Positions 1 to 64,000 of a stretch of 64,000 nucleotides of DNA are shown here, in pieces (the stretch's first letter is position 1; each line of letters opens with the position of its first letter). Source of the stretch: an uncultured Eubacteriales bacterium. Its GTDB lineage: Bacteria > Bacillota > Clostridia > Christensenellales > Aristaeellaceae. The notes under the pieces are model-generated. The model was not told the origin of the DNA and ran no database searches. It saw nothing but the letters and a program-made list of their open reading frames with translations. The stretch covers positions 186,001 through 250,000 of the forward strand of contig OMZY01000002.1 in the NCBI GenBank assembly GCA_900315675.1, given 5' to 3'. Position numbers and translations under genes: made by a program.

Positions 1-914
1 TCCGGCTTTGCAATAACTTCCTTCAGCAGTTCCTTATATTCCTCCGCATAAGTTTCATCCATGGGTTTTCCTGCCAGCACACCGTTCACCGCGTCAAACA
101 CGCCTCTTGCCTTCAGATACTCCAGGGACTCGCGGTACTTCTCCGGTGCCGGCTTCTCCTCGCTGGTTTCCAGCAGGATAATCCGTCCCTTCCAATCCTC
201 TTTTTCCGGAAACAAGCGGTATTTTTCACACAGCACAGGCATGTCCTCATACCGTTCGCCGTTGAAAAAATCATACAGGGAATCAATGCAGCCGCCCAGG
301 ATTTTTCCTGAAAACACCGGGGAACCCTGAAGCAGTTCAAATCCCTGGTTAGGATGCACCGGGGTCGTTGTCCCCACCTGGTCCGGCGTAAACGCCAGGC
401 GTTCCTCATACCATACATCGCTGGGTGTAATTTCCCGGATTGTTCCGGTCCTGATCAGTTCCTCAAAGTATTTCCGGGTATAGGGATGCATTTCAGGACC
501 GATCTCACAGATATCCGGAAGGAAAGCCTGTCCGTAAAATGTACGCAGCCCCGCTTTGTGCAGCATCAGGTGATTGATCGTGGTGTCGGAAAAGCCGAGA
601 AACACCTTGTCCGTTACTGCTTCTGCCAGTTCATTGTGCTCAAACAGATACGGCAGCAGCCGGTAGGTGTCATCACCGCCGATCGCGCACAGAATCATAT
701 CAGTTTCCGGATCCCGGAAAGCCGCCAGCAGGTCCTCCGCCCGCTTTTCCGGATGGGCTTTGATATAGTCGAGTCCCATTTTCGCATGGGGCATATACTT
801 TACATTCAGGCCGTACTCTTTCAGACGTTTCAGACCGATCTCCGTCTCAAACTGTACAAACGGCTCACCGATGATCCCGCTGGACAGACTGACAATCGTC
901 ACATTCTTGATCAC
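1..914 (-). CDS. S66-family LD-carboxypeptidase / MccF-like protein (3' end outside window)
   Basis: Reading leftwards from a GTG at 914, preceded by the Shine-Dalgarno AGAAGGAGC, an open frame of more than 300 codons runs off the left edge. The translation begins VIKNVTIVSLSSG and contains IGGDDTYRLLPYL followed about 25 residues later by GFSDTT. In S66 peptidases these are the nucleotide-fold loop and the GxSD motif with the catalytic serine. S66 enzymes are cytoplasmic serine peptidases that cut L,D bonds in recycled muropeptides, or, as MccF, cleave peptidyl-nucleotide antibiotics. The IGGDD form of the loop is more MccF-like than LdcA-like, but the choice is inference. The Glu and His of the triad were not located. 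The gene lacks its 3' end only because the window starts here. Confidence 0.8.
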   Translation of the reverse strand, partial: MIKNVTIVSLSSGIIGEPFVQFETEIGLKRLKEYGLNVKYMPHAKMGLDYIKAHPEKRAEDLLAAFRDPETDMILCAIGGDDTYRLLPYLFEHNELAEAVTDKVFLGFSDTTINHLMLHKAGLRTFYGQAFLPDICEIGPEMHPYTRKYFEELIRTGTIREITPSDVWYEERLAFTPDQVGTTTPVHPNQGFELLQGSPVFSGKILGGCIDSLYDFFNGERYEDMPVLCEKYRLFPEKEDWKGRIILLETSEEKPAPEKYRESLEYLKARGVFDAVNGVLAGKPMDETYAEEYKELLKEVIAKP

Positions 915-1040
915 TGTTTACGCTCCTTCTGCAAACCGGGCTGTATCTTTGCTATCCTGTCCGGTTGCCCGGATTATTGTAACATGAAGCCCGGGCGACA
1001 GGAAAGTGACCCTCCGGGATAAAAACGCGGCAGTCTCTGC

Positions 1041-1069
1041 TGTCTTTTCCCTGCAAAGAATGGTATAAT
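1041..1069 (+). promoter_or_regulatory. Sigma-A type promoter of the ArsC-like gene
   Basis: A consensus TATAAT at 1064-1069 is extended by TGG directly upstream (extended -10). The -35 hexamer at 17 bp spacing is poor (TGTCTT). The gene starts 29 bp downstream. Confidence 0.6.
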
Positions 1070-1097
1070 ATCAAAAAACGGACAGAGGGATCATAAC

Positions 1098-1451
1098 ATG
1101 CTGAAAGTTTATTGCTACAGCCGGTGCACCACTTGTAAAAAAGCCCTGAAATGGCTGGATGACCACGGGATTGCCTATACCGCGGCGGATATCAAAAGTG
1201 AGCATCCCGATGAGGAAACCCTGCGCAGATACTATGCTGTGAGCGGTCTGCCGCTGAAGCGTTTTTTCAACACCAGCGGTATTCCGTACCGCGAACTGGA
1301 GCTGTCAAAGAAGCTTCCCTCCATGTCAGAGGATGAGCAGCTGGCCCTTCTGGCCACCGACGGCATGCTGGTCAAGCGTCCGCTCCTGGTCGGTAATCAG
1401 TTTGTCCTCACCGGTTTCCGGGAAGAGGAGTGGGCTGCCCGCCTGCTGTAA
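1098..1451 (+). CDS. ArsC/Spx-family thioredoxin-fold protein
   Basis: 117 residues, the usual size for this family. The protein opens MLKVYCYSRCTTCKKALKWL: a thioredoxin-fold strand then a CxxC (Cys-Thr-Thr-Cys) near residues 10-13, as in Spx and YffB-type ArsC homologues. The C-terminal half has RPLLVGNQFVLTGFREEEW, matching the 'KRP' loop and end of this family. Members are either glutathione/thioredoxin-linked reductases or RNA-polymerase-binding Spx regulators. Nothing around it (no arsenic genes) supports arsenate reduction, so the functional class is left open. It starts at an ATG 8 nt after GAGGGATC, is monocistronic and is followed by a strong terminator. Confidence 0.85.
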   Translation: MLKVYCYSRCTTCKKALKWLDDHGIAYTAADIKSEHPDEETLRRYYAVSGLPLKRFFNTSGIPYRELELSKKLPSMSEDEQLALLATDGMLVKRPLLVGNQFVLTGFREEEWAARLL

Positions 1452-1470
1452 AAACATGCCGGCAGATACA

Positions 1471-1510
1471 TAAAAGCAGGGACAACGTAATGTCGTTGTC
1501 CCTGCTTTTA
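1471..1510. terminator. Bidirectional terminator
   Basis: A perfect 17-bp stem (arms 1471-1487 and 1494-1510, loop taatgt). Each arm ends in A/T runs, so it has a U-tract in both directions. It sits between two convergent genes. Confidence 0.85.
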
Positions 1511-1522
1511 TACTGTTCCGGA

Positions 1523-1882
1523 TCAGAATGTGTTGCGATTTTCGTTCTGAGGATAGTATTCTTCCGTCTCCGCGGTTTCCTCTTCTTCCTCTTCTTCCTC
1601 TGTGTCGTCCCCCGCAGGAAGGATGAACGCGCAGGCCAGGTAAGCCAGAAGTCCGCTTCCCCAGCCGAAGAACATCAGGGCAAACACCAGCCGGACAATC
1701 GTAGGATCCACTTTCAGATATTCAGCAATACCGCCGCAGACGCCGGCGATTTTCCTGTCTTTCACGCTCTTGTGAAGGCGTCCGGTTATTTTCCCGCGGT
1801 TTCCGCCTTTATTGCTGACGATCGTCTGATACACAAAATATCCGATCGCAAGTCCCGCTGCCAGTGACATAACTGTACCCAT
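1523..1882 (-). CDS. PspC-domain membrane protein
   Basis: 119 residues. The N-terminus is a hydrophobic segment (about residues 5-22, MSLAAGLAIGYFVYQ). Residues 36-90 carry the PspC domain: LHKSVKDRKIAGVCGGIAEY, then VDPTIVRLVFALMFF and a second membrane helix ending in an ILPAG-type boundary. The tail is very acidic (ten consecutive Glu). PspC proteins sit in the cytoplasmic membrane and are linked to envelope stress. No PspA or liaFSR partner is nearby, so the role is unknown. The start at 1882 has AAGGAGGA 8 nt upstream. An internal ATG four codons later is a weaker alternative. Confidence 0.88.
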   Translation of the reverse strand: MGTVMSLAAGLAIGYFVYQTIVSNKGGNRGKITGRLHKSVKDRKIAGVCGGIAEYLKVDPTIVRLVFALMFFGWGSGLLAYLACAFILPAGDDTEEEEEEEETAETEEYYPQNENRNTF

Positions 1883-2058
1883 TTGCTTTTTTCCTCCTTC
1901 AAAAAACCGTCCCGGTTTTCCGGTACCGACACAGGATAGCAGAAAATGTCCCGGATGAAAACACCCGGATCGGATAATTACAGGACATATTTTTCTTTTT
2001 TCGCACCTTGATATCCATCAGTAAAAAAATGTTTCCGATCCGGAAGCGTATTATCCAC

Positions 2059-2113
2059 CATTGTGAATTGTTCATTGTTCAAAGCGTCATTCCTCCCGGA
2101 GAATGCTTTGAAC
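2059..2113 (-). repeat. Stop-codon palindrome and heptad repeat after the PfkB gene
   Basis: Two 9-bp arms, GTTCAAAGC at 2077-2085 and GCTTTGAAC at 2105-2113, flank the stop codon of the PfkB kinase gene, so one arm is coding and the other is not. A further CATTC/GAATG pair lies inside. Beyond it, at 2059-2079, are three degenerate 7-bp units (CATTGTG AATTGTT CATTGTT on the plus strand). This is the same palindrome-plus-heptad layout seen at many junctions further right. Confidence 0.65.
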
Positions 2114-3013
2114 CTGCTCCCTGCTCTTCAGTGCTGTTCCCGCGCCTGTCGCTGTGGTACAGATTGCGCCGCAGGCATTGGCAAATCTCAGTGCTTCCCC
2201 AACGGCTGCGCCCCGGAGGATCTCCGCCATAAACCCTGCTGCGAAATTGTCTCCCGCGCCGGTAGCGTCCACTGCCCGCACCTTGCACGCGGGCAGCCGC
2301 AGGGTTTCCTCGCTGTTCTTCAGCAGGCAGCCTTTGCTTCCCAGCTTGATGATCACATGCTTTACGCCGTATCCCAGCAGGACGTCCGCCATTTCCTCCG
2401 GATCTTCTTTCCCTGTATAGTATCGGGCTTCATCTTCATTGGGCGTGATGATATCGATCAGCTTCAGGGAATCCCGGATGTCTTCAAGTCCCAAAGTCCG
2501 GAAATTCGGCAGTTTCGTATCTGCCAGCACCAGCTGTCCTGCTTCTTTCGCCTTGCTCACAACCCCGTGGATAATATCCGGATCGTCAAAAGGTGCCCGG
2601 AACAGTGATCCCAGGATCAGCGCCCTGGCGTCCGTAAACAGCGCCGGTTCCTTTTCCGGATGGAAGTTAAACCGGTGTGCCTGGTTGGTAATGGATTTCC
2701 GGCTGCCGTCCGCCCTCACAAACATGGTTGTCACCGGGGTATTGGCTGTCCTGATAATGGGCTCGGTATCCACCCCGTTCTTCCTCAGCTCATTCAGGAC
2801 GATCTCCCCTGCCGGATCGTTGCCCAGTGCGCACAGGATCCCCGTTTTCAGTCCCAGCTTCGCTGCGGCAATGGCTTCATTCACTGCCTCACCGCCGGCA
2901 TTCAGGCTTCCGGATTCCGCCACATAGCCGGATGCGGATACCGGTTTCGGATTAAATCCGCGGATAATCGAATCCACCAGCGCCATACCGATGCAGATCA
3001 GATCGTATTTCAT
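2087..3013 (-). CDS. PfkB/ribokinase-family sugar kinase
   Basis: 308 residues, typical of the ribokinase fold. It has the N-terminal PfkB signature region (GGEAVNEAIAAAKLGLKTG, about residues 40-58) and the C-terminal signature DATGAGDNFAAGF (about 248-260), with the catalytic base Asp in GAGD and the anion hole. These enzymes phosphorylate a sugar or nucleoside hydroxyl with ATP in the cytoplasm. The substrate cannot be read from sequence; fructose, KDG or an adenosine-like substrate are all possible. It follows the secreted-protein gene by 18 bp, so the two are probably cotranscribed. RBS AGGAAAAAGG precedes the ATG at 3013. Confidence 0.88.
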   Translation of the reverse strand: MKYDLICIGMALVDSIIRGFNPKPVSASGYVAESGSLNAGGEAVNEAIAAAKLGLKTGILCALGNDPAGEIVLNELRKNGVDTEPIIRTANTPVTTMFVRADGSRKSITNQAHRFNFHPEKEPALFTDARALILGSLFRAPFDDPDIIHGVVSKAKEAGQLVLADTKLPNFRTLGLEDIRDSLKLIDIITPNEDEARYYTGKEDPEEMADVLLGYGVKHVIIKLGSKGCLLKNSEETLRLPACKVRAVDATGAGDNFAAGFMAEILRGAAVGEALRFANACGAICTTATGAGTALKSREQVQSILREE

Positions 3014-3031
3014 GCCTTTTTCCTGTCCTCT

Positions 3032-3835
3032 TTATCCGTTCCCGCCTATTCCGTAACTGAAGGATGCCTCCACCACAGCCCCGGTCTGCACGTCAATATA
3101 TACCCAGTAGGTGCCTTCCTTCTCCCGGTAGCGGATTCCGTCCGGCTGCAGTGCCTTTTCCGCCTCGTCATCCCCGAGTCCGTACCAGGACATGACGCAG
3201 GGAATACCGTCTATCCTTACATACCAGTAATCCTTTTCCGTGTCTTCCGGTTCATACAGGCTGACCAGCTGTGACGCCTGTTCCTCTGTCAGCTCATAGA
3301 TTGTACGGATGGCGCTTGCCCCGATCGTGTCAATCTGTTCCCTGCTCAGTACGCATAGGCTGCGCATCGCTTCCCGGTCAGCCTCCAGGCGCCTGTCGCT
3401 GATCTCATCCGCATATTCATAAATACTATCCATACTCCCGGTTTCCTGGTTGATCCGCAGCATTGTCATCAGCTGATCCCTGCCCCAGGCCATGGCATTC
3501 AGTCCTCCGGATGTATCCTCTCCGTCATAGCTCCAGCTCACGTCTGTCACCGTGCCGTTCTCCACGGCAACCTGATAGATTCCCAATACGTCATCCAGTC
3601 CTTCGATCCCACCATACCGGACCGTATATGCGTTCTCCGCCTCTTTTTCCACGCTGCAGCTGAGGTATTCCCGGGTCAGCAGAGTGAGCCCGTATTTTTC
3701 TTCAATCGCTTTGTCAGCCAGCATAATCGCCTTTTCCCGATCCGACAAAACCGGTTCCTCCGCCGCCGCAACGGAAAACAGCAGGATTGCGCAGAGCGTC
3801 ATCGTCAGGCATTTTCTGATCCGTTTCTTCATCAT
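3032..3835 (-). CDS. Secreted protein of unknown function
   Basis: 267 residues from the ATG at 3835 (or the next codon, 3832). A longer in-frame ORF exists, but this start is chosen because GAAGGAC lies just upstream and the protein then opens with a classic signal peptide: MMKKRIRK, a hydrophobic core and cleavage near SVAAAEE. The mature part is acidic and has no cysteine-rich or catalytic motif I recognise. Near its C-terminus is YWVYIDVQTGAVVEASFSYG, which resembles the repeat unit of PepSY/YpmB-type domains. That resemblance is a weak inference. The protein is exported; function unknown. Confidence 0.7.
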   Translation of the reverse strand: MMKKRIRKCLTMTLCAILLFSVAAAEEPVLSDREKAIMLADKAIEEKYGLTLLTREYLSCSVEKEAENAYTVRYGGIEGLDDVLGIYQVAVENGTVTDVSWSYDGEDTSGGLNAMAWGRDQLMTMLRINQETGSMDSIYEYADEISDRRLEADREAMRSLCVLSREQIDTIGASAIRTIYELTEEQASQLVSLYEPEDTEKDYWYVRIDGIPCVMSWYGLGDDEAEKALQPDGIRYREKEGTYWVYIDVQTGAVVEASFSYGIGGNG

Positions 3836-3938
3836 GTGTGTCCTTCTTTCTGTTATGTCCGGCTCCTTTTTGCCGGAATGAAGTGATATGGCTTTCAATA
3901 TCAGAACGGACCGGCCGTTTTGTTTCTTCCCGGATCTT

Positions 3939-4667
3939 TCAGTGCAGCTGTCCCATGATTTCCGCCACATCCCCGCGAAGCACCAGTGAGGCCTGCTCCT
4001 CCGCCGGAATCGGATCCCGGTTGATCACCACCAGGTTTTTCCCCCGGAAATGGCTGAGAAAGGACGCTGCCGGCTCCACTGTCAAGGACGTTCCCGCCAC
4101 AATCAGCGTATCCGCGTTGGTGATCTCCCTGATCGCCCCGATACATACATACTTCGGCAGCGCTTCTCCGTACAGCACCACATTGGGTCTGATCACGCCC
4201 CCGCAGTCCCGGCAGCGGGGAATGCCGTCTGATTCCAGTATTACCTCCGCAGGATAGGATGCGTTACACTCCATGCAATAGTTTTCATGAACGTTTCCGT
4301 GAAGCTCATAGACCCGGATATTGCCGGCGGCCTTGTGAAGTCCGTCCACATTCTGGGTCACAATCCCCCGCAGTTTGTCCGCCCGTTCCAGCTCAAAAAG
4401 CTTCCGGTGGGCCGCGTTGGGTTTTGCCTCCGGATACAGCATATGTTTCCGGTACCAGTCAAAGAATTTCTCCGGCTCAAGATAGAAAAATGACTTGCTC
4501 AGGATCATTTCAGGGGAAATACCGTCCGCCTCTTCCGCGTACAATCCCTCTGCGGAGCGGAAGTCCGGAATCCCGCTGGCTGTGGACACTCCTGCTCCGC
4601 CGAAAAACACAATCCGGCGGGATCGGTCAATGATCTCCTGAAAAGCTTTGATTCCTTCGGAATCCAC
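3939..4667 (-). CDS. NAD-dependent protein deacylase (sirtuin, Sir2 family)
   Basis: 242 residues, the full sirtuin length. All core motifs are present: the NAD-binding GAGVSTASGIPDFRS (about 25-39), TQNVDGLH (about 104-111), the catalytic His in ELHG (about 121), a four-Cys zinc site (CMEC and CRDC, about 131-155) and GTSLTV (about 192). It removes acyl groups from lysines using NAD in the cytoplasm. The start is a GTG at 4667, chosen because GGAGGACAGG is correctly spaced and no ATG fits. An extended -10 (TGATATAAT, at 4706-4714) lies upstream, so it probably has its own promoter. Confidence 0.93.
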   Translation of the reverse strand: MDSEGIKAFQEIIDRSRRIVFFGGAGVSTASGIPDFRSAEGLYAEEADGISPEMILSKSFFYLEPEKFFDWYRKHMLYPEAKPNAAHRKLFELERADKLRGIVTQNVDGLHKAAGNIRVYELHGNVHENYCMECNASYPAEVILESDGIPRCRDCGGVIRPNVVLYGEALPKYVCIGAIREITNADTLIVAGTSLTVEPAASFLSHFRGKNLVVINRDPIPAEEQASLVLRGDVAEIMGQLH

Positions 4668-4864
4668 AGTTCCTGTCCTCCGGTTTTTTCAGTCTGGTTT
4701 CTCCGATTATATCATCCCGTGCGCAAAAGAAAAACACTCATCTTCACTTGTCAGGAACATGTTATCCCCGGCTGCAGCCAGCGAATGATGTATTGTTATT
4801 TGTGAATTGCGAACGATCTTCGATGGCATTTAGAATATTTTTTTATTCTTTTTGTAAATTATAC

Positions 4865-4893
4865 TTGACATCATGTAAAAGTCATGTTACCAT
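4865..4893 (+). promoter_or_regulatory. Promoter of the membrane protein/XRE pair with CATGT direct repeats
   Basis: TTGACA at 4865-4870, a 17-bp spacer, and TACCAT at 4888-4893 with an upstream TGT. CATGT occurs three times in this segment (from 4873, 4883 and 4891). It is a candidate operator for the XRE protein encoded in the same unit (inference). Confidence 0.6.
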
Positions 4894-4902
4894 GTGACTG
4901 TC

Positions 4903-4934
4903 GAAAGGGATCGCATGGCGCCGCAGTCCCTTTC
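4903..4934 (+). other. Hairpin in the 5' leader of the membrane-protein gene
   Basis: GAAAGGGA (4903-4910) can pair with TCCCTTTC (4927-4934) around a 16-nt loop holding GGCGCC. It lies between the promoter and the start codon and has no U-run. Role unknown. Confidence 0.35.
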
Positions 4935-4981
4935 CCGGAAGCGAAGATGAAACAGTATCGATTCAAACGGAGGTAACTGAT

Positions 4982-5503
4982 ATGAATATTGTCACACTGT
5001 TCCTGGCTCTCTCAATCCTGGTCGCTATCATCCTGATTTGTTTCTCTGACCGTAAGAAGGTAAAGCAGTTTGATGAACGTCAGCTGATCGTCCGCGGCCG
5101 CGCGGTGAACCTCGCCTACGTAACGCTGCTGATCTGCCTCTTCATCGTCCTGGCGCTCAGCACCATGAACCTCCCCTGGCTGGATGTGCCGGTCTGCGTA
5201 ATCCTGAGCATGTTCATTTCCCTGACCATCTTCTCAGTGTATGCCATCCTGAACAACGCTTACTTTACCAATTTCAAAAAAGAAACCCCGTTCAGCGGCG
5301 TATTCCTTTCCGTCTCCCTGCTCAATCTGTTCAACGGTTTCCGTCATCTCTTCAACGGAACTGCTGAGGACAGCTTTGATATCATTCTTCCCGTTGCCTT
5401 CGGCATACTGGGTGTGATCATCATCATCGCGCTGTTCATCCGCAAGCGTATGGATAAAAAGGAGCTGGAAGAGGAAATGCAGGAAGAGGAAGACGTTGAA
5501 TAA
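4982..5503 (+). CDS. Multi-pass membrane protein paired with an XRE regulator
   Basis: 173 residues with about five hydrophobic segments (near residues 3-20, 42-60, 70-90, 105-125, 133-152). A short cytoplasmic linker DRKKVKQFDERQLIVRGRA follows the first segment. The tail is highly charged (KKELEEEMQEEEDVE). The 'DERQ' linker followed by paired helices is common in small Firmicutes membrane proteins encoded next to a single-domain XRE regulator. No enzymatic motif. RBS GGAGGTAA. The XRE gene starts 33 bp after its stop, so the two form an operon. Function unknown. Confidence 0.75.
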   Translation: MNIVTLFLALSILVAIILICFSDRKKVKQFDERQLIVRGRAVNLAYVTLLICLFIVLALSTMNLPWLDVPVCVILSMFISLTIFSVYAILNNAYFTNFKKETPFSGVFLSVSLLNLFNGFRHLFNGTAEDSFDIILPVAFGILGVIIIIALFIRKRMDKKELEEEMQEEEDVE

Positions 5504-5536
5504 ACCGGAGTCCTCAGTAAAGGAGCTGATCAAAGC

Positions 5537-5731
5537 ATGAAAAACCTGAAGCTCAAGGCCGCCCGTGCCGCCAAGGATCTCTCCCAGGAACAGCTGGCCA
5601 TTCAGTGCAATGTCTCCCGCCAGACTATCAACGCCATTGAGAAGGGCGATTATAACCCCACCATTAACCTGTGCATTGCCATCTGCAAAGTCCTGGACAA
5701 AACCCTGGACGAACTCTTCTGGGAACAATAA
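5537..5731 (+). CDS. Small XRE-family DNA-binding regulator
   Basis: 64 residues, essentially one helix-turn-helix of the Cro/C1 type: MKNLKLKAARAAKDLSQEQL then CNVSRQTINAIEKGDYNP, where the recognition helix is SRQTINAIE. The end, DKTLDELFW, is the usual ending of these stand-alone regulators. It is cotranscribed with the membrane protein upstream. Such pairs are usually autoregulated, and the CATGT repeats in the promoter are a candidate site (inference). Confidence 0.9.
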   Translation: MKNLKLKAARAAKDLSQEQLAIQCNVSRQTINAIEKGDYNPTINLCIAICKVLDKTLDELFWEQ

Positions 5732-5748
5732 AACTTCATAAGATAAAG

Positions 5749-5779
5749 GGGACTGCTTCCTGAGAGCAGTCCCTTTTTT
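5749..5779 (+). terminator. Rho-independent terminator after the XRE gene
   Basis: Perfect 9-bp GC-rich stem (GGGACTGCT at 5749-5757, AGCAGTCCC at 5765-5773) followed by TTTTTT. Confidence 0.9.
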
Positions 5780-5802
5780 GGCGGCCGTAAGGATATCAGG
5801 CA

Positions 5803-5859
5803 TTCGCCTTTTGAGGCAAACGTATGGGTTTTCGCATACTTCATCAGCCTTCCAGGCTG
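5803..5859 (-). repeat. Three small hairpins at the 3' end of the GH9 gene
   Basis: In coding orientation: CAGCCT-gga-AGGCTG straddles the stop codon (5845-5859), then ATGAA, then GTATG/CATAC (5822-5839), then TTTGCC/GGCGAA with a G-U pair (5803-5820). The spacing resembles the hairpin arrays at 34.5 and 39.6 kb but is less regular. The set may act as the 3' end of the transcript. Confidence 0.4.
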
Positions 5860-7463
5860 TTGAAGAAGGCTCCGGCAAACACAGCCGGTGAATTCCAGTA
5901 AATGGCAATCTCGTTCGTATCCGCCGAGAAGGTTTCCTCCACAAAATACTTCGCCGGCGGTGTGTTCTCTCCCAGCTTTTCACGGGTCTGGGGGAAACAC
6001 ATCTTGTTGTTCGGCCCGCCGGAAATCAGTCCGGGCACCGGTTCCTCAATCCCGTCCGCGTCCGACGGCCGGTGATGGGGATGCATCACCCGGTTTTCCC
6101 CGAATCCGGTCACAAAGCAGATGTCCAGGGCATTCATGCCCAGCGCGTAATCCCATTGTTTCAGCGCGGCGTTCCGCATATCCTCCCGCCCTGTCAGGAG
6201 TGCGTTAATGATCATCGTCATGGCGTTGCTCAGGATCGGCAGAATGCTGCCCCAGACATAGTTGTCCCAGGCCAGTGCCGTGCCGTAACCCGACGCCTGG
6301 GACAGTTTCAGCGTTTCTTCGCTCTGCCGCAGAAAATCTTCCTTCAGGCGGGTATACAGCGTTTCTCCTGCTGTTTCTCCCAGGTCAAACAGGCAGCACA
6401 GCGCGCCCATGCCGCTTACGTCTGCCCAGCCGAACTGCGTCAGGTCCAGATCGTCATCGTACAGGGCTTCCGCCGCTGTACGGTATGTTTCCTCCCCGGT
6501 TGCCGCCAGAAGCTCACAGGCTGCCCAGAAGCGGTCATCCTGGTCGGTCCGTTCGCCGTACCAGCCGGTGAACACCCCTTCCGGATTCCGGTAGGGTACA
6601 AAGTCTTCAGTATGCTTTTCCAGCCATTCCCAGGCTCTCCGGGCGGAAAGCAGCATATGGTTGGCAAACGCATCGTCAAAAGCCTTGTAAACCCGGTATG
6701 CCAGCGCCAGACAGGCACAGGCTGCCGCCGTGGCGCAGTGAGCCGCGGGCATCAGGTATTCGGGTTCATGATCATCCTGGGGCATGATAAACGGCGCGAA
6801 CCGGGCTTTGGTCAGCTTATGGTGGAAAGCGCCGTCGGAACGCTGCATCTGCAGCATCCATTCCAGCTCATACCGGGCTTCATTCAGGATATCCGGCACC
6901 CCGTTTCCGGTTTCCGGAATGTTCAGGTCATCAGAGCAGCCGTTGGGAAACAGTTTCCAGGCATACAGCAGATGACCCACGGTTACTGCACCGGGTCCTA
7001 CATATTTGCCGTAGTCCCCCGCGTCATGCCAGCCGCCGGTTACCCGGCGCTGCACGCTGCGGTCCTCCCAGTCCGTGGCAGGCGCCGTATGGCAGGCTGG
7101 ATGGGCGTAAACCCCTGCATGTTCCGGCTTTAGTTCACAGCCGCAGCGCTGGTAATACAGTCCTTTGATCAGCGCGTTTGTTACCGTCTGCCAGGCATGG
7201 GCGCTTACGGTCAGCGTCCGGTTTCCTTCCGGACTCTCCAGGGTGTATTTCCCTGCCTTCAGCTGCCCCAGATCCGCCACCGTCACCCGGTCGTCCGAAG
7301 CTTCGTCCAGCTTCAGCGGAGCTGCTTCAAAAGGCAGGATATTTCCCGCTTCATCCTTCAGTTCCACAAGGCCTTTGGTCAGAATGGCGGCATACACCGG
7401 CAGTCCTTCCGCATATCCCGCCTGGTTGATGCGGATCACGGGTCCATCATTCAGATCAAACAT
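5844..7463 (-). CDS. Glycoside hydrolase family 9 enzyme without signal peptide
   Basis: 539 residues. An N-terminal Ig-like domain (about 8-85; RINQAGYAEGLPVYAAI is the typical CelD_N start) is followed by the GH9 (alpha/alpha)6 barrel. Visible GH9 landmarks: GGWHDAGDYGKYV (about 143-155) with the catalytic base Asp pair, HPHHRPSDAD (about 455-464) and DTNEIAIYWNSPAV (about 515-528) with the acid Glu. Family members cut beta-1,4-glucans or cello-oligosaccharides. There is no signal peptide, dockerin or CBM, so it should work in the cytoplasm on imported oligosaccharides; this is inference from the missing export signal. RBS AAGAGGATC before the ATG at 7463. It has its own promoter. Confidence 0.9.
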   Translation of the reverse strand: MFDLNDGPVIRINQAGYAEGLPVYAAILTKGLVELKDEAGNILPFEAAPLKLDEASDDRVTVADLGQLKAGKYTLESPEGNRTLTVSAHAWQTVTNALIKGLYYQRCGCELKPEHAGVYAHPACHTAPATDWEDRSVQRRVTGGWHDAGDYGKYVGPGAVTVGHLLYAWKLFPNGCSDDLNIPETGNGVPDILNEARYELEWMLQMQRSDGAFHHKLTKARFAPFIMPQDDHEPEYLMPAAHCATAAACACLALAYRVYKAFDDAFANHMLLSARRAWEWLEKHTEDFVPYRNPEGVFTGWYGERTDQDDRFWAACELLAATGEETYRTAAEALYDDDLDLTQFGWADVSGMGALCCLFDLGETAGETLYTRLKEDFLRQSEETLKLSQASGYGTALAWDNYVWGSILPILSNAMTMIINALLTGREDMRNAALKQWDYALGMNALDICFVTGFGENRVMHPHHRPSDADGIEEPVPGLISGGPNNKMCFPQTREKLGENTPPAKYFVEETFSADTNEIAIYWNSPAVFAGAFFNSLEG

Positions 7464-7518
7464 CGGATCCTCTTTTCCTTTCCCGGTATTCTCTTCATGT
7501 TACGGTTTTCTTATATCT

Positions 7519-7549
7519 ATAGTAAACCCTGAAGTTGACTCCAAGTCAA
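7519..7549 (-). promoter_or_regulatory. Candidate promoter and dyad operator of the GH9 gene
   Basis: On the minus strand TACTAT (7519-7524) could be a -10. TTGACT (7544-7549) lies 19 bp upstream, longer than ideal. A dyad TTGACT-tgg-AGTCAA (7535-7549) covers the -35 region and could bind a repressor of the glycosidase. Confidence 0.4.
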
Positions 7550-7597
7550 TCCTTTGCGGTCGAAAAAAGCTGTTTTGTTTTTTGATTGTACCTGCCC

Positions 7598-7626
7598 TTG
7601 ACAATCCGTATCCTTCGGCATACAAT
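7598..7626 (+). promoter_or_regulatory. Promoter of the ammonium transporter gene
   Basis: TTGACA (7598-7603), exactly 17 bp, TACAAT (7621-7626). Same hexamers and spacing as the purF promoter. Confidence 0.85.
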
Positions 7627-7640
7627 CCGTGCATCCCAAT

Positions 7641-7692
7641 GAGGCGCGAGGGTGTGCTGAACACCTTCGCGCCTCTTTTTATATTCATTGGG
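7641..7692 (+). promoter_or_regulatory. Promoter-proximal hairpin/U-run (attenuator candidate) of amt
   Basis: A 14-bp stem with one G-U pair (GAGGCGCGAGGGTG at 7641-7654, CACCTTCGCGCCTC at 7662-7675) is followed by TTTTT. It starts only about 15 bp after the -10 and ends 40 bp before the start codon. No upstream gene on this strand needs terminating, so it must act on the amt transcript itself. An outer pair CCCAAT (7635-7640)/ATTGGG (7687-7692) encloses it. See purF, glnA and dapL for the same layout. Confidence 0.7.
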
Positions 7693-7719
7693 AAAAAAGA
7701 CGAAACGGAAGTGAACGGT

Positions 7720-9441
7720 ATGACATTCTCGGCAGCCAACACAATCTGGGTGCTCCTCGGAGCAGCACTGGTCTTCTTTATGCAGGCCGGCTTCGCCATG
7801 TGTGAAGCAGGCTTCACCCGCGCAAAGAACACAGGAAATATTCTGATGAAAAACCTGATGGACTTCTGCATCGGCACCCCCCTGTACTGGCTGTTCGGTT
7901 ACGGCATTATGTTCGGTGCCGGCACCGCGCTGTTCGGCTGGATCGATCCCTTCATCATGAAGGATTACAGCCACATTCTCCCGGCGGGCGTTCCGCTCTG
8001 GGCCTACGCCATTTTCCAGACGGTCTTCTGCGCCACCTCCGCTACCATCGTTTCCGGTGCCATGGCTGAACGGACCAAATTCTCCGCCTACTGCATCTAC
8101 TCCGCGGCAATCTCCCTGTTCATCTATCCGGTTTCCGGCCACTGGATCTGGGGCGGCGGTTTCCTTGCTGAAATGGGATTCCATGATTTCGCCGGTTCCA
8201 CTGCGGTTCACATGGTCGGCGGTGTCTGCGCCCTGATCGGTGCAAAAATCCTCGGACCCCGCGTCGGCAAGTACGGCAAGGATGGAAAGCCCCGTGCCAT
8301 CCTGGGCCACAACCTCTCCATCGCCGCGCTGGGCGTTTTCATCCTCTGGTTCTGCTGGTTCGGTTTCAACGGTGCGTCCACCGTGGGCATGGACAGCGAC
8401 GAACTGATCGGCAGCGCCTCCCTGGTATTCTTCAACACCAACCTGGCCGCAGCCGTTGCGACCCTGACCACCATGATCTTTACCTGGCTGCGCTACGGCA
8501 AGCCTGACGTCTCCATGACCTTCAACGCAGCCCTGGCCGGCCTGGTCGGCATCACCGCCGGCTGCGACGCCGTGAATCCCTTCGGTGCTGCCCTCATCGG
8601 CCTCGCCTGCGGCTTCGTGATTGTCTTCGCAGTGGAATTCTTTGACAAGGTTGTGAAGATCGACGACCCGGTCGGCGCCATCTCTGTCCACGGCGTCTGC
8701 GGTTCCCTCGGTACCATCCTGACCGGTCTGTTTGCCACCGGCGTCTCCACCCCCAAGGGTGTCTTCTACGGCGGCGGATTCAGCTTCTTCGGCGTCCAGG
8801 TTCTCGGTGTCCTGGCTACCATTGCCTGGACCGCGGCCATCATCACAGTTGTCTTCCTGCTCATCAAAAAGACCATCGGTCTGCGGGCGGATGCCGCGGA
8901 TGAGGTCATGGGCCTCGATCGCAGCGAGCACGGCCTGCTCACCGCTTATTCCGGATTTGCCATTCTGCCTGAAGAAGGCTTCGACGCCGGCGCCATCCTT
9001 CCCGCTCCCGCTGCACAGACTGCTCCTGTGGCAGAAGCCGTGCCGGTCGCCGCAAAGAAAGCGGATAAGGCTCCCGGCGAACCGGTGTATACCCGCGTAC
9101 AGATCATCTGCCGTCCTGCCAGCCTGGAAAGCCTGAAGAAGGCCATGAACGGCATCGGAATCACCGGCATGACCGTTACCAACGTCATGGGCTACGGCGC
9201 GCAGAAGGGCAAGCCTGAGTATTACCGCGGCACGCCTGTGGAAGTGACCCTCCTGCCCAAGGTACAGGTGGATATCGTTGTCAGCAAGGTTCCTGTGAGC
9301 GAAGTCATCGAAACCGCCCGCGGCGTCCTGTATACAGGGCATATCGGCGACGGCAAGATCTTTGTCCAGGATGTTGAAAACGTCGTCCGTGTCCGGACCG
9401 GTGAAGAAGGCTACGACGCTCTCCAGTCCGAAGATGAATAA
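7720..9441 (+). CDS. amt: Ammonium transporter fused to a P-II signalling domain
   Basis: 573 residues from the ATG at 7720 (RBS GGAAG 8 nt upstream). The much longer in-frame extension upstream contains the promoter and leader hairpin and is not coding. Residues 1-405 are a complete Amt: MQAGFAMCEAGFTRAKN, then HMVGG and IDDPVGAISVHGVCG with the pore histidines. After a Pro/Ala-rich linker, residues about 455-570 form a P-II domain: GYGAQKGKPEYYRGTP (T-loop), LLPKV, TGHIGDGKIFV, VVRVRTGE. Gln39, Lys58, the GDGK loop and the RxR of P-II are kept, so ATP/ADP and 2-oxoglutarate binding is expected. The uridylylated Tyr51 is replaced by Val. The gate protein is therefore carried in cis and cannot be modified as in enterics (inference). 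Confidence 0.95.
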   Translation: MTFSAANTIWVLLGAALVFFMQAGFAMCEAGFTRAKNTGNILMKNLMDFCIGTPLYWLFGYGIMFGAGTALFGWIDPFIMKDYSHILPAGVPLWAYAIFQTVFCATSATIVSGAMAERTKFSAYCIYSAAISLFIYPVSGHWIWGGGFLAEMGFHDFAGSTAVHMVGGVCALIGAKILGPRVGKYGKDGKPRAILGHNLSIAALGVFILWFCWFGFNGASTVGMDSDELIGSASLVFFNTNLAAAVATLTTMIFTWLRYGKPDVSMTFNAALAGLVGITAGCDAVNPFGAALIGLACGFVIVFAVEFFDKVVKIDDPVGAISVHGVCGSLGTILTGLFATGVSTPKGVFYGGGFSFFGVQVLGVLATIAWTAAIITVVFLLIKKTIGLRADAADEVMGLDRSEHGLLTAYSGFAILPEEGFDAGAILPAPAAQTAPVAEAVPVAAKKADKAPGEPVYTRVQIICRPASLESLKKAMNGIGITGMTVTNVMGYGAQKGKPEYYRGTPVEVTLLPKVQVDIVVSKVPVSEVIETARGVLYTGHIGDGKIFVQDVENVVRVRTGEEGYDALQSEDE

Positions 9442-9458
9442 TACCGTTTCTCTGACAG

Positions 9459-9495
9459 CAGTCCCCGGGAACTCCAGGTTCCCGGGGACTGTTTT
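9459..9495 (+). terminator. Terminator of the amt transcript
   Basis: Perfect 14-bp stem (arms 9459-9472 and 9478-9491, loop tccag) followed by a T-run. Confidence 0.9.
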
Positions 9496-9561
9496 GTCTT
9501 CCATTGTCAGGTTCTTCTGATGCTGTCGATTCCTGAAAAGTTCTCCCGCAGCGTCCCGCCG

Positions 9562-10053
9562 TTACCGGCAGAATTCCATACAGACCTGGGTATCCGTGCG
9601 GCCGGTTTCTCTGAAGCCGCATTTCGCGTAAACATGGATTGCTCTGTCATTGGTGAGATTGGTTCTCAGGTATACTTTTTTCAGCCCGAGAATATTCATG
9701 CCGTACGCTGTCAGGGCCTTTACCGCTTCCGTTCCGTAGCCTTTGCCCTGCATCTTCGCGGTAATGGCAATACCGATCTCCCCGGCGGTCTCTGTGACAT
9801 CCATCAGTTCAATGTTCCCGATGAATTTCCCGGATTTCTTCTCAATCATGGAAAACACCGGTGCCTGTACCGCCAGCTGTTCCCGGACCCATCTGACTTC
9901 ATCCGCTTCAGTATAGGGCTCGTGCCAGCCTCCGATGAATCGGTCCACATGTTCTATGTCATTGACCATTCCCAGGTAATCCTGAATCAGTTCTTCAGAA
10001 ACCTCAACGAAGCTGATATTCTCCGACTCAAAGATCTGCCTCAGTCCCATCAT
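9562..10053 (-). CDS. GNAT N-acetyltransferase (RimJ/RimL-like)
   Basis: 163 residues. The GNAT core is visible: AGEIGIAITAKMQGKGYGTEAV (about 89-110) contains the acetyl-CoA pyrophosphate loop Q/RxxGxG/A as QGKGYG. The end VYLRTNLTNDRAIHVYAKCGF is the conserved C-terminal strand and 'N..A...Y.K.GF' motif. It transfers an acetyl group from acetyl-CoA to an unknown amine. RBS GGAGAAG before the ATG at 10053. It ends 29 bp downstream of the Cys-rich gene in the same direction, so the two may be cotranscribed. Confidence 0.9.
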   Translation of the reverse strand: MMGLRQIFESENISFVEVSEELIQDYLGMVNDIEHVDRFIGGWHEPYTEADEVRWVREQLAVQAPVFSMIEKKSGKFIGNIELMDVTETAGEIGIAITAKMQGKGYGTEAVKALTAYGMNILGLKKVYLRTNLTNDRAIHVYAKCGFRETGRTDTQVCMEFCR

Positions 10054-10082
10054 TCCGCTTCTCCATTTCTTTTTGCCACGGT

Positions 10083-10463
10083 TCAGTTTGATCTTTTCCC
10101 GGTCCGGATAAACCGAATCAGTTCCTCCGTATCCTCAAAGTCGTCATAATCACCCGTGATTCCCTCCCGGTGATAAACCACGCCGTTCTTTTCGTTCCGT
10201 TCCAGACAGTCCAGCAGTTCTTTTTCGCCGTATAGCCTGGCAAAGAGTGTAAAGCCATAGGGTTTGATTTTTCCGAGCAGTTGTTTCCGGCAGTCTTCCC
10301 CGCATTCATAGCAGTGTTTCAACCCCTTCTCTGCGGAGCATTTCCGGTTTTCACACCAGGAAAAACCGGGGCAGTCTCCGGAGTCACAGCCCCTGCAGTG
10401 TGCGTTTTCGCTGCACAGGCAGCAGGCCAGTCCGCATCGCGCGATTCCAAGTTCCCGCTTCAT
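10083..10463 (-). CDS. Cysteine-rich DUF3795-type protein
   Basis: 126 residues with twelve cysteines in the first 60, arranged in CxxC and CxxxC pairs (CGLACCLC, CRGC, CPGF, CENRKC, CYECGEDC). This matches the zinc or Fe-S binding pattern of the DUF3795 family, which is common in anaerobes. The C-terminal half, FARLYGEKELLDCLERNEKN, is helical. Metal binding is inference from the cysteines; function unknown. RBS GAGGATTGAG before the ATG at 10463. Confidence 0.75.
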   Translation of the reverse strand: MKRELGIARCGLACCLCSENAHCRGCDSGDCPGFSWCENRKCSAEKGLKHCYECGEDCRKQLLGKIKPYGFTLFARLYGEKELLDCLERNEKNGVVYHREGITGDYDDFEDTEELIRFIRTGKRSN

Positions 10464-10560
10464 ATCTCAATCCTCGCATTCCCTGTTGATTCATGACCCA
10501 TATTTTACTATGGATAGATCCGGATGGAAAGACGAACAAAAGTATAATATTGTTTGCCCG

Positions 10561-10598
10561 CAGAAAAGGGCCTCCGCCTTCCCGGCAGAGGCCTTCTG
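10561..10598 (-). terminator. Terminator of the two-component system operon
   Basis: GGCCTC/GAGGCC core with an outer CAGAA/TTCTG pair. Read on the minus strand it ends in CTTTTCTG, a short U-run. It lies 19 bp after the histidine kinase stop. Confidence 0.6.
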
Positions 10599-10616
10599 TG
10601 AATTTCTGTCCAGGGA

Positions 10617-11846
10617 TCAGAGTTCCACTGTTACCCGGAAGGTATGTTCATCCGGATAATCAACAGTCAGCTTTCCGTGATGCTTTTCCGCTATGCGCCG
10701 GGCGGCCGCCAGGCCGATCCCGGATCCGCCGCTCTTCTGGGTGCGGGCGCTGTCTCCCCGTACAAAGCGTTCTGTCAGTTTCTCCGGTTTCTCTGTCGGC
10801 AGGCTTGTTACGGAATTGGACAGCACAATCCGGGTTCTCTTTTTCCAGGGTGTCACGGACAAACGGACCTCCCCGTTTTCCGGTGTATACTGCACCGCGT
10901 TATCCATCAGCAGGCAGAAAACCCTCCGGATCAGGTTCTCCGCACCCCTGACAGGCGCCGTTTTCTCCAGCTTTGCTTCTCCCCGGATCTGTTTCTGCTT
11001 CAGGGAAGGCTGATATTCCTCCCAGATTTCCTCGGCCAGCATGGTCAGCTCTGTTTCCCCGAACACTTCCTCATTTTTTCCTTCATCCAGCCGGGCCATC
11101 ATAATCAGATCCTGCACCAGGTGCTCCATCCGGTTTACCTGGGCCCGGATATTCCCGGTCCACTTGTTCTGGCCTTCACGCAGTTCCAGCACATCCAGGT
11201 TTGCCCGGGCGATGGCTACCGGCGTCTTCAGGTCGTGGCCGGCGTCCGTGATGAACCGTCGCTGCTCCTCCGCGTTCCGGACAAAGATGTCCGCCACCTT
11301 GCCGGAAACCGGGAACAGCACGATGATCAGCAGCAGAAAGATCCCGATGCCGACCAGGCCCGCATTTTTCAGAAACTCATAAAGCGTATGCAATACAATC
11401 GACATGTCCACCAGGATGGCTTTACCGGTTCCGTCTTCATTCTTCCGGATGCCGAATTTGCAGGAACCGGCTTTCCCCCTGTCAATTCCCTGTTCCGCTG
11501 CGTTCCGGACGCTTTCCAGCACGCTGTCGTCCGGATCCTCCTCGATGCCGGATTTTCTTTCGATGCTGATTTCGCCATCCCCTGTGATCAGCAATTCATA
11601 AAAGCCGGAGGGATTATTCCGCCGTCCCGGCCTGTACCCGAACATTGGCGGTGAGTCCTGCGTAAACCGCGGTGCGTTCTCCCGGTTCCCCCTGTTTTTC
11701 TGCAGTTCCGAAGCGATAAAGCTGTCCGCGTTTTCTTCGATCCGCTGATAACTGAACAGCCAGATTCCGGCCACCGCAATCACCAGGATAATCAGGAAGG
11801 AAAGCACGCCGCTGAGCATAATCCGGCTGCGGTAGTATTTCTTCAT
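10617..11846 (-). CDS. Sensor histidine kinase
   Basis: 409 residues. A first transmembrane helix at about 8-32 (SGVLSFLIILVIAVAGIWLF) and a second at about 165-188 bracket an extracytoplasmic sensor of about 130 residues. The DHp H-box is ITDAGHDLKTPVAIARANLD, with the phosphorylated His in GHDLKTP. The ATPase has the N-box LMDNAVQYTP, a G-box GGSGIGLAAARRIAEKHHG and a normal C-terminal end. It overlaps the response regulator stop by 4 bp (ATGA), so they are translationally coupled. The signal is unknown. Confidence 0.95.
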   Translation of the reverse strand: MKKYYRSRIMLSGVLSFLIILVIAVAGIWLFSYQRIEENADSFIASELQKNRGNRENAPRFTQDSPPMFGYRPGRRNNPSGFYELLITGDGEISIERKSGIEEDPDDSVLESVRNAAEQGIDRGKAGSCKFGIRKNEDGTGKAILVDMSIVLHTLYEFLKNAGLVGIGIFLLLIIVLFPVSGKVADIFVRNAEEQRRFITDAGHDLKTPVAIARANLDVLELREGQNKWTGNIRAQVNRMEHLVQDLIMMARLDEGKNEEVFGETELTMLAEEIWEEYQPSLKQKQIRGEAKLEKTAPVRGAENLIRRVFCLLMDNAVQYTPENGEVRLSVTPWKKRTRIVLSNSVTSLPTEKPEKLTERFVRGDSARTQKSGGSGIGLAAARRIAEKHHGKLTVDYPDEHTFRVTVEL

Positions 11847-12517
11847 TGTTTTTCCTCCAGCGCGTATCCGACCCCGCGTTTCGACAGGATCTCAACGTGC
11901 GCCCCCAGGGACTCCAGTTTCTTCCGCAATCCCGAGATATGGACCCATACCGTGCCGTATTCAACCTCCGCGTCCATTCCCCAGACCCGGTCCAGCAGCG
12001 CGTCCGCGGAAAAATATACATGCGGATTCCGCATGAACAGTTCGATCAGGTGGTATTCCCGGTTGCTCAGCGGGCTGTTTTTCCCGTCCACCCGCAGCGC
12101 GCAGCCGTTTTTGTCCAGCGTCAGGTTTCCAAGCGTTACCTGTTCACCCTGGTAATTCTGTCCGCGCCGGGTCAGCGCGTCAATCCGCACGCGCAGTTCT
12201 TCCAGGGCAAAGGGTTTGGTCAGATAATCGTCGCTGCCGCTCTCAAAGCCCGCCACCTTGTCCCGGATTTCCCCTTTTGCGGTCAGCAGCAGCACCGGCG
12301 TTGTGTTTCCTTCCGCCCGGAGCGTGCGCAGCACCGTCAGTCCGTCCATGCCCGGCATCATAATATCCAGGATCAGGACGTCATAGCTGCCCATTCGTGC
12401 CGTTTCCAGCGCGTCTGTGCCGTTTCCGGCCCAGTCCACTCCATAATGATGATATTCAAGATATGCAACAACCGCGTCGGCCATTGCTTCCTCGTCTTCC
12501 GCCAGAAGAAGCCGCAT
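11843..12517 (-). CDS. OmpR/PhoB-family response regulator
   Basis: 224 residues. Receiver domain at 1-120 with the acidic pair in LLAEDEEA, the phosphoacceptor Asp in VLILDIMMPG and the conserved Lys in LLTAKG. The winged-helix output domain is at about 130-222 (LSNREYHLIELFMRNP, VWVHISGLRKKLE). The ATG at 12517 is chosen over a GTG two codons upstream because GGGGGC is better spaced from it. It is first in the operon with the histidine kinase. TTAAGG direct repeats at its promoter suggest autoregulation. Confidence 0.95.
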   Translation of the reverse strand: MRLLLAEDEEAMADAVVAYLEYHHYGVDWAGNGTDALETARMGSYDVLILDIMMPGMDGLTVLRTLRAEGNTTPVLLLTAKGEIRDKVAGFESGSDDYLTKPFALEELRVRIDALTRRGQNYQGEQVTLGNLTLDKNGCALRVDGKNSPLSNREYHLIELFMRNPHVYFSADALLDRVWGMDAEVEYGTVWVHISGLRKKLESLGAHVEILSKRGVGYALEEKQ

Positions 12518-12552
12518 CCGCACCGCCCCCTTTCCCCAATTATTGCAAAGGC

Positions 12553-12603
12553 AGTATACCCTGCCAACCTTAAATGATCCTTAAGTCAAAAGACTTAAGG
12601 ATC
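12553..12603 (-). promoter_or_regulatory. Regulator promoter with TTAAGG direct repeats and a long palindrome
   Basis: On the minus strand TATACT (12553-12558) is a -10 without a good -35. TTAAGG occurs at 12568-12573 and again at 12579-12584, an 11-bp period, covering the -35. This is the usual arrangement for OmpR/PhoB-type activators. The second copy is half of a perfect 12-bp-arm palindrome, GATCCTTAAGTC/GACTTAAGGATC (12576-12603, loop AAAA). Confidence 0.55.
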
Positions 12604-12669
12604 GTTTACACTTTTCACTCTTCACTTTCCCATTCCTCAGTTCAGCGCTTCATTGCCGGAGCGTTCTTC

Positions 12670-12698
12670 TTGACATCCCGCTGTCAAGGTTGTACAAT
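12670..12698 (+). promoter_or_regulatory. purF promoter
   Basis: TTGACA (12670-12675), 17 bp, TACAAT (12693-12698). Confidence 0.88.
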
Positions 12699-12711
12699 CC
12701 GTCTATCAAAG

Positions 12712-12756
12712 GGCAAAGGCGTCCTTCAGTTCAGGCTGAAGGACGCTTTCTCTTTT
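12712..12756 (+). promoter_or_regulatory. Promoter-proximal hairpin/U-run in the purF leader
   Basis: GCGTCCTTCAG (12719-12729) pairs perfectly with CTGAAGGACGC (12736-12746) around the loop TTCAGG; TTTCTCTTTTTT follows. The RBS starts 3 nt after the T-run. The segment GGCAAAGGCGTCCT at the start of the hairpin is identical in the dapL leader at 46357-46370. The layout predicts conditional termination before purF is reached. Confidence 0.72.
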
Positions 12757-12773
12757 TTCGGAGGATCTGTCTT

Positions 12774-14189
12774 ATGCATGAGGAATGCGGCGTTTTCGGC
12801 ATCTGGTCACCGGTCAGGAAAGCAGTTCCCCGGGAGATCTACCTGGGGCTTTACGCCCTCCAGCACCGGGGGCAGGAAAGCTGCGGTATTGCGGTTTCCT
12901 GCGACGGCGTGTTCCATCATCTGAAGGGAGACGGGCTGGTCGGTGATGTTTTCAGCCGTTCATCCCTGGATCGTCTGGGAGAAGGAAATATCGCCGTCGG
13001 CCATGTCCGTTATTCCACCACCGGCGGAAAAAATCACAACAACATCCAGCCCATCGTCATCAGTCATATGAAGGGAAACCTGGCCTTGTGCCACAACGGC
13101 AACCTGGTCAACGCCCGTTCCCTGCGCACACAGCATGAGCTGAACGGCGGCATCTTCCATGGCACCGCCGATACCGAAACCATCATCTATACCATCGTTG
13201 CCGAGCGCCTGAAGGTATCCTCCACGGAAGAAGCGGTTTTCCGGACCATGCAGCAGCTTCAGGGCGCTTATTCCTGTGCGCTCATGACTGCCACCAAACT
13301 CATCGCTTTCCGGGATCCCAACGGTTTCCGGCCGCTCTGCTGCGGCCGGACTGCAGACGGTTCCTGGGTGGTTTCTTCCGAGTCCTGTGCCCTGGATGCC
13401 GTCGGTGCCAAAATGGTCCGGGATATTGATCCCGGGGAGATCGTTGTTTTCGGAAAGGACGGTGTGGTTTCGGACCGCCGCCTCTGCGGAAAGCCGCGTT
13501 CCCTCTGTGTCTTTGAATATATCTATTTTGCCCGTCCGGACTCTGTGATTGAAGGCGTTCCTGTCCACCATTCGCGCCTGCAGGCCGGCCGCTTTCTGGC
13601 CCGGGAAAATCCGGTGGAAGCGGATGTGGTCATCGGCGTTCCGGATTCCGGCATTGACGCCGCCCTGGGGTATGCTCAGGAAAGCGGCATTCCCTACGGC
13701 GTCGGATTCCTGAAAAACAAATATATCGGCCGCAGCTTCATCGCGCCCAGCCAGGATATGCGGGAAACCGCCGTGCGGATCAAGCTGAACGTCATTGCGG
13801 AAACCGTCCGGGATAAGCGTGTCGTGCTGATCGATGACTCCATCGTCCGCGGCACCACCAGTGAGCGGATCGTCCGTCTCCTGCGGGAATCCGGCGCAAA
13901 GGAAGTCCATATGCGCATTTCCTCCCCGCCCTTCCGCTATCCCTGCTTCTTCGGCACGGACGTGGATTCCCGTGAAAACCTGATTGCCTGCCGCCTGAAT
14001 TCGGTGGAGGAAATCGCGGCGGAAATCGGCGCCGATTCCCTCGCCTATCTCTCTGTGGAATCAGCGCACCGCCTGGCCGGCGATCACGGCTGTACCTTCT
14101 GCGACGGCTGCTTCACCGGCAGGTATCCAATTGATATTCCGGAGGAACAGGGCAAAAGCAAGTTCGAGCAGCCTATTCAGGAAGAATAA
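12774..14189 (+). CDS. purF: Amidophosphoribosyltransferase (glutamine PRPP amidotransferase)
   Basis: 471 residues. It catalyses the first step of purine synthesis, moving ammonia from glutamine onto PRPP. The start at 12774 gives MHEECGVFGIW, a four-residue propeptide before the nucleophile Cys, as in the Bacillus-type enzyme. RHS-type glutaminase motifs follow (LQHRGQESCG, LCHNGNLVN). The PRPP loop is VVLIDDSIVRGTTS (about 349-362). Cysteines in SLCVFEY, YPCFFG and GCTFCDGC are the [4Fe-4S] ligands of this class. RBS CGGAGGAT. No other pur gene is nearby; control by the nitrogen-type leader is inferred. Confidence 0.96.
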   Translation: MHEECGVFGIWSPVRKAVPREIYLGLYALQHRGQESCGIAVSCDGVFHHLKGDGLVGDVFSRSSLDRLGEGNIAVGHVRYSTTGGKNHNNIQPIVISHMKGNLALCHNGNLVNARSLRTQHELNGGIFHGTADTETIIYTIVAERLKVSSTEEAVFRTMQQLQGAYSCALMTATKLIAFRDPNGFRPLCCGRTADGSWVVSSESCALDAVGAKMVRDIDPGEIVVFGKDGVVSDRRLCGKPRSLCVFEYIYFARPDSVIEGVPVHHSRLQAGRFLARENPVEADVVIGVPDSGIDAALGYAQESGIPYGVGFLKNKYIGRSFIAPSQDMRETAVRIKLNVIAETVRDKRVVLIDDSIVRGTTSERIVRLLRESGAKEVHMRISSPPFRYPCFFGTDVDSRENLIACRLNSVEEIAAEIGADSLAYLSVESAHRLAGDHGCTFCDGCFTGRYPIDIPEEQGKSKFEQPIQEE

Positions 14190-14219
14190 AAAGAAGGCAA
14201 GGCCTTCTTTTTATTCTTC
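14181..14219 (+). terminator. Terminator made from the last codons of purF
   Basis: A perfect 18-bp stem (arms 14181-14198 and 14202-14219, loop aag) whose left arm includes the final Glu-Glu codons and the stop codon. The right arm carries CTTCTTTTTATTC. Confidence 0.8.
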
Positions 14220-14221
14220 CT

Positions 14222-14253
14222 GAACTCTTCACTCTACACTCTTCACTCTTAAC
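14222..14253. repeat. Heptad repeat between purF and the hydrolase gene
   Basis: Degenerate tandem 7-bp units on the plus strand: two CACTCTT, one CACTCTA, with diverged flanks (AACTCTT). Same kind of repeat as at 44099-44136. Confidence 0.6.
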
Positions 14254-14264
14254 TGGTCACATTC

Positions 14265-15062
14265 TCACTTCAAAAACTTCTCCACCGCCAGGATCAGCTT
14301 TTTCCGCGCTTCTTTGGCGTTCCTGGTCCACCGCATCGTATCAAACCCGTGGATATTCCCGTGAAACACGTCCACATGGGCCTCCACGCCGGCGTCCTTC
14401 AGGTTCTGCACATAAGTCAGCGTCTCATCCCGGAAAGGTTCCCCGTCCTCCACAAAGGTATAGCAGGGCGGCAGGCCGGAATAGTCTGTTTCCCGGGACG
14501 GCGAGGCATAGGAAGGTACATGGTCTGTGCCGTACAGGTCTCCCAGGTATTTGTGCCAGCCCCAGTGATTCCGCCGGGTGCCCCAGCCATGGGAATGGCT
14601 GTGCCGGGAAGATTCCGTATCGTTGCAGTCCAGCATCGGATACAGGGGAATCTGGCAGGACACCGGTATTTTTCCCTCATCCCGTGCCCGGATGCATACA
14701 GCCGCTGCCAGTCCGCCGCCGGCGCTTTCTCCGCCGACCACGATCCGGTTCCGGTCCACACCCAGTTCTTCTGCGTGGCTGTAAAGGTATTCCAGCGCGG
14801 TATAGCAGTCTTCCATTGCCGCCGGATAGGGAGTCCTGACCGCCCGTCTGTATTCCGGGGCAATCAGAACAGCTCCGAAGTGTTTTGCCAGCACGCTGCC
14901 CGCGGTCAGGTAAACCATGGAGGCCATTCCCGTCACATATCCGCCGCCGTGGATCCAGAGAATACCGGGGACCGGTTTCTCCTGTTTTTCCGGATGCAGG
15001 ATCAGGATCTTCATCCTTCCCGCAGGGCTTTCGATCCGGCGAATTGTACTCTTCAGCTTCAT
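14265..15062 (-). CDS. Alpha/beta hydrolase, HSL-type acyl esterase
   Basis: 265 residues. Hormone-sensitive-lipase-type motifs: oxyanion HGGGY (about 38-42), nucleophile GESAGG (about 115-120) and a late His in HGNIHGFD. These define cytoplasmic carboxylesterases or acetyl-hydrolases. The ATG at 15062 is used because GGAGG is upstream and the fold begins right after it; the longer in-frame extension has no RBS. Substrate unknown. It converges on purF. Confidence 0.88.
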   Translation of the reverse strand: MKLKSTIRRIESPAGRMKILILHPEKQEKPVPGILWIHGGGYVTGMASMVYLTAGSVLAKHFGAVLIAPEYRRAVRTPYPAAMEDCYTALEYLYSHAEELGVDRNRIVVGGESAGGGLAAAVCIRARDEGKIPVSCQIPLYPMLDCNDTESSRHSHSHGWGTRRNHWGWHKYLGDLYGTDHVPSYASPSRETDYSGLPPCYTFVEDGEPFRDETLTYVQNLKDAGVEAHVDVFHGNIHGFDTMRWTRNAKEARKKLILAVEKFLK

Positions 15063-15187
15063 GTTTCGGCCTCCGTCATATGCACCCGTCTTTTCGTGCA
15101 TTGCAAAGATTATACCAGAATCTTCCATAAAAGAACATGCCTGTATTTTTCTCTTGTTTTCAGTCTGTACTTTCCGCATATATTGCC

Positions 15188-15217
15188 TTGACAGCCCTTA
15201 TCGGCGGAAATTATAAT
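15188..15217 (+). promoter_or_regulatory. Promoter of the T-box/ABC transporter/DAHP synthase unit
   Basis: TTGACA (15188-15193), 18-bp spacer, TATAAT (15212-15217). Confidence 0.85.
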
Positions 15218-15223
15218 ACCGCA

Positions 15224-15490
15224 AAAGCGATGATCAAGGCGAGTAGCCGGATCATGGCGGTGTCCAGAGAGCCCCGCGTTTGCTGCAAGCGGGGAGACCG
15301 CCGGTCGGTGAAATTCCCCTTGTATGCTTCCCGTTGAAACCTTTACTGGCAAGTAGGCGGTGACGGAATGCGGCCGTTATCTTCCGCAGGACGGATGACA
15401 GTCTGTCCCTGAGGCCGCAATGGCGCGGCGAACCAAGGTGGTACCACGATGATGAATCGTCCTTCGGAAGGGTCCGGAGGATTTTTTATT
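15224..15490 (+). promoter_or_regulatory. T-box riboswitch, specifier read as UUC (Phe)
   Basis: The T-box sequence AAGGTGGTACCACG (15435-15448) is followed by a terminator ending in TTTTTT (about 15456-15487). In stem I, CAAGG (15235-15239) pairs with CCTTG (15318-15322). AGTA (15242-15245) and GGTGAA (15307-15312) are the loop-E strands, and AGAGAG (15265-15270) marks the distal part. The triplet after GUGAA-A is UUC at 15314-15316, so uncharged tRNA-Phe is the expected ligand. The call rests on manual pairing; UAC and UGG triplets further on fit the stem geometry less well. Confidence 0.85.
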
Positions 15491-15561
15491 TCCCGCTTTT
15501 CCCTCCCCCTGAGGGGAGAAGAGATATTCGTTTCCCATGTTATTTTGAAGGAGGCTTTCCC

Positions 15562-16512
15562 ATGAAAAAGGTTCTTTCCCTGCTGGTTGCCCTGACCCTG
15601 GTCCTGGGCGTATGCGCCTGCGCGTCCGCCGAAGAAAAAACCTATAATGTCGGTATCCTGCAGCTGATTCAGCATCCCGCTCTGGACGCTGCCACCCAGG
15701 GCTTCAAGGATGCCCTGACGGAAAAGCTGGGGGACAAAGTTGTCTTTGATGAAGGCAACGCTTCCGGCGATTCCAACAACTGTGCCCAGATAGCCGGTCA
15801 GCTGGTTTCCAAGCAGGTGGATCTGATCATGGCCAACGCGACCCCCGCCATGCTCGCCTGCGCCACCGCCACCGCGGATATCCCGGTGCTGGCCACTTCC
15901 ATCACCAACTATGAATCCGCCATGGAAATTGAGCTGACTGCGGAAGGCGCCACGGGCCTGAACGTTTCCGGCACCAGCGACCTGGCTCCCCTGGACGGCC
16001 AGGCGGACATGATCAAAGAGCTGTTCCCGGAAGCAAAAACCGTCGGCCTGCTCTACTGCAACGCCGAGCCCAACTCCATCTTCCAGATCAAAAAGATTGA
16101 AGAATACCTGGCCGCCCTGGGTCTTGAGTGCAAGCGTTACGGCTTCAACGACTCCAACGATCTGGCCTCCGTGGTGCAGACCGCGACCGAATGCGACGTG
16201 CTCTACATTCCCACGGACAACACTGCTGCCGGCAACACGGAAGCCATCGCCAACGTAGTCATTCCGGCCGGTGTTCCGGTTGTCGCCGGTGAGGAAGGCA
16301 TCTGCGCCGGCTGCGGCGTCGCCACCCTGACCATCAGCTACTATGACATCGGCTACAAGACCGGTGAAATGGCTTACGATATCCTCGTAAACGGTGCGGA
16401 TATCGCCGCCATGCCCATTGCCTATGCCCCGCAGTTTGTCAAGAAGTACAATGCGGTCAACGCCGCGGAGCTGAACGTCACCATCCCGGCTGATTATCTG
16501 CCCATCGAATAA
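15562..16512 (+). CDS. ABC transporter substrate-binding protein (ABC_sub_bind/DUF534 family)
   Basis: 316 residues with a signal peptide (MKKVLSLLVALTLVLGVCAC, then ASAEE; type I or lipoprotein cleavage both possible). The mature protein has the two-lobe start YNVGILQLIQHPALDAAT typical of this family, with KTVGLLYCNAEPNS opening the second lobe. Family members found behind aromatic-amino-acid T-boxes (TrpXYZ-type) import Trp, Tyr or Phe. With the UUC specifier and the DAHP synthase downstream, Phe or another aromatic compound is the likely ligand (inference). RBS GAAGGAGG. Confidence 0.88.
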   Translation: MKKVLSLLVALTLVLGVCACASAEEKTYNVGILQLIQHPALDAATQGFKDALTEKLGDKVVFDEGNASGDSNNCAQIAGQLVSKQVDLIMANATPAMLACATATADIPVLATSITNYESAMEIELTAEGATGLNVSGTSDLAPLDGQADMIKELFPEAKTVGLLYCNAEPNSIFQIKKIEEYLAALGLECKRYGFNDSNDLASVVQTATECDVLYIPTDNTAAGNTEAIANVVIPAGVPVVAGEEGICAGCGVATLTISYYDIGYKTGEMAYDILVNGADIAAMPIAYAPQFVKKYNAVNAAELNVTIPADYLPIE

Positions 16513-16533
16513 TCCGCTCTGTGGATCGCGCTC

Positions 16534-16559
16534 ACCCCTTCCCCATCCGGGGAAGGGGT
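16534..16559 (+). other. Intercistronic hairpin after the binding-protein gene
   Basis: Perfect 11-bp stem (ACCCCTTCCCC/GGGGAAGGGGT) without a long U-run. It probably stabilises the upstream binding-protein message relative to the permease, a common arrangement in ABC operons (inference). Confidence 0.6.
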
Positions 16560-16619
16560 ATGAGTGTTTTATCATAGGTATTCGTCATTTTCCATTTTCA
16601 TTCATTTGGAGGGTTTCCC

Positions 16620-17564
16620 TTGAACATTGCGCAACTGCTTAATCAGCTTCCCGGCGCCGTTGCCCAGGGTCTCATCTGGGGCATCATGGCCATCGGGGTA
16701 TACATTACCTTCCGGATCCTGGACATCGCCGACCTGACGGTGGACGGTTCCTTTGCCACCGGCGGTGCCGTCGCGGCCATCCTGATCACCAGCGGCGTCA
16801 ATCCCTGGCTGGCCACGCTCATCGCACTGGCTGTCGGCATGCTGGCCGGCGCTGTCACCGGCGTTTTCCACACGTCCATGGGCATCCCTGCCATCCTGGC
16901 CGGTATTCTGACCCAGCTGGCCCTGTATTCCGTCAACCTGCGGATCCAGGGTATCGGAACGGATCTGGGTTCCCGGGCCAACGTTCCCATGAGCATCAAC
17001 AAATACAAGAACATGCTGGTGTCCCTGCGGAACGTGGGCAAGTTCACCCTGGACAATCCCATCTGGCTGATGCTTCTGATCACCTGTGTCCTGATCGGGA
17101 TCATGTACTGGTTCTTCGGCACCGAATACGGCTGCAGCCTCCGCGCCGTCGGTTCCAACCAGCAGATGGCCCGCGCCCAGGGCATCAACACGGGCACCGG
17201 CAAAGTGGTCGGCCTCATGATCAGCAACGGCCTGGTTGCCTTCTCCGGCGCGCTCATGGCCCAGTATCAGGGTTTCTCTGACGTATCCATGGGCCGCGGC
17301 GCCATCGTCATCGGTTTGGCAGCCGTGATCATCGGCGAAGTGATTTTCGGAAAGCTGTTCCGGAACTTTGCCCTGAAACTGCTGGCCGTTTCCCTCGGCG
17401 CCATCATTTATTATCTGGTCATTCAGGTAGTGCTGTGGCTGGGTCTGAACACCGATGACCTGAAGCTGCTCACCGCGCTGGTCGTGGCAGTTTTCCTCGC
17501 CATGCCCCACTGGAAAGACAGCATCATCACCCGGAAGCTGAAGGGAGGAAAACACCATGGCTGA
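16620..17564 (+). CDS. ABC transporter permease (BPD_transp_2 type)
   Basis: 314 residues with about eight to nine hydrophobic segments. It starts with TTG at 16620; GGAGGG is 6 nt upstream and no ATG fits. Conserved family stretches include LDIADLTVDGSFATGGAV and LRAVGSNQQMARAQGIN, the latter being the cytoplasmic loop that contacts the ATPase. This permease type pairs with DUF534 binding proteins. It overlaps the ATPase start by 8 bp. Confidence 0.9.
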   Translation: MNIAQLLNQLPGAVAQGLIWGIMAIGVYITFRILDIADLTVDGSFATGGAVAAILITSGVNPWLATLIALAVGMLAGAVTGVFHTSMGIPAILAGILTQLALYSVNLRIQGIGTDLGSRANVPMSINKYKNMLVSLRNVGKFTLDNPIWLMLLITCVLIGIMYWFFGTEYGCSLRAVGSNQQMARAQGINTGTGKVVGLMISNGLVAFSGALMAQYQGFSDVSMGRGAIVIGLAAVIIGEVIFGKLFRNFALKLLAVSLGAIIYYLVIQVVLWLGLNTDDLKLLTALVVAVFLAMPHWKDSIITRKLKGGKHHG

Positions 17565-18366
17565 TTCCGAAATGCTGGTCCTGAAGGACCTCCGCAAAAC
17601 CTTCAACCCCGGTACGGTCATGCGCAAGATGGCGCTGGCCGGTGTGGACCTGACCCTGAACAAGGGCGATTTCATCACGGTCATCGGCGGCAACGGCGCC
17701 GGCAAGAGCACCATGCTCAACGCCATCGCCGGTACCTTCCAGATCGATAACGGCACCATCCTCCTCGGCGGCAGGGACATCACCCATCTGCCGGAGCATA
17801 AGCGTGCCATTCTTCTGGGCCGTGTGTTCCAGGATCCCATGACCGGCACCGCCGCCTCCATGAATATTGAGGAGAACCTCGCCCTTGCCTGCCGCCGCGG
17901 ACAGCGCCGCGGCCTCCGCTGGGGCATCACCGCGAAAGAGCGCGCGCTTTACCGCGAAAAGCTGGCTTCCCTGGATCTCGGTCTGGAAAGCCGCATGGGC
18001 AGCAAGGTCGGCCTGCTTTCCGGCGGTCAGCGCCAGGCTCTGACCCTGCTTATGGCCACCCTGAAACAGCCCGAGCTTCTTCTGCTGGATGAGCACACAG
18101 CCGCTCTGGATCCCAAAACCGCGGAAAAGGTTCTTCGCCTGACCCGGCACCTGATCGAGGAAAACGGCCTCACCGCTCTCATGGTCACCCATAACATGAA
18201 GGACGCGCTGGCCCTGGGCAACCGGACCATCATGATGCATGAAGGCAAGGTCATTCTGGATCTGGATGCGGAACAGAAGCGGCATATGACCGTGGAAGAT
18301 CTGCTGGCGCAGTTTGAAAAAGTCAGCGGCCGCGAATTGTCCAACGACCGCATGCTCCTCACCTGA
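17557..18366 (+). CDS. ABC transporter ATP-binding protein
   Basis: 269 residues with every nucleotide-binding motif: Walker A GGNGAGKST (about 47-55), a Q-loop around VFQDP, signature LSGGQRQ (about 152-158), Walker B LLLLDEHTAALDP and the H-loop VTHN. It energises the importer encoded by the two preceding genes. Confidence 0.95.
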   Translation: MADSEMLVLKDLRKTFNPGTVMRKMALAGVDLTLNKGDFITVIGGNGAGKSTMLNAIAGTFQIDNGTILLGGRDITHLPEHKRAILLGRVFQDPMTGTAASMNIEENLALACRRGQRRGLRWGITAKERALYREKLASLDLGLESRMGSKVGLLSGGQRQALTLLMATLKQPELLLLDEHTAALDPKTAEKVLRLTRHLIEENGLTALMVTHNMKDALALGNRTIMMHEGKVILDLDAEQKRHMTVEDLLAQFEKVSGRELSNDRMLLT

Positions 18367-18422
18367 TCCTCCGCCAATCCTTTCTCTTTTTTCATTCTTC
18401 ATTGATAAGGTGGGACACCGAT

Positions 18423-19457
18423 ATGACCCCTTCCATGGAATTTGTCCGGAAGATGCCCCTTCCCCAGGAAATCAAGCGGGACTATCCGGCGGACGCTGCC
18501 ATCCGGGCCGTCAAGGAAAACCGGGACCGGGAGATCTCTGACGTTCTGACGGGAAAGGATTCCCGCCTCCTGCTGCTGATCGGCCCCTGCTCTGCCGACC
18601 GGGAGGACGCTGTGCTGGAATACATGGAGCGCCTGACGGAAGTCAACCGTGAAGTCTGCGAAAAGCTGCTCATCGTTCCCCGTGTCTATACCAACAAACC
18701 CCGAACCAAGGGGGTTGGATACAAGGGCATGCTGCATCAGCCGGATCCGGAAAAGAAAGAGGATATGCTGGCCGGCATCATCGCCATCCGTCAGCTGCAT
18801 ATGCGGGTCATCCGCGAAACCGGCTTTACCTGTGCCGAGGAAATGCTCTACCCGGCCAACTTCAGTTATCTGTCCGATCTGCTGGGATATGTGGCCGTCG
18901 GCGCCCGTTCCGTGGAAAACCAGGAGCACCGGCTTGTCGCCAGTGGCCTGGGCATCGCCGTCGGCATGAAAAACCCCACCGCCGGCGATATCACCGTCAT
19001 GATGAATTCCATCGCCGCAGCCCAGAGTCCCCAGGAGTTCATCTACCGGAACTGGGAAGTCCGCACCACCGGCAATCCCCTGGCCCATGCCATCCTGCGG
19101 GGCTATGTGGACAGCTTCGGCCGATCCCACCCCAATTATCATTATGAAAACCTGCGGAACCTGCTGAAGCTCTATCGGGAAAGCGATCTGGCCAATCCTG
19201 CCGTCATTGTGGATACCAACCACAACAATTCCGGCAAGGAATACCTGGAGCAAATCCGGATCTGTAAGGACGTTATGCACAGCCGGAGCCTCAATCCGGA
19301 AATTTCCTCCCTGGTCAAGGGTCTCATGGTGGAAAGCTATCTGGAGGACGGCGCCCAGAAAATCGGCGGCGGCGTTTACGGGCAGTCCATCACAGATCCC
19401 TGTCTTGGCTGGGAGAAGAGCCGGGAACTGATCTTCCGCCTGGCGGATTCCGTCTGA
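18423..19457 (+). CDS. 3-deoxy-7-phosphoheptulonate (DAHP) synthase, class I
   Basis: 344 residues, the length of AroF/G/H enzymes. Landmarks: LLIGPCSADREDAV (about 53-66), PRTKGVGYKG, GARSVENQEHR, DTNHNNSGK and VESYLEDGAQ. It condenses phosphoenolpyruvate and erythrose 4-phosphate, the entry step to aromatic amino acids. The ATG at 18423 with AAGGTGG upstream is preferred to a TTG at 18402 that has no RBS. It lies 57 bp behind the ABC genes, so T-box read-through would raise both uptake and synthesis. Which end product inhibits it cannot be told. Confidence 0.95.
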   Translation: MTPSMEFVRKMPLPQEIKRDYPADAAIRAVKENRDREISDVLTGKDSRLLLLIGPCSADREDAVLEYMERLTEVNREVCEKLLIVPRVYTNKPRTKGVGYKGMLHQPDPEKKEDMLAGIIAIRQLHMRVIRETGFTCAEEMLYPANFSYLSDLLGYVAVGARSVENQEHRLVASGLGIAVGMKNPTAGDITVMMNSIAAAQSPQEFIYRNWEVRTTGNPLAHAILRGYVDSFGRSHPNYHYENLRNLLKLYRESDLANPAVIVDTNHNNSGKEYLEQIRICKDVMHSRSLNPEISSLVKGLMVESYLEDGAQKIGGGVYGQSITDPCLGWEKSRELIFRLADSV

Positions 19458-19480
19458 TCCCGGAATAATGATCATCAAAA

Positions 19481-19514
19481 AAAGAGTGCCGGAGCATCCG
19501 CTCCGGCACTCTTT
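19481..19514. terminator. Bidirectional terminator between convergent units
   Basis: Perfect 14-bp stem (19481-19494/19501-19514, loop catccg) flanked by A-run and T-run, between the DAHP synthase and the convergent ABC permease. Confidence 0.88.
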
Positions 19515-19519
19515 GCCTT

Positions 19520-20725
19520 CTATCGTTTGTCTTTATCGATCAGTTCCAGGGAAATCGTGGACAGCAGGGCAAACACCGCGATGAACAGGCACAGCATCAG
19601 CCAGTTTTTCATTACATTCTGCGGGGAATTGCTGTACTGCGGCTTCCGTCCCGCTTCGGCGGTCTTCTCCTGGATAAAGACTTTCACTTCCTGTTCTCCG
19701 AAGAGCTCCAGCACTTCGCCGATCGTGATATCTATCTCTTTTTTCTTGTCCAGGTTTTTCTGAATCAGTTCACTGTTGTTGGCAAAATCAATCAGCTGTC
19801 CCAGTGTCACCGTTTCCGGAATAATCAGGGCTTCTTTGTCCTTCACTTCTCCCAGATTCAGAAATTCTGCCACCTGGGCTGCTGTTACGGGTTCAATGAC
19901 AGGTTGGTCCCGGTATTTTTTCATGGCGTCCTTGTTCAGTATTTCCAGGATTTGTCCCACTGTCACTTCCTTGTGGATCTCGCTGTCTTTCATACTGTCC
20001 ACTGCCGTCCAGCCGGCTGCCATCGGCAGCTCGTTATAACCGCACTGTGAGGTCACCGCTTTGATCCCGTAATTGGAAATGGTGAGATTGGACAGAGGCT
20101 GGATAGCAGCCGGAATCGGAATAATGCCGCCGGAAAACACCAGCTGGAAAATCAGCACAAAAGGCATCACCGTCATGGCGGCCGTAGTCGTACGGGCAAT
20201 ACTGGAGATAAACAGGCTCATCATATCCGCTGCATAGGAAATCAGCAGCATAGTAATCCCGAACTCCAGCTCCCATCCCTTCCTGAGTAGGATTCCCTCC
20301 TCCGGGAAGGGAACACCGAACTGTTTCAGCACAAACAGGCTGATAACGGTCTGGGCCAGGCACAGTACAAACTGGTAGATCATATGGGACGCCACATAGG
20401 CGGTGATATGCATTCCGGAGCGGTGTTCCCGCTTGACAATGGCGCGTTCCCGGCTGATCGCCTGAATGGAATTGAAGCAGCCGTTCCACAGGGCCACGCA
20501 GGCCAGCGCAAAGGAGCTGATCAGGCATCCCTCCATGCTGGCGAACAGCCGGGTCCGGACAACCACGGCCACCAGGATCGCGATCACCGCCGCCATGGGA
20601 AGGACTTTCCAGTCGCTCTCATTGATGAAAAACCGGAACTGTTTGCCCAGGTAAATCGGAATCTGGCTGATCCTGTCCCGGTGCCGGAATGTTCTTTCCT
20701 GCCTGTTTACGCTTGTCTCAGACAT
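19520..20725 (-). CDS. ABC-2 type membrane protein with inserted extracellular region
   Basis: 401 residues from the ATG at 20725. After a basic N-terminus (about 30 residues) come membrane helices near 35-55, 65-85, 110-135, 150-175 and 185-210. Then a soluble region of about 140 residues (GGIIPIPAAIQPLSNLTISN to KVFIQEKTAEAG) precedes a last helix (LMLCLFIAVFALLSTISLEL). The layout is that of ABCG/ABC-2 exporters' permease half with an unusual insertion before the last helix. It overlaps the ATPase gene by 8 bp, so they form one transporter. Substrate unknown. Confidence 0.8.
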   Translation of the reverse strand: MSETSVNRQERTFRHRDRISQIPIYLGKQFRFFINESDWKVLPMAAVIAILVAVVVRTRLFASMEGCLISSFALACVALWNGCFNSIQAISRERAIVKREHRSGMHITAYVASHMIYQFVLCLAQTVISLFVLKQFGVPFPEEGILLRKGWELEFGITMLLISYAADMMSLFISSIARTTTAAMTVMPFVLIFQLVFSGGIIPIPAAIQPLSNLTISNYGIKAVTSQCGYNELPMAAGWTAVDSMKDSEIHKEVTVGQILEILNKDAMKKYRDQPVIEPVTAAQVAEFLNLGEVKDKEALIIPETVTLGQLIDFANNSELIQKNLDKKKEIDITIGEVLELFGEQEVKVFIQEKTAEAGRKPQYSNSPQNVMKNWLMLCLFIAVFALLSTISLELIDKDKR

Positions 20726-22082
20726 GCTGCACCTCCGCGTACTTGAGGATAAATTCATCCGCCCGGCCTTCGCCGCCCTCTTCTTCCCGGTTGACGGATT
20801 TCACAATCTCTTCCATCTTCTCCTTGCCGAAGAAGGCCCGTGCCTCATCGATGGGACCGAACCATGCCAGCCGTCCGGTGCGCTTCGCGTCCTTCGCCAG
20901 CACAATCACATCGTCAAACAGGTCGATTACCCGGTCCGGCGTATGCGTAATCACAATGATAATCTTTCCCTGGTCGGCGATTTTCCGCAGCTGCAGGAAC
21001 AGTTCCCGGGCCATTACGCCGTCCAGGCCGCTGTCCGGCTCGTCCAGAATGAACAGCGTCGGATTGGAGATAAACTCCATGGCAATGGACAGCCTCTTCC
21101 GCTGTCCGCCGGACAGTTTGGATACCAGATTTCCTTTCACCGGTGTCAGGCCGAAAATATCCATAACTTCTTCCACCCGTTCCTGCCGTTCCGGACGGGA
21201 GAAGCTGTTCGGCAGCCGCAACATGGCGGTATCCATCAGCGTACGGTAAACAGTATCACATCCGCGGATCAGGTCCGCCTGCGGCACAAACCCGATATCA
21301 TACTGCATGTCCTTGTAGTTTTTATACATATTCCGGCCGTTGACGGTCACCTCGGCCTTGGCCGGTTCATAGCCGTTCACCGCGTTGAGGAAAGTGGTCT
21401 TTCCCGCGCCGGATCCGCCCAGCAGCAGCACCATATGTCCCGGCTGGATGTTCAGATGGATATCCCGCAGCAGGTATTTCTTCTTCAGGAATTCCCGGGC
21501 AGTCCGCTCCTCCAGGTTCACCGTCAGCCCCTCATTCAGGATGGCCGCTTTCCGTCCGGAGAAATAGTAATCAACGTCATCGTCCCGGATCTCTTCCGCC
21601 AGCCAGATCGGCTGATACTTTTTCCTGAAACCCCACAGCAGCGGCGCGATCGGCACCCATTCCGCAATCAGCCAGGGCAGGATCCACCGTTTTTTCCGTT
21701 CAAAGACCCGGCACAGTCCGGAGAAAACCCGGATTTCATAGATGACGCTGGGGAAAAACATGATAAACTGCGCCCCTGCGCAAACAAACGACAGAAAGCC
21801 GTTTGATCCCGCAAAACGGGTTATGATATATGTCACGAGAGTCACTGCATTCACTACAGTCAACGTCCGGCCTTCCTGTTCCCGGTCCGCGCACAGTGCC
21901 AGTTTATAGTTCCGTATCACCGGAACCAGCGCCCACCATCCCTTCAGGCCGCATTTGACAAACACACCCCACAGGCCGGCAACATAGAAAGCCCCGAGAA
22001 TTCTCGTGATCCTATCAATCGACCCCGGGAACATAGCATAGCAAAGGATATCCAGAATCTTATTCCAGAAATCTGCTCCCAT
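20718..22082 (-). CDS. ABC transporter ATPase with N-terminal membrane domain (ABCG-like)
   Basis: 454 residues. The first about 165 contain four to five hydrophobic helices (LPWLIAEWVPIAPLLWGF is the last). The ATPase follows: Walker A GGSGAGKTT (about 240), signature KLSGGQRKRLSIAMEF (about 340) and Walker B LFILDEPDSGLDG. The signature and D-loop are of the ABCG/EPD exporter kind. ATG at 22082 with GAGGGAAGG upstream. A TTG-initiated longer frame is possible but lacks an RBS. A membrane domain at the N-terminus of the ATPase is uncommon. Confidence 0.85.
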   Translation of the reverse strand: MGADFWNKILDILCYAMFPGSIDRITRILGAFYVAGLWGVFVKCGLKGWWALVPVIRNYKLALCADREQEGRTLTVVNAVTLVTYIITRFAGSNGFLSFVCAGAQFIMFFPSVIYEIRVFSGLCRVFERKKRWILPWLIAEWVPIAPLLWGFRKKYQPIWLAEEIRDDDVDYYFSGRKAAILNEGLTVNLEERTAREFLKKKYLLRDIHLNIQPGHMVLLLGGSGAGKTTFLNAVNGYEPAKAEVTVNGRNMYKNYKDMQYDIGFVPQADLIRGCDTVYRTLMDTAMLRLPNSFSRPERQERVEEVMDIFGLTPVKGNLVSKLSGGQRKRLSIAMEFISNPTLFILDEPDSGLDGVMARELFLQLRKIADQGKIIIVITHTPDRVIDLFDDVIVLAKDAKRTGRLAWFGPIDEARAFFGKEKMEEIVKSVNREEEGGEGRADEFILKYAEVQHV

Positions 22083-22217
22083 CTGTCCTTCCCTCCTCGA
22101 AAATAGCGGATGCCGCCCCGTCAAAATACCGCAAAAAAGGCCGCTGGTCAACAGAAAAGCCGGAAGCGTATGATCATACGCTCCCGGTGATCTGACTTTT
22201 CCGTCCTGTTTCCGGTA

Positions 22218-22823
22218 TCAGCCAAGCTTCTTGTAGATAATCATTTCCACGGTTCCGCTGCGGATAGAAACCTTCACTTCATCCGCCACATGGGATACCA
22301 CGGATTTCTCCAGCTCGTCCCAGGCCTCCCGGACATTCTGATCTCCCTGTTCAATCTGCGTGGACAGGGCGTTTTCATAACGTGCCATGGACCATTCCCA
22401 GTCCAGGGAGGGGGAGCTGGTGTATTCAAATGCGTCCGGCAGCAGCAGCGGGCTGGTGTAGGTGGCCAGATCCTCATCGGAACCCCAGTCAAAGAAATCC
22501 CGGATCCGTCCCATCAGTCCCTTGGCCGACTCATTTTTGCCCGTGCTGGAAACAGCCAGCAGCTGTTCTCTTTCCTCGCTGTTCAGCAGCGTCCTGACCT
22601 GCAGGTGAAGCCGATACTCCCCGTCTTCATCCTCAATCCAGAAAATGCCTTCCCGCTCTCCTGTAATGGAACGCATCAGTCCCATCATTTCCTCCGTCAG
22701 CAGCCGGAGATGCAGGGCGTCCTTCATGGAAAGGCCTTTATAGGCAGCCACTTTATCCGCCTGTTCCAGGGCAGCTCCCATCCGTGCGCCCTGGCTGGAT
22801 ACGCTGATTTTATCTGTTTTCAT
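22218..22823 (-). CDS. Degenerate anti-sigma/serine kinase-like protein
   Basis: 201 residues, no signal peptide or membrane helix. The segment ALHLRLLTEEMMGLMRSI (about 36-53) matches the N-box helix of RsbW/SpoIIAB-type ATPases, but the Mg-binding Asn is replaced. The end, VKVSIRSGTVEMIIYKKLG, matches their last strands. No clear G-boxes were seen, so kinase activity is doubtful. It lies directly downstream of a STAS gene, the normal partner of such kinases. Assignment is inference from one helix and context. Confidence 0.5.
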   Translation of the reverse strand: MKTDKISVSSQGARMGAALEQADKVAAYKGLSMKDALHLRLLTEEMMGLMRSITGEREGIFWIEDEDGEYRLHLQVRTLLNSEEREQLLAVSSTGKNESAKGLMGRIRDFFDWGSDEDLATYTSPLLLPDAFEYTSSPSLDWEWSMARYENALSTQIEQGDQNVREAWDELEKSVVSHVADEVKVSIRSGTVEMIIYKKLG

Positions 22824-22899
22824 ATGTTTTTCTCCCGCACATAACCGCTATTATTCTGCTTTTTCTGTCCGGGCTGCAGCGGTATCTGCCGCCCCGGTT

Positions 22900-23196
22900 T
22901 TATTCAATCGTCAGGATATCGGCGAAGCCCGTCACTTCAAAGACTTCCTGGACCACCTCATTGACATTGGTGATCGTCATTCCGCCTTTGGCGATCATCG
23001 CCTTATGTGCGGACAGAAGCACCCGCAGGCCGGCAGAAGAAATATAGTCCAGCTTGCTGAAATCCAGCGTCAGGCTGTCGGCGCTGCTCAGGGAATTATT
23101 CAGTTCCGCTTCCAGTTCGGGAGCAGTCATAGTATCCAGACGGCCCTCCAGCGCAATCTTCAGCGCGGTTCCGTTCTGTTCTTTGGTAATGGTCAT
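22900..23196 (-). CDS. STAS-domain anti-sigma-factor antagonist
   Basis: 98 residues, a single STAS domain (RsbV/SpoIIAA type): LEGRLDTMTAPELEAEL (about 16-32) and LDFSKLDYISSAGLRVLL (about 44-61), where the Ser of ISSAG is the residue phosphorylated in this family. It normally switches partner by phosphorylation. First gene of a unit continuing into the kinase-like protein and the ABC transporter. RBS AAAGGAGGGC. Confidence 0.93.
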   Translation of the reverse strand: MTITKEQNGTALKIALEGRLDTMTAPELEAELNNSLSSADSLTLDFSKLDYISSAGLRVLLSAHKAMIAKGGMTITNVNEVVQEVFEVTGFADILTIE

Positions 23197-23246
23197 GTCA
23201 TTGCCCTCCTTTGTCGGTCAGTATATGCAGGTTGTTGTCTGATCAG

Positions 23247-23276
23247 ATTATACTATATTGTCCCGATCATCCGCAA
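23247..23276 (-). promoter_or_regulatory. Promoter of the STAS/ABC unit
   Basis: On the minus strand TTGCGG (23271-23276), 18 bp, TATAAT (23247-23252). Confidence 0.65.
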
Positions 23277-23300
23277 CTTCCCGCGCGGCAAAGTTTTTTC

Positions 23301-24383
23301 TTACTGCCAGGGCGTATAGAACCGTTCCACTGCGATCAGGTCGCCGTTCTCGTCAAATGCGGCATACGCGTTGTCGGTTGCGAAGTCAGGATATCCGCCA
23401 GCCGTCAGCATGGCAATAAACTCCTGGGCGGTATGCTCGGTCGGTGTATCCAGCGGCTCGCCGTTTTCCGGATCGATGCCGTCACTGAAGGTCAGATTCT
23501 CCGGAATTTCCTGCGTCAGGGTCACGAAGGTCTCCAGGTACTCATAGTCGTCCAGATAGACATGATATTCGCCGCCGTAATTCTCCAGCGTAATGTATTC
23601 ATTGATCCGCAGCGCTCCGTCTTCATCATGCTCCAGCGTCTCAATCTTCTCGCTGAACTGGCCCACAATCAGGGTATCGCCCGGCCGCAGCGCTTCAGCA
23701 ATGGCCTTATCCAGAACCACCGTGTGCCTGACATCCAGTTTCACGGTGTTGGTTTCCGGATCGTAATCGCTGATGTTTGTCACATACTTTCCGTCCGCCA
23801 CCAGCGTCTTGGGATCCGCCGGAATGTTGGCGGGAATGAAGTCCAGATCCGTCAGGAAATCGATGCTCAGCCGCAGCTGTTCCTCAGTCAGGTTCCTGTC
23901 TTCCGCCTGTTCGGAAGGCGCCAGCACAAACTCCACGCAATAGCCCTTGTAGATGGAGAAGAATGCAATAAAATCCAGTTCCTCCGTCTCATGCCGGGCA
24001 ATCAGCAGCTGGGTGCCGTAGCCCGTTTCACCGTAGGTAATCTCCACCTCCGGGTCTTCCTCAATATAGGTTTCCTCCAGCTGGGTCAGTTCTTCCGGCG
24101 TCAGGTCGTTCATCCGGTCTACGTCATAGTATTTTTCATCGTATGCCACGGACAGATACATGACCGGTGCCAGCGGATCATCGGAGCGGATAGCCGCCGT
24201 CACCTGTTCCGGCGTCACGGAAGTCGGAACAGGATGATATCCTTCCGGCAGGCCGCACTGCAGGGTAAAGGCACCGTTAATGCTGATGGTGCCGATCGTC
24301 ACCTTCCCCTCGGCCTCTGCCAGGACGGATGCCGCTCCTGCCAGCATGATCAGGCTGACTATCAAAGCAATGATTTTCTTCAT
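23301..24383 (-). CDS. Secreted protein of unknown function (cluster member 4)
   Basis: 360 residues with a signal peptide (MKKIIALIVSLIMLAGAASV, then LAEAE). The mature protein is strongly acidic (many Asp/Glu, IEEDPEVEITYGETGYG) and lacks cysteines near the membrane junction, so it is likely released or wall-associated. The central part NLTEEQLRLSIDFLTDLDFI and later LDKAIAEALRPGDTLIVGQ show no family I recognise. Last of four consecutive secreted-protein genes with short spacers. RBS AAGGAGGAAA. Confidence 0.72.
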   Translation of the reverse strand: MKKIIALIVSLIMLAGAASVLAEAEGKVTIGTISINGAFTLQCGLPEGYHPVPTSVTPEQVTAAIRSDDPLAPVMYLSVAYDEKYYDVDRMNDLTPEELTQLEETYIEEDPEVEITYGETGYGTQLLIARHETEELDFIAFFSIYKGYCVEFVLAPSEQAEDRNLTEEQLRLSIDFLTDLDFIPANIPADPKTLVADGKYVTNISDYDPETNTVKLDVRHTVVLDKAIAEALRPGDTLIVGQFSEKIETLEHDEDGALRINEYITLENYGGEYHVYLDDYEYLETFVTLTQEIPENLTFSDGIDPENGEPLDTPTEHTAQEFIAMLTAGGYPDFATDNAYAAFDENGDLIAVERFYTPWQ

Positions 24384-24416
24384 GGATATATTTCCTCCTT
24401 CTCGCCCGTCCGGCCG

Positions 24417-25049
24417 TTACTTCGCAACATACTGCTTGCTGATGAATCCCACGTCCCCGGTATCCTGGTCTTCCACCTGATACCAGTTGGCGGTTTCCTT
24501 GATCACCAGCAGCTTTTCATTCGCCTTGTAGGTCGCCATAACCTCTGCCTGCTTGCTCGGCGCCCAGCGCATATTCACCCATCCGCTGGCCCGGGAAGGC
24601 CGTACCGTTATCGCGAAAGGTTCCACCTTCTTCGCGCTTCTGAACTCGGCATTGATCTCCTCGGTCGGATCTGCCTGCGCCGCCGGAGCGGAAGAGGAGG
24701 ATCCGGACTCAGGTTTGGCCGGCGGCTTGCTCTTGCGCAGGTAGCGGCTGGAGATAAAGCAGGCATAGGTGCCTTTGCCGACGCCCGGCATATCGTAGGT
24801 ATAGTCAATCAGCGCCCAGCCGTTTCCGCCGTCCCGGTAGTAGCAGTAGATTTTCGTACCGTACTTCAGGGAGCCGACCACCTCGCCGCCGGGAGTCGCC
24901 CTCACGTTCAGGCCTTTCCCGTTTTCGGTATATACATAGTAGTAACCCGCGGAATCGGACGGTGTGTCATCTTCCGCCGCTGCCACGGTGAAAACCATCA
25001 GCAGAGCCATGATCATGGCAGTAATCAGTGTGAAAACCCGCTTGTTCAT
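24417..25049 (-). CDS. Secreted protein with two SH3-like domains
   Basis: 210 residues with a signal peptide (MNKRVFTLITAMIMALLMVF, then TVAAAED). Residues about 34-105 form one bacterial SH3 domain (GKGLNVRATPGGEVVGSLKY). After a Pro/Ser/Ala linker (about 106-130) a second follows at about 145-210 (VNMRWAPSKQAEVMATYKAN, VGFISKQYV). SH3b domains usually bind peptidoglycan or its cross-bridges. No catalytic domain is attached, so it is probably a wall-binding accessory protein (inference). Confidence 0.85.
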   Translation of the reverse strand: MNKRVFTLITAMIMALLMVFTVAAAEDDTPSDSAGYYYVYTENGKGLNVRATPGGEVVGSLKYGTKIYCYYRDGGNGWALIDYTYDMPGVGKGTYACFISSRYLRKSKPPAKPESGSSSSAPAAQADPTEEINAEFRSAKKVEPFAITVRPSRASGWVNMRWAPSKQAEVMATYKANEKLLVIKETANWYQVEDQDTGDVGFISKQYVAK

Positions 25050-25070
25050 GAATGTTGACCTCCTTTATGC

Positions 25071-26864
25071 TTACAGGTGCACCGGGCACTTCTTCGTGGG
25101 CTGGTTCTTTTTCCGGATCAGCTTGATCCAGTCATGATCGATTTCGAATTCCGTCACTTTGACCACATATTCGTGAACCGTCGTGGATTCAGGCAGTTTG
25201 AAGTTAACCGTCTTCCAGTCCTTCTCCTTTGTGGATGCTCCCGGATTCAGCGTCTTTTTGTATACCATCTGGTAGGTGTTGCTGTTATCCTTCTTGTTGC
25301 TTGGGACCGGTTTCCCTTCGTTGTCAAAGACGGAAACCTCTACGGTGATGGATGTGATTGTCAGCTCGCTGTCATTCTTCAGCGTCACATACGCATCCGC
25401 GCCCTTTACCTTCGCCTCAGTGATCTTCAGCGCCTTTTCCCAGTTGCCGACCTTCACAAGGATGGAGGCTTTGAATCCTCCGTCTTCTGTTGTCCCTGTC
25501 ACCGTGGTCTCCCCGGCCCTGACGCCGGTAATATTCACGCGGTTTTTCTGCTTCGCCAGGGGCTCCGCCTTTGCCACGGAAGCGTCCGCTGTTTCCCAGG
25601 TCATATTGTGGTTTGTGGCGTTCGACGGTTCCAGGATCGCGCTCGTGGAGGAGGTCGCGCCCAGATCTATGTAAGCCGTCTTCCTTCTCATATGCACGCC
25701 GGTCACATGCTGGAACACCCGCACCTTCACCCTGGCCTGCCGGTTGGAACCGTCTGTGGTGGTCGCGATGACCGTTGCCTCTCCGGCTTTGATGCCCGTC
25801 ACCGTTCCGTCCTCGCTGACAGTCAGCACCTTCTCGTTCGCGGAGCGGAAGGTAAGGGCCGGATTGGTGGCGTCCGCCGGTTCTGTGTTCCAGGTCAGTC
25901 TGCCGGTTTCGTTCACATAGACCGTCGGTGCCTCCCCGAAGGTCACCTTCTTCACCGGCTGCTGAACATGCACCGCGGCTTTCGCCCGGATTTCCCCGTT
26001 CACCTGGCTGACGCAGGTGATTTCACATTCACCCTGCCGGATGCCGGTAATTCTTCCCCGGGCATTCACCGTGGCAATGCTTTCATCGGAAGAAGACCAT
26101 GCCACGCTCTTGTCGTTTGTAGCTGCTGGCAGCACGGTTGCCTTCAGATTGGCCGTCCCTCCGGCGTTCACGGTCAGCTCCGTCCTGTCCAGCAGGATTT
26201 CCTCCGCGTTCTGGGTCACCTGGATGCTGATGTTTGCCCGGACATTGCTTCCGTCTTCGGCAATGGCGGAAATCCGGGTATTGCCGCGGGCCAGGCCGGT
26301 GACGGTACCGTTGGCGTCCACCGTCGCGGCTTTCTCATTGGAGGAAATCCAGGTAACCCGCCGGATCGTGGCGTCCTCCGGAAGGAATTCAGGCGTCAGG
26401 GTTATTGTTTCGCCCGCCGCGACGCTCTTCCGGGATGTGGTCACGGAGATACGTTTCACCGGCTGGCTCACCACCGCACGGTATTGCACCTTCGCTTCCG
26501 GATCCTGCGCGCTGGCAATCGTCAGCAGGGTGCTCCCCGGTTTCAGTCCTGTCACCTGATTGCCGCTGATCTTCAGGATTTCCGGATCCCCGGCAGTGAG
26601 CGTAACCTTCTTGTTCTTCAGGGTTTTCGGCGTCACGGTTACCTGCATCTGGCAGGTTTTCTTTACCGGGATCACCAGCACAGACAGTTCTTCCTCCTGC
26701 GCGGTTCCGCCCGTCAGTTCCGCCGCCATGGCCGTTCCCCTGTCGTACACCTGGAGCTTCCGGGTGTTGACTTCCAGGCGGATTGCTTCATTTTCCTCCG
26801 CCGCGGCGGCCAGGCCGATGCAGATCAGTGCCAGCACCAGCAACGGAATCAGAATTTTTTTCAT
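25071..26864 (-). CDS. Secreted protein with tandem BIG2 (bacterial Ig-like) domains
   Basis: 597 residues from the ATG at 26864; a GTG two codons upstream is too near the RBS. Signal peptide MKKILIPLLVLALICIGLAA. About five BIG2 repeats follow, each with the pattern 'T-L-x-P..AT...V.WSSSDESIATVNARGRITG' (good copies near 150-230, 230-310, 315-390 and 395-470). The C-terminal about 120 residues form a different beta domain (ADAYVTLKNDSELTITSITV). BIG2 domains are found in adhesins and wall proteins. No LPXTG or other anchor is visible, so retention would depend on partners. Confidence 0.88.
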   Translation of the reverse strand: MKKILIPLLVLALICIGLAAAAEENEAIRLEVNTRKLQVYDRGTAMAAELTGGTAQEEELSVLVIPVKKTCQMQVTVTPKTLKNKKVTLTAGDPEILKISGNQVTGLKPGSTLLTIASAQDPEAKVQYRAVVSQPVKRISVTTSRKSVAAGETITLTPEFLPEDATIRRVTWISSNEKAATVDANGTVTGLARGNTRISAIAEDGSNVRANISIQVTQNAEEILLDRTELTVNAGGTANLKATVLPAATNDKSVAWSSSDESIATVNARGRITGIRQGECEITCVSQVNGEIRAKAAVHVQQPVKKVTFGEAPTVYVNETGRLTWNTEPADATNPALTFRSANEKVLTVSEDGTVTGIKAGEATVIATTTDGSNRQARVKVRVFQHVTGVHMRRKTAYIDLGATSSTSAILEPSNATNHNMTWETADASVAKAEPLAKQKNRVNITGVRAGETTVTGTTEDGGFKASILVKVGNWEKALKITEAKVKGADAYVTLKNDSELTITSITVEVSVFDNEGKPVPSNKKDNSNTYQMVYKKTLNPGASTKEKDWKTVNFKLPESTTVHEYVVKVTEFEIDHDWIKLIRKKNQPTKKCPVHL

Positions 26865-26908
26865 TCCCACAATCTCCTTTGCACCTCGCGTCCGTCTTCC
26901 GGACTCCT

Positions 26909-27847
26909 TCAGCCGTCACCCAGTCCGGGATTCAGCTCCGTCATGTCCAGGCCTGTGTCCGGCAGCACGCCGGCCGGAATAAATCCCCGGGCAGTTTTTC
27001 CGTCAATCGTTGTCTCTATATAATCCCATGCACCGGAGTTGTACATGGTTGTCAGGTAGGTTACCCGCGCTCCCGCGGGCAGCTGCGTCAGTGCCTTGCC
27101 GGTCAGGGCCGGGTCATCCGTCAGCGTGGTGGCTGTTTTCGTTTCCTGTACGCTGCCGTCCCAGCTCAGCTGGTCCAGGGCCGGGATTTTCCCCCTGATC
27201 TTCGCTCCGTCCACATAACCGACCCGATACTGTCCGGCAATGTTTGCCTCGTACAGGATCAGCATCCAGCCCCGATCCCAGCCCAGCGCGTATACGGCGC
27301 CGTTGGTGTTGACCAGAGCCTTTCCGTTGTTCGCCCGGTAGGCTTCCGCGGAGGGGGCTGCATAGACCGGCAGCTTCTGGCCGGCCTTCAGTTTCACGAA
27401 GTTGAACCCCCTGGGTTTATCCACGTTCTGTGCCGGCGGTTCAGGCATCCCTTTTCCCTTGGGATTCGTGGTGCCCATTTCCCGCATTTCCCTCCGCACG
27501 TCCTTGATCAGGTCCACATTCCGGTTCTCAATGGTGCTGCACTGGCTATAGGCTTCATGATGGTTGGTGCTGCTCTCACTCGCGTTCGGTTGATACCAGG
27601 GCATCTGGATGAACCAGTTGTAGCAGCGGCTGCCGGTTTCAAACTTGTATCCGTGCCTGGCGTATATCTCGTTGAAGGCGTACAGCAGCGTGTCATACTT
27701 GTAATCCCACAGTTCCGCCCGGGTCAGCTCCCTGGTATCGCTGTCCGGAATGATATACAGCGAATCCGCGGAGGATACCGCCGGAATCATGGCCGTGCAG
27801 ACCATCATTGTCACCAGCGTCAGAATCAATGCGGTTATTTTCTTCAT
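26909..27847 (-). CDS. Secreted YARHG-domain protein with SH3-like C-terminus
   Basis: 312 residues with a signal peptide (MKKITALILTLVTMMVCTAM, cleavage near VSSAD). Residues about 35-115 carry the YARHG domain, with the diagnostic NEIYARHGYKFE. The rest (KLPVYAAPSAEAYRANNGKA, GWMLILYE, ARVTYLTTMYNSGAWDYI) looks like two SH3-type folds. YARHG domains are extracellular and presumed to bind the wall. First of four secreted-protein genes; RBS GGGAGGAT. Shared SH3/Ig design suggests one envelope function. Confidence 0.85.
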   Translation of the reverse strand: MKKITALILTLVTMMVCTAMIPAVSSADSLYIIPDSDTRELTRAELWDYKYDTLLYAFNEIYARHGYKFETGSRCYNWFIQMPWYQPNASESSTNHHEAYSQCSTIENRNVDLIKDVRREMREMGTTNPKGKGMPEPPAQNVDKPRGFNFVKLKAGQKLPVYAAPSAEAYRANNGKALVNTNGAVYALGWDRGWMLILYEANIAGQYRVGYVDGAKIRGKIPALDQLSWDGSVQETKTATTLTDDPALTGKALTQLPAGARVTYLTTMYNSGAWDYIETTIDGKTARGFIPAGVLPDTGLDMTELNPGLGDG

Positions 27848-27978
27848 TTTCGTATCCTCCCTCGCTGTTTATCATGGTTTTCCGGAGTTTGCTCCGTCAT
27901 ATCCGGCCGGTTTTCCGCCGGCTGCTTGTATATACGGAACAGAACAACTGATGGCAGTATTTTTGTATCTTTTCTGTT
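27848..27978. other. Intergenic gap between PreA-like and secreted-protein genes
   Basis: 131 bp. Contains a GC-rich imperfect palindrome around 27900-27925 and no promoter I can call with confidence. Confidence 0.3.
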
Positions 27979-29484
27979 TTATTTTGTCCTGGCAATCCGC
28001 TTCCGGCCCGGTACAATGGCCCGCTGGGGGCAGACCAGCACACAGAGATGGCAGCCCACGCAGTTCTTTCCGTTCAGCACGGGATGCCGCTCATCATCCA
28101 GCCGTATAGCCTGGTGACCTCCGTCATCGCAGGAGATCCGGCAGCGGCCGCAGCCGATGCAGCGTTCCCGGATAAACTGCGGAAAGAGTACCGTGTCCCG
28201 CTCCAGGGTATCGGTTGTTTCACTCAGCGTATCCAGGCCCAGACCGATTGCTTCCTTCACGTTTCCGAAGCCCTTTTCCGCCAGGTACAGGTTCAGGCCG
28301 CTCTTCAGGTCGTCAATGATCCGGTAACCGTACTGCATTACCGCCGTGGTTACCTGAATGGATCCGCCGCCCAGCAGGATGAATTCCAGCGCGTCCTGCC
28401 AGGTCTCCACGCCGCCCATGGCCGACAGGTGCATGCCCTTCAGGCCGGGATGCTGTCCGAGTTCTGCAATAAACCGCAGGGCAATGGGTTTCACGGCGTT
28501 GCCGCTGTATCCGCCCACCGCGCTCTGCCCGTGTACGGACGGCGCCGCGACATAGGTGTGTAGGTTGACCCCGGTAATCGATTTGATTGTGTTGATGGCC
28601 GCCAGCCCGTCCGCTCCGCCGCGTCTTGCAGCCTCCGCCGCCGGCCCCATGGATTGCACGTTGGGCGTCAGCTTGGCAAGCACCGGAATATGACATGCCC
28701 GTTTTGCTGCGGCTGTGAACCGTTCCACCAGCTCCGGCACCTGGCCGATATCGCTGCCCAGACCGTCCTCCGCCATATTCGGGCAGGAGAAATTCAGTTC
28801 CACCGCGTCCGCTCCGTTTTCCTCGCACTGCCGGGCCAGCTCGCCCCATTCCGCCTCGTCCCGGCCCATAATGGACGCCAGGATAAACTTAGTCGGATAT
28901 TTCTCCTTCAGTCTCCGGAAAATCTCCATGTTTTCCGCCACGCTGTGGTCGGAAAGCTGCTCGATGTTCTTGAACCCGATTATGCTTCCGTCGTTTCCGG
29001 TAATGGCGGAAAACCGCGGGGAGGCCTCATGGATATCCAGCGAGCAGATCGTCTTGAAACAGATGCCCGCCCAGCCGGCTTCAAATGCCCGGGCGCACAT
29101 GTCATAGGTGCTCGCCACCACTGAAGAGGACAGCAGGAAGGGATTCTCCAGCGGAATTCCGCAAAGGTCGCACTTCAGCCGGTCCTCCGTCTCCGGAAGG
29201 GCGGTTTCACACTCCGGCTTCACCTGGTAATACAGGCGGTTGATCAGATCCCGGACCGGCACTTCTCCCGGCCGGACGCAGGCCTGCTCGCAGGGCGCTC
29301 TGCAGGTCAGGCACGGATTCTCCGCCGGCAGGCTCTGCGCCGCGGTCTGCTCGTTCCCGAACCAGATATTCCTCAGCCTTTCAGCCGGATTCAGCTTCCC
29401 GCAGGCTTCGTCACAGGGGGCGCGGTCGCACAGGGCGCACCGGATCATATCCGCCCGGGCTATGGCAGGCGTACTCCGGATCAT
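27979..29484 (-). CDS. PreA-like dihydroorotate/dihydropyrimidine dehydrogenase with N-terminal Cys-rich module
   Basis: 501 residues in three parts. Residues 15-70 hold eight cysteines in CALCDRAPCDEAC and CLTCRAPCEQAC, the Fe-S module normally found at the N-terminus of PreT/GltD. Residues about 100-400 are an FMN TIM barrel of the DHOD/PreA family (CGIPLENPFLLSS, VELNFSCPNM, AINTIKSITGVN). The C-terminus has two 4Fe-4S sites (CIGCGRCRISC, CVGCHLCVLVC). PreA reduces uracil or thymine using electrons from PreT, but no PreT is adjacent. The built-in Cys module may replace part of it (inference). Substrate not proven. RBS GAGGAGGA. Confidence 0.85.
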   Translation of the reverse strand: MIRSTPAIARADMIRCALCDRAPCDEACGKLNPAERLRNIWFGNEQTAAQSLPAENPCLTCRAPCEQACVRPGEVPVRDLINRLYYQVKPECETALPETEDRLKCDLCGIPLENPFLLSSSVVASTYDMCARAFEAGWAGICFKTICSLDIHEASPRFSAITGNDGSIIGFKNIEQLSDHSVAENMEIFRRLKEKYPTKFILASIMGRDEAEWGELARQCEENGADAVELNFSCPNMAEDGLGSDIGQVPELVERFTAAAKRACHIPVLAKLTPNVQSMGPAAEAARRGGADGLAAINTIKSITGVNLHTYVAAPSVHGQSAVGGYSGNAVKPIALRFIAELGQHPGLKGMHLSAMGGVETWQDALEFILLGGGSIQVTTAVMQYGYRIIDDLKSGLNLYLAEKGFGNVKEAIGLGLDTLSETTDTLERDTVLFPQFIRERCIGCGRCRISCDDGGHQAIRLDDERHPVLNGKNCVGCHLCVLVCPQRAIVPGRKRIARTK

Positions 29485-29512
29485 AGGCGTATCCTCCTCT
29501 GCTGTCAGTCTC

Positions 29513-30322
29513 TCAGGTCGTTTCCTTCATCTTTCGCTTATTCTCATACATTGCCCGGTCTGCCTCGGCCAGCACTTTCTCCAGGTCATACCCTTTCTCC
29601 CCGAATGCAAAGCCGCAGGCCACCGTGCATGGAATGCCGTCCTCTTCCCGGTTCAGCTCCTCCAGTGCTTTCTCCCAGGCCAGACGGATCTTCTCCGCTT
29701 CAGCCCGGTTTACATGGATCGCGGCCACAAGGAACTCATCCCCGCCGATCCGGAAAGGAATCACATTCCGGGCTTCAATCCTCTTCAGGCTTTCCGCCGC
29801 TTTCCGGATCAGCCGGTCTCCGGCCTCATGTCCGAGGCTGTCATTCACCTGTTTCAGGTTGTTGACGTCCAGGTTCAGCACGGCAATCGCGTCCTGTTTC
29901 CGGAACAGCGACCGCTTCATTTCTGTAAATTTGCTCCGGTTATACAGCCCTGTCAGGCTGTCATATTCCTTTTCGTTCCGGAGCATTCTGGAATAGTCGC
30001 TCATGTGGCGGTACAGCGCTGTATACTCGCTGGTGTCCGCCAGGTGATGAATCTGCTTCATCCCTTCCGCGTCCGTAAACGTGGAGGTTGTCACCATATA
30101 GGTTTTCCCGCTGCCGGAGCGCACCAGATCCCACCGTTCGCTTTTCTGCCCCGGCGCCGGTGCCGGACAGGCGCTCTCCCAGTTTGTTTTTTCCTGCCGT
30201 ATAAACGCGGTCTTATCATCTTCGTAAAGAACGGTTCCGTTTTCCCCTGTGATCAGGATACCGCCGATATCCTCCTTGAAAAAACGGAGAATCAGCTCAT
30301 CCGTCCGCATTTCCTCTGACAT
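29513..30322 (-). CDS. GGDEF-domain diguanylate cyclase
   Basis: 269 residues, cytoplasmic. An N-terminal PAS-like region (about 8-100, GILITGENGTVLYEDDKTAF) precedes a GGDEF domain (about 118-265) with DSLTGLYNRSKF, NLDVNNLKQVNDSLGHEAGD and an intact active site RIGGDEFL. No RxxD inhibitory site is obvious. It should make c-di-GMP in response to a ligand or redox cue on the PAS part (inference). RBS GGAAAGGA. Upstream, TATAAT at 30467-30472 (minus) may be its -10. Confidence 0.92.
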   Translation of the reverse strand: MSEEMRTDELILRFFKEDIGGILITGENGTVLYEDDKTAFIRQEKTNWESACPAPAPGQKSERWDLVRSGSGKTYMVTTSTFTDAEGMKQIHHLADTSEYTALYRHMSDYSRMLRNEKEYDSLTGLYNRSKFTEMKRSLFRKQDAIAVLNLDVNNLKQVNDSLGHEAGDRLIRKAAESLKRIEARNVIPFRIGGDEFLVAAIHVNRAEAEKIRLAWEKALEELNREEDGIPCTVACGFAFGEKGYDLEKVLAEADRAMYENKRKMKETT

Positions 30323-30522
30323 CTGTCATATCCTTTCCGCCGCTGAATGATCAGGTGATAAACCTCTGTATATGATGAGCACAGACGCATGAAAATCATC
30401 TTGCCCATGCCGGGTTTACAGTCCTGTATCGCGATGTCGAAAGCCATTTATTGGTTATTTGTATGTATTATAGCATATAATTTATAAAAAAGTTCCCTGT
30501 TTTTCCCTTTTTTGCGGAAAAA
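30323..30522. other. Intergenic region upstream of the GGDEF gene
   Basis: 200 bp, AT-rich around 30455-30490. A minus-strand TATAAT at 30467-30472 without a good -35 is the best promoter candidate. The leader would be about 140 nt. I saw no riboswitch core in it. Confidence 0.35.
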
Positions 30523-30550
30523 CCCCGGCGGTCTCCCGCCGGGGTCTCTC
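30523..30550 (-). terminator. trp operon terminator
   Basis: Perfect 9-bp stem CCCCGGCGG/CCGCCGGGG (30523-30531, 30536-30544). On the minus strand it is followed by GGTTTTTCC. Confidence 0.85.
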
Positions 30551-30567
30551 CGCACTGCCGTTTCCGG

Positions 30568-30984
30568 TCAGTCGATTCTTTCCAGTGTATGATAGCCCCT
30601 GGCCTGCAGGAAGCCTTCCACCTCCATCAGGTCCGCTGCCCGCAGGATCGCCACCGGCAGGCGGCTGAGGGTGTTATAGGTCACATAGAGATAATCCAGG
30701 TTGATATTGCCGTCATTGATGGCTGTCAGCAGTTTGTTCAGGCTCCCGCACTCGTCTCCGATCTCAACCGCGGCCACATAATCCGCGTGGCACATATATC
30801 CGGCAGCCTGAAGCTCCCGCGCCGCCTGTTCCGTTTCGGATACCAGCATGCGGATAATTCCGAATTCCGCGCTGTCGTTGGTAATCAGGGTATTCATGTT
30901 GATGCCGGCGTCACACAGGATCTGTGTGATCCGGTTCATGGCCCCCTTTTTGTTCTCCGCGAATATGGATAACTGACGAATCAT
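30568..30984 (-). CDS. ACT-domain protein at the end of the trp operon
   Basis: 138 residues made of two ACT domains: IRQLSIFAENKKGAMNRITQ (1-65) and a second from about 72 (ADYVAAVEIGDECGSLNKLL). This two-ACT layout is seen in stand-alone amino-acid-binding regulators. It starts 23 bp after trpA with GGAGGAAAT upstream and shares the operon terminator. Binding of tryptophan or another aromatic amino acid is plausible from its position, but no ligand residues can be assigned. Confidence 0.88.
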   Translation of the reverse strand: MIRQLSIFAENKKGAMNRITQILCDAGINMNTLITNDSAEFGIIRMLVSETEQAARELQAAGYMCHADYVAAVEIGDECGSLNKLLTAINDGNINLDYLYVTYNTLSRLPVAILRAADLMEVEGFLQARGYHTLERID

Positions 30985-31007
30985 TTCATTTCCTCCAAAC
31001 AGCTCTG

Positions 31008-31784
31008 TTATGCTTCAATGACAGCTTTTTTCATACTGTTCACGTATACGCCGATGTGTTCCGGCGCGTCTTTTCCGTATTGCGCCAGAATCTTTTCGAT
31101 TGCCGATCCTACAATAGCGCCGTCGGAAATGGCGGCCATTGCTTTGGCCTGCTCCGGCTGTGAGATCCCGAAGCCGATGGCCACCGGCACCTTCGCATTC
31201 TCCCGGATGGTCCGGATGATCGGCTTCAGGTCCGTGGTAATCTCGCTGCGGGTTCCTGTCACACCCAGGCTGGATACCAGATAGATGAAACCTTCCGCCT
31301 CCCGGGCAATCATCGCCACCCGGTTTTCGGAGGTTGGGGCAATCAGGGAAACCAGATCCACATGGTACTGCCGGCACAGGGGCAGGAACTCTTCCTTTTC
31401 CTCAAAGGGCAGGTCCGGCAGGATCAGCCCGTCGATGCCGATCTTTTCACAGGTGGAAATAAACTTTTCCGCGCCGTAGGAGAAAATCACGTTGGCATAG
31501 GTCATGAAGACCATCGGAACGGTCACGTCCCGGCGCAGTTCCTGTACAAAGTCAAAAATCCGGTCTGTAGTGGTGCCTGCCTTCAGGGCCCGCAGGTTTG
31601 CTTCCTGGATCACCGGCCCCTCCGCCGTCGGATCGGAAAAAGGAATGCCCAGTTCAATCAGGTCCGCGCCGTTCGCAACGGCCGCTCTCACCGCCCTGCC
31701 TGTGGTTTCCAGGTCCGGGTCCCCGCAGGTGATAAAAGCGATAAATGCCTTACCGTGGTCAAATGCAGCTGCGATCTTACTCAT
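31008..31784 (-). CDS. trpA: Tryptophan synthase alpha chain
   Basis: 258 residues. It cleaves indole-3-glycerol phosphate to indole, which tunnels to TrpB. Family landmarks: [20 protein letters not shown] with the catalytic Glu region, and [12 protein letters not shown] with the catalytic Asp. The ATG at 31784 is preceded by GGGGAGGATC. The start overlaps the trpB stop by 8 bp. Confidence 0.97.
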
Positions 31785-32967
31785 GGAGATCCTCCCCTCT
31801 GTAGCGGGCGATGGCGGCACAGTCCTTGTCGCCCCGTCCGGAAACGGTAATCACAATGATCTGATCCGGCTTCATTTCCGGCGCGATCTTCTGTGCGTAA
31901 GCCACCGCGTGCGCGGATTCAATGGCCGGAATAATGCCTTCTGTTTTTGCCAGATATTCGAAGGCGCATACAGCTTCCTCATCGGTCACCGGCACATATT
32001 CCGCTCGTCCTGTATCGTGCAGCCACGCATGTTCCGGTCCGACGCCGGGATAATCCAGGCCGGCGGAAATGGAGTATACCGGCGCAATCTGCCCGTACTC
32101 ATCCTGGCAGAAATAGCTTTTCATCCCGTGGAAAATGCCCAGGCGCCCGGTGTTCATCGTCGCTGCGGTTTCAAAGGTATCAATGCCCCGTCCCGCAGCT
32201 TCGCAGCCGATCAGGCGGACTGTCCTGTCTTCAATAAAGTGATAGAAACTGCCGATGGCGTTGCTGCCGCCGCCGACACAGGCGATCACCGCGTCCGGAA
32301 GCCGTCCTTCCTTCTCCATCATCTGTTCTTTGATTTCTTTTGAAATGACCGCCTGGAAGTCCCGCACAATCGTCGGGAAGGGATGAGGACCCATCACGGA
32401 GCCCAGACAGTAATGGGTATCGTCAATCCGGCGCGTCCATTCCCGCATGGCTTCGCTCACGGCGTCCTTCAGGGTGGCGGTGCCGGTTTTCACCGGGATC
32501 ACTTCCGCGCCCAGCAGCCTCATCCGGTACACGTTCAGGGCCTGGCGAATCGTATCCTCCTCACCCATGAACACCACGCACTCCATCCCCATCAGTGCCG
32601 CGGCTGTGGCTGTCGCCACGCCGTGCTGTCCGGCGCCGGTTTCGGCAATCAGTCTCGTCTTGCCCATCTTCTTTGCCAGCAGTGCCTGTCCCAGCACGTT
32701 GTTAATCTTGTGAGCCCCGGTATGGTTCAGGTCTTCCCGCTTCAGGTAGATCTTCGCGCCGCCCAGGTCCTTCGTCATCTTTTCGGCGTAGTACAGCCGG
32801 GAAGGTCTTCCGGCATAGTCATTCAGCAAAGCGGTCAGTTCCCGGTTGAATTCCGGATCCGCCTTGTAATGGTTATAGGCCTCTTCCAGCTCGATCACAG
32901 CGTTCATCAGCGTTTCGGGAATATACTGTCCGCCGTGGATGCCGAAGCGTCCGTTCTGATTGCTCAT
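31777..32967 (-). CDS. trpB: Tryptophan synthase beta chain
   Basis: 396 residues. It joins indole and serine to tryptophan with PLP. The PLP lysine lies in [19 protein letters not shown] (about 80-98), and the phosphate loop is [10 protein letters not shown] (about 227-236). [19 protein letters not shown] is the family signature. The start overlaps the trpF stop by 4 bp (ATGA), giving coupled translation. Confidence 0.98.
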
Positions 32968-33581
32968 ATCTGCTCCTCCCTGACTGCCCGCACAAACGCG
33001 CGCATCTTGTTGATGTCTTTGTATCCCTCTGTCTCTACTCCGGAGGAAACGTCCACCGCATAGGGTTTCAGGCTTTTTACCGCCCCGCCCACGTTATCCG
33101 GATTCAGTCCGCCGGCCAGGAAATAGGGCCTTGTCACTGCTTCCAGCCAGCTCCAGTCGAAGGTTTTCCCGTCCCCTGCTCCCGCATCCAGCAGGATCTG
33201 CTCTGCAGTGGATGCCTGCGCCTGCTGCGCGTTCTCCGCACTCCGGATCCTGAATGCCCGAATCAGCGGCTTGTCCGTTCTCTTCCGCAGTTCTGCCAGG
33301 TAAGCTTCATCCTCGTGCCCATGAAGCTGGGCAATGTCGATCACGCCTTCCTCCAGCAGCCCAGCCACCGTTTCCGGTTTCTCATCCACGAATACGCCCA
33401 CCGCCCTGATTCCCGGGTTCAATCCAGCCCGCAGGGCCTTCGCCGTCTCCGGCGTCACATACCGCTTGCTGCCGGTAAAGAACACAAAACCGATGTATTC
33501 CGGCTTCAGATCATTGACCGCATCAATGTCCTCTGGCCGTCTCAACCCGCAGATCTTAATCTTTGTCTTCATTTGAACCAT
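32964..33581 (-). CDS. trpF: Phosphoribosylanthranilate isomerase
   Basis: 205 residues. The TIM-barrel start [16 protein letters not shown] holds the catalytic Cys, and the second key residue Asp lies in [23 protein letters not shown] is the phosphate loop. The ATG at 33581 with GGAAGGA upstream is preferred to a longer frame. Confidence 0.95.
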
Positions 33582-33625
33582 GCTGTGTCCTTCCTTACCG
33601 CTGAATTCCGGAGGTGTACTCAAGC

Positions 33626-33664
33626 ATTAATTCTGAATTCTGAATTATGAATTGTGAATTAATT
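33626..33664 (-). repeat. Heptad repeat at the trpC stop codon
   Basis: In coding orientation: AATTCAC AATTCAT AATTCAG AATTCAG AATTAAT, a clear 7-bp period. It supplies the last codons and the stop of trpC. An AT-rich EcoRI-like GAATTC occurs within it. Confidence 0.75.
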
Positions 33665-34430
33665 CCTGCAGCTTTGCTGCGGTGTCCTCCGCTCTCATGA
33701 GTGTTTCCCCAATCAGGGCAGCGTCCGCGCCGATCTGCCGCAGCCGCTGTACATCCTCCGGCGTTTTCACTCCGCTTTCCGCCACATAAACGCAGTCCGC
33801 GGGAATCCTGTCCCGCAGCCTTGCGGCGTTGCTGAAGTCTACGGAGAAATCCTTCAGATTCCGGTTGTTCACCCCGATGATCTTTGCCCCGGCAGAAACC
33901 GCTCTGCGGATTTCTTCCTCATCATGGGTCTCCACCAGCGCCGCGATGCCGAGTGCTTCGCATCTTTCAAGATACGCTTCCAGTGTTTTCGTGTCCAGCA
34001 GGGAGACAATCAGCAGTGCCGCGTTCGCGCCCATGACCCGTGCCTGATCCAGCTGGTAGGGGCTGACCGTGAAGTCTTTGCGAAGCATCGGCAGGCTCAC
34101 CCTGGCCCGGACTTCCCGGAAAATCTGATCTGACCCGAGAAAGTATTCCGGTTCGGTCAGGCAGGAAATGCAGTCTGCTCCGCCCTGCTCATAGGCTTCC
34201 GCGATTTTCAGGTAAGGAAAATCAGGGGAAATCAGGCCTTTGGAAGGCGATGCTTTCTTAATCTCGCAGATAAAGGAAATGCCCGGCTTCTTCAGAGCGG
34301 AAAGGAAAGCCTCGCCGTTTCCTTTTCCCAGTGCCTTTGCCTGCTCCCGCAGCTCCGCCTCCGGCACCTTCTCCTGCTCCGCCGCCACCCGTTTTCTGCT
34401 CAGTTCAGCCAGCTTATCCAGTATATTCAT
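33645..34430 (-). CDS. trpC: Indole-3-glycerol-phosphate synthase
   Basis: 261 residues, stand-alone (not fused to TrpF). Active-site segments: FICEIKKASPSKGLI (about 53-67), LRKDFTV (about 115-121) and GVNNRNLKDF (about 181-190). The last five residues, LIHNS, are encoded by the heptad repeat and are probably not functional. A GCAGC/GCTGC hairpin lies just before that. ATG at 34430; its upstream gap is filled by the hairpin array. Confidence 0.97.
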   Translation of the reverse strand: MNILDKLAELSRKRVAAEQEKVPEAELREQAKALGKGNGEAFLSALKKPGISFICEIKKASPSKGLISPDFPYLKIAEAYEQGGADCISCLTEPEYFLGSDQIFREVRARVSLPMLRKDFTVSPYQLDQARVMGANAALLIVSLLDTKTLEAYLERCEALGIAALVETHDEEEIRRAVSAGAKIIGVNNRNLKDFSVDFSNAARLRDRIPADCVYVAESGVKTPEDVQRLRQIGADAALIGETLMRAEDTAAKLQELIHNS

Positions 34431-34517
34431 CCAATGATCTCCTCATTCAGGCTACAGGATTCCCCGTGTCATTCCGACCAAAGCCGAAGGCGCAGTGGAG
34501 GAATCCCTTACTATCAT

Positions 34518-34643
34518 ATTGGGCGTAGCCCAATAATTCATATTCGGCGTCAGCCGAATAATTCATATTGACCGCAGGTCAATAATTCATATTTGACGAA
34601 GTCAAATAATTCATTCTTGAGAAACTTTTATAAGTTTCTCAAG
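34518..34643 (-). repeat. Hairpin array between trpD and trpC (four units plus a coding hairpin)
   Basis: Four small palindromes, each about 7-bp stem and 3-4-nt loop: 34518-34534 (ATTGGGC/GCCCAAT), 34542-34559 (ATTCGGC/GCCGAAT), 34567-34583 (ATTGACC/GGTCAAT) and 34591-34607 (ATTTGAC/GTCAAAT). They are separated by the identical heptamer AATTCAT (34535, 34560, 34584, 34608). The last heptamer contains the trpD stop codon. Immediately inside the trpD coding region is a fifth, longer palindrome, CTTGAGAAACTT/AAGTTTCTCAAG (34616-34643). Stems differ in sequence but keep the ATT...AAT ends. Confidence 0.92.
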
Positions 34644-35627
34644 CGTTTCTGTAGCCTTTCCTTCATCGATCAGCTTCGCCGCAAGCTTGATTCCCTCCGC
34701 CAGACTTTCAGCTTTCCCGCCGATGTACAGGGCCGCGCCTGCGTTCATCAGCACCGCATCCCGCTTCGGTCCCTTTTCGCCGGAAAGAATCGCTTTGGTG
34801 ATCTCCGCGTTTTCCGCAGGAGTCCCGCCCACCAGATCCTGCTTGGTGCAGCGCTTCAGGCCGAACTGCTCGGGCGTAATCACATAGTTCTTCATCCAGC
34901 CGTCCTTGAATTCACATACCGTGGTCGGCGCGCTCAGGGAGATTTCGTCCATCTTGTCCTGTCCGTAAACCACCATGCCCCGCTTCACTCCCAGGTTCAT
35001 CAGCACCTGCGCCAGGGGCTGTACCAGATAGTCGTCATACACGCCCAGCAGCTGCATGGAGGGATGTCCGGGGTTGGTCAGCGGTCCCAGGATATTGAAC
35101 ACGGTGCGGAAACCCAGTTCCCTGCGGATCGCGCCCACATATTTCATGGAGGTGTGATATTTCTGGGCAAAGAAGAAGCACATTCCTGCTTTATCCAGCA
35201 GTTCCCGGCACTTGTCCGGATCCTGGTCAATGTTCACGCCCAGTGCTTCCAGGCAGTCTGCCGTACCGCTCTTGCTGGAAGCTGCCCGGTTTCCGTGTTT
35301 GGCCACCCGCATGCCGCCGGCGGCAGCCACCAGGGCGGAAGTGGTGGAGATATTGAAACTGTGCGCATTGTCTCCGCCGGTACCGACGATTTCAAACAGG
35401 TCGTCTCCTGCTTCCACCCGGGTTGCCTTTTCCCGCATGGCTGTCGCGCAGCCGGCAATTTCATCTGTGGTTTCCGCCCGGGCGCTCTTGGTGGACAGCG
35501 CCGCCAGGAAAGCGGCGTTCTGGGTCGGGGTGGTTTCACCGCTCATGATTTCGTTCATTACGGTGTAGGCTTCTTCATAGGTCAGGTCTTCCTTGCTGAC
35601 AATTTTCACGATAGCTTCCTTAATCAT
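34611..35627 (-). CDS. trpD: Anthranilate phosphoribosyltransferase
   Basis: 338 residues, stand-alone. It carries the PRPP-binding [17 protein letters not shown] (about 80-96) and [15 protein letters not shown] (about 107-121). Its final residues, [10 protein letters not shown], are encoded inside a 12-bp-arm palindrome. The gene starts 31 bp after trpG with GGAGGATTG upstream. Confidence 0.97.
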
Positions 35628-35649
35628 GATTCAATCCTCCGTTCTAAGT

Positions 35650-35712
35650 ATTCATTCTTCATTTTTCATTCCGGAGGGCCATAAAATTCTCCAGCATTTT
35701 ATGGCCTTCCGG
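35650..35712 (-). repeat. Palindrome in the last trpG codons followed by a heptad repeat
   Basis: GGCCATAAAAT/ATTTTATGGCC (35677-35687, 35697-35707) with an outer CCGGA/TCCGG pair spans 35671-35712 inside the trpG coding end. Right after it the coding strand reads AATGAAAA-ATGAAGA-ATGAATA across the stop codon (35650-35670). Confidence 0.7.
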
Positions 35713-36237
35713 AGTCAGTATGCTTTCCGGATGAAACTGCACTCCGTAAATCGGATACTCCCTGTGCTGAACCGCCATCACTTCGCCGTCCTCCGTCCGG
35801 GCAGTCACCTGCAGGCACTCCGGCATGGTTTCCGGATCGGCCGCCAGGGAATGGTATCTCGCTACGGAAAAAGTTTCCGGCAGTCCCTCAAACAGCGGGC
35901 TGTTTCCTTCCTGGCGCACCACGGACTGTTTTCCGTGCATCAGGGCCTTGGCATAGGTCACTGTCGCGCCGAAGGCCGCACAGATGGCCTGGTGTCCCAG
36001 GCACACGCCCAGCAGCGGAATGTCCCTGCCCAGCTCCCTCGCTGCGTCCACAATAATCCCCGCGTCCTCCGGCCGTCCCGGCCCGGGAGAAAGGATAATC
36101 CTGTCCGGCTTCAGTGCCCGGATCTCCTCAAGCGTCATTTCGTCATTCCGGATCACCCGGATATCCGGATTCAGCTCCCCGATATACTGAAACAGGTTGT
36201 AGGAAAAACTGTCATAGTTATCAATCAGCAGCGTCAT
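35659..36237 (-). CDS. trpG: Anthranilate synthase component II (glutamine amidotransferase)
   Basis: 192 residues, class I glutaminase: oxyanion SPGPGRPEDAG, nucleophile GVCLGHQAI (Cys about 80) and the His-Glu pair in QFHPESILT. It supplies ammonia to TrpE. The start at 36237 overlaps the trpE stop (ATGA). The C-terminal codons fall in a long palindrome. Confidence 0.97.
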   Translation of the reverse strand: MTLLIDNYDSFSYNLFQYIGELNPDIRVIRNDEMTLEEIRALKPDRIILSPGPGRPEDAGIIVDAARELGRDIPLLGVCLGHQAICAAFGATVTYAKALMHGKQSVVRQEGNSPLFEGLPETFSVARYHSLAADPETMPECLQVTARTEDGEVMAVQHREYPIYGVQFHPESILTPEGHKMLENFMALRNEK

Positions 36238-37703
36238 CCGTCTATCTCCTTCCCGGCTTTTTCCAGTGAATTCAGTACCGCCCGGGCTTTGTTCAGGCAC
36301 TCTTCATGTTCCTTTTCCGGCACGGAATCATACACAATTCCGGCTCCTGAACGGATGAAAACCTTGCCGTTCTTCTTGTATGCGATCCGGATCGCGATAC
36401 AGGTATCCATGTTGCCGGCAAAGTCGATATAGCCGATCGCCCCGCCGTAGATTCCCCGCTTGTTGTTTTCCAGTTCGCCGATCAGCTGGCAGGCCCGGAT
36501 TTTCGGGGCTCCGGACAGTGTTCCTGCGGGAAGCACCGCTTCGATGGCGTCCAGTGCGTCCTTATCCTCCCGGATTTCTCCGCGCACTGTGGAACCGATA
36601 TGCATCACATGGGAGAACCGGAGGATATCGTGGAAAGTCTCCACCTGTACGCTTCCGAACCGGGAGATTTTCCCCAGGTCGTTCCGTCCCAGGTCCACCA
36701 GCATGTTGTGCTCAGCCAGTTCCTTTTCGTCCTGCAACAGTTCCTCTTCCAGCTTCCGGTCTTCTTCCGGCGTCTTTCCCCGGGGCCTTGTGCCTGCCAG
36801 CGGGTAAGTGTGCAGGATACCGTCTTCCAGCTTAACCAGGGTTTCCGGGCTTGCGCCGGCTACTTCCACGTCCGTTCCGGAAAAGTAGAACATATAAGGG
36901 GAAGGATTAACCGTCCGCAGGGTCCGGTACATGTTCAGAAGGCTGCCTTCATACGGTGCGCTCAGCCGGTTGGAAAGCACAATCTGGAAGATGTCTCCTT
37001 CCTTGATATAGTGCCGGGCTTTTTCCACCATGCTGCAGTACTCTTCCTTGCTGAACAGCGGTGTGACTTCCCCGGTCAGCTTACCGGGTTCGTCTTTGGC
37101 TTCGGCGCCCTCCGTAATCAGCTTCTTCAGCTCAGCCAGTTCCATTTCCGCCCGGTGGAATCCGGCCTCTCCGTCATCCAGCTTCACGTTGGCGATCAGG
37201 ATGATCTTCTGCCTCAGGTTGTCAAAGGCAATCACCTTGTCAAACAGCATCAGGTCCACATCCTGGAAGTGCTCAGTATCTTCCGTTTCCCTGCGTACCG
37301 TGGGTTCTGAATAATTCAGGTAGTCATAGGAGAAATAGCCTGTCAGTCCGCCGGTAAAGGGCGGCATTCCCGGAATCCGGGGGCTCCTATATTCCGCCAG
37401 GATCTGCCTCAGCACCGCGGAAGGATCCTTCGTCTTCAGCGTCAGCTCGTTCACCCGCATCTCGCCGTCCACGCAGGAAATGCTCATTTTCGGATCATAT
37501 CCCAGGAAGGTGTACCGTCCCCATTTTTCCTGCGGTTCTGCCGACTCCAGCAAAAAGCAGTGGGAGGAAACATTCTTCAGTTTCCGCACAGCCTGGATCG
37601 GAGTGCAGATATCCGCCAGCAGTTCACAGCAAACCGGCACCACCTTATACTCTCCCGTCTCCCTGTATCGTGCCACTTCCTCCATACTGGGTATAATCTT
37701 CAT
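36234..37703 (-). CDS. trpE: Anthranilate synthase component I
   Basis: 489 residues. It converts chorismate to anthranilate with TrpG. The N-terminal tryptophan-feedback motif LLESAE (about 45-50) is intact, so allosteric inhibition is expected. The catalytic domain has ELAEHNMLVDLGRND and AVLPAGTLSGAPKIRA (about 400-415). The ATG at 37703 (GGAGG upstream) is used; the longer frame starts in a heptad repeat. Confidence 0.97.
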   Translation of the reverse strand: MKIIPSMEEVARYRETGEYKVVPVCCELLADICTPIQAVRKLKNVSSHCFLLESAEPQEKWGRYTFLGYDPKMSISCVDGEMRVNELTLKTKDPSAVLRQILAEYRSPRIPGMPPFTGGLTGYFSYDYLNYSEPTVRRETEDTEHFQDVDLMLFDKVIAFDNLRQKIILIANVKLDDGEAGFHRAEMELAELKKLITEGAEAKDEPGKLTGEVTPLFSKEEYCSMVEKARHYIKEGDIFQIVLSNRLSAPYEGSLLNMYRTLRTVNPSPYMFYFSGTDVEVAGASPETLVKLEDGILHTYPLAGTRPRGKTPEEDRKLEEELLQDEKELAEHNMLVDLGRNDLGKISRFGSVQVETFHDILRFSHVMHIGSTVRGEIREDKDALDAIEAVLPAGTLSGAPKIRACQLIGELENNKRGIYGGAIGYIDFAGNMDTCIAIRIAYKKNGKVFIRSGAGIVYDSVPEKEHEECLNKARAVLNSLEKAGKEIDG

Positions 37704-37732
37704 CTCATTTTCCTCCGGTTCAGGCATCTTCG

Positions 37733-37764
37733 CATTCTTCATTCTTCATCTTTCATTCTTCATT
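37733..37764 (-). repeat. Heptad repeat upstream of trpE
   Basis: On the coding strand AATGAAG, AATGAAA, GATGAAG, AATGAAG, AATGCGA: period 7, between the T-box terminator and the trpE RBS. Confidence 0.7.
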
Positions 37765-37770
37765 GAAAAA

Positions 37771-38042
37771 GCAAAGTCCCTGACAGAATTTCTTCTGTCA
37801 GGGACGAATTGTTTCTTCGCGGTGCCACCCTGTTTCACGGTTTCCCGTGCGCTTTGCGGAATACGATCATATTCCCGGCAACTGACGTATGCCTCACGTC
37901 GCAGAATACTCGGCTGATAGCCTTTGACTGCGCCCTCCGCGGTCCATTTGGCGGTTTGTTTCCTGCCCGGCTTTCACCATCCCGGACTCTCTGTAAGGGC
38001 ATTGCCGCTTTGATCTCCGCTTCAACGGTTTCCTATGAAATT
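37771..38042 (-). promoter_or_regulatory. Trp T-box riboswitch (UGG specifier)
   Basis: On the minus strand the T-box GGGTGGCACCGCG (37818-37830) is followed by a 13-bp terminator (arms 37776-37788, 37793-37805) and a U-run. In stem I a GCGG/CCGC pair on each side encloses the specifier loop holding CAAAUGGA; UGG is at 37944-37946. AGAGAG marks the distal part. Uncharged tRNA-Trp would permit transcription of trpE-G-D-C-F-B-A and the ACT gene. Confidence 0.93.
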
Positions 38043-38048
38043 ACCGGC

Positions 38049-38077
38049 ATTGTAACCCCGTCGTCCTCATGTGTCAA
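38049..38077 (-). promoter_or_regulatory. trp operon promoter
   Basis: On the minus strand TTGACA (38072-38077), 17 bp, TACAAT (38049-38054). Confidence 0.88.
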
Positions 38078-38140
38078 GCAGATCACAGGTGATATACACG
38101 AGAAAAACAATACCTACCCTGCTTCTCTGTGCGAAGACTA

Positions 38141-38203
38141 TTCATTCTGAATTCTGAATTCTGAATTCTGAATTAGAGGAAATTGATCTCCCGATCAATT
38201 TCC
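38141..38203 (-). repeat. Palindrome in the last gltD codons and heptad repeat after the stop
   Basis: A perfect 11-bp-arm palindrome GGAAATTGATC/GATCAATTTCC (38178-38203) encodes residues near the GltD C-terminus. From the stop codon onward the coding strand repeats AATTCAG four times, then AATGAAT (38141-38175). No normal terminator is visible before the trp promoter. Confidence 0.75.
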
Positions 38204-39579
38204 ATCGCCGCCGCTCTTCCGTCCGCCAGTGCGCGCACCACCAGGGACTGTCCGTTGCGCATATCCCCGGCACTGTAGATCTTTCCACCCAGGTGATGGC
38301 TTCCGTCTTCCGGCAGCAGCCGTCCCCGGCCATCCGCCTTCAGGTCAAAGCTGGACAGCGTCTTTTCCTCGCAGCCTACGAAACCGGCCGCAATCAGCAG
38401 CAGTTCACAGGGCAGCGTCTGTTCGCTGCCGGGAACCTGCTCAAACCTTCCTTCAGGTGTCCGCTGCAGCTTCACGGTTTCGAGTCCGTTAATCCGGCCT
38501 GTCTCATCCGTCAGGATCTGTTTCACTGTGGTCTCATAGATCCGGGGATCGCTTCCCTGGCGGTAAATAGCTTCCATCTGGCCATAGTCCGTCCGCAGGG
38601 TCCTCGGCCATTCAGGCCATGGATTGTTTGCGGTCCGGTCCACAGGCGGAGCAGGCATCATTTCCAGCTGCGTCACGCTGACGCATCCCTGCCGCAGGGC
38701 AGTACCCACACAGTCATTGCCCGTATCGCCGCCGCCGACCACAATCACGTGCTTTCCTTCTGCGCTTGCTTCGGATGCAGCGCCTTCCAGCACCGCCTTC
38801 GTTGCCGCTGTCAGGAAGTCCACAGCAAACATCACGCCCTGGGCATCCATATGCTCCACGTTCAGAGAGCGGGGCTTCCGCGCGCCGCCGCACAGCAGCA
38901 CCGCGTCATAATCCTGGAGTTCTTCAGCCTTCGCTTCGGTATTCAGTTCAAACCGGATACCCTCCGCCTCCATCAGGCGGATCCGGCGTTCCACAATGCC
39001 CTTGGGCAGCTTCATGTTCGGAATGCCGTACATCAGCAGTCCGCCGGGGCGGTCTGCTTTTTCAATCACAGTCACTTCATGCCCCAGCTGGTTCAGCAGG
39101 TCTGCCGCCGCCAGTCCGGAAGGGCCGCTGCCAACCACGGCCACACGTTTTCCCGTGCGCGCCGCCGGGATCCTCGGCTGAATCCAGCCCTTGGCAAACC
39201 CGGTCTCGATCAGATACAGCTCATTGTCTTTATTGGTTGTCGCATCATTCTCCAGGTTGCATGCCTTTTCGCACAGTGCCGGACACACATGTCCTGTAAA
39301 TTCCGGGAAGGGTGCCGTCCGCAGCAGGCGGCGCAGCGCCTCCTGCTCCTGCCCCCGGTAAAGCAGGTCGTTCCACTCAGGAATCAGGTTATGCAGCGGG
39401 CAGCCGAAGTCTGACTGGCAGAAGGGCACGCCGCAGTTCATGCACCGGGATGCCTGTGCGCGTCTCGCCTCACAGGACTGGCAGGTATGCAGGTCCTCAA
39501 AATCACCGAGCCGCGTCTCCTCATCCCGGAAGGGATTCTCTGTCCTGGCAACATCCAGAAAGCCCGTCGAACTGCCCAT
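38173..39579 (-). CDS. gltD: Glutamate synthase small subunit
   Basis: 468 residues. The N-terminal Fe-S module has CQSCEARRAQASRCMNCGVPFC-type cysteines (about 34-55). The FAD fold is VAVVGSGPSGLAAADLL (about 146-162) and the NADPH fold is VIVVGGGDTGNDCVGTA (about 280-296). It passes electrons from NAD(P)H to GltB. RBS GAAGGTG before the ATG at 39579. Confidence 0.96.
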   Translation of the reverse strand: MGSSTGFLDVARTENPFRDEETRLGDFEDLHTCQSCEARRAQASRCMNCGVPFCQSDFGCPLHNLIPEWNDLLYRGQEQEALRRLLRTAPFPEFTGHVCPALCEKACNLENDATTNKDNELYLIETGFAKGWIQPRIPAARTGKRVAVVGSGPSGLAAADLLNQLGHEVTVIEKADRPGGLLMYGIPNMKLPKGIVERRIRLMEAEGIRFELNTEAKAEELQDYDAVLLCGGARKPRSLNVEHMDAQGVMFAVDFLTAATKAVLEGAASEASAEGKHVIVVGGGDTGNDCVGTALRQGCVSVTQLEMMPAPPVDRTANNPWPEWPRTLRTDYGQMEAIYRQGSDPRIYETTVKQILTDETGRINGLETVKLQRTPEGRFEQVPGSEQTLPCELLLIAAGFVGCEEKTLSSFDLKADGRGRLLPEDGSHHLGGKIYSAGDMRNGQSLVVRALADGRAAAMEIDREINFL

Positions 39580-39613
39580 ACATTCACCTTCAATTCGTTA
39601 AAGTCACTTTCAC

Positions 39614-39766
39614 ATTCGGCGTCAGCCGAATAATTCATATCTGCGAAGCAGATAATTCACATTGGCCGAAGGCCAATATTTCATATTGCCGAAGGCTATA
39701 ATTCATTCCTGGATTAACCAGGTTTTGCTCCTGGTTAATCCAGGACTTATCCCTGGCTGAGCCAGG
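39614..39766 (-). repeat. Hairpin array between gltB and gltD
   Basis: Four small palindromes: 39614-39631 (ATTCGGC/GCCGAAT, identical over 18 nt to a unit of the trpD/trpC array), 39639-39653 (ATCTGC/GCAGAT), 39661-39677 (ATTGGCC/GGCCAAT) and 39685-39699 (ATTGCC/GGCTAT, imperfect). Spacers are AATTCAT, AATTCAC, ATTTCAT and AATTCAT. Then a 16-bp-arm hairpin (39707-39722/39730-39745) sits 1 bp after the gltB stop codon, and a 6-bp palindrome CCTGGC/GCCAGG (39752-39766) lies within the last gltB codons. Confidence 0.92.
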
Positions 39767-42700
39767 CGAGGTATTCGTCGGAGATTACTGCCTTGAACTT
39801 CGGCAGATAATCGCTGAAGTGTTCCAGAATCTCTCTGGCTTTCTCAGAGCCTGTCGCCTTCACATGCATTTCCAGCAGCCGGTTCAGTTCATCCGCCTGC
39901 TGTGCGGAGACTTCATAAAGCTTCACATGTCCGGTGTTCAACCGGTTCTGAAGCTGGCCGTCCTCGTCCAGCACCCAGGCCACGCCGCCGCTCATGCCTG
40001 CCGCGAAGTTGTCGCCCACAGGACCCAGCACTGCAACCCGGCCGCCGGTCATATATTCGCATCCATGGTCTCCCACGCCTTCAACCACGGCCCATGCGCC
40101 GGAATTGCGCACTGCAAAACGCTCACCCGCCATACCGGCCACAAAGGCATAGCCGCTGGTCGCGCCGTACAGAGCCACGTTGCCGATCAGGGTGTCTTCC
40201 TTCTTCCAGATGCTGTCCGCGGGCGGGCATACCGCCAGCGTTCCGCCGGAAAGGCCTTTGCCCAGGTAGTCGTTTGCCACACCGTAAAGGGTGATCTCCT
40301 GTCCATGGGGCAGGAAGGCTCCGAAGGACTGACCGCCGCAGCCCTGGGCCTGGATATGCCGGTTGCCTTTCAGCATTGTGCCGAAAGCCCGGTCTGTTGT
40401 CATCAGATGCACATGATCCTGGTACAGCCGCACGTCCGCACGTTCAGCCAGGTGGAAATCAAACTTCGCCGCCGGCTGGAAGTGCGTGTTCCGGGCGAAT
40501 CCGGTCAGGTCACTCAGATCCATGGCTGCGTCGTCTTTCATCACCAGCAGGTCGCTGCGGCCCACCAGTTCATCCACAGTGCGCGCACCGAGCTTTGCCA
40601 TGATCTCCCGCATCTGCTCCGCAATAAAGAGCATGAAGCGTTCCACGTATTCCGGCTTGCCCTTGAAGCGCTTGCGCAGTTCAGGATTCTGGGTTGCAAT
40701 ACCGAAGGGGCAGGTACCCAGCTGGCAGACCCGCATCATCCGGCAGCCCATGGTAACCAGGGGCGCCGTCGCGAAGCCGAACTGTTCTGCACCCAGCAGC
40801 AATGCCACCATCACGTCATGTCCGGTCATCAGCTTACCGTCTGTTTCCAGCGTAACCGTCTGGCGCAGCCGGTTGCGGCAAAGCACCTGATGAGCTTCCG
40901 CCAGGCCGATCTCCCAGGGCAGGCCCGCATGATGCACGCTGCTCATAGGTGCGGCACCGGTACCGCCTTCACCGCCGGAAATCAGGATGCCGCCGGCGCC
41001 GGCCTTGGCCACGCCGCTGGCAATGGTACCCACACCGGCGGAAGACACCAGCTTCACGGTGATCTTCGCGTCCTCGTTGGCACACTGCAGGTCATAAATC
41101 AGTTCAGCCAGATCCTCGATGGAATAAATATCATGATGCGGCGGCGGGGAAATCAGGGAGATTCCCGGGGTGGAGCAGCGGGTCTTCGCCACGCTGTCGG
41201 TCACCTTCGCGCCGGGCAGGTGTCCGCCCTCGCCGGGCTTGGCGCCCTGCGCCATCTTGATCTGTATTTCTTTTGCTGAGAGCAGGTATTCCCGCGTCAC
41301 GCCAAAGCGGCCGGATGCCACCTGCTTGATGGCGGAGTTCAGGTCCGTTCCGAAGCGTTCCGGCAGTTCGCCGCCCTCGCCGCTGTTGGAACGTCCTCCC
41401 AGGTGGTTCATTGCCTTGGCCATGCACTCATGAGCTTCCTGGGAAATGGAACCGTAGCTCATAGCGCCGGTCCGGAAGCGCTTCACAATTTCGGATGCGG
41501 CTTCCACTTCCTCCAGCGGAACAGGACGGCAGGAATCGTAATTGAAGGAAAGCATGGAGCGGATGGTCCGCGGTCCTTCGTTCTCAATCCGCGCCGCATA
41601 TTTATCAAAGGCAGCCCGGTCATCCGTCCATACCGCCTGTTGCAGCAGATGGATGGTTTCCGGGGCATACAGATGTTCTTCTGCTGCCTCGCCTCTTCTG
41701 TACTTGTGCTTGCCTTCACTGACCAGTCCTTCTGCGCCGGCTGCGGCAAACGCGGCTTCATGATGATACCGGCTGTCTGCTTCAATCCGGTTCAGGTCTG
41801 TTCCGCCCAGGGAGCAGGGTGTATTGGTGAAATAGGTCTTAACCAGGCCCTGATCCAGACCCACAGCCTCAAACAGCTGGGCGCTCTGGTATGCCTGTAG
41901 TACGGATACACCCATCTTGGAAGCGATCTTCAGCACACCAGCGGTCAGCGCCTTGTTGTAATCCCGGATTGCTTCTTCCGGAGTCTTGTCAATCTGTCCA
42001 TCCGCGCAGAGGGCTCGTACGCAGGCATGAGCCAGGTACGGGTTTACCGCCCGGGCACCGAAGCCGATCAGCATGGCCAGCTGGTGCACGTCTCGGGGCT
42101 CACCGCTTTCAAGGATCACGGAAACCGCAGTACGCTTTTTCTTTCCGATCAGATGCTGTTCCAGGGCGGACACCGCCAGCAGCGAAGGAATCGCGATGGC
42201 GTCCGGTCCGACGCCCTGGTCAGACAGGATCAGGATATTGATATGGTCACGGCATGCCTGGTCGCAGACGGCAAAGAAATGTTCCAGTGCGTCCCGCAGG
42301 CTGCCTTTCTTATCATAGAGTAAGGAGACTGTGCGTACAGAGAAATCCGGATGATCCATCTCCCGAATCCGCTGCAGTTCCTCCTCGGTCAGTACCGGGG
42401 AGGGCAGCTCCAGCACGGCGCTGTTTCCCGCCTCCCGGGAAAGCAGGTTGCCGTCGTCGCCGACGTAGATGGAGCAGTCGGTCTTCACTTCTTCCCGCAG
42501 CGCGTCAATCGGCGGGTTGGTCACCTGTGCGAAACGCTGGCGGAAGTAGTCATACAAGGAAGGATGGGTTTTCGACAGCGCCGCCACCGGCACGTCCGCG
42601 CCCATGGAAACGATAGGTTCCGTGCCCTTCGCCGCCATCGGCAGTACGATGTCCTGCACGTCTTCCCATGTATAATGGAATGCCTTGCAGAGCTTTTCCC

Positions 42701-44066
42701 GCTCCGCTTCCGGCAGAATATCCTCTTTAACTTCAGCTGTTGGCAGGTCCTCCAGCCGGACCAGTTTCTGCATCCACTCCGTATAGGGATGCTCCTGGGC
42801 AAAGCGGGTCTTCAGGGCCTCGCTTTCCGTCAGCCGGCCTGTCTTCAGATCTGCTTCCAGCACGTCTCCGGCTTTCAGCTTCCAGCGCCGCAGAATATGG
42901 GCATTTTCTTCAAACAGCACGCCTGCCTCGGAGGTCAGGATCAACCGCCGGTCATCCGTCAGTGCGCAGCGCAGCGGGCGCAGGCCGTTCCGGTCCAGGG
43001 ACGCGCACACTGTGTCGCCGTCGGAATACAGGATTGCCGCGGGGCCGTCCCAGGGCTCCATCATTGTGGCATAGTAGCGGTACAGATCCCGCCAGGCTGT
43101 TTCTTTCTTCAGCCCCTGCCAGGGTTCCGGCAGCAGAATCATTCCGGCCAGCGGCAGCGGGAATCCGTTCATCGCCAGGAACTCCAGGGTATTATCCAGC
43201 ATCTGGCTGTCGCTTCCGTCCGGATCAACCACCGGCAGTACGCGCTTCATTTCCGCGCCCATCACGTCGGAACGCATGGTTTCTTCACGCGCCTTCATCC
43301 GGTCATGGTTGCCGCGGATGGTATTGATTTCCCCGTTATGCAGCAGCATCCGCTGGGGATGTGCCTTGCTCCAGGACGGGAAAGTATTGGTAGAAAAACG
43401 GGAGTGCACCATCGCCATACTGCTGGCATAGCGCACGTCCTGCAGATCGTCATAGAAAGAACGCAGCTGGTTCACCAGCATCATGCCCTTGTAGACGATC
43501 GTCCGGCTGGACAGGGAGCATACATATGCGTCCGTGTCCTGGTGTTCAAAAACCCGCCGTAATATAAAAAGCCGCCGGTCAAAGTCCTGACCGGCACCGG
43601 TCTCCTTCGGCCTTTTTAAAAAGCACTGTCGGATGCACGGCATCGTCCGCCGTGCTCCTGCGCCCAGCTGGGCCGGGTGGCAGGGTACCTCCCGCCACCC
43701 GAGCACCTGAATCCCCTCGGATTCCGCCAGCTGTTCAAAGATTCTTGCTGTATTCTGAGCTCCGACTTCATCCTCCGGCAGGAAGAACATACCCACGCCG
43801 TAATCTCCGGGGTTGCCCAGGGCGATTCCTTCTTCCCTGGCCCAGGCGGCAAACAGGGTATGGGGCAGCTGAGTCATAATGCCCACGCCGTCTCCGGTAG
43901 TTCCTTCCGCATCGCTGCCCGCGCGGTGCGCCAGGCGTTCCACAATACACAGTGCCTGATCCACCGTCCGGTGGGTTGCCTTCGCGTTCAGATCCACCAC
44001 GGCGCCGACGCCGCAGCTGTCATGTTCCAATTCTTTATGATAAAGAGGATACTGTCGGTCAGTCAT
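39747..44066 (-). CDS. gltB: Glutamate synthase large subunit
   Basis: 1439 residues. The start at 44066 (GGAGGGAG upstream) puts the nucleophile Cys at residue 18 in EHDSCGVGAVV, so a short propeptide is removed. The glutaminase domain (about 18-420) is followed by the central and FMN domains (SGGEGGTGAAPMSS, about 1000-1015). The [3Fe-4S] cysteines are in MGCRMMRVCQLGTCPFG, spaced C-x5-C-x4-C. A C-terminal beta-helix (GxxxxYGATSGYAFVAG) closes the protein. It makes two glutamates from glutamine and 2-oxoglutarate with GltD. Confidence 0.97.
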   Translation of the reverse strand: MTDRQYPLYHKELEHDSCGVGAVVDLNAKATHRTVDQALCIVERLAHRAGSDAEGTTGDGVGIMTQLPHTLFAAWAREEGIALGNPGDYGVGMFFLPEDEVGAQNTARIFEQLAESEGIQVLGWREVPCHPAQLGAGARRTMPCIRQCFLKRPKETGAGQDFDRRLFILRRVFEHQDTDAYVCSLSSRTIVYKGMMLVNQLRSFYDDLQDVRYASSMAMVHSRFSTNTFPSWSKAHPQRMLLHNGEINTIRGNHDRMKAREETMRSDVMGAEMKRVLPVVDPDGSDSQMLDNTLEFLAMNGFPLPLAGMILLPEPWQGLKKETAWRDLYRYYATMMEPWDGPAAILYSDGDTVCASLDRNGLRPLRCALTDDRRLILTSEAGVLFEENAHILRRWKLKAGDVLEADLKTGRLTESEALKTRFAQEHPYTEWMQKLVRLEDLPTAEVKEDILPEAEREKLCKAFHYTWEDVQDIVLPMAAKGTEPIVSMGADVPVAALSKTHPSLYDYFRQRFAQVTNPPIDALREEVKTDCSIYVGDDGNLLSREAGNSAVLELPSPVLTEEELQRIREMDHPDFSVRTVSLLYDKKGSLRDALEHFFAVCDQACRDHINILILSDQGVGPDAIAIPSLLAVSALEQHLIGKKKRTAVSVILESGEPRDVHQLAMLIGFGARAVNPYLAHACVRALCADGQIDKTPEEAIRDYNKALTAGVLKIASKMGVSVLQAYQSAQLFEAVGLDQGLVKTYFTNTPCSLGGTDLNRIEADSRYHHEAAFAAAGAEGLVSEGKHKYRRGEAAEEHLYAPETIHLLQQAVWTDDRAAFDKYAARIENEGPRTIRSMLSFNYDSCRPVPLEEVEAASEIVKRFRTGAMSYGSISQEAHECMAKAMNHLGGRSNSGEGGELPERFGTDLNSAIKQVASGRFGVTREYLLSAKEIQIKMAQGAKPGEGGHLPGAKVTDSVAKTRCSTPGISLISPPPHHDIYSIEDLAELIYDLQCANEDAKITVKLVSSAGVGTIASGVAKAGAGGILISGGEGGTGAAPMSSVHHAGLPWEIGLAEAHQVLCRNRLRQTVTLETDGKLMTGHDVMVALLLGAEQFGFATAPLVTMGCRMMRVCQLGTCPFGIATQNPELRKRFKGKPEYVERFMLFIAEQMREIMAKLGARTVDELVGRSDLLVMKDDAAMDLSDLTGFARNTHFQPAAKFDFHLAERADVRLYQDHVHLMTTDRAFGTMLKGNRHIQAQGCGGQSFGAFLPHGQEITLYGVANDYLGKGLSGGTLAVCPPADSIWKKEDTLIGNVALYGATSGYAFVAGMAGERFAVRNSGAWAVVEGVGDHGCEYMTGGRVAVLGPVGDNFAAGMSGGVAWVLDEDGQLQNRLNTGHVKLYEVSAQQADELNRLLEMHVKATGSEKAREILEHFSDYLPKFKAVISDEYLAWLSQG

Positions 44067-44098
44067 CTTAACTCCCTCCGGAAGGATGGGAGTTGAGA

Positions 44099-44167
44099 AC
44101 TCTACACTCTCAACTCTGCACTCTTCACTCTTCACTCAGACTTGTCGAGAATTTGCTGAGCAAATTC
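44099..44167 (-). repeat. Palindrome in the last ANTAR codons and heptad repeat after its stop
   Basis: GAATTTGC/GCAAATTC (44149-44167) lies about five codons before the stop. From the stop the coding strand reads TGAAGAG, TGAAGAG, TGCAGAG, TTGAGAG, TGTAGAG: a strict 7-bp period (44099-44136). Confidence 0.78.
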
Positions 44168-44656
44168 CGCCATCTTCATGCCGTGGTTCATGGCGTACTG
44201 CTGCATTGCGCGGTGCGCTTCCGGTTCGGTCAGTCCTTTCTGTTTCATCAGGACAGCCTTTGCCCGGTCCACTATATCCTTGCTTTCCCCTGTCCGATGG
44301 GGCAGCTTCATCCGATGCAGCTGTGACAGCATCTCCACCGCGCCGATCACAGCCTGTCCGGAAGCCGGCATCGCCAGCCGGAAAATGTTCGGCGATTCGA
44401 TGTTGTCCAGCACCGCCTGTTTGGCAATCAGCAGAATCTGGATACTGTCCTTATAGTCCCACATCAGTTCATCCGGTTTACAATCCGGAGTGAAACCGAT
44501 CATAACCACAACACAATCTTCGCTTTCGCTCAGTGCCCGGCGCAGCTCACTGCCTGATGAGCAGCTTCGGAACACCTGCAATCCGGAGGAGGCAAGAAGC
44601 CTGACGAGCTTTGAACGGCTGTCTTCCGACTGGCTGACAACAACGATCCTGGCCAC
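44132..44656 (-). CDS. ANTAR-domain RNA-binding antiterminator with pseudo-receiver (NitR-like)
   Basis: 174 residues. Residues 1-115 have a CheY-like receiver layout (ARIVVVSQSEDSRSKLVRLL, LLIAKQ with the conserved Lys), but the phosphoacceptor strand reads CVVVMIGF with no Asp, so it is not phosphorylated in the usual way. Residues about 118-172 are the ANTAR three-helix domain: VDRAKAVLMKQKGLTEPEAH, then RAMQQYAMNHGMKMAEFAQQ. ANTAR proteins bind hairpins in leader RNA and prevent termination. Position between glnA and gltB matches NitR of clostridia, so nitrogen-controlled antitermination is the likely role (inference). RBS GGAGGTGG. Confidence 0.92.
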   Translation of the reverse strand: MARIVVVSQSEDSRSKLVRLLASSGLQVFRSCSSGSELRRALSESEDCVVVMIGFTPDCKPDELMWDYKDSIQILLIAKQAVLDNIESPNIFRLAMPASGQAVIGAVEMLSQLHRMKLPHRTGESKDIVDRAKAVLMKQKGLTEPEAHRAMQQYAMNHGMKMAEFAQQILDKSE

Positions 44657-44673
44657 GGTTCCACCTCCATTAA

Positions 44674-44820
44674 TCTAATTCACAATTCATGATTCACAAT
44701 GCTTATTTTGATATAGTTCGCCCTATGTTCCCGGTGCTCTCAGAACCCTTTTCTTTTGTGTTCTGAAAGCATCCGGCAACATGCGGAACCTTTATTTCAT
44801 TGTGCATTATGCATTGTGCA

Positions 44821-44823
<3 letters not shown>
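44674..44823 (-). repeat. glnA-ANTAR gap with two heptad repeats
   Basis: After the glnA stop the coding strand reads TAATGCACAATGCATAATGCA-type units (44794-44823, units TGCACAA and TGCATAA). Before the ANTAR RBS a second block has AATTGTGA/AATCATG-type units (44674-44702). Between them a CAGAAC/GTTCTG pair (about 44740-44766) can form a weak hairpin without a U-run. Confidence 0.65.
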
Positions 44824-46152
<1,329 letters not shown>

Positions 46153-46177
46153 AATACTGACCCCCTCAGCGTCATAA

Positions 46178-46262
46178 TAAAAGAAAGAGAGCAAGGTGCA
46201 TCGTCAGCACGACACCCTTGCCCTGATGCGCGTATCCTATCACCGGTCCGGAAAGCTGTCAA
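46178..46262 (-). promoter_or_regulatory. glnA promoter with promoter-proximal hairpin/U-run
   Basis: On the minus strand TTGACA (46257-46262), 17 bp, TAGGAT (46234-46239) with an upstream TGA. Starting about 12 bp later is an imperfect hairpin, GCAAGGGTGTCGT with ACGATGCACCTTGC (46191-46221), followed by TCTCTTTCTTTT. The RBS is further down near 46165. Same architecture as amt, purF and dapL. Confidence 0.72.
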
Positions 46263-46271
46263 TCCCCCGGA

Positions 46272-46290
46272 TTGTATTCCCTTTGTATTC
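46272..46290. promoter_or_regulatory. Direct repeats between the divergent glnA and dapL promoters
   Basis: TTGTATTC occurs at 46272-46279 and 46283-46290, an 11-bp period (same face of the helix), between the two -35 hexamers. A regulator binding here could control both directions. Confidence 0.4.
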
Positions 46291-46315
46291 GCTGTTTCCT
46301 TTCTCTGTTTCTTCC

Positions 46316-46395
46316 TTGACAAGGCTTTCACGGAATGATACCATACCTCCCAACAAGGCAAAGGCGTCCTGCTTCAGGATGCCTTGCCTTTTTTT
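46316..46395 (+). promoter_or_regulatory. dapL-asnB promoter with promoter-proximal hairpin/U-run
   Basis: TTGACA (46316-46321), 17 bp, TACCAT (46339-46344) with an upstream TGA. Ten bp later AAGGCAAAGGCGTCCTG (46355-46371) pairs with CAGGATGCCTTGCCTT (46375-46390) with one bulged A and one G-U, then TTTTTTT. The RBS GGAGGTGATC comes 11 nt after. GGCAAAGGCGTCCT is shared with the purF leader. Confidence 0.78.
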
Positions 46396-46418
46396 CTAGT
46401 TCTATTGGAGGTGATCCC

Positions 46419-47606
46419 ATGCTGACACCAAACCTCAGCTACGCGAATCTGAAAGAATCCTATCTTTTCTATCATATTGCCCAGAAGACCAAGGCCTATC
46501 TGGCAGAGCATCCGGGAACCCATCTTTACCGGATGGGCATCGGGGATGTTTCCCTGCCGCTGGTTCCCGCGGTCATTAAGGCACTGCATGAGGGTGTGGA
46601 TGATCAGAGTGTAAAGGATCGCTTCCATGGCTATATGCCGGAGTGCGGCGCACCCTCCCTCCGGGAGACCATCGCAAAGCACTATGAAAAGCGGGATGTT
46701 TTCCTTTCTCCTGAGGAAGTTTTCGTTTCCAGCGGCGCCAGTGATGAACTGGGCGACCTGCTGGACCTCTTTGACCGGTCAAACAAGGCTTTGATCATGG
46801 AGCCGGCCTATCCCGCCTATGTGGACGCCAACACCATGGCCGGCCGGGAGATTATTCATCTTCCCTCTGGCCCGGATAATCATTTCCTGCCCCTGCCGAA
46901 GCCGGGGCTGGATGCGGATCTGATCTATCTGTGCTCCCCGAACAATCCCACCGGTGCCGCTTACAACCGGGAACAGCTGACCCAGTGGGTCAACTGGGCC
47001 AATGAACGCGGTGCGGTGATCCTCTTCGATGCCGCCTATGAAGCCTTTATAGAAGAAGATCTTCCCCACAGCATTTTTGAGATTCCCGGTGCGGAAACCT
47101 GTGCCATCGAGATCTGCTCCCTGTCCAAGACCGCCGGTTTCACCGGCACCCGCCTCGGCTACACGGTCATTCCGAAGGCGCTGGAACGCTGCGGCATGAA
47201 TCTCAATGCCATGTGGGTCCGGAACCGCACCACCAAGACCAACGGCGTTTCCTATATCCTGCAGCACGGCGGTGCCGCCGTCTTCACGGATGAAGGCCAG
47301 AAACAGATCCATGACAACATCCGGATTTATAAGGAAAACGCCCGGGTACTCATGGCTGCGCTGGACAAAGCCGGCGTCCGTTACTGGGGAGGCAAAAACG
47401 CGCCCTATATCTGGATGCAGTGTCCCGGCGGCATGGGCAGCTGGGAATTCTTCGATAAGCTGCTCAATGAAATCCAGGTTGTCGGCACTCCCGGTGAGGG
47501 CTTCGGTGCCTGCGGTGAAGGCTTCTTCCGCTTCTCCACCTTCGGCGATCCCGCCGATACCCGTGAAGCCGCCGATCGCCTTCTGGCTCTGCTCCTGAAG
47601 CCCTGA
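46419..47606 (+). CDS. dapL: LL-diaminopimelate aminotransferase-like PLP enzyme
   Basis: 395 residues, fold-type I aminotransferase. DapL-type features: YRMGIGDVSLPLVPAVIKAL near the N-terminus, GYMPECGAPSLRETI, and the PLP lysine in SLSKTAGFTGTRLGY (about 233-247). SPNNPTGAAY is the cofactor Asn region. DapL makes LL-diaminopimelate from tetrahydrodipicolinate with glutamate as amino donor. A related glutamate-family aminotransferase is the alternative. Start at 46419 after a perfect GGAGGTGATC. Its nitrogen-type leader and asnB downstream link it to glutamine supply. Confidence 0.85.
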   Translation: MLTPNLSYANLKESYLFYHIAQKTKAYLAEHPGTHLYRMGIGDVSLPLVPAVIKALHEGVDDQSVKDRFHGYMPECGAPSLRETIAKHYEKRDVFLSPEEVFVSSGASDELGDLLDLFDRSNKALIMEPAYPAYVDANTMAGREIIHLPSGPDNHFLPLPKPGLDADLIYLCSPNNPTGAAYNREQLTQWVNWANERGAVILFDAAYEAFIEEDLPHSIFEIPGAETCAIEICSLSKTAGFTGTRLGYTVIPKALERCGMNLNAMWVRNRTTKTNGVSYILQHGGAAVFTDEGQKQIHDNIRIYKENARVLMAALDKAGVRYWGGKNAPYIWMQCPGGMGSWEFFDKLLNEIQVVGTPGEGFGACGEGFFRFSTFGDPADTREAADRLLALLLKP

Positions 47607-47623
47607 TTCCGGATATCAGCTTT

Positions 47624-47650
47624 CTGCATCCGGCACCCTGCCGGACGCAG
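47624..47650 (+). other. Hairpin between dapL and asnB
   Basis: CTGCATCCGGC/GCCGGACGCAG with one mismatch, loop accct, followed by GGAAAAAAG and no T-run. Likely a processing or stability element, not a terminator. Confidence 0.45.
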
Positions 47651-47665
47651 GGAAAAAAGTAACTA

Positions 47666-47700
47666 TCATTATTAATTATGCATTATTAATTATGAATTGG
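47666..47700 (+). repeat. Heptad repeat directly upstream of asnB
   Basis: ATTATTA, ATTATGC, ATTATTA, ATTATGA, ATTGGAG: 7-bp period. The last unit supplies the GGAG ribosome binding site of asnB. Confidence 0.7.
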
Positions 47701-47711
47701 AGCGAAGCGAC

Positions 47712-49292
47712 ATGTGTTCTATCTTCGGTACCATCGGTTCCCGCTTTCCCCGGGACCTGGTTAAAACCTGTTTTGACCGGACCATCTCCCGCGGTCCGGA
47801 TATGAGCCGCCTGGTGGATATCCCCGGCGGCATCCTTGGTTTTCACCGTCTGGCCATCATGGGTCTGCATGAAGAAGGCATGCAGCCCTTCCGCCTGGAT
47901 GACGACTATGTGGTCTGCAACGGTGAACTGTACGGTTTCCGTCCCCTGCGGGCCCGTCTGATGGAAACCTATGACCTGAAAAGCGAGTGCGACTGTGAAA
48001 TCCTGCTTCCGCTGTACCGGGAGTACGGTGTGGAAATGTTCAAAACCCTGGACGCGGAATTTGCCCTGATCCTCTGGGACGGAAAACAGCAGAAACTGAT
48101 CGCCGCCCGTGATCCCATCGGGATCCGCCCGCTTTACTACGGGGAAGTCCGGGGCGGCGGTATCGCCTTTGCCAGCGAGCCGAAGAACCTGATCGGCATG
48201 TGCGATACCATCCTGCCCTTCCCGCCCGGCCATTACTGGATTGACGGAGAATTCGTCCAGTACGCCGATCCGGCCTATGTGGGATATTTCACCATGAAAA
48301 CAGAGGAGGAAGTCTGTCCCAAGCTGCGCCGCCTGCTCATGGACGGCGTGGAGAAACGCCTGGACGCGGACGCGCCGGTCGGTTTCCTGCTTTCCGGCGG
48401 TCTGGATTCCTCCCTGGTCTGCGCGATTGCACAGAAGATGCTGGATAAACCGATCCGCACCTTTGCCATCGGTATGGATATTGACGCCATTGACCTGAAA
48501 TATGCCCGAATGGTCGCGGATTATATCGGCAGCGAGCATACGGAAGTCATCATCAGCGAAAAAGATGTTCTGGATGCCCTGCCCACCGTGGTGGAACTGC
48601 TCGGCACCTGGGATATCACCACCATCCGCGCTTCCATCGGCATGTATCTGGTCTGCAAATGGATTCATGAAAACACGGATGTCCGGGTACTCCTGACCGG
48701 TGAAATATCCGATGAGCTCTTCGGTTATAAGTACACGGATTTTGCGCCCTCCGCCGCCGCCTTCCAGGAGGAAGCGGAAAAGCGGATTCGTGAACTGCAT
48801 GTCTACGACGTGCTCCGGGCGGACCGCTGCATCTCCGTCAACTCCCTGGAAGCCCGGGTTCCCTTCGGTGATCTGAAGTTCGTGCGCTATGCCATGAGTA
48901 TTGATCCGGAGCTGAAGATGAACAACCACAACATGGGCAAGTACCTGATCCGCAAAGCTTTCGCGGATGATCATATCCTGCCGGATGAAATTCTCTGGCG
49001 CCAGAAGGCTGCTTTTTCCGATGCCGTAGGCCACAGCATGGTGGATGACCTGAAAGCGCTGGCGGAAAGGACCTACACCGATCAGGAGTTTGAGGAAAAG
49101 GCCGCGAAATACGATTACTGCCGGCCCTTCACCAAGGAGAGTCTCCTCTACCGGGAACTGTTTGAGCAGTACTATCCCGGCCAGGCCCGTATGATTCCCG
49201 ATTTCTGGATGCCAAACAAAACCTGGCCCGGCTGCAATGTCAATGATCCTTCTGCCAGGGTGCTTTCCAATTATGGCGCCAGCGCCATTTAA
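47712..49292 (+). CDS. asnB: Asparagine synthase (glutamine-hydrolysing)
   Basis: 526 residues. The start at 47712 is fixed by MCSIFGTIG: the Cys after the initiator Met is the glutaminase nucleophile. An upstream in-frame TTG would block it. Glutaminase landmarks: SRGPDMS, GFHRLAIMG and VCNGELYG. The synthetase domain has the PP-loop LLSGGLDSSLV (about 226-236) and LLTGEISDELFGY. Ammonia from glutamine is used to amidate aspartate. RBS GGAG lies in the repeat just upstream. Confidence 0.95.
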   Translation: MCSIFGTIGSRFPRDLVKTCFDRTISRGPDMSRLVDIPGGILGFHRLAIMGLHEEGMQPFRLDDDYVVCNGELYGFRPLRARLMETYDLKSECDCEILLPLYREYGVEMFKTLDAEFALILWDGKQQKLIAARDPIGIRPLYYGEVRGGGIAFASEPKNLIGMCDTILPFPPGHYWIDGEFVQYADPAYVGYFTMKTEEEVCPKLRRLLMDGVEKRLDADAPVGFLLSGGLDSSLVCAIAQKMLDKPIRTFAIGMDIDAIDLKYARMVADYIGSEHTEVIISEKDVLDALPTVVELLGTWDITTIRASIGMYLVCKWIHENTDVRVLLTGEISDELFGYKYTDFAPSAAAFQEEAEKRIRELHVYDVLRADRCISVNSLEARVPFGDLKFVRYAMSIDPELKMNNHNMGKYLIRKAFADDHILPDEILWRQKAAFSDAVGHSMVDDLKALAERTYTDQEFEEKAAKYDYCRPFTKESLLYRELFEQYYPGQARMIPDFWMPNKTWPGCNVNDPSARVLSNYGASAI

Positions 49293-49296
49293 TTGG
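49267..49296 (+). repeat. Palindrome straddling the asnB stop codon
   Basis: CCAATT + ATGGCG pairs with CGCCAT + AATTGG (49267-49278, 49283-49296; 2-nt bulge). The stop TAA at 49290-49292 is in the right arm. Confidence 0.65.
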
Positions 49297-49338
49297 AAAA
49301 GCCACTGGCAACTCTTAGCTTTTCACACTTCACTTCCC

Positions 49339-49364
49339 AAAGAGGCGGTCTCCGCCTCTTTGTC
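49339..49364 (+). terminator. Terminator after asnB
   Basis: Perfect 10-bp stem AAAGAGGCGG/CCGCCTCTTT (49339-49348, 49352-49361), short T-run. Confidence 0.75.
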
Positions 49365-49394
49365 ATTCCGTCTATATTAATTGTATAAATATAG

Positions 49395-49423
49395 TTGCAC
49401 AAATCATAAAATGCGTTCATAAT
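49395..49423 (+). promoter_or_regulatory. guaA promoter
   Basis: TTGCAC (49395-49400), 17 bp, CATAAT (49418-49423). No leader hairpin of the nitrogen type follows. Confidence 0.6.
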
Positions 49424-49430
49424 GTTCCGG

Positions 49431-49471
49431 AATTCATAATTGTGAATTATGAATTGTGAATTGTGAATTGC
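49431..49471 (+). repeat. Heptad repeat in the guaA leader
   Basis: AATTCAT, AATTGTG, AATTATG, AATTGTG, AATTGTG, AATTGCC: six 7-bp units ending 4 bp before TTTGGAGG. Confidence 0.8.
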
Positions 49472-49485
49472 CATTTGGAGGCTCT

Positions 49486-51030
49486 ATGCAGCAGAAAGAA
49501 CTCATCCTCATCCTGGACTTCGGCGGCCAGTATACCCAGCTGATTGCCCGCCGCGTTCGCGAATGCCATGTCTATTCCGAGGTTGTCCCGTGGAATATGC
49601 CTCTGGCGGACATCCTGGCCCGTAAACCGATCGGTATTATTCTTTCCGGTGGCCCTTCCAGTGTCCACGATGATAACGCGCCCCGGATTGATCCGGCCCT
49701 GTATGAAGCGGGGATCCCGGTCCTGGGAATCTGCTACGGTATGCAGCTGACAGCTCTGCTCCTCGGCGGCGCGGTTGAAAAAGCCAAAGAGCGGGAATAC
49801 GGCCGGGTAACGGTCCGGATGAAGGAACAGGCCGGGCTCTTCGGCGGCATGCAGGCTGCTTCCAACTGCTGGATGAGCCATACCTGGCAGGTCAGCGCCT
49901 GCCCGCCCGGCTTCCGGGTGATCGCGGAAACGGATAACTGCCCCGTTGCCGCCATGGTCAATGAGGATAAGAAAATCTGCTGTGTGCAGTTCCATCCGGA
50001 AGTGACTCATACTGAGGAAGGCACCATGCTGATCCGTAACTTCCTCTTCCGCTTCTGCGGCTGCTCCGGCGACTGGACCATGAGCGCCTACGCCGAGACC
50101 GCCATTAAGCAGATACGGGAAACTGTCGGGGAAGATGGCACCGTGCTGCTGGCTCTGTCCGGCGGCGTGGACTCCTCCGTTGTTGCCGCCCTGATCTATA
50201 AGGCTATCGGCAAGCGCCTCACCTGCGTTTTTGTGGACCACGGACTTCTCCGCAAAGGAGAAAGCGATCAGGTCTGCCATGTTTTCAGTCATCTCTTCCC
50301 GGTCCGTTTCATCCGTTCCGACGCCTCCGAGCGCTTCTTTACGGATCTGAAGGGTGTCACGGAGCCCGAGGAAAAACGGCACATCATCGGCCGGGATTTC
50401 ATCGAAGTCTTTAAGAAGGAAGCTGCCGCCCTCGGCAAACTAGACTATTTTGCCCAGGGTACCATCTATCCCGATGTGATCGAGAGCGGCCAGGGCACCA
50501 ATGCCGCCGTCATCAAGAGCCACCACAACGTGGGCGGCCTGCCCAAGGAGCTGGGTTTCACGGAACTCATTGAGCCCCTGCGTATGCTCTTCAAGGACGA
50601 AGTTCGCGCCCTGGGCGAAACCCTCGGCCTGCCCAAGGAACTGGTCTGGCGCCAGCCCTTCCCGGGTCCCGGCCTGGCCATTCGTATCATCGGGGAAGTT
50701 ACCCCGGAGAAAGCGGAAATCGTCCGTGAGAGTGATGCCATCTTCCGGGAAGAGATCGCTGCTGCTGGTCTCGACCGTCATGTCAATCAGTATTTCACCG
50801 TCCTGACCGGTATCCAGAGCGTCGGCGTCATGGGTGACGAGCGCACCTATGACTACACCATCGCCCTGCGGGCCGTCACCACCGACGACTTCATGACCGC
50901 CGACTGGGCGCGTCTCCCCTATGACCTCATTGCCCGGGTTTCTGCCCGCATTGTCAATGAGGTGCCGCATGCAAGTCGGGTTGTATTAGATGTGACCACC
51001 AAACCACCTGCAAGCATTGAATGGGAATAA
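49486..51030 (+). CDS. guaA: GMP synthase (glutamine-hydrolysing)
   Basis: 514 residues. It converts XMP to GMP. Class I glutaminase at 1-190: [19 protein letters not shown], nucleophile GICYGMQL (Cys about 84), [12 protein letters not shown]. The ATP-pyrophosphatase has the PP-loop [12 protein letters not shown] (about 222-233). The dimerisation domain ends in [11 protein letters not shown], the invariant C-terminus. The ATG at 49486 with TTGGAGG upstream is used; a longer frame starts in the heptad repeat. Confidence 0.98.
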
Positions 51031-51036
51031 TAAATA

Positions 51037-51077
51037 AAACCCCGGATCCTCTTATTTTTCAGAGGGATCCGGGGTTT
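51037..51077 (+). terminator. guaA terminator
   Basis: 13-bp stem AAACCCCGGATCC/GGATCCGGGGTTT (51037-51049, 51065-51077). Confidence 0.85.
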
Positions 51078-51277
51078 CATTTTGTCGAGTGACCAACCTT
51101 TGGACTACTTTTTCCCGGATTCATTATTTTCATTATCCATATTCTCAGATCGGCCGGAAGATACCAGAAGTCCAAAACAGAATAAGATGTCTGATCTTTT
51201 GTTTGTTTACATAAAGTTGAAGAGCCTGCCTTCCGGCAGGCTCTTCTGTAAAAAAAGGAGGTTGTGTCCTCTGGTCC
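51078..51277. other. Gap between guaA and the PHP gene with a 12-bp hairpin
   Basis: No gene. The hairpin GAAGAGCCTGCC/GGCAGGCTCTTC (51219-51230, 51235-51246) lies just past the PHP gene stop and probably ends that operon, although its U-run is poor. Nothing else is seen. Confidence 0.55.
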
Positions 51278-52114
51278 TCATTTTCCAAAGGGGTAGATGA
51301 TCTCAACCCCGTTCCGCTCGGCCATGGCGTACCCGAGCTCCATGTACTTTGTCAGGACCTCCGGATCATGGGCATCGGAGTTGATCACCGCCAGGACCCC
51401 ATGCCTGGCCGCCACCCGCCAGAATTCATCCAGCGGATACGGCCGCGGGCAGGAAAAACCGTTCGCAATGGCTTCCTCCGCGGAAGTATAACCGAGCTTG
51501 TTCGCGTTCTGCTCCTGTTTCAGCCATCCGCTTACGTTAATCTCCAGCGGCATTTTCAGCCGTGCCGCCGTCTCGCAGATCCTTTCCGCCGTTTCCTCGC
51601 AGTCCTCGTTCCAGGTATCGATGGACGCTCCGAAAAGATCCGGATGCGCGCCGAAGAAGAAATGGCCGCTCTCCAGCATCTGGGTATAGGCGTCCGCGTA
51701 GATCCGCAGCGCTTCCCGGTCCATGACGAAGCCGTTCCAGAAGCCCTGGGGCTTCCCCTTGTACATGTAAAAATGCACACTGCCGATCAGGTAGTCCATT
51801 TTCTTTTCTTCCCGGAGCATCCGGTAAAAATCGTCAAACTCCGGAAAATATTCGCATTCCAGTCCCAGCAGGATTTTCAGTTCCGGATAAGCCGCCTGGG
51901 CTTCCCGGACTTCGCGGATATAATCATCCAGCTCCGCGATGCCCATCCGGATCATGATCACCCGGTCATCCGGAAACGGCGTATGGTCCGTCATGCCAAG
52001 GACCCGGATTCCCTTCTCCTCCGCGGCCTTCGCGTAGTCAGCCGGAATCCCCCTGGCGTGTTTGCATCTGTGGGTATGGGTATGCAGGTTGACCGTTGTT
52101 ATTCTTTCACTCAT
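51278..52114 (-). CDS. PHP-domain phosphoesterase (histidinol-phosphatase-like)
   Basis: 278 residues. PHP metal-binding motifs: VNLHTHTHRCKHARG (about 8-22), GMTDHTPF (about 40-47), LGLECEYFP (about 83-91), IGSVHFY and VINSDAHDP near the C-terminus. The family includes HisK-type histidinol phosphatases and other sugar or nucleotide phosphoesterases. It sits 20 bp after a sugar permease gene, so a role on an imported phosphorylated compound is possible, and histidine synthesis is not supported by context. Substrate open. Confidence 0.88.
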   Translation of the reverse strand: MSERITTVNLHTHTHRCKHARGIPADYAKAAEEKGIRVLGMTDHTPFPDDRVIMIRMGIAELDDYIREVREAQAAYPELKILLGLECEYFPEFDDFYRMLREEKKMDYLIGSVHFYMYKGKPQGFWNGFVMDREALRIYADAYTQMLESGHFFFGAHPDLFGASIDTWNEDCEETAERICETAARLKMPLEINVSGWLKQEQNANKLGYTSAEEAIANGFSCPRPYPLDEFWRVAARHGVLAVINSDAHDPEVLTKYMELGYAMAERNGVEIIYPFGK

Positions 52115-52133
52115 TCTTTTTCACCTGTTCAGC

Positions 52134-53012
52134 TCATCCCTTGATGGATCCGATCATAACCCCGGTCACAAAGTACTTCTGGATGAACGGATACAGGAAG
52201 AGCATCGGGATAATGGACAGCATAATCACACAGTAGCGGATAATGGCATGGAGCAGGTTCATCTCGTTGGCGGCTTCCCCGGCATCCGAAGCCTGGGTGG
52301 AATTCTGGAGCACAATCTCCCGCAGCACGATCTGCAGCGGATACAGTTCGCGTTTCCGGACGTAGATGGCTGTATGGAACCAGCTGTTCCAGATCTGGAC
52401 CGCGCTGAAGAGCGTAATCACCGCGATAATCGCCTTGGAGACCGGAATCACTATAGAAACCAGGATCCGGATATGGCCGGCCCCGTCAATTCTCGCCGCG
52501 TCCATCAGCCCTTCCGGTATACTTTTGAACGAGGTCCGCGTAATCATAATATTGAACACCGACAGCGCTGTCGGAAGGACAATGGCCGCGCGGGTGTCCA
52601 GCATGCCCAGGGACCGGATCACCATATAGGTCGGGATGATTCCGCCGTTGAACATCATCGTGAAGGTCAGGAACAGCGCGATCGCCCCGCCGAACAGCAG
52701 GTGCCGGCTCAGGCCGTATCCGGCGAAGATGGACATCAGGACCCCGAAGCCAGTGCCCAGGATCACGTACAGGATCGTGTTGACATAGCCCCGCAGCAGG
52801 CTCTCATTCTGCAGGGATTTCGTGTAGCCGATCATGGTTACCCCGTCCTTCGGCCACAGGATCAGGCCCCGTGTTTTGGCAACCGCGATCGGGTCACTGA
52901 TGGACGCGCAGAAGCAGTGCCAGATCGGAATCAGGCAGGCCAGCCCGATCAGGCAGAGAAAAATCACATTGAATACGGCGAAGATCTTTTCGCCCCTTGT
53001 CCGTTTGATCAT
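52134..53012 (-). CDS. Sugar ABC transporter permease, LplC/YtcP type
   Basis: 292 residues with six predicted helices. The cytoplasmic EAA loop is GLMDAARIDGAGHIRILVSI (about 168-187). The N-terminal motif TRGEKIFAVFNVIFLCLIGL and the ending VTGVMIGSIKG are typical of CUT1-LplC permeases. Pairs with the LplB-type gene 16 bp upstream. Confidence 0.93.
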   Translation of the reverse strand: MIKRTRGEKIFAVFNVIFLCLIGLACLIPIWHCFCASISDPIAVAKTRGLILWPKDGVTMIGYTKSLQNESLLRGYVNTILYVILGTGFGVLMSIFAGYGLSRHLLFGGAIALFLTFTMMFNGGIIPTYMVIRSLGMLDTRAAIVLPTALSVFNIMITRTSFKSIPEGLMDAARIDGAGHIRILVSIVIPVSKAIIAVITLFSAVQIWNSWFHTAIYVRKRELYPLQIVLREIVLQNSTQASDAGEAANEMNLLHAIIRYCVIMLSIIPMLFLYPFIQKYFVTGVMIGSIKG

Positions 53013-53027
53013 TTTCTTCCCACCTCC

Positions 53028-53963
53028 TCAGAACAGGCTGGTTTCCGATTTGCGGCGGCTGATCCAGTTGACCGTCACCAGCAGGATCATGTTGATCACC
53101 GAGTTGAACAGGTCAACCGCCGCGGCATAGGCGTAGTCCCCGTCCAGCAGGCCCTTGCGGTAGACAAAGGTGGAAATGGTATCCGCTGTCTCATAGGTGG
53201 CCGGGCTGTAGAGCAGGATAATCTTCTGGTAGTTGACGCTCATCAGGTGTCCGACCCGCATGATCAGCATGATAATAATGGTGGGCATAATGCCCGGGAT
53301 AGTGACGTGCAGCGTCTGCTGCCAGCGGTTCGCGCCGTCCAGCTTCGCAGAGTCATACAGTTCCTGGTCAACCGCCGTCAGGGCGGAAATATAGATCACG
53401 CTGCCGTATCCCAGGCCCTGCCAGATGCCACTGGTAATCATGATCCCGTGGAAGGATCCCGGGTTCGAAATCAGTTCCTTGGGTCCGCCCAGCGCCTGGC
53501 TGATCTGGCTGAATACCCCCGTTGATTCCGTAAAGGTCTTCACCATGCCGCAGACCACCACCATCGAGATGAAATACGGCAGGTAGGAAATCGTCTGGAT
53601 CGACTTCTTGAATTTCCGGCTGCGCAGCTCATTGAGCATCAGTGCGAAGATAATCGGTGCCGGGAAGGAAAAAATCAGGTCCTTGATACTCAGTGTCAGG
53701 GTATTCCGCAGCAGGCGCCAGAAATAATAGCTGGAAAAGAATTTCTCGAAATTCCGGAATCCGACCCACGCGCTGCCGAAAAGGCCCTTCGCGAATTTGA
53801 AGTTTTCGAAAGCCATCACAATACCGAACATCGGCAGATAGCAGAAGATAATGTACCAGATGATCACCGGCAGCAGCAGCAGGTAAACCACCCAGTTCTC
53901 CCGCATATCCCGCCGGAGCCGCTGTCTGAAAGGCTTTTTTCTGGCGGTTATTTCCACAGGCAT
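53028..53963 (-). CDS. Sugar ABC transporter permease, LplB type
   Basis: 311 residues with six helices. EAA loop ELYDSAKLDGANRWQQTLHV (about 205-224). The start NWVVYLLLLPVIIWYIIFCY and the segment FAFENFKFAKGLFGSAWVGF-like loop are characteristic of LplB/YteP proteins. It forms the heterodimer with the LplC-type permease. No ATPase is encoded here, so a shared MsmX-like ATPase elsewhere is expected (inference). Confidence 0.93.
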   Translation of the reverse strand: MPVEITARKKPFRQRLRRDMRENWVVYLLLLPVIIWYIIFCYLPMFGIVMAFENFKFAKGLFGSAWVGFRNFEKFFSSYYFWRLLRNTLTLSIKDLIFSFPAPIIFALMLNELRSRKFKKSIQTISYLPYFISMVVVCGMVKTFTESTGVFSQISQALGGPKELISNPGSFHGIMITSGIWQGLGYGSVIYISALTAVDQELYDSAKLDGANRWQQTLHVTIPGIMPTIIIMLIMRVGHLMSVNYQKIILLYSPATYETADTISTFVYRKGLLDGDYAYAAAVDLFNSVINMILLVTVNWISRRKSETSLF

Positions 53964-54059
53964 TCTCCCCGTTCCTTGAAAAAAATCATCCCCGGGTCTT
54001 TGGAAAAACCGGGGCTGCGGCGCGCCGGCCGCGGCCCCGGAAGAAACACGCTGCGAAAA

Positions 54060-55625
54060 TTATCTCGCGTTGTAACGATCCACAGCAGCCTGCTTGAGCT
54101 CAATCGCCCGGTCGATGTTCATCGACTTCAGCTGGGCACGGAATTCGTCAAAGCTCTGGCTGGCGTTACCCATGACATAGTTGACCGTGAATTCTGTCGC
54201 GAAGGTGGTGATATCGCCCATGATATCGCTGAACTCTTCCTGTTCGGCTTCCGTCATGGTAATGGAGTCGGAGATATAGGCGGAGTAATCGCTTTCCATC
54301 AGGCGAGCCTGGGTCTCACGCTGGGTGTCTGTCCACATGCCCATCACGCGGTTGTAATCCTCATAAGGCGCGTTATTGGTGGTGTAGCGCTGGCGGGCCT
54401 GGCCCTGGGTCAGTCCGTCGGGGTTATTGGTGATCAGTCCGCCCCAGTGGGGACCGTTGTCATCGAAATAATAGGAACCGTCTTCCTTGCCTTCCGTCAC
54501 ACCGTAGTTCATCACGAAGGCGGCTTCCTCGCCGTACTGGGCATCCATCCATCTGATAGCTTCTTCCAAGTGTTTGCTCTGCGCGTTGACCGCGATGCAG
54601 TAGGTGTTCGTCAGCATGTCGGGCATCCGGTAATGGGCTTCGCCGCCCTCCTTCACCGGGATCTTGGTGCCGACCAGGTTGAAGTCGGGGTTCGTGGCGC
54701 CCTGCTTGGCGTAGTAGTCATGGCCGGTCCAGGAGGTGTAAATCGGGAACGCGCCGACCTTGTCGTTCAGCAGCAGGTCGTTTTCAGGCCAGCGGCCGTC
54801 ATGCACAGAGAAGCTCTGGTCGATCAGGCCTTCCTTGTACCACTGCTGCATCATGTCCAGGTATTCGCCGTAGCCGTCCTCGCAGGGTCCGTAAATGACC
54901 TTGCCCTCGGTGTTCAGGGACCAGTCCTTGGTGACGCCGTAGCCCGCGGCAAATTCGCTGTACCACATGAAGGTGTCTTTATTCACATACAGCGGGATTT
55001 CAAGGCCCAGCTGCTCTTTGAAAGCAGTCAGCACTTCGTGCCAGTCATCATAGGTTTCCGGCAGGTCCATACCGACCTTGTCCAGGAAGTCCTTACGGAT
55101 GGCCGGTCCGAAGTTCGGGCCGCGGCCGTCTTTATAAATATAGAAGAAGCACCAGCGGTTTCCTTCATCCGTCACGGATTCCCGCTTCAGGGCTTCGTTG
55201 GAATTGATGATCGCCATGTAGTTGGGCATCAGGTCTTCATAATCCTTCAGGTTTGCGTACACGCCGTCCGCAATGGCCATGTCATGGCCGGAGGGATAAA
55301 CAAAACCGTTGGGGATGGAGTTGTAGATCAGGTCCGGCATGTCATCGGATGCGAAGAGCAGGTTGAAAGCTTCACGGCTTGTACCGCTGGCGGGATGAAT
55401 CCATTCAATATGGATGCCCGTCTGTTCCTCCAGCCACTTGTACGCGTCGCTGTCATTGTAGTCCTGCATTCCGGGAACATTTGCCGCCAGGTCCAGGTCA
55501 AAGAAGAACCGCAGCGTCACGTCATCCGCGATATGCAGGTCACTTTTTTCCTCCGCGATACCGCTGACCGCGACGGTCATCAGCATCATAATTCCGAGAA
55601 CCAGGGCAATGAGTTTTTTCGCCAT
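54060..55625 (-). CDS. Extracellular sugar-binding protein (LipO/YtcQ type)
   Basis: 521 residues, type 1 solute-binding protein. Signal peptide MAKKLIALVLGIMMLMTVAV, then SGIAEEKS; the cysteine of a lipobox is absent, so unlike most relatives it is not clearly a lipoprotein. Family stretches: FNLLFASDDMPDLIYN (about 86-101) and LEEAIRWMDAQYGEEAAFVM. It captures an oligosaccharide or uronide for the LplBC permeases. Substrate unknown. RBS AAAGGTGAGG. Confidence 0.9.
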   Translation of the reverse strand: MAKKLIALVLGIMMLMTVAVSGIAEEKSDLHIADDVTLRFFFDLDLAANVPGMQDYNDSDAYKWLEEQTGIHIEWIHPASGTSREAFNLLFASDDMPDLIYNSIPNGFVYPSGHDMAIADGVYANLKDYEDLMPNYMAIINSNEALKRESVTDEGNRWCFFYIYKDGRGPNFGPAIRKDFLDKVGMDLPETYDDWHEVLTAFKEQLGLEIPLYVNKDTFMWYSEFAAGYGVTKDWSLNTEGKVIYGPCEDGYGEYLDMMQQWYKEGLIDQSFSVHDGRWPENDLLLNDKVGAFPIYTSWTGHDYYAKQGATNPDFNLVGTKIPVKEGGEAHYRMPDMLTNTYCIAVNAQSKHLEEAIRWMDAQYGEEAAFVMNYGVTEGKEDGSYYFDDNGPHWGGLITNNPDGLTQGQARQRYTTNNAPYEDYNRVMGMWTDTQRETQARLMESDYSAYISDSITMTEAEQEEFSDIMGDITTFATEFTVNYVMGNASQSFDEFRAQLKSMNIDRAIELKQAAVDRYNAR

Positions 55626-55905
55626 TGTTTGTGCACCTCACCTTTCTGATATTATGTGGTTTTTGGCGGACGTCCGCAGTCGGCCGGCCCGTTCGCTTTG
55701 TCTGGCTGCATTGTATATACGATCCTTTCCGCCCCGCAACCATCAGATTTTTCCCGCCTGTCAAAATCTGCTCAAAAAGGTCGCTTTTTGTCCTTTCTGG
55801 CCATCTATCATCTTTTTCCTGTCTATCAGAATCAGTCCTGGATCAATTGACAAAGCCCCCTGAAACGGCTAAACTGATCCTACTTTGAAGGCAGGAGAAG
55901 TCAAT
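55626..55905. other. Divergent regulatory region between the binding protein and AraC gene
   Basis: 280 bp. Rightward promoter: TTGACA (55847-55852), 17 bp, TAAACT (55870-55875). Leftward, a CATAAT near 55650 is a weak -10 and GCGGACGTCCGC (about 55661-55676) is a palindrome. Sites for the AraC regulator should lie here. Confidence 0.5.
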
Positions 55906-58218
55906 ATGAAAGATCAGGAGAACCGTGGGAAGCTTTTCTTTTGGAAAAAAGGTCCCGTTGCCAAAACAATATTATACTCTTATCTGATCGTATTGCTCCT
56001 GCCCCTCATCCTGACCGTCCTGATGACAACCACCGCGGTGCTGCAGCTGCAGAAGGAAAACGCCCGTCACGTGGAATCCACTTCCACTGAGCTTTCCCGG
56101 GTGTTTTCCGCTTATGTGGAGGAAATCCAGTCCAACAATACCCGCCTGCTGATTTCCGAAAACACCAGGCGGCTTTCCCTGGTCAACCCGGATTCCTTCT
56201 CCACCTCCGATATCCTGCTCCTGCGGGATCTGCAGAAGCAGCTTCCCAAAGCCACCGTCACTTCCGAATATATCCAGGCCATCTATCTCTGTTTCCTCCG
56301 CAGCGGCACCATGATGGATCCCCGCAGTGTCTATTATAACTATAATGCGGCCTATATGCTCAAGGATCGTCTGGGCATGTCCCTCTCGGCCTGGAAATCC
56401 TTCCTGGCCTCCGTTCCCAGGGAAATCGTAACACTCATTACGGGGGACCTGGACAACAAGCCCCATATCCTGATTGCCAACCGTCTGTCCTCCCATGGCG
56501 GCATCTCGGACGTCATTGTGGTCACCGAGTTCCGGAGTGAAACCGCAGTCCGCCTGATGGATGAATTTTCTGAAAACGGCGGCCTGTATCATACCCTGGT
56601 CGGTGAAAACGGCGCCATGCTCTCCGCTTCCTCCGTTTCCCCCGAAAACGGCGTCATGCAGGAGATGCTCCTGCCCATCGGCAACAGCAGTACCCGCATA
56701 GATTTCCAGCTGAAAACAGAAACACCGAAAGACCGCTTCCTCCGCCAGACCCTGTCCCTCTTCTTCGGGTACCTGGTCTGCGCACTGCTTTTCGCGGTTT
56801 TCGGCTGGCTCCTGATCCGCTATTTCTCCCGGAGGCAGTATTCCCCGATTGAAAAGCTCAACGCCTCCCTGCTTTCCAGCCTCAGCCGTTCCGGCGCCGA
56901 AGCCGTGCACGCGGCGAACCGGAATGAATATGAGATGATGTCCGAGGCTATTTCCGTCATCCTGCAGAATCACGCCACCTCCCACCTGGAGAACGAGCGC
57001 CTGCAGGAACGGATCCGCACCCAGCTGCTCCAGGGCATTCTTTTCGGCAACGTCCGGAAGGAGGAGATCATCCTCCGCCATACGGAGAATAACGGCATCC
57101 GTTTTGTGGGCAAACGCTTCCTGGTCGTGCTCTACGCCGTGGAGGATGTCCGGCGGGAAGACCAGTCTCCCCTGCTGATGCAGAACGCGGAAGCCCTCAG
57201 CCGCCTGGATGAGATCGTCCGCACTGCCATCGACCGCCTGGCGGATAACGGCAGCACCCGTTATGCGGTGGAGGTTGAGGAAAATGTTGCCTGCATCGTT
57301 TCCCTGCCGGATTCCCTGCCCGAGGAGCAGATCTGGAAGGACACACTCACCAACATTATGCAGGTCCGGGACTTCTTCCGTGACACCTTCGGCGTTATCC
57401 TGACCGCGGCCGTCAGCAGCCTGCACAGCGGCGTCGTTTCCATCACGACCTGCTTCCGCGAATGCCGGGAGGCGGCGGATTATATGGAGCTGATCGGCAC
57501 GGACGTCTCCGTCTGCCGTTATGACCAGATTCCCGCCGCGGCCAGTGACACCCTGTCCTTCCCGGAGCTGCTGGAAAAAGAGAAAAAGCTTTGCCGCAAC
57601 CTGTCCACCGGCGATTATCTCTCCGCCGAATCCACCTGGCCGGAGGTCGTGGACGCCCTTTCGCTCCGTAAATGCTCCCCCGAGGAAGGCAGGATCCGCC
57701 TGTTGAGCGTTGTGAACCTGATGGCTTCCTCCCTGGGCGACCTGCCCTCCGGTGTGGAGGACACTGTGCGCCATGCTTTTGATATCCATTCGCTCCGGAC
57801 GGTGTCCAACCTGGACAGCATGCTGGACAGGATCCGGTCCGCCCTTTCCACCCTCGCCTCCGACGCCTCAGGGGAAAAGGACCTGTCCTCCGGTGCGAAG
57901 GATCTGCAGTTTGTGGATTATGTCAACGCCAACATCACCGATCCTTCCCTTTCCATTTCCGTCATTGCCGATCATTTTGACATGAGTCCTTCCTACTTCT
58001 CCAAGCGGTTTAAGAAAGCCTCTGGTGAAAACCTGCTGGATTATATCCACCGGGAGCGGCTCCGCCTTGCCAAAGAGATCATGTCGGAGCGGCCTGATGC
58101 AACCCTGAAAGAAATCTGTGATCTCGTTGGTTATACTTCTCCCCTGACCATCAACCGGGCATTCCGGAAATATGAGGGCATTACTCCCTCTGATTACCGT
58201 TCCATGCTGAACCGCTGA
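55906..58218 (+). CDS. Membrane-anchored AraC-family regulator (YesN-type one-component sensor)
   Basis: 770 residues from the ATG at 55906 (AGGAGAAG upstream). Helix 1 at about 23-48 (TILYSYLIVLLLPLILTVLM), an extracytoplasmic sensor to about 285, helix 2 at about 290-312 (FFGYLVCALLFAVFGWLLIR). A long cytoplasmic part follows and ends in two AraC helix-turn-helices: SISVIADHFDMSPSYFSKRF and EICDLVGYTSPLTINRAF, closing with GITPSDYRS. It probably senses a sugar outside and activates the divergent ABC genes (inference). Confidence 0.92.
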   Translation: MKDQENRGKLFFWKKGPVAKTILYSYLIVLLLPLILTVLMTTTAVLQLQKENARHVESTSTELSRVFSAYVEEIQSNNTRLLISENTRRLSLVNPDSFSTSDILLLRDLQKQLPKATVTSEYIQAIYLCFLRSGTMMDPRSVYYNYNAAYMLKDRLGMSLSAWKSFLASVPREIVTLITGDLDNKPHILIANRLSSHGGISDVIVVTEFRSETAVRLMDEFSENGGLYHTLVGENGAMLSASSVSPENGVMQEMLLPIGNSSTRIDFQLKTETPKDRFLRQTLSLFFGYLVCALLFAVFGWLLIRYFSRRQYSPIEKLNASLLSSLSRSGAEAVHAANRNEYEMMSEAISVILQNHATSHLENERLQERIRTQLLQGILFGNVRKEEIILRHTENNGIRFVGKRFLVVLYAVEDVRREDQSPLLMQNAEALSRLDEIVRTAIDRLADNGSTRYAVEVEENVACIVSLPDSLPEEQIWKDTLTNIMQVRDFFRDTFGVILTAAVSSLHSGVVSITTCFRECREAADYMELIGTDVSVCRYDQIPAAASDTLSFPELLEKEKKLCRNLSTGDYLSAESTWPEVVDALSLRKCSPEEGRIRLLSVVNLMASSLGDLPSGVEDTVRHAFDIHSLRTVSNLDSMLDRIRSALSTLASDASGEKDLSSGAKDLQFVDYVNANITDPSLSISVIADHFDMSPSYFSKRFKKASGENLLDYIHRERLRLAKEIMSERPDATLKEICDLVGYTSPLTINRAFRKYEGITPSDYRSMLNR

Positions 58219-58241
58219 CAGCTCTGTTGAACATAAACAAT

Positions 58242-58269
58242 CCCCGGAACATCTGTTCCGGGGGTGTTT
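58242..58269. terminator. Terminator after the AraC gene
   Basis: CCCCGGAAC/GTTCCGGGG (58242-58250, 58255-58263) followed by GTGTTTTG. The flavodoxin gene converges on it. Confidence 0.8.
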
Positions 58270-58305
58270 TGCTTTGATCCTGGTTATATTGTCCTGAATT
58301 CCCTT

Positions 58306-58836
58306 TTATTCAGTAATCCAGGCCACGATCGGATCCGTATACCGGATATCGGAAACATCATAGGATTCGGAAATCATGGCTGCCTGCTTCTTCTCATCTT
58401 CCGTAGCGTTCTTCTTTTTTGCCAGGGAAGAGGCGAACATGCGCATCATCTGCTTGTAGGGAAAGCTCATTTTGTCATAATCCAGGCCTCCCTGGCAGTA
58501 GAATGCCCTGACCTCCTTTTTCAATGTATCCGGCACCATTCTTTGCAGTGCAGCGTCTATTTCGGGGCTGCCGTTTGGGCTTGCGCCCACGCCAAAGGCA
58601 GCCAGCCGTTTCCCTTTCCATGCCGGCGCCTTTTCCAGGAACCATTTCAGCTTCACAAAGGAGCCGCCCATGGCCCAGCTGCCGAAAACAATGGCGTCAT
58701 AGGGAGCAAAGAACCCGTCGTCTTTCTTCTTCGCGTCCTTCAGTTCAAGCAGGTCTCCCTGCGTCCGTTCAGCAATCCATTCCGCATATCTCTTTGTGAA
58801 TCCCGTCCGGGAAGAATAAATCACCAGGGTTTTCAT
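58306..58836 (-). CDS. Flavodoxin-domain protein
   Basis: 176 residues. MKTLVIYSSRTGFTKRYAEW is the FMN phosphate loop, and YDAIVFGSWAMGGSFVKLKW and YCQGGLDYDKM are the two isoalloxazine loops of the Flavodoxin_5 (HemG-like) family. Electron carrier or protoporphyrinogen-type oxidase partner. It overlaps the MarR stop by 4 bp (ATGA) and is likely controlled by it. Confidence 0.88.
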   Translation of the reverse strand: MKTLVIYSSRTGFTKRYAEWIAERTQGDLLELKDAKKKDDGFFAPYDAIVFGSWAMGGSFVKLKWFLEKAPAWKGKRLAAFGVGASPNGSPEIDAALQRMVPDTLKKEVRAFYCQGGLDYDKMSFPYKQMMRMFASSLAKKKNATEDEKKQAAMISESYDVSDIRYTDPIVAWITE

Positions 58837-59303
58837 AGCTTGCTCACATTCCTTTCCATTTTTATAATCGTCTCTATCGTAACCGCCAGATCTTTTTCTC
58901 CCACCCCGTCAAAAATCCGGCTGATAATTTCCCTGCTCTGGGCGTCATTCCGCTCACAGTATTCCTCACATTGTTCCGTAAGCAGCACCCGCTGTTTCCG
59001 CCTGTCCTTGCCATCAGTGCCCATTTCGATAAGGCCCTTTTTCTCCAGTTTCAGCAGGATCTGCTTCACATTCTGGTGGGAACTGCCCATCACTTCCGAC
59101 AGATCGTTCAGCGTCGGTGCTTCCCTGCAGAGCCTGATACAGATAATGGCAAAGAACTGCTTCCATGTGATATCCTGAAAAAAGGCTCCCGCGCTTGCCT
59201 GGAACCGATTGTCAAATGCGCTCAGCAGGCCCAGCAGGAAAGCCTGGGGCGGCATATTCCCGAATTCCACCTTGTCCATGTTCATTGCTTTGTCGTAATT
59301 CAT
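58833..59303 (-). CDS. MarR-family regulator
   Basis: 156 residues from the ATG at 59303 (GGAGGTGAGG upstream). Winged helix: LCREAPTLNDLSEVMGSSHQ, then NVKQILLKLEKKGLIEM and a wing with DGKDRRKQRVLLTEQ. It precedes and overlaps the flavodoxin gene. Two palindromes at its promoter are its likely operators. Confidence 0.92.
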   Translation of the reverse strand: MNYDKAMNMDKVEFGNMPPQAFLLGLLSAFDNRFQASAGAFFQDITWKQFFAIICIRLCREAPTLNDLSEVMGSSHQNVKQILLKLEKKGLIEMGTDGKDRRKQRVLLTEQCEEYCERNDAQSREIISRIFDGVGEKDLAVTIETIIKMERNVSKL

Positions 59304-59320
59304 GTCCTCACCTCCTGAAT

Positions 59321-59378
59321 ATATGTAATATATTACATATTTCTGCATAAATGTAACATGTTACCCGTTTTTTGTCAA
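59321..59378 (-). promoter_or_regulatory. Promoter and operators of the MarR/flavodoxin unit
   Basis: On the minus strand TTGACA (59373-59378), 17 bp, TACATT (59350-59355). GTAACATGTTAC (59353-59364) is a perfect palindrome over the -10. A second palindrome, ATATGTAATATATTACATAT (59321-59340), is just before the RBS. Both share the GTAA...TTAC half-sites. Confidence 0.72.
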
Positions 59379-59414
59379 GCATCATGAAGAAGTTTTGTTA
59401 TTATCTTTAAAATT

Positions 59415-59459
59415 GTTCTATATAGAACCTTGACTGTAATTAGTTCTATATGGTACTAT
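59415..59459 (+). promoter_or_regulatory. Promoter and operators of the second MarR unit
   Basis: TTGACT (59430-59435), 18 bp, TACTAT (59454-59459). GTTCTATATAGAAC (59415-59428) is a perfect palindrome directly upstream of the -35. GTTCTATATGGTAC (59443-59456), a near copy 28 bp on, overlaps the -10. Confidence 0.72.
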
Positions 59460-59492
59460 TTGGATGTAAACCTGATTTCCTCCGGAGGTATT

Positions 59493-59948
59493 ATGGAATC
59501 AAGAACTGGCTTTTTAATCTCCCAGATCAAGCAGGTGCAGTCCCGCGTATTTCAGCGTCTGCTGCAGGATTGCGGTGTTGCGGAATTCAACGGACCGCAG
59601 GGACGGATTCTTTATGTTCTTTGGCAGAAAGACGCCGTCCCGATCGTGGAACTGTCCCGGAAAACGGGACTTGCCAAGAATACGCTCACTGCTATGCTCG
59701 GGCGTATGGAGGATGCCGGTCTGATCGAAAGAAGAGCAGCCGGATGTGACAAAAGGCAGTCGCTGATCCTGCTGACTGAAAAATCCCGGAATCTTCAGGG
59801 AAAATATGACGAAGTATCCCGGAAGATGAATGAGATTTTCTATCAGGGATTTACGGAAGAAGAAGTCCGGGAAACGGATCAGAGGCTGGACCGGATCCTC
59901 CTGAACCTCGAACAGTCACAGCATAAACCAAAGAAAGAAAAAGAATAA
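59493..59948 (+). CDS. MarR-family regulator
   Basis: 151 residues from the ATG at 59493 (CCGGAGGTATT upstream). Winged helix: VPIVELSRKTGLAKNTLTAM, LGRMEDAGLIERR and the wing AAGCDKRQSLILLTEKS. Probably represses itself and the hydrolase gene 19 bp downstream through the GTTCTATA palindromes. Different half-sites from the neighbouring MarR indicate independent control. Confidence 0.92.
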   Translation: MESRTGFLISQIKQVQSRVFQRLLQDCGVAEFNGPQGRILYVLWQKDAVPIVELSRKTGLAKNTLTAMLGRMEDAGLIERRAAGCDKRQSLILLTEKSRNLQGKYDEVSRKMNEIFYQGFTEEEVRETDQRLDRILLNLEQSQHKPKKEKE

Positions 59949-59967
59949 AACAGGAGCGGTAAATCAT

Positions 59968-60705
59968 ATGCCTTATGCAAAACTGAATGACTTGAATATG
60001 TTTTATGAGGAATTTGGCCGGGGCGAAACAGTCCTGTTCCTGCACAGCCATTTCAGCCGGGGACTGCTGGCTTTTTCCGGACAGATTCTTCCCTTCTCCG
60101 GTCGGTATCGGTGCCTGTATCCGGATTTCCGCGGTCACGGACGGACCACGTGCGATGATCTGACCTGGAACAGCCGCATGATCGCAGATGACATGGCCTT
60201 GTTTCTCGATAAGCTGGGAATCAGGCAGGCACATCTCATTGGTTACAGCTGCGGTGCCTATGTGGGCTGCTACATGGCGGCGAAGTATCCTCAGAAAGTA
60301 AAGAGCCTGGTTACCATCGGAGGCGCGGCTTATCCCAGACCGGAAGGCGCAGCGGACTGTCTGCCGGAGAATCTGCTGAAGAATGGGAATACCGGCTTCA
60401 TCGAAGACATCAAAGCCAGGCATTATGAGGCGCACAGGGGCGACTGGCAGACTTATCTGCGGAACACGGTGGCCGACTGGCAGAATCATCCCAGCCTGAC
60501 GGATGCTGAGTGGCAGCATATTACCTGTCCGGCGTTTTTCATCAACGGGGAACACGATACGTTCGGCACCTGTGAGGAAATGCAGGAAAAAGTTCCCTCA
60601 GCAAAAATCTACAGGGTGATCGGCGGCGGACACCGTCCTCATTTTGTCGGGGAACAGATAGACGATATCAACAAAAGAATCCTGGATTTTCTGTCCGGAA
60701 TATGA
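59968..60705 (+). CDS. Alpha/beta hydrolase
   Basis: 245 residues. Classic fold: TVLFLHSHFSRGLLAF (oxyanion loop), nucleophile elbow GYSCGAYVG (Ser replaced in position: G-Y-S-C-G, catalytic Ser about 92), Asp in NGEHDTFG and His in GGGHRPHFVG. Esterase or related activity; substrate unknown. Cotranscribed with the MarR gene, as is common for detoxification hydrolases (inference). Confidence 0.88.
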   Translation: MPYAKLNDLNMFYEEFGRGETVLFLHSHFSRGLLAFSGQILPFSGRYRCLYPDFRGHGRTTCDDLTWNSRMIADDMALFLDKLGIRQAHLIGYSCGAYVGCYMAAKYPQKVKSLVTIGGAAYPRPEGAADCLPENLLKNGNTGFIEDIKARHYEAHRGDWQTYLRNTVADWQNHPSLTDAEWQHITCPAFFINGEHDTFGTCEEMQEKVPSAKIYRVIGGGHRPHFVGEQIDDINKRILDFLSGI

Positions 60706-60744
60706 TTGACTTTGGAAAGAAAAGACAGCATTCCTGTTCTTGAA

Positions 60745-60774
60745 AGTGACCGCGTTTACGGCGGTCACTTTTTT
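60745..60774 (+). terminator. Terminator of the MarR/hydrolase unit
   Basis: AGTGACCGC/GCGGTCACT (60745-60753, 60761-60769) followed by TTTTTT. It ends 5 bp before the next -35. Confidence 0.85.
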
Positions 60775-60778
60775 GTGC

Positions 60779-60827
60779 TTGACAGCTAATTTAAATTAGC
60801 CTATGATAAGGCTAATCCGAATTAGCC
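60779..60827 (+). promoter_or_regulatory. TetR unit promoter with two operators
   Basis: TTGACA (60779-60784), 17 bp, TATGAT (60802-60807). The palindrome GCTAATTTAAATTAGC (60785-60800) fills the spacer. A second, GGCTAATCCGAATTAGCC (60810-60827), starts 3 bp after the -10. Half-site GCTAAT is shared. Confidence 0.82.
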
Positions 60828-60845
60828 ATCACAGGAGGAGAATGT

Positions 60846-61472
60846 ATGGATACTAAAAGCAGGATTCTGGATGAGGCGCTGACGCTGTTCTCTGAAAAAG
60901 GCTATGCCAATGTCTTTGTCAGTGAAATCGCTGAACGGGTCGGAATCAAAGCCCCTTCCCTGTATAAACACTTTGAAAGCAAACAGGCCATATTTGACGC
61001 GCTCATCAGGGAAATGAACAATAACTTCCTGAAGCAGGCCGGTATGCTGCATATCCAGGGGAATGACGCCGTCCGGGACGCGGCGATCTATAAGAATCTT
61101 ACCGAGGAACAGCTGATCAGTCTTGGAAAGAATCTGTTCATGTATTTTCTCCATGATGACTATGTCAGGAGATTCCGGAAAATGCTCACGATGGCGGCGT
61201 ATCACGACAAAGAACTGTCGGAAGCGTATATGAAGCATTATGTGGACGATCCCCTGTCCTACCAGGGTATGCTCCTGGGACTGATGGTTCAGGAAGGCAT
61301 CCTGCACGCGGAAGACACGGAAATGATGACCCTGCACTTTTACGCGCCGATCTATATGCTGCTTACAGCCTGTGACCGGGATCCCGCCCGGGAAAAAGGG
61401 GCCGTTGAAATTCTTGAAAAACACATCCGTCAGTTCAACAGGCTGTACGGGCGAAAGACAGATCCGCGATAA
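60846..61472 (+). CDS. TetR-family repressor
   Basis: 208 residues. N-terminal helix-turn-helix RILDEALTLFSEKGYANVFV, then EIAERVGIKAPSLYKHFESK (about 26-45), the signature of TetR. The C-terminal ligand domain is not assignable. RBS AGGAGGAG. It should bind the two GCTAAT palindromes of its own promoter and control the flavoprotein and membrane protein genes downstream. Confidence 0.93.
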   Translation: MDTKSRILDEALTLFSEKGYANVFVSEIAERVGIKAPSLYKHFESKQAIFDALIREMNNNFLKQAGMLHIQGNDAVRDAAIYKNLTEEQLISLGKNLFMYFLHDDYVRRFRKMLTMAAYHDKELSEAYMKHYVDDPLSYQGMLLGLMVQEGILHAEDTEMMTLHFYAPIYMLLTACDRDPAREKGAVEILEKHIRQFNRLYGRKTDPR

Positions 61473-61495
61473 ATCGTTACAGGAGGATATTCATC

Positions 61496-62194
61496 ATGAA
61501 AATCGTCATGCTTCATGGCCAGAACCATAAAGGAAGCACTTATCATATCGGCAGATTGATTGCTGAGAAAATAAGCCCGGAGGGAAACCTTGTTGAGTTT
61601 TTCCTTCCCAGGGATCTGAATCATTTCTGCACCGGGTGTTACGCCTGCGTGGAAGACGTGACAAAATGTCCGTTTTATGAGGAAAAGAACAGGATTATGC
61701 TCGAAGTTGAATCCGCTGATATCCTGATCTTCACAACACCCACCTACTGCCTGAGGGAATCGGCACCCATGAAAAGCTTCCTGGACCTGACTTTCAATTA
61801 CTGGATGTCTCACCGGCCGAGAAAATGCATGTTCAGTAAAAAGGCCGTTATCATATCAACAGCCGCGGGGAAAGGGGCAAAGAAGGCTGCCAAATCTGTG
61901 GCAAACGCTTTGTTTTACTGGGGCATCCCGCGTATATGGACCTATGGAATCTGCGTCCAGGCAATGAACTGGGACAGCATCAGGGACCGGAAAAAGCTGA
62001 AGATAGAAAAAGCCGCCGCAAGGATTGCCGGGAAGGTTTTGAGGAAGGATCATGAAAAACCGGGCCTGCGGACAAAGGGCCTTTTCATGCTGATGCGGAT
62101 AATGCAGAAAGCAAACCTCGGCTCAGGGGACGCGGACAGGTCTTACTGGGAAAAGAATGGCTGGCTGGCCAAAGAGAGGCCCTGGAGATCATAA
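61496..62194 (+). CDS. NADPH-dependent FMN reductase/flavodoxin-like oxidoreductase
   Basis: 232 residues. GQNHKGSTYHIGRLIAEKI (about 8-26) is the FMN phosphate loop and ILIFTTPTYCLRESAPMKSF (about 80-99) the second flavin loop. CTGCYACVEDVTKCPF resembles the Cys-containing loop of iron-sulfur flavoproteins, but the four-Cys spacing of a cluster is not convincing. Starts 23 bp after tetR, RBS AGGAGGAT, so likely induced with it. Confidence 0.85.
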   Translation: MKIVMLHGQNHKGSTYHIGRLIAEKISPEGNLVEFFLPRDLNHFCTGCYACVEDVTKCPFYEEKNRIMLEVESADILIFTTPTYCLRESAPMKSFLDLTFNYWMSHRPRKCMFSKKAVIISTAAGKGAKKAAKSVANALFYWGIPRIWTYGICVQAMNWDSIRDRKKLKIEKAAARIAGKVLRKDHEKPGLRTKGLFMLMRIMQKANLGSGDADRSYWEKNGWLAKERPWRS

Positions 62195-62242
62195 TCAAAC
62201 AATATTTCACGGCAGTTTTTGCCGGGCTAGCAGGAGGCATTT

Positions 62243-62863
62243 ATGAACAGAACAGTATCCATGATCGGCGCAGCGCTGGTTATCGTTACCGTCTTCCTTT
62301 TCGCGGTATTCATTCTCCTTGGTTTCTCCTTCGGGTTCTATCTTGTCTGTATGTTTCTGCCCGTCGGCTATATCATGATGGCGGCGGGATTGCATCATGA
62401 AAGCGGCAGTGACCGGAAGGTGGCCGCCAACACCGGCCTGGTGCTTGCCGGAGTCTATGCGGTGCTGGTCCTGCTGGTTTACTTTGCCCAGGCCACCACA
62501 GTCCGGACAGAGGCGCTGAACGACCAGGCGTCCCGGGTTCTCAATTTCCAGCGGGGCGGCCTGATCTTCAACTATGACCTGCTGGGGTATGGTATGATGG
62601 CGCTTTCCACTTTCTTCATCGGTCTGTCCATGAAGGCGGAAAACAAAACAGATCGTTGGCTCAGGCGCCTGCTGATCATCCACGGGATCTTCTTTCCCGG
62701 CTGCTTCTTTATGCCCATGACCGGTATGTTTACCGCCATGGCAGACGGGAAAAGCGGTAACGGCGGATACATTGCGCTGCTGTTCTGGTGTCTCTACTTT
62801 ATTCCGGTCGGAGTTCTGGCTTACCGGCATTTCCGCATGAGTCAGGGGCATAGTTCCGACTGA
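62243..62863 (+). CDS. Membrane protein of unknown function
   Basis: 206 residues with about six hydrophobic segments (near 6-30, 34-50, 62-84, 108-128, 140-160 and 172-192). No signature. RBS AGGAGG. It follows the flavoprotein by 48 bp and is the last gene before the terminator, so it is probably part of the TetR-controlled unit. Confidence 0.72.
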   Translation: MNRTVSMIGAALVIVTVFLFAVFILLGFSFGFYLVCMFLPVGYIMMAAGLHHESGSDRKVAANTGLVLAGVYAVLVLLVYFAQATTVRTEALNDQASRVLNFQRGGLIFNYDLLGYGMMALSTFFIGLSMKAENKTDRWLRRLLIIHGIFFPGCFFMPMTGMFTAMADGKSGNGGYIALLFWCLYFIPVGVLAYRHFRMSQGHSSD

Positions 62864-62912
62864 CGCACGCCTGGCCGCGTCAGTTTCCGCTGCCAATCCG
62901 TCAATAACAACA

Positions 62913-62945
62913 CCCCCGGGAACCGGACGGTTCCCGGGGGAATTT
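62913..62945. terminator. Bidirectional terminator
   Basis: Perfect 12-bp stem CCCCCGGGAACC/GGTTCCCGGGGG (62913-62924, 62929-62940) between convergent genes. Confidence 0.85.
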
Positions 62946-62967
62946 ATACAGGTTTCGTGTTTTCATT

Positions 62968-63420
62968 TCAGAACTTATACTGCATGAAATTGCCGTTTTT
63001 AACGAAGCCGAAATCCGTATACAGCAGCACGCCCATATCCGAGGCTGTAATCTGCACCGAACCGCAGCCGTACTCCCTGGCTTCCTCCACAACGCGCCGG
63101 AGGAGTTCCTTTGCAATGCCCCGGCGCCGGTAAGCCGGATCTGTATACATACTGGACAGAAGCCCGACCCGTCCTGTGGGGCAGCCGAAATACGGCGGTT
63201 TCTCCACAAATGACATGCCGCTCGTTCCCACGATTTGATCGTCATCCACCGCCAGCCAGGAAACAAAGGTTCCGTCCGCCATATGCCGGTGATAATAATC
63301 CATCAGAGCCGGAACCAGATCCAGATCTTCGGTTGCGCCTTCTTCCCGCAGCTGTGTAATACGCATGCGGATAAATGTCTCAAGATCCTTTTCTTCCAGT
63401 TTTCTGTATGTGATGCTCAT
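62968..63420 (-). CDS. GNAT N-acetyltransferase
   Basis: 150 residues. The acetyl-CoA loop is YRRRGIAKELLRRVVEEA (about 97-114) with R-R-x-G-I-A. It ends with a normal GNAT strand (LYTDFGFVKNGNFMQYKF). Overlaps the next gene's stop by 4 bp (ATGA), so the two acetyltransferases are coupled. Substrate unknown. Confidence 0.9.
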   Translation of the reverse strand: MSITYRKLEEKDLETFIRMRITQLREEGATEDLDLVPALMDYYHRHMADGTFVSWLAVDDDQIVGTSGMSFVEKPPYFGCPTGRVGLLSSMYTDPAYRRRGIAKELLRRVVEEAREYGCGSVQITASDMGVLLYTDFGFVKNGNFMQYKF

Positions 63421-63896
63421 CTCTTTCCGTCCCTCTCTCTTTTCATCATGACCAGATACTCGGTTGTACCTTCTTCATACTTCTTTGTTTCTGTCAGATG
63501 AAAGCCGTGCGCTTCATAAAACCGGATGGCGTCCGTATTCTTCTCTATCGCCCACAGGAAAGTCACCGGATAATGGGTTTTGGCATATTCGATCAGTGCG
63601 GAGCCGATCCCCTGGCCCTGGAAAAAATAGTCTACGTACAATTCCACTATTTCTTCCCCGTCTATATGGATCAGGCCTTTGACAATACCGTCATCATAAA
63701 CAAGCATTTTCCCAAGGATCTCCGGTGCAGCGTATTGCTCCGCCACGGGAAGCACCTGCAGTTCGCCGAAGGAATAATCATCGTCCTGAAAAATAGGGCG
63801 AAACTTCATCCGTTTCACAAACACAAGGATTTCCGCAATTCTTGAAAGATCTTTCGGGGTCGCTTTTCTGATCTTCTCCATATCTGATCTCTTCAT
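63417..63896 (-). CDS. GNAT N-acetyltransferase
   Basis: 159 residues. ELYVDYFFQGQGIGSALIEY (about 87-106) carries the Q-x-x-G-I-G CoA loop and RFYEAHGFHLT the conserved end. The start is uncertain: ATG at 63896 is only 2 nt from AGGAG, whereas an in-frame ATG at 63881 has a weak AGAGA nearby. A minus-strand TACAAT (63929-63934) is a likely -10. Confidence 0.88.
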   Translation of the reverse strand: MKRSDMEKIRKATPKDLSRIAEILVFVKRMKFRPIFQDDDYSFGELQVLPVAEQYAAPEILGKMLVYDDGIVKGLIHIDGEEIVELYVDYFFQGQGIGSALIEYAKTHYPVTFLWAIEKNTDAIRFYEAHGFHLTETKKYEEGTTEYLVMMKRERDGKR

Positions 63897-64000
63897 TTCT
63901 CCTGTTCTCCGGATTAGTCAGCAAAGCTATTGTAACGCCGTTCTGTGAAAAACACCATATCCTGACGCATTACAGCTGGCCTGTGTATCAGCAGGAAACG
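63897..64000. other. Right edge, no gene seen
   Basis: 104 bp upstream of the GNAT pair; only the -10 candidate noted above is visible. Confidence 0.4.

What the first reader, a model, noticed from the sequence alone, without database searches (positions are those of the whole stretch)
34518..34643. Array of four different mini-hairpins separated by an invariant AATTCAT heptamer (trpD/trpC)
Seen directly: four palindromes of 17-18 nt follow each other at a fixed rhythm, each with a different stem but the same ATT...AAT ends and a 3-4-nt loop, with the identical 7-nt spacer AATTCAT. The array starts at the trpD stop codon, and a fifth 12-bp-arm palindrome lies in the final trpD codons. Stem sequences differ but pairing is kept, so the structure and the spacer are under selection, not the stem sequence. 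It is not a CRISPR, BIME or known riboswitch. It could be a modular mRNA 3'-end stabiliser, a set of RNase or protein binding sites, or the remains of repeated template-switch events.
Basis: seen in the sequence. Interest (0 to 1): 0.88.

Follow-up and report, generated by a model that had tools for sequence, protein, structure and literature searches.

The report
Hairpin arrays related to Gut-1
The four mini-hairpins after trpD are one of dozens of copies of a scattered hairpin element, a divergent relative of a little-studied element called Gut-1, and its sequence behaves as if the hairpins form in single-stranded DNA rather than in the neighbouring messenger RNA.

Summary
The trpD/trpC array (34518-34643) is one of about 40 found in stretches of this genome; another lies between gltB- and gltD-like genes in the window. 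The usual unit is a leader, four mini-hairpins joined by A[AT]TTCA[TC], and often a longer local hairpin at the stop codon of a gene on the opposite strand. Stems differ, but orthologous hairpins of relatives change on both sides and stay paired (G000-G002: 23 two-sided versus 3 one-sided changes). A covariance model trained only on relatives finds the trpD array at 98.6 bits and Rfam Gut-1 (RF01706) loci in other families of the class. So this is a divergent dialect of Gut-1, an annotated RNA of unknown function; the window copies fall below Rfam's threshold. New here: loop types and G.T mismatches mark the strand opposite to Rfam's, and to the flanking mRNA, as the folding strand; 147 of 163 arrays lie on the C-rich strand; six places share one array core. 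I favour a DNA-level, replication-linked hairpin repeat over an mRNA stabiliser. The mechanism is inferred and no mobilising enzyme was identified.

The parts
34513..34615 (+). whole four-hairpin module in the trpD/trpC gap
   Evidence: model R1, trained on relatives only: 98.6 bits, E 2.1e-15, full length 1-102
34518..34534 (+). mini-hairpin 1, loop GTA
34535..34541 (+). linker AATTCAT
34542..34559 (+). mini-hairpin 2, loop GTCA
34560..34566 (+). linker AATTCAT
34567..34583 (+). mini-hairpin 3, loop GCA
34584..34590 (+). linker AATTCAT
34591..34607 (+). mini-hairpin 4, loop GAA; absent from the orthologous array of G002
34608..34614 (+). last linker; its complement supplies the trpD stop codon TGA (34611-34613)
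34616..34643 (.). terminal perfect hairpin (12-bp arms, 4-nt loop) made of the last trpD codons; same 28 letters in G002; imperfect, by eye, in array-less G035 and G001
34611..35627 (-). trpD, gene whose 3' end the module abuts
   Evidence: TIGR01245, 415.5 bits, cut-off 199
33645..34430 (-). trpC, next gene of the operon, downstream of the module
   Evidence: NF001377, 320 bits, cut-off 260
39609..39707 (+). second module of the same family, between gltB-like and gltD-like genes
   Evidence: R1 84.9 bits, E 5.7e-13; Gut-1 33.9 bits on the minus strand, 39627-39708, below Rfam's threshold of 50
39708..39744 (.). terminal long palindrome of the second module, two bases away from the end (39747) of the gltB-like gene 39747-44066 on the minus strand
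   Evidence: sequence, gene call, Pfam glutamate synthase domains

Best explanation
The array is a divergent linker dialect (AATTCAT instead of ATTTCAC) of the element known in Rfam as Gut-1. It belongs to a dispersed, multi-copy module, usually of four hairpins, that sits mostly at gene 3' ends. SHOWN by computation: shared ancestry with Gut-1, modularity, maintenance of pairing through two-sided changes, folding-strand asymmetry of the mini-hairpins, orientation relative to GC skew, and one array core present at six places. INFERRED: the hairpins act, or are maintained, as single-stranded DNA at the replication fork. The module strand is the C-rich strand (by the usual skew rule, recalled, the leading-strand template with the same sequence as the nascent lagging strand), and its cGNAg / cGNNAg loops are those of very stable DNA mini-hairpins. 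A broken arm would be restored by copying the other arm (hairpin template switching), which would explain perfect palindromes, two-sided changes and orientation together. The module then behaves as a REP-like selfish or tolerated repeat; any effect on trpD/trpC expression would be secondary. My confidence by layer: relative of Gut-1 0.9; DNA strand as the folding molecule 0.6; fork-linked maintenance by template switching 0.35.
For: Ancestry: R1, built from 16 arrays of G035 and G001 (none from this genome), scores the trpD array 98.6 bits, 41 places in 38 stretches of this genome and all 25 class-level loci given to it (48 hits; 24 distinct places, L426 and L484 being one). It finds 0 at E up to 1 in 26 control stretches of 230 kb. 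Rfam Gut-1 is above its cut-off in 11 of 11 class-level loci given and in 7 of 45 genomes of the genus, with about 60 hits each in four of them at E up to 1. Structure: alignment A1 has two-sided change at 24 of 28 pairs, 92.3% of cells paired, 0 of 500 shuffles as high in covariation. Orthologues with both flanks matched, G000-G002: 13 arrays, 249 pairs, 23 two-sided, 3 one-sided, against free expectations of 5.9 and 64.8. Folding strand: cGNAg 118 v 8 and cGNNAg 57 v 1 against the complementary forms in 404 unique mini-hairpins; 34 v 0 and 15 v 0 in 85 class-level ones; GNRA is 21 of 57 GNNA loops, not the RNA preference. G.T 24 v A.C 7 on the module strand (p 0.003), 8 v 1 in class-level ones (p 0.04). 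Orientation: module on the C-rich strand in 147 of 163 arrays, and in 30 of 40 when the right-hand gene is on the same strand; 141 of 151 single modules. Core shared by six arrays with unrelated right flanks. Template switching making palindromes perfect is described for E. coli (PMC7202029, passages).
Against: The trpD array itself gives no Gut-1 hit at E up to 10 and the second array only 33.9 of 50 bits. No transcript, ssDNA or protein data were available. Terminal hairpins do not show the strand asymmetry: GNA 10 v TNC 7, G.T 15 v A.C 10; cTTTg 16 v cAAAg 14 shows none either; folding energies of the two strands are nearly equal. dnaA lies at 1.307 Mb in G002 and 1.424 Mb in G035, not at a skew switch, so fork direction rests on GC skew and gene orientation only. 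Skew and gene orientation are correlated, and gene ends clearly matter too (103 of 109 arrays near an opposite-strand gene are on the C-rich strand). The E. coli passages speak of a strand bias and cite a leading-strand-specific case, which fits or not depending on whether the template or the nascent strand folds. The shared core could be local duplication: five of its six copies lie within about 20 kb on one contig and three share left-flank sequence. Template switching does not explain why linkers change in concert (G002: 37 arrays all T, 17 all A, 1 mixed at position 2) nor why four hairpins is the mode.
Confidence: 0.5

Rival explanations
1. It is a structured RNA, as Rfam lists Gut-1: either a free-standing small RNA or a 3'-UTR structure that protects or processes mRNA, with pairing selected at the RNA level.
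For: Compensatory changes. Many modules abut a gene end on the opposite strand: right gene opposite and within 120 nt in 32 of 40 (G000), 44 of 61 (G002), 21 of 37 (G035) and 12 of 23 (G001). A terminal hairpin of 10 bp or more is found at 47 of 98 array ends within 60 nt of such a gene v 70 of 1929 searches beside array-less stop codons. In class-level loci the module often follows an A6-hairpin-T6 terminator, several of them behind tRNA genes. Weinberg et al. 2010 list Gut-1 among likely noncoding RNAs (PMC2864571, passages).
Against: Folding strand is opposite to the flanking mRNA and to Rfam's strand. Loops do not follow the RNA GNRA preference. Orientation follows GC skew even beside same-strand genes, 30 of 40. 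In many class-level loci the module lies beyond a terminator. RNA of the opposite strand would need its own promoter; the leader consensus shows none that I recognise, but no promoter scan was run.
Confidence: 0.25
2. It is a REP/REPIN-like element mobilised in trans by a Y1 (RAYT or IS200-type) transposase acting on single-stranded hairpins.
For: Dispersed hairpin units with a conserved short motif at the hairpin foot; pairs on opposite strands at 23 of 25 class-level loci resemble REPINs. Y1 genes exist here (3 in G000, 4 in G002). One array lies about 1 kb from a Y1 gene in G001. A core is shared by six places.
Against: Y1 genes are about as common without Gut-1: 42 of 64 Gut-1 genomes v 192 of 327 others (hand count from the lists). 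Genomes with 8-11 Gut-1 hits and no Y1 hit exist (G156, G303, G425). No array lies in the 8-19-kb stretches around the three Y1 genes of G000 and the four of G002, nor in 19 of 20 shorter Y1 loci, many of them from array-less species. No conserved stem. The module strand is C-rich, whereas IS200/IS605 uses the lagging-strand template (PMC6006769, passages), by the skew rule the other strand.
Confidence: 0.15
3. Purely mutational by-product: short palindromes and AT-rich linkers are generated and kept perfect by slippage and template switching, with no function and no recognition factor.
For: Two-sided changes, unit losses (hp4 in the G002 trp array; hp3 in two copies of one core), loop differences in 63 of 120 compared hairpins, and no array between trpD and trpC in 11 other genomes of the genus that were compared there.
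Against: Linkers recur across families, four hairpins is the mode in four genomes, and modules recur at gene ends. A neutral process alone would not fix these.
Confidence: 0.1

Closest known systems
Gut-1 RNA (Rfam RF01706; Weinberg et al. 2010)
   Same: Hairpins separated by 7-nt linkers, GUGAAAU on Rfam's strand = ATTTCAC here; ends in CAAUGAAAU next to a long hairpin; Rfam's model finds arrays of the genus and the genus model R1 finds class-level Gut-1 loci.
   Different: Window copies use AATTCAT/AUGAAUU linkers, four hairpins instead of the three modelled, highly variable stems, scores below the gathering threshold; mostly single modules (151 of 163) where class-level loci are mostly pairs.
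REP / BIME / REPIN elements with RAYT transposases
   Same: Multi-copy, extragenic, palindromic, gene 3' ends, short conserved tag at the hairpin foot, inverted pairs in class-level loci.
   Different: No conserved stem, no GTAG or CGTC tag, four different hairpins per unit, no Y1 association seen.
Quasipalindrome template-switch hot spots
   Same: Both arms change together and become perfectly complementary; a plausible maintenance mechanism.
   Different: Those are single sites of mutation, not a conserved multi-unit module with fixed linkers.
Bidirectional intrinsic terminators
   Same: Many class-level modules are preceded by an A6-hairpin-T6 terminator; the terminal hairpin here sits at the stop codon.
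   Different: The terminal hairpin of the trpD array has no U-tract on either strand, and the array lies inside an operon.

Membership tests
Gut-1 RNA (RF01706) | Covariance-model score at or above the Rfam gathering score (50 bits) | tested here: not met
   trpD array no hit at E up to 10; second array 33.9 bits; best in this genome 49.2
Gut-1 RNA (RF01706) | Three hairpins joined by GUGAAAU linkers and 5' CAAUGAAAU | tested here: inconclusive
   Architecture met with a fourth hairpin; linkers read AUGAAUU on that strand (2 of 7 letters differ) and the end reads GAAUGAAUU
Gut-1 RNA (RF01706) | Common ancestry with accepted members | tested here: met
   R1 from relatives, in whose genomes many arrays pass Rfam's score, finds the trpD array at 98.6 bits and 25 of 25 class-level loci at 27-70 bits, 0 in controls; linker dialects alternate at orthologous sites
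Gut-1 RNA (RF01706) | Expressed as a noncoding RNA | not testable with these tools
   No expression data; strand asymmetry argues for the opposite strand
REP/BIME/REPIN | Conserved palindrome with GTAG or CGTC tag | tested here: not met
   404 different mini-hairpins among the arrays held; the letters at the hairpin foot are TTCAY
REP/BIME/REPIN | Linked RAYT gene flanked by the element | tested here: not met
   No arrays around the seven Y1 genes of G000 and G002 or at 19 of 20 Y1 loci; no clear genome-level association
CRISPR array | Constant repeats of 20-50 nt with unrelated non-palindromic spacers | tested here: not met
   Constant part is 7 nt and the variable parts are palindromes; cas genes were not searched for
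Intrinsic terminator | G+C-rich hairpin followed by a U-tract | tested here: not met
   After the hairpin 34616-34643 come AATGAATTAT on the minus strand and CGTTTCTGTA on the plus strand

The most novel reading that the evidence does not exclude
Gut-1 is not primarily an RNA. It is a class-wide single-stranded-DNA element: a module of about four hairpins with DNA-type loops on the strand opposite to the annotated one, oriented with the replication fork, copied as a unit without a Y1 transposase, and kept palindromic by hairpin template switching or by an unknown hairpin-binding factor that reads the linker (hence concerted linker dialects).
Probability: 0.35. Interest if true: 0.8.

Novelty: new variant of a known kind. 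Interest (0 to 1): 0.6.

Why it matters
In the library I could search, the accession RF01706 occurs in one paper, which says Gut-1 is found only in environmental sequences (passages). Here it is a multi-copy genomic element with hits in 64 of 391 sampled genomes of the class (38 over Rfam's cut-off), with its probable folding strand reversed and its anatomy worked out. If the DNA reading holds, it is a natural experiment on how perfect palindromes are maintained at replication forks, and loci now annotated as small RNA genes would have to be relabelled.

Tried and rejected
Chance or simple low complexity: rejected by unfiltered segment counts and shuffles and by pattern controls. Rfam scan of the window at curated thresholds: nothing; the link to Gut-1 came only through class-level cousins. 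Y1/RAYT as driver: not supported. Functional class of neighbouring genes: 30 right-hand genes tested, 28 with a Pfam hit, no theme. Folding energies of the two strands of the trpD array: nearly equal as RNA (-50.9 and -50.4) and as DNA (-37.2 and -36.0), not informative. Viral contigs with two further patterns: 0 hits and 11 hits not followed up. Paper searches (listings seen) showed no description of these arrays; a guess at the genus (Aristaeella) was not tested and is not claimed, and the name of the class is not given by any search.

Caveats of method: my array finder accepts at most one mismatch per hairpin and asks for certain letters before the first hairpin, so broken hairpins, one-sided changes and odd leaders are under-counted; arrays with odd linkers are counted with too few hairpins. 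The 16 rows of A1 were picked for similar hairpin lengths from arrays so found, which favours pairing. G002, G035 and G001 were sampled around pattern hits only. The gene caller is a home-made codon-usage script. For the skew count, G002 and G035 arrays were assigned by chromosome position (0.85-2.62 Mb as one half) and the others by the skew of the fetched stretch itself. Rows dropped: hairpins of different length or not more than half alike were not aligned (G000-G002: 25 aligned of 50 and 44), plus 4 terminal hairpins added, 86 hairpin pairs of unequal length and 2 dissimilar ones were set aside; arrays with one hairpin were left out; identical hairpins were counted once. In one search at least ten of the 34 matching genomes show only non-palindromic, probably chance matches.

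Full report
WHAT IS THERE. The window carries a trp operon on the minus strand: trpE, trpG, trpD, trpC and trpB pass NCBIfam cut-offs, and the trpF-like gene has its best match below cut-off. In the trpD/trpC gap the plus strand reads four perfect 17-18-nt hairpins, each followed by AATTCAT, and then a 28-nt perfect hairpin formed by the last trpD codons. The last linker provides the trpD stop codon. A second array of the same build lies at 39609-39744 between genes for glutamate synthase large and small subunits.

A FAMILY IN THE GENOME. The linker core ATAATTCAYAT occurs 85 times in the 3.6-Mb genome against 2 for the reversed control. In 38 fetched stretches my finder lists 42 arrays, 40 with two or more hairpins. 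Without any pairing filter, 109 of 122 segments between consecutive linkers are palindromic, 97 of them perfect; shuffled letters give 0.2 on average. In 20 stretches of relative G002 the figures are 102 of 117 and 95 perfect.

ANATOMY. The recurrent unit is a leader with consensus AGTAACTwTCA[CT] (taken from the 126 of 140 arrays with three or more hairpins that end in CA[CT]), then hairpins of the form AT-stem-loop-stem-AT, linkers A[AT]TTCA[TC], and often a long local hairpin. Four hairpins is the mode in the four genomes examined: 27 of 42 arrays (G000), 40 of 68 (G002), 25 of 38 (G035), 18 of 23 (G001). The right-hand gene is on the opposite strand and within 120 nt in 32 of 40, 44 of 61, 21 of 37 and 12 of 23 arrays of two or more hairpins. 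A terminal hairpin of 10 bp or more is present at 47 of 98 array ends within 60 nt of such a gene, against 70 of 1929 searches beside array-less stop codons. The 30 right-hand genes tested have no common theme; 28 have a Pfam family, among them GroEL, GroES, Hsp70, a class II tRNA synthetase, a uridine kinase-type protein, MutS domain, SufBD and glutamate synthase.

LINKERS CHANGE IN CONCERT. This genome mostly uses AATTCAT; G035 and G001 use ATTTCA[CT]; G002 uses both, but one dialect per array: at position 2, 37 arrays are all T, 17 all A and 1 mixed; in G000, 22 are all A and 15 mixed. Orthologous sites can carry different dialects in different species.

PAIRING IS KEPT WHILE STEMS CHANGE. 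With orthology demanded on both flanks, G000-G002 gives 13 arrays and 249 stem pairs: 23 two-sided changes that keep pairing, 3 one-sided and 1 two-sided without pairing, where the flank divergence of 15.4% would give about 65 one-sided and 6 two-sided if the arms were free. The closer pair G001-G035 (7.0%) gives 5 two-sided and 4 one-sided in 270 pairs, expectations 1.3 and 35. A looser count over all species pairs gave 68 two-sided and 14 one-sided. Alignment A1 of 16 modules of G035 and G001 shows two-sided change at 24 of 28 pairs, 92.3% of cells paired, and 0 of 500 shuffles reaching the covariation score; sliding the partners by 1-3 columns lowers the score from 0.585 to at most 0.148. 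The finder's tolerance of one mismatch biases all these counts towards paired stems.

THE trpD SITE IN RELATIVES. G002 has the same array with three hairpins (the fourth missing) and the same terminal hairpin. The other genomes of the genus compared there (G001, G022, G005, G035, G009, G003, G006, G010, G030, G011, G033) have none; G001 and G022 keep what looks like a remnant hairpin GCCCGAAGGGC. By eye, the same trpD codons form only an imperfect palindrome in G035 and G001, so the perfect terminal hairpin seems to go with the array.

ONE CORE AT SIX PLACES. Six arrays of this genome (five on contig C36, one on C18) share the core from CATTC to AATTCAT; their right flanks are unrelated, and three of them also share left-flank sequence. 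Two have lost one hairpin from linker to linker. So the core has been copied, by transposition or by local duplication, while the terminal hairpin is local.

RELATION TO GUT-1. A stringent two-gap pattern is found in 7 of 45 genomes of the genus and, among 391 genomes of the class, only in this genome and two others with one hit each. One of these, G283 in another family, led to a simpler pattern (ATTTCACA...TATTTCACA) with matches in 34 of 391 genomes, against four genomes with a control match; at least ten of the 34 look like chance. The good loci are arrays of hairpins joined by ATTTCAC, often as pairs on opposite strands. Rfam calls Gut-1, RF01706, above threshold in 11 of 11 such loci given. 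The Rfam consensus is CAaUGAAAU-hairpin-GUGAAAU-hairpin-GUGAAAU-hairpin-UGUGAAAU, the reverse complement of the build described here. In the genus, Gut-1 matches at E up to 1 occur in 10 of 45 genomes (7 over cut-off): 62 in G035, 61 in G022, 60 in G002, 58 in G001, 15 in G005 and 20 in this genome, best 49.2 bits; named control genomes ring in 3 of 14, none over cut-off. In the class 64 of 391 genomes have matches, 38 over cut-off, with at most 12 per genome because few candidates are scored; 1 of 14 control genomes rings, not over cut-off.

BRIDGING TEST. Model R1, built from A1, finds two places in the window at E up to 10: the trpD array at 98.6 bits and the gltB/gltD array at 84.9 bits. 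It finds 41 places in the 38 stretches of this genome, hits in all 25 class-level loci given to it, 23 of them on both strands (L426 and L484 are one place), and nothing at E up to 1 in 26 control stretches of 230 kb. The trpD array itself is not recognised by Rfam's model and the other only at 33.9 bits. I therefore call the window arrays a divergent dialect of Gut-1 by ancestry, not an accepted member by Rfam's rule.

WHICH STRAND FOLDS. On the ATTTCAC/AATTCAT strand, 128 of 225 triloops of mini-hairpins are GNA and 8 are the complementary TNC; G.T mismatches outnumber A.C 24 to 7 (p 0.003). Terminal hairpins do not show this: GNA 10 v TNC 7, G.T 15 v A.C 10. With the closing pair, cGNAg 118 v 8 and cGNNAg 57 v 1; among the latter only 21 of 57 are GNRA; cTTTg and cAAAg are 16 and 14. 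Class-level loci repeat the asymmetry: cGNAg 34 v 0, cGNNAg 15 v 0, G.T 8 v A.C 1 (p 0.04). A DNA mini-hairpin CGCGAAGCG is given a melting point of 88.5 C in a paper that uses 'extraordinarily stable' for DNA or RNA hairpins (PMC10527192, passages); that d(cGNNAg) is a stable DNA tetraloop and that RNA prefers GNRA are recalled (a search, brought no paper that I used). The folding strand is thus opposite to Rfam's strand and, where the right-hand gene is on the opposite strand, to its mRNA.

ORIENTATION. In G002 the GC skew of the fetched stretches is positive up to 0.54 Mb, negative from 1.0 to 2.58 Mb and positive again from 2.77 Mb; in G035 it is positive from 0.33 to 0.75 Mb (one array-free stretch at 0.39 Mb is negative), negative from 1.19 to 2.50 Mb and positive from 2.93 Mb. 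Array strand changes with it, with a few exceptions. Over four genomes plus two G022 arrays, 147 of 163 arrays are on the C-rich strand; with the right-hand gene on the same strand it is still 30 of 40. Of 151 single modules, 141 are on the C-rich strand; the 12 members of inverted pairs split 6 to 6. Genes in the array stretches of G002 and G035 are on the G-rich strand in 295 of 448 cases, a weaker bias. By the usual rule (recalled) the C-rich strand is the leading-strand template, but dnaA does not lie at a skew switch, so fork direction is an inference.

MECHANISM. The facts that need explaining together are perfect but changeable palindromes, DNA-type loops on one strand, orientation with skew, a copied core and concerted linkers. 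I consider a DNA-level hairpin element most likely, with template switching at the fork keeping the arms identical; an E. coli paper describes quasipalindromes being made perfect in this way, with a strand bias (PMC7202029, passages). The driver of copying is unknown: Y1 genes are present but no array was seen around those of G000 and G002, one lies near an array in G001, and there is no clear association across the class (42 of 64 v 192 of 327, hand count). The RNA rival remains open because nothing here measures transcripts.

LITERATURE. Weinberg et al. [quoted passage not shown] RF01706 as a term occurs in one paper of the library. A 2021 survey of structured RNAs in human microbiomes does not contain the name in its main text (PMC8040213, term search). 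I saw no description of these arrays, their copy number or the strand question in the listings; most subscription journals and all bioRxiv preprints are outside that library.

Noticed in passing
window 34457-34506: A 50-nt element (GGATTCC...TGTCATTCCGACC...GGAGGAATCC) stands between the array and trpC; G001 and G022 carry a version of it at the same place without the array, and short matches to it occur at other loci of relatives. A second, separate dispersed repeat.
   Followed up: partly
G000 C48:670880-670987 (L199): A module lies directly upstream of dnaK on the same strand; its terminal hairpin TGAAACC-GGA-GGTTTCA contains a GGAGG ribosome-binding-like site just before the ATG. The G002 orthologue does not show that hairpin.
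   Followed up: no
G000 C48:665830-667768 (L199): Modules sit after groEL and between groES and groEL; the same two sites carry modules in G002.
   Followed up: partly
many stretches of G000, e.g. L195, L200, L219, L228: Runs of AATTCATAATTCAT(AATTCAC) with no hairpins, on both strands, use the same heptamer and could be collapsed modules or a separate microsatellite.
   Followed up: no
L410, L426, L434, L437, L349 and similar loci in other families: Gut-1 modules follow A6-hairpin-T6 terminators, several behind tRNA genes, and a second module usually lies on the opposite strand beside the first; the outer stem of the first can pair locally or with a distal copy.
   Followed up: partly
G002 C1 about 1.028-1.093 Mb: Twenty-three array detections fall within about 65 kb, all on one strand; why this region is so rich is unexplained.
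   Followed up: no
G000 C10:70094, C34:66214, C36:83590: Three RAYT-like Y1 transposase genes with unknown cognate repeats.
   Followed up: partly
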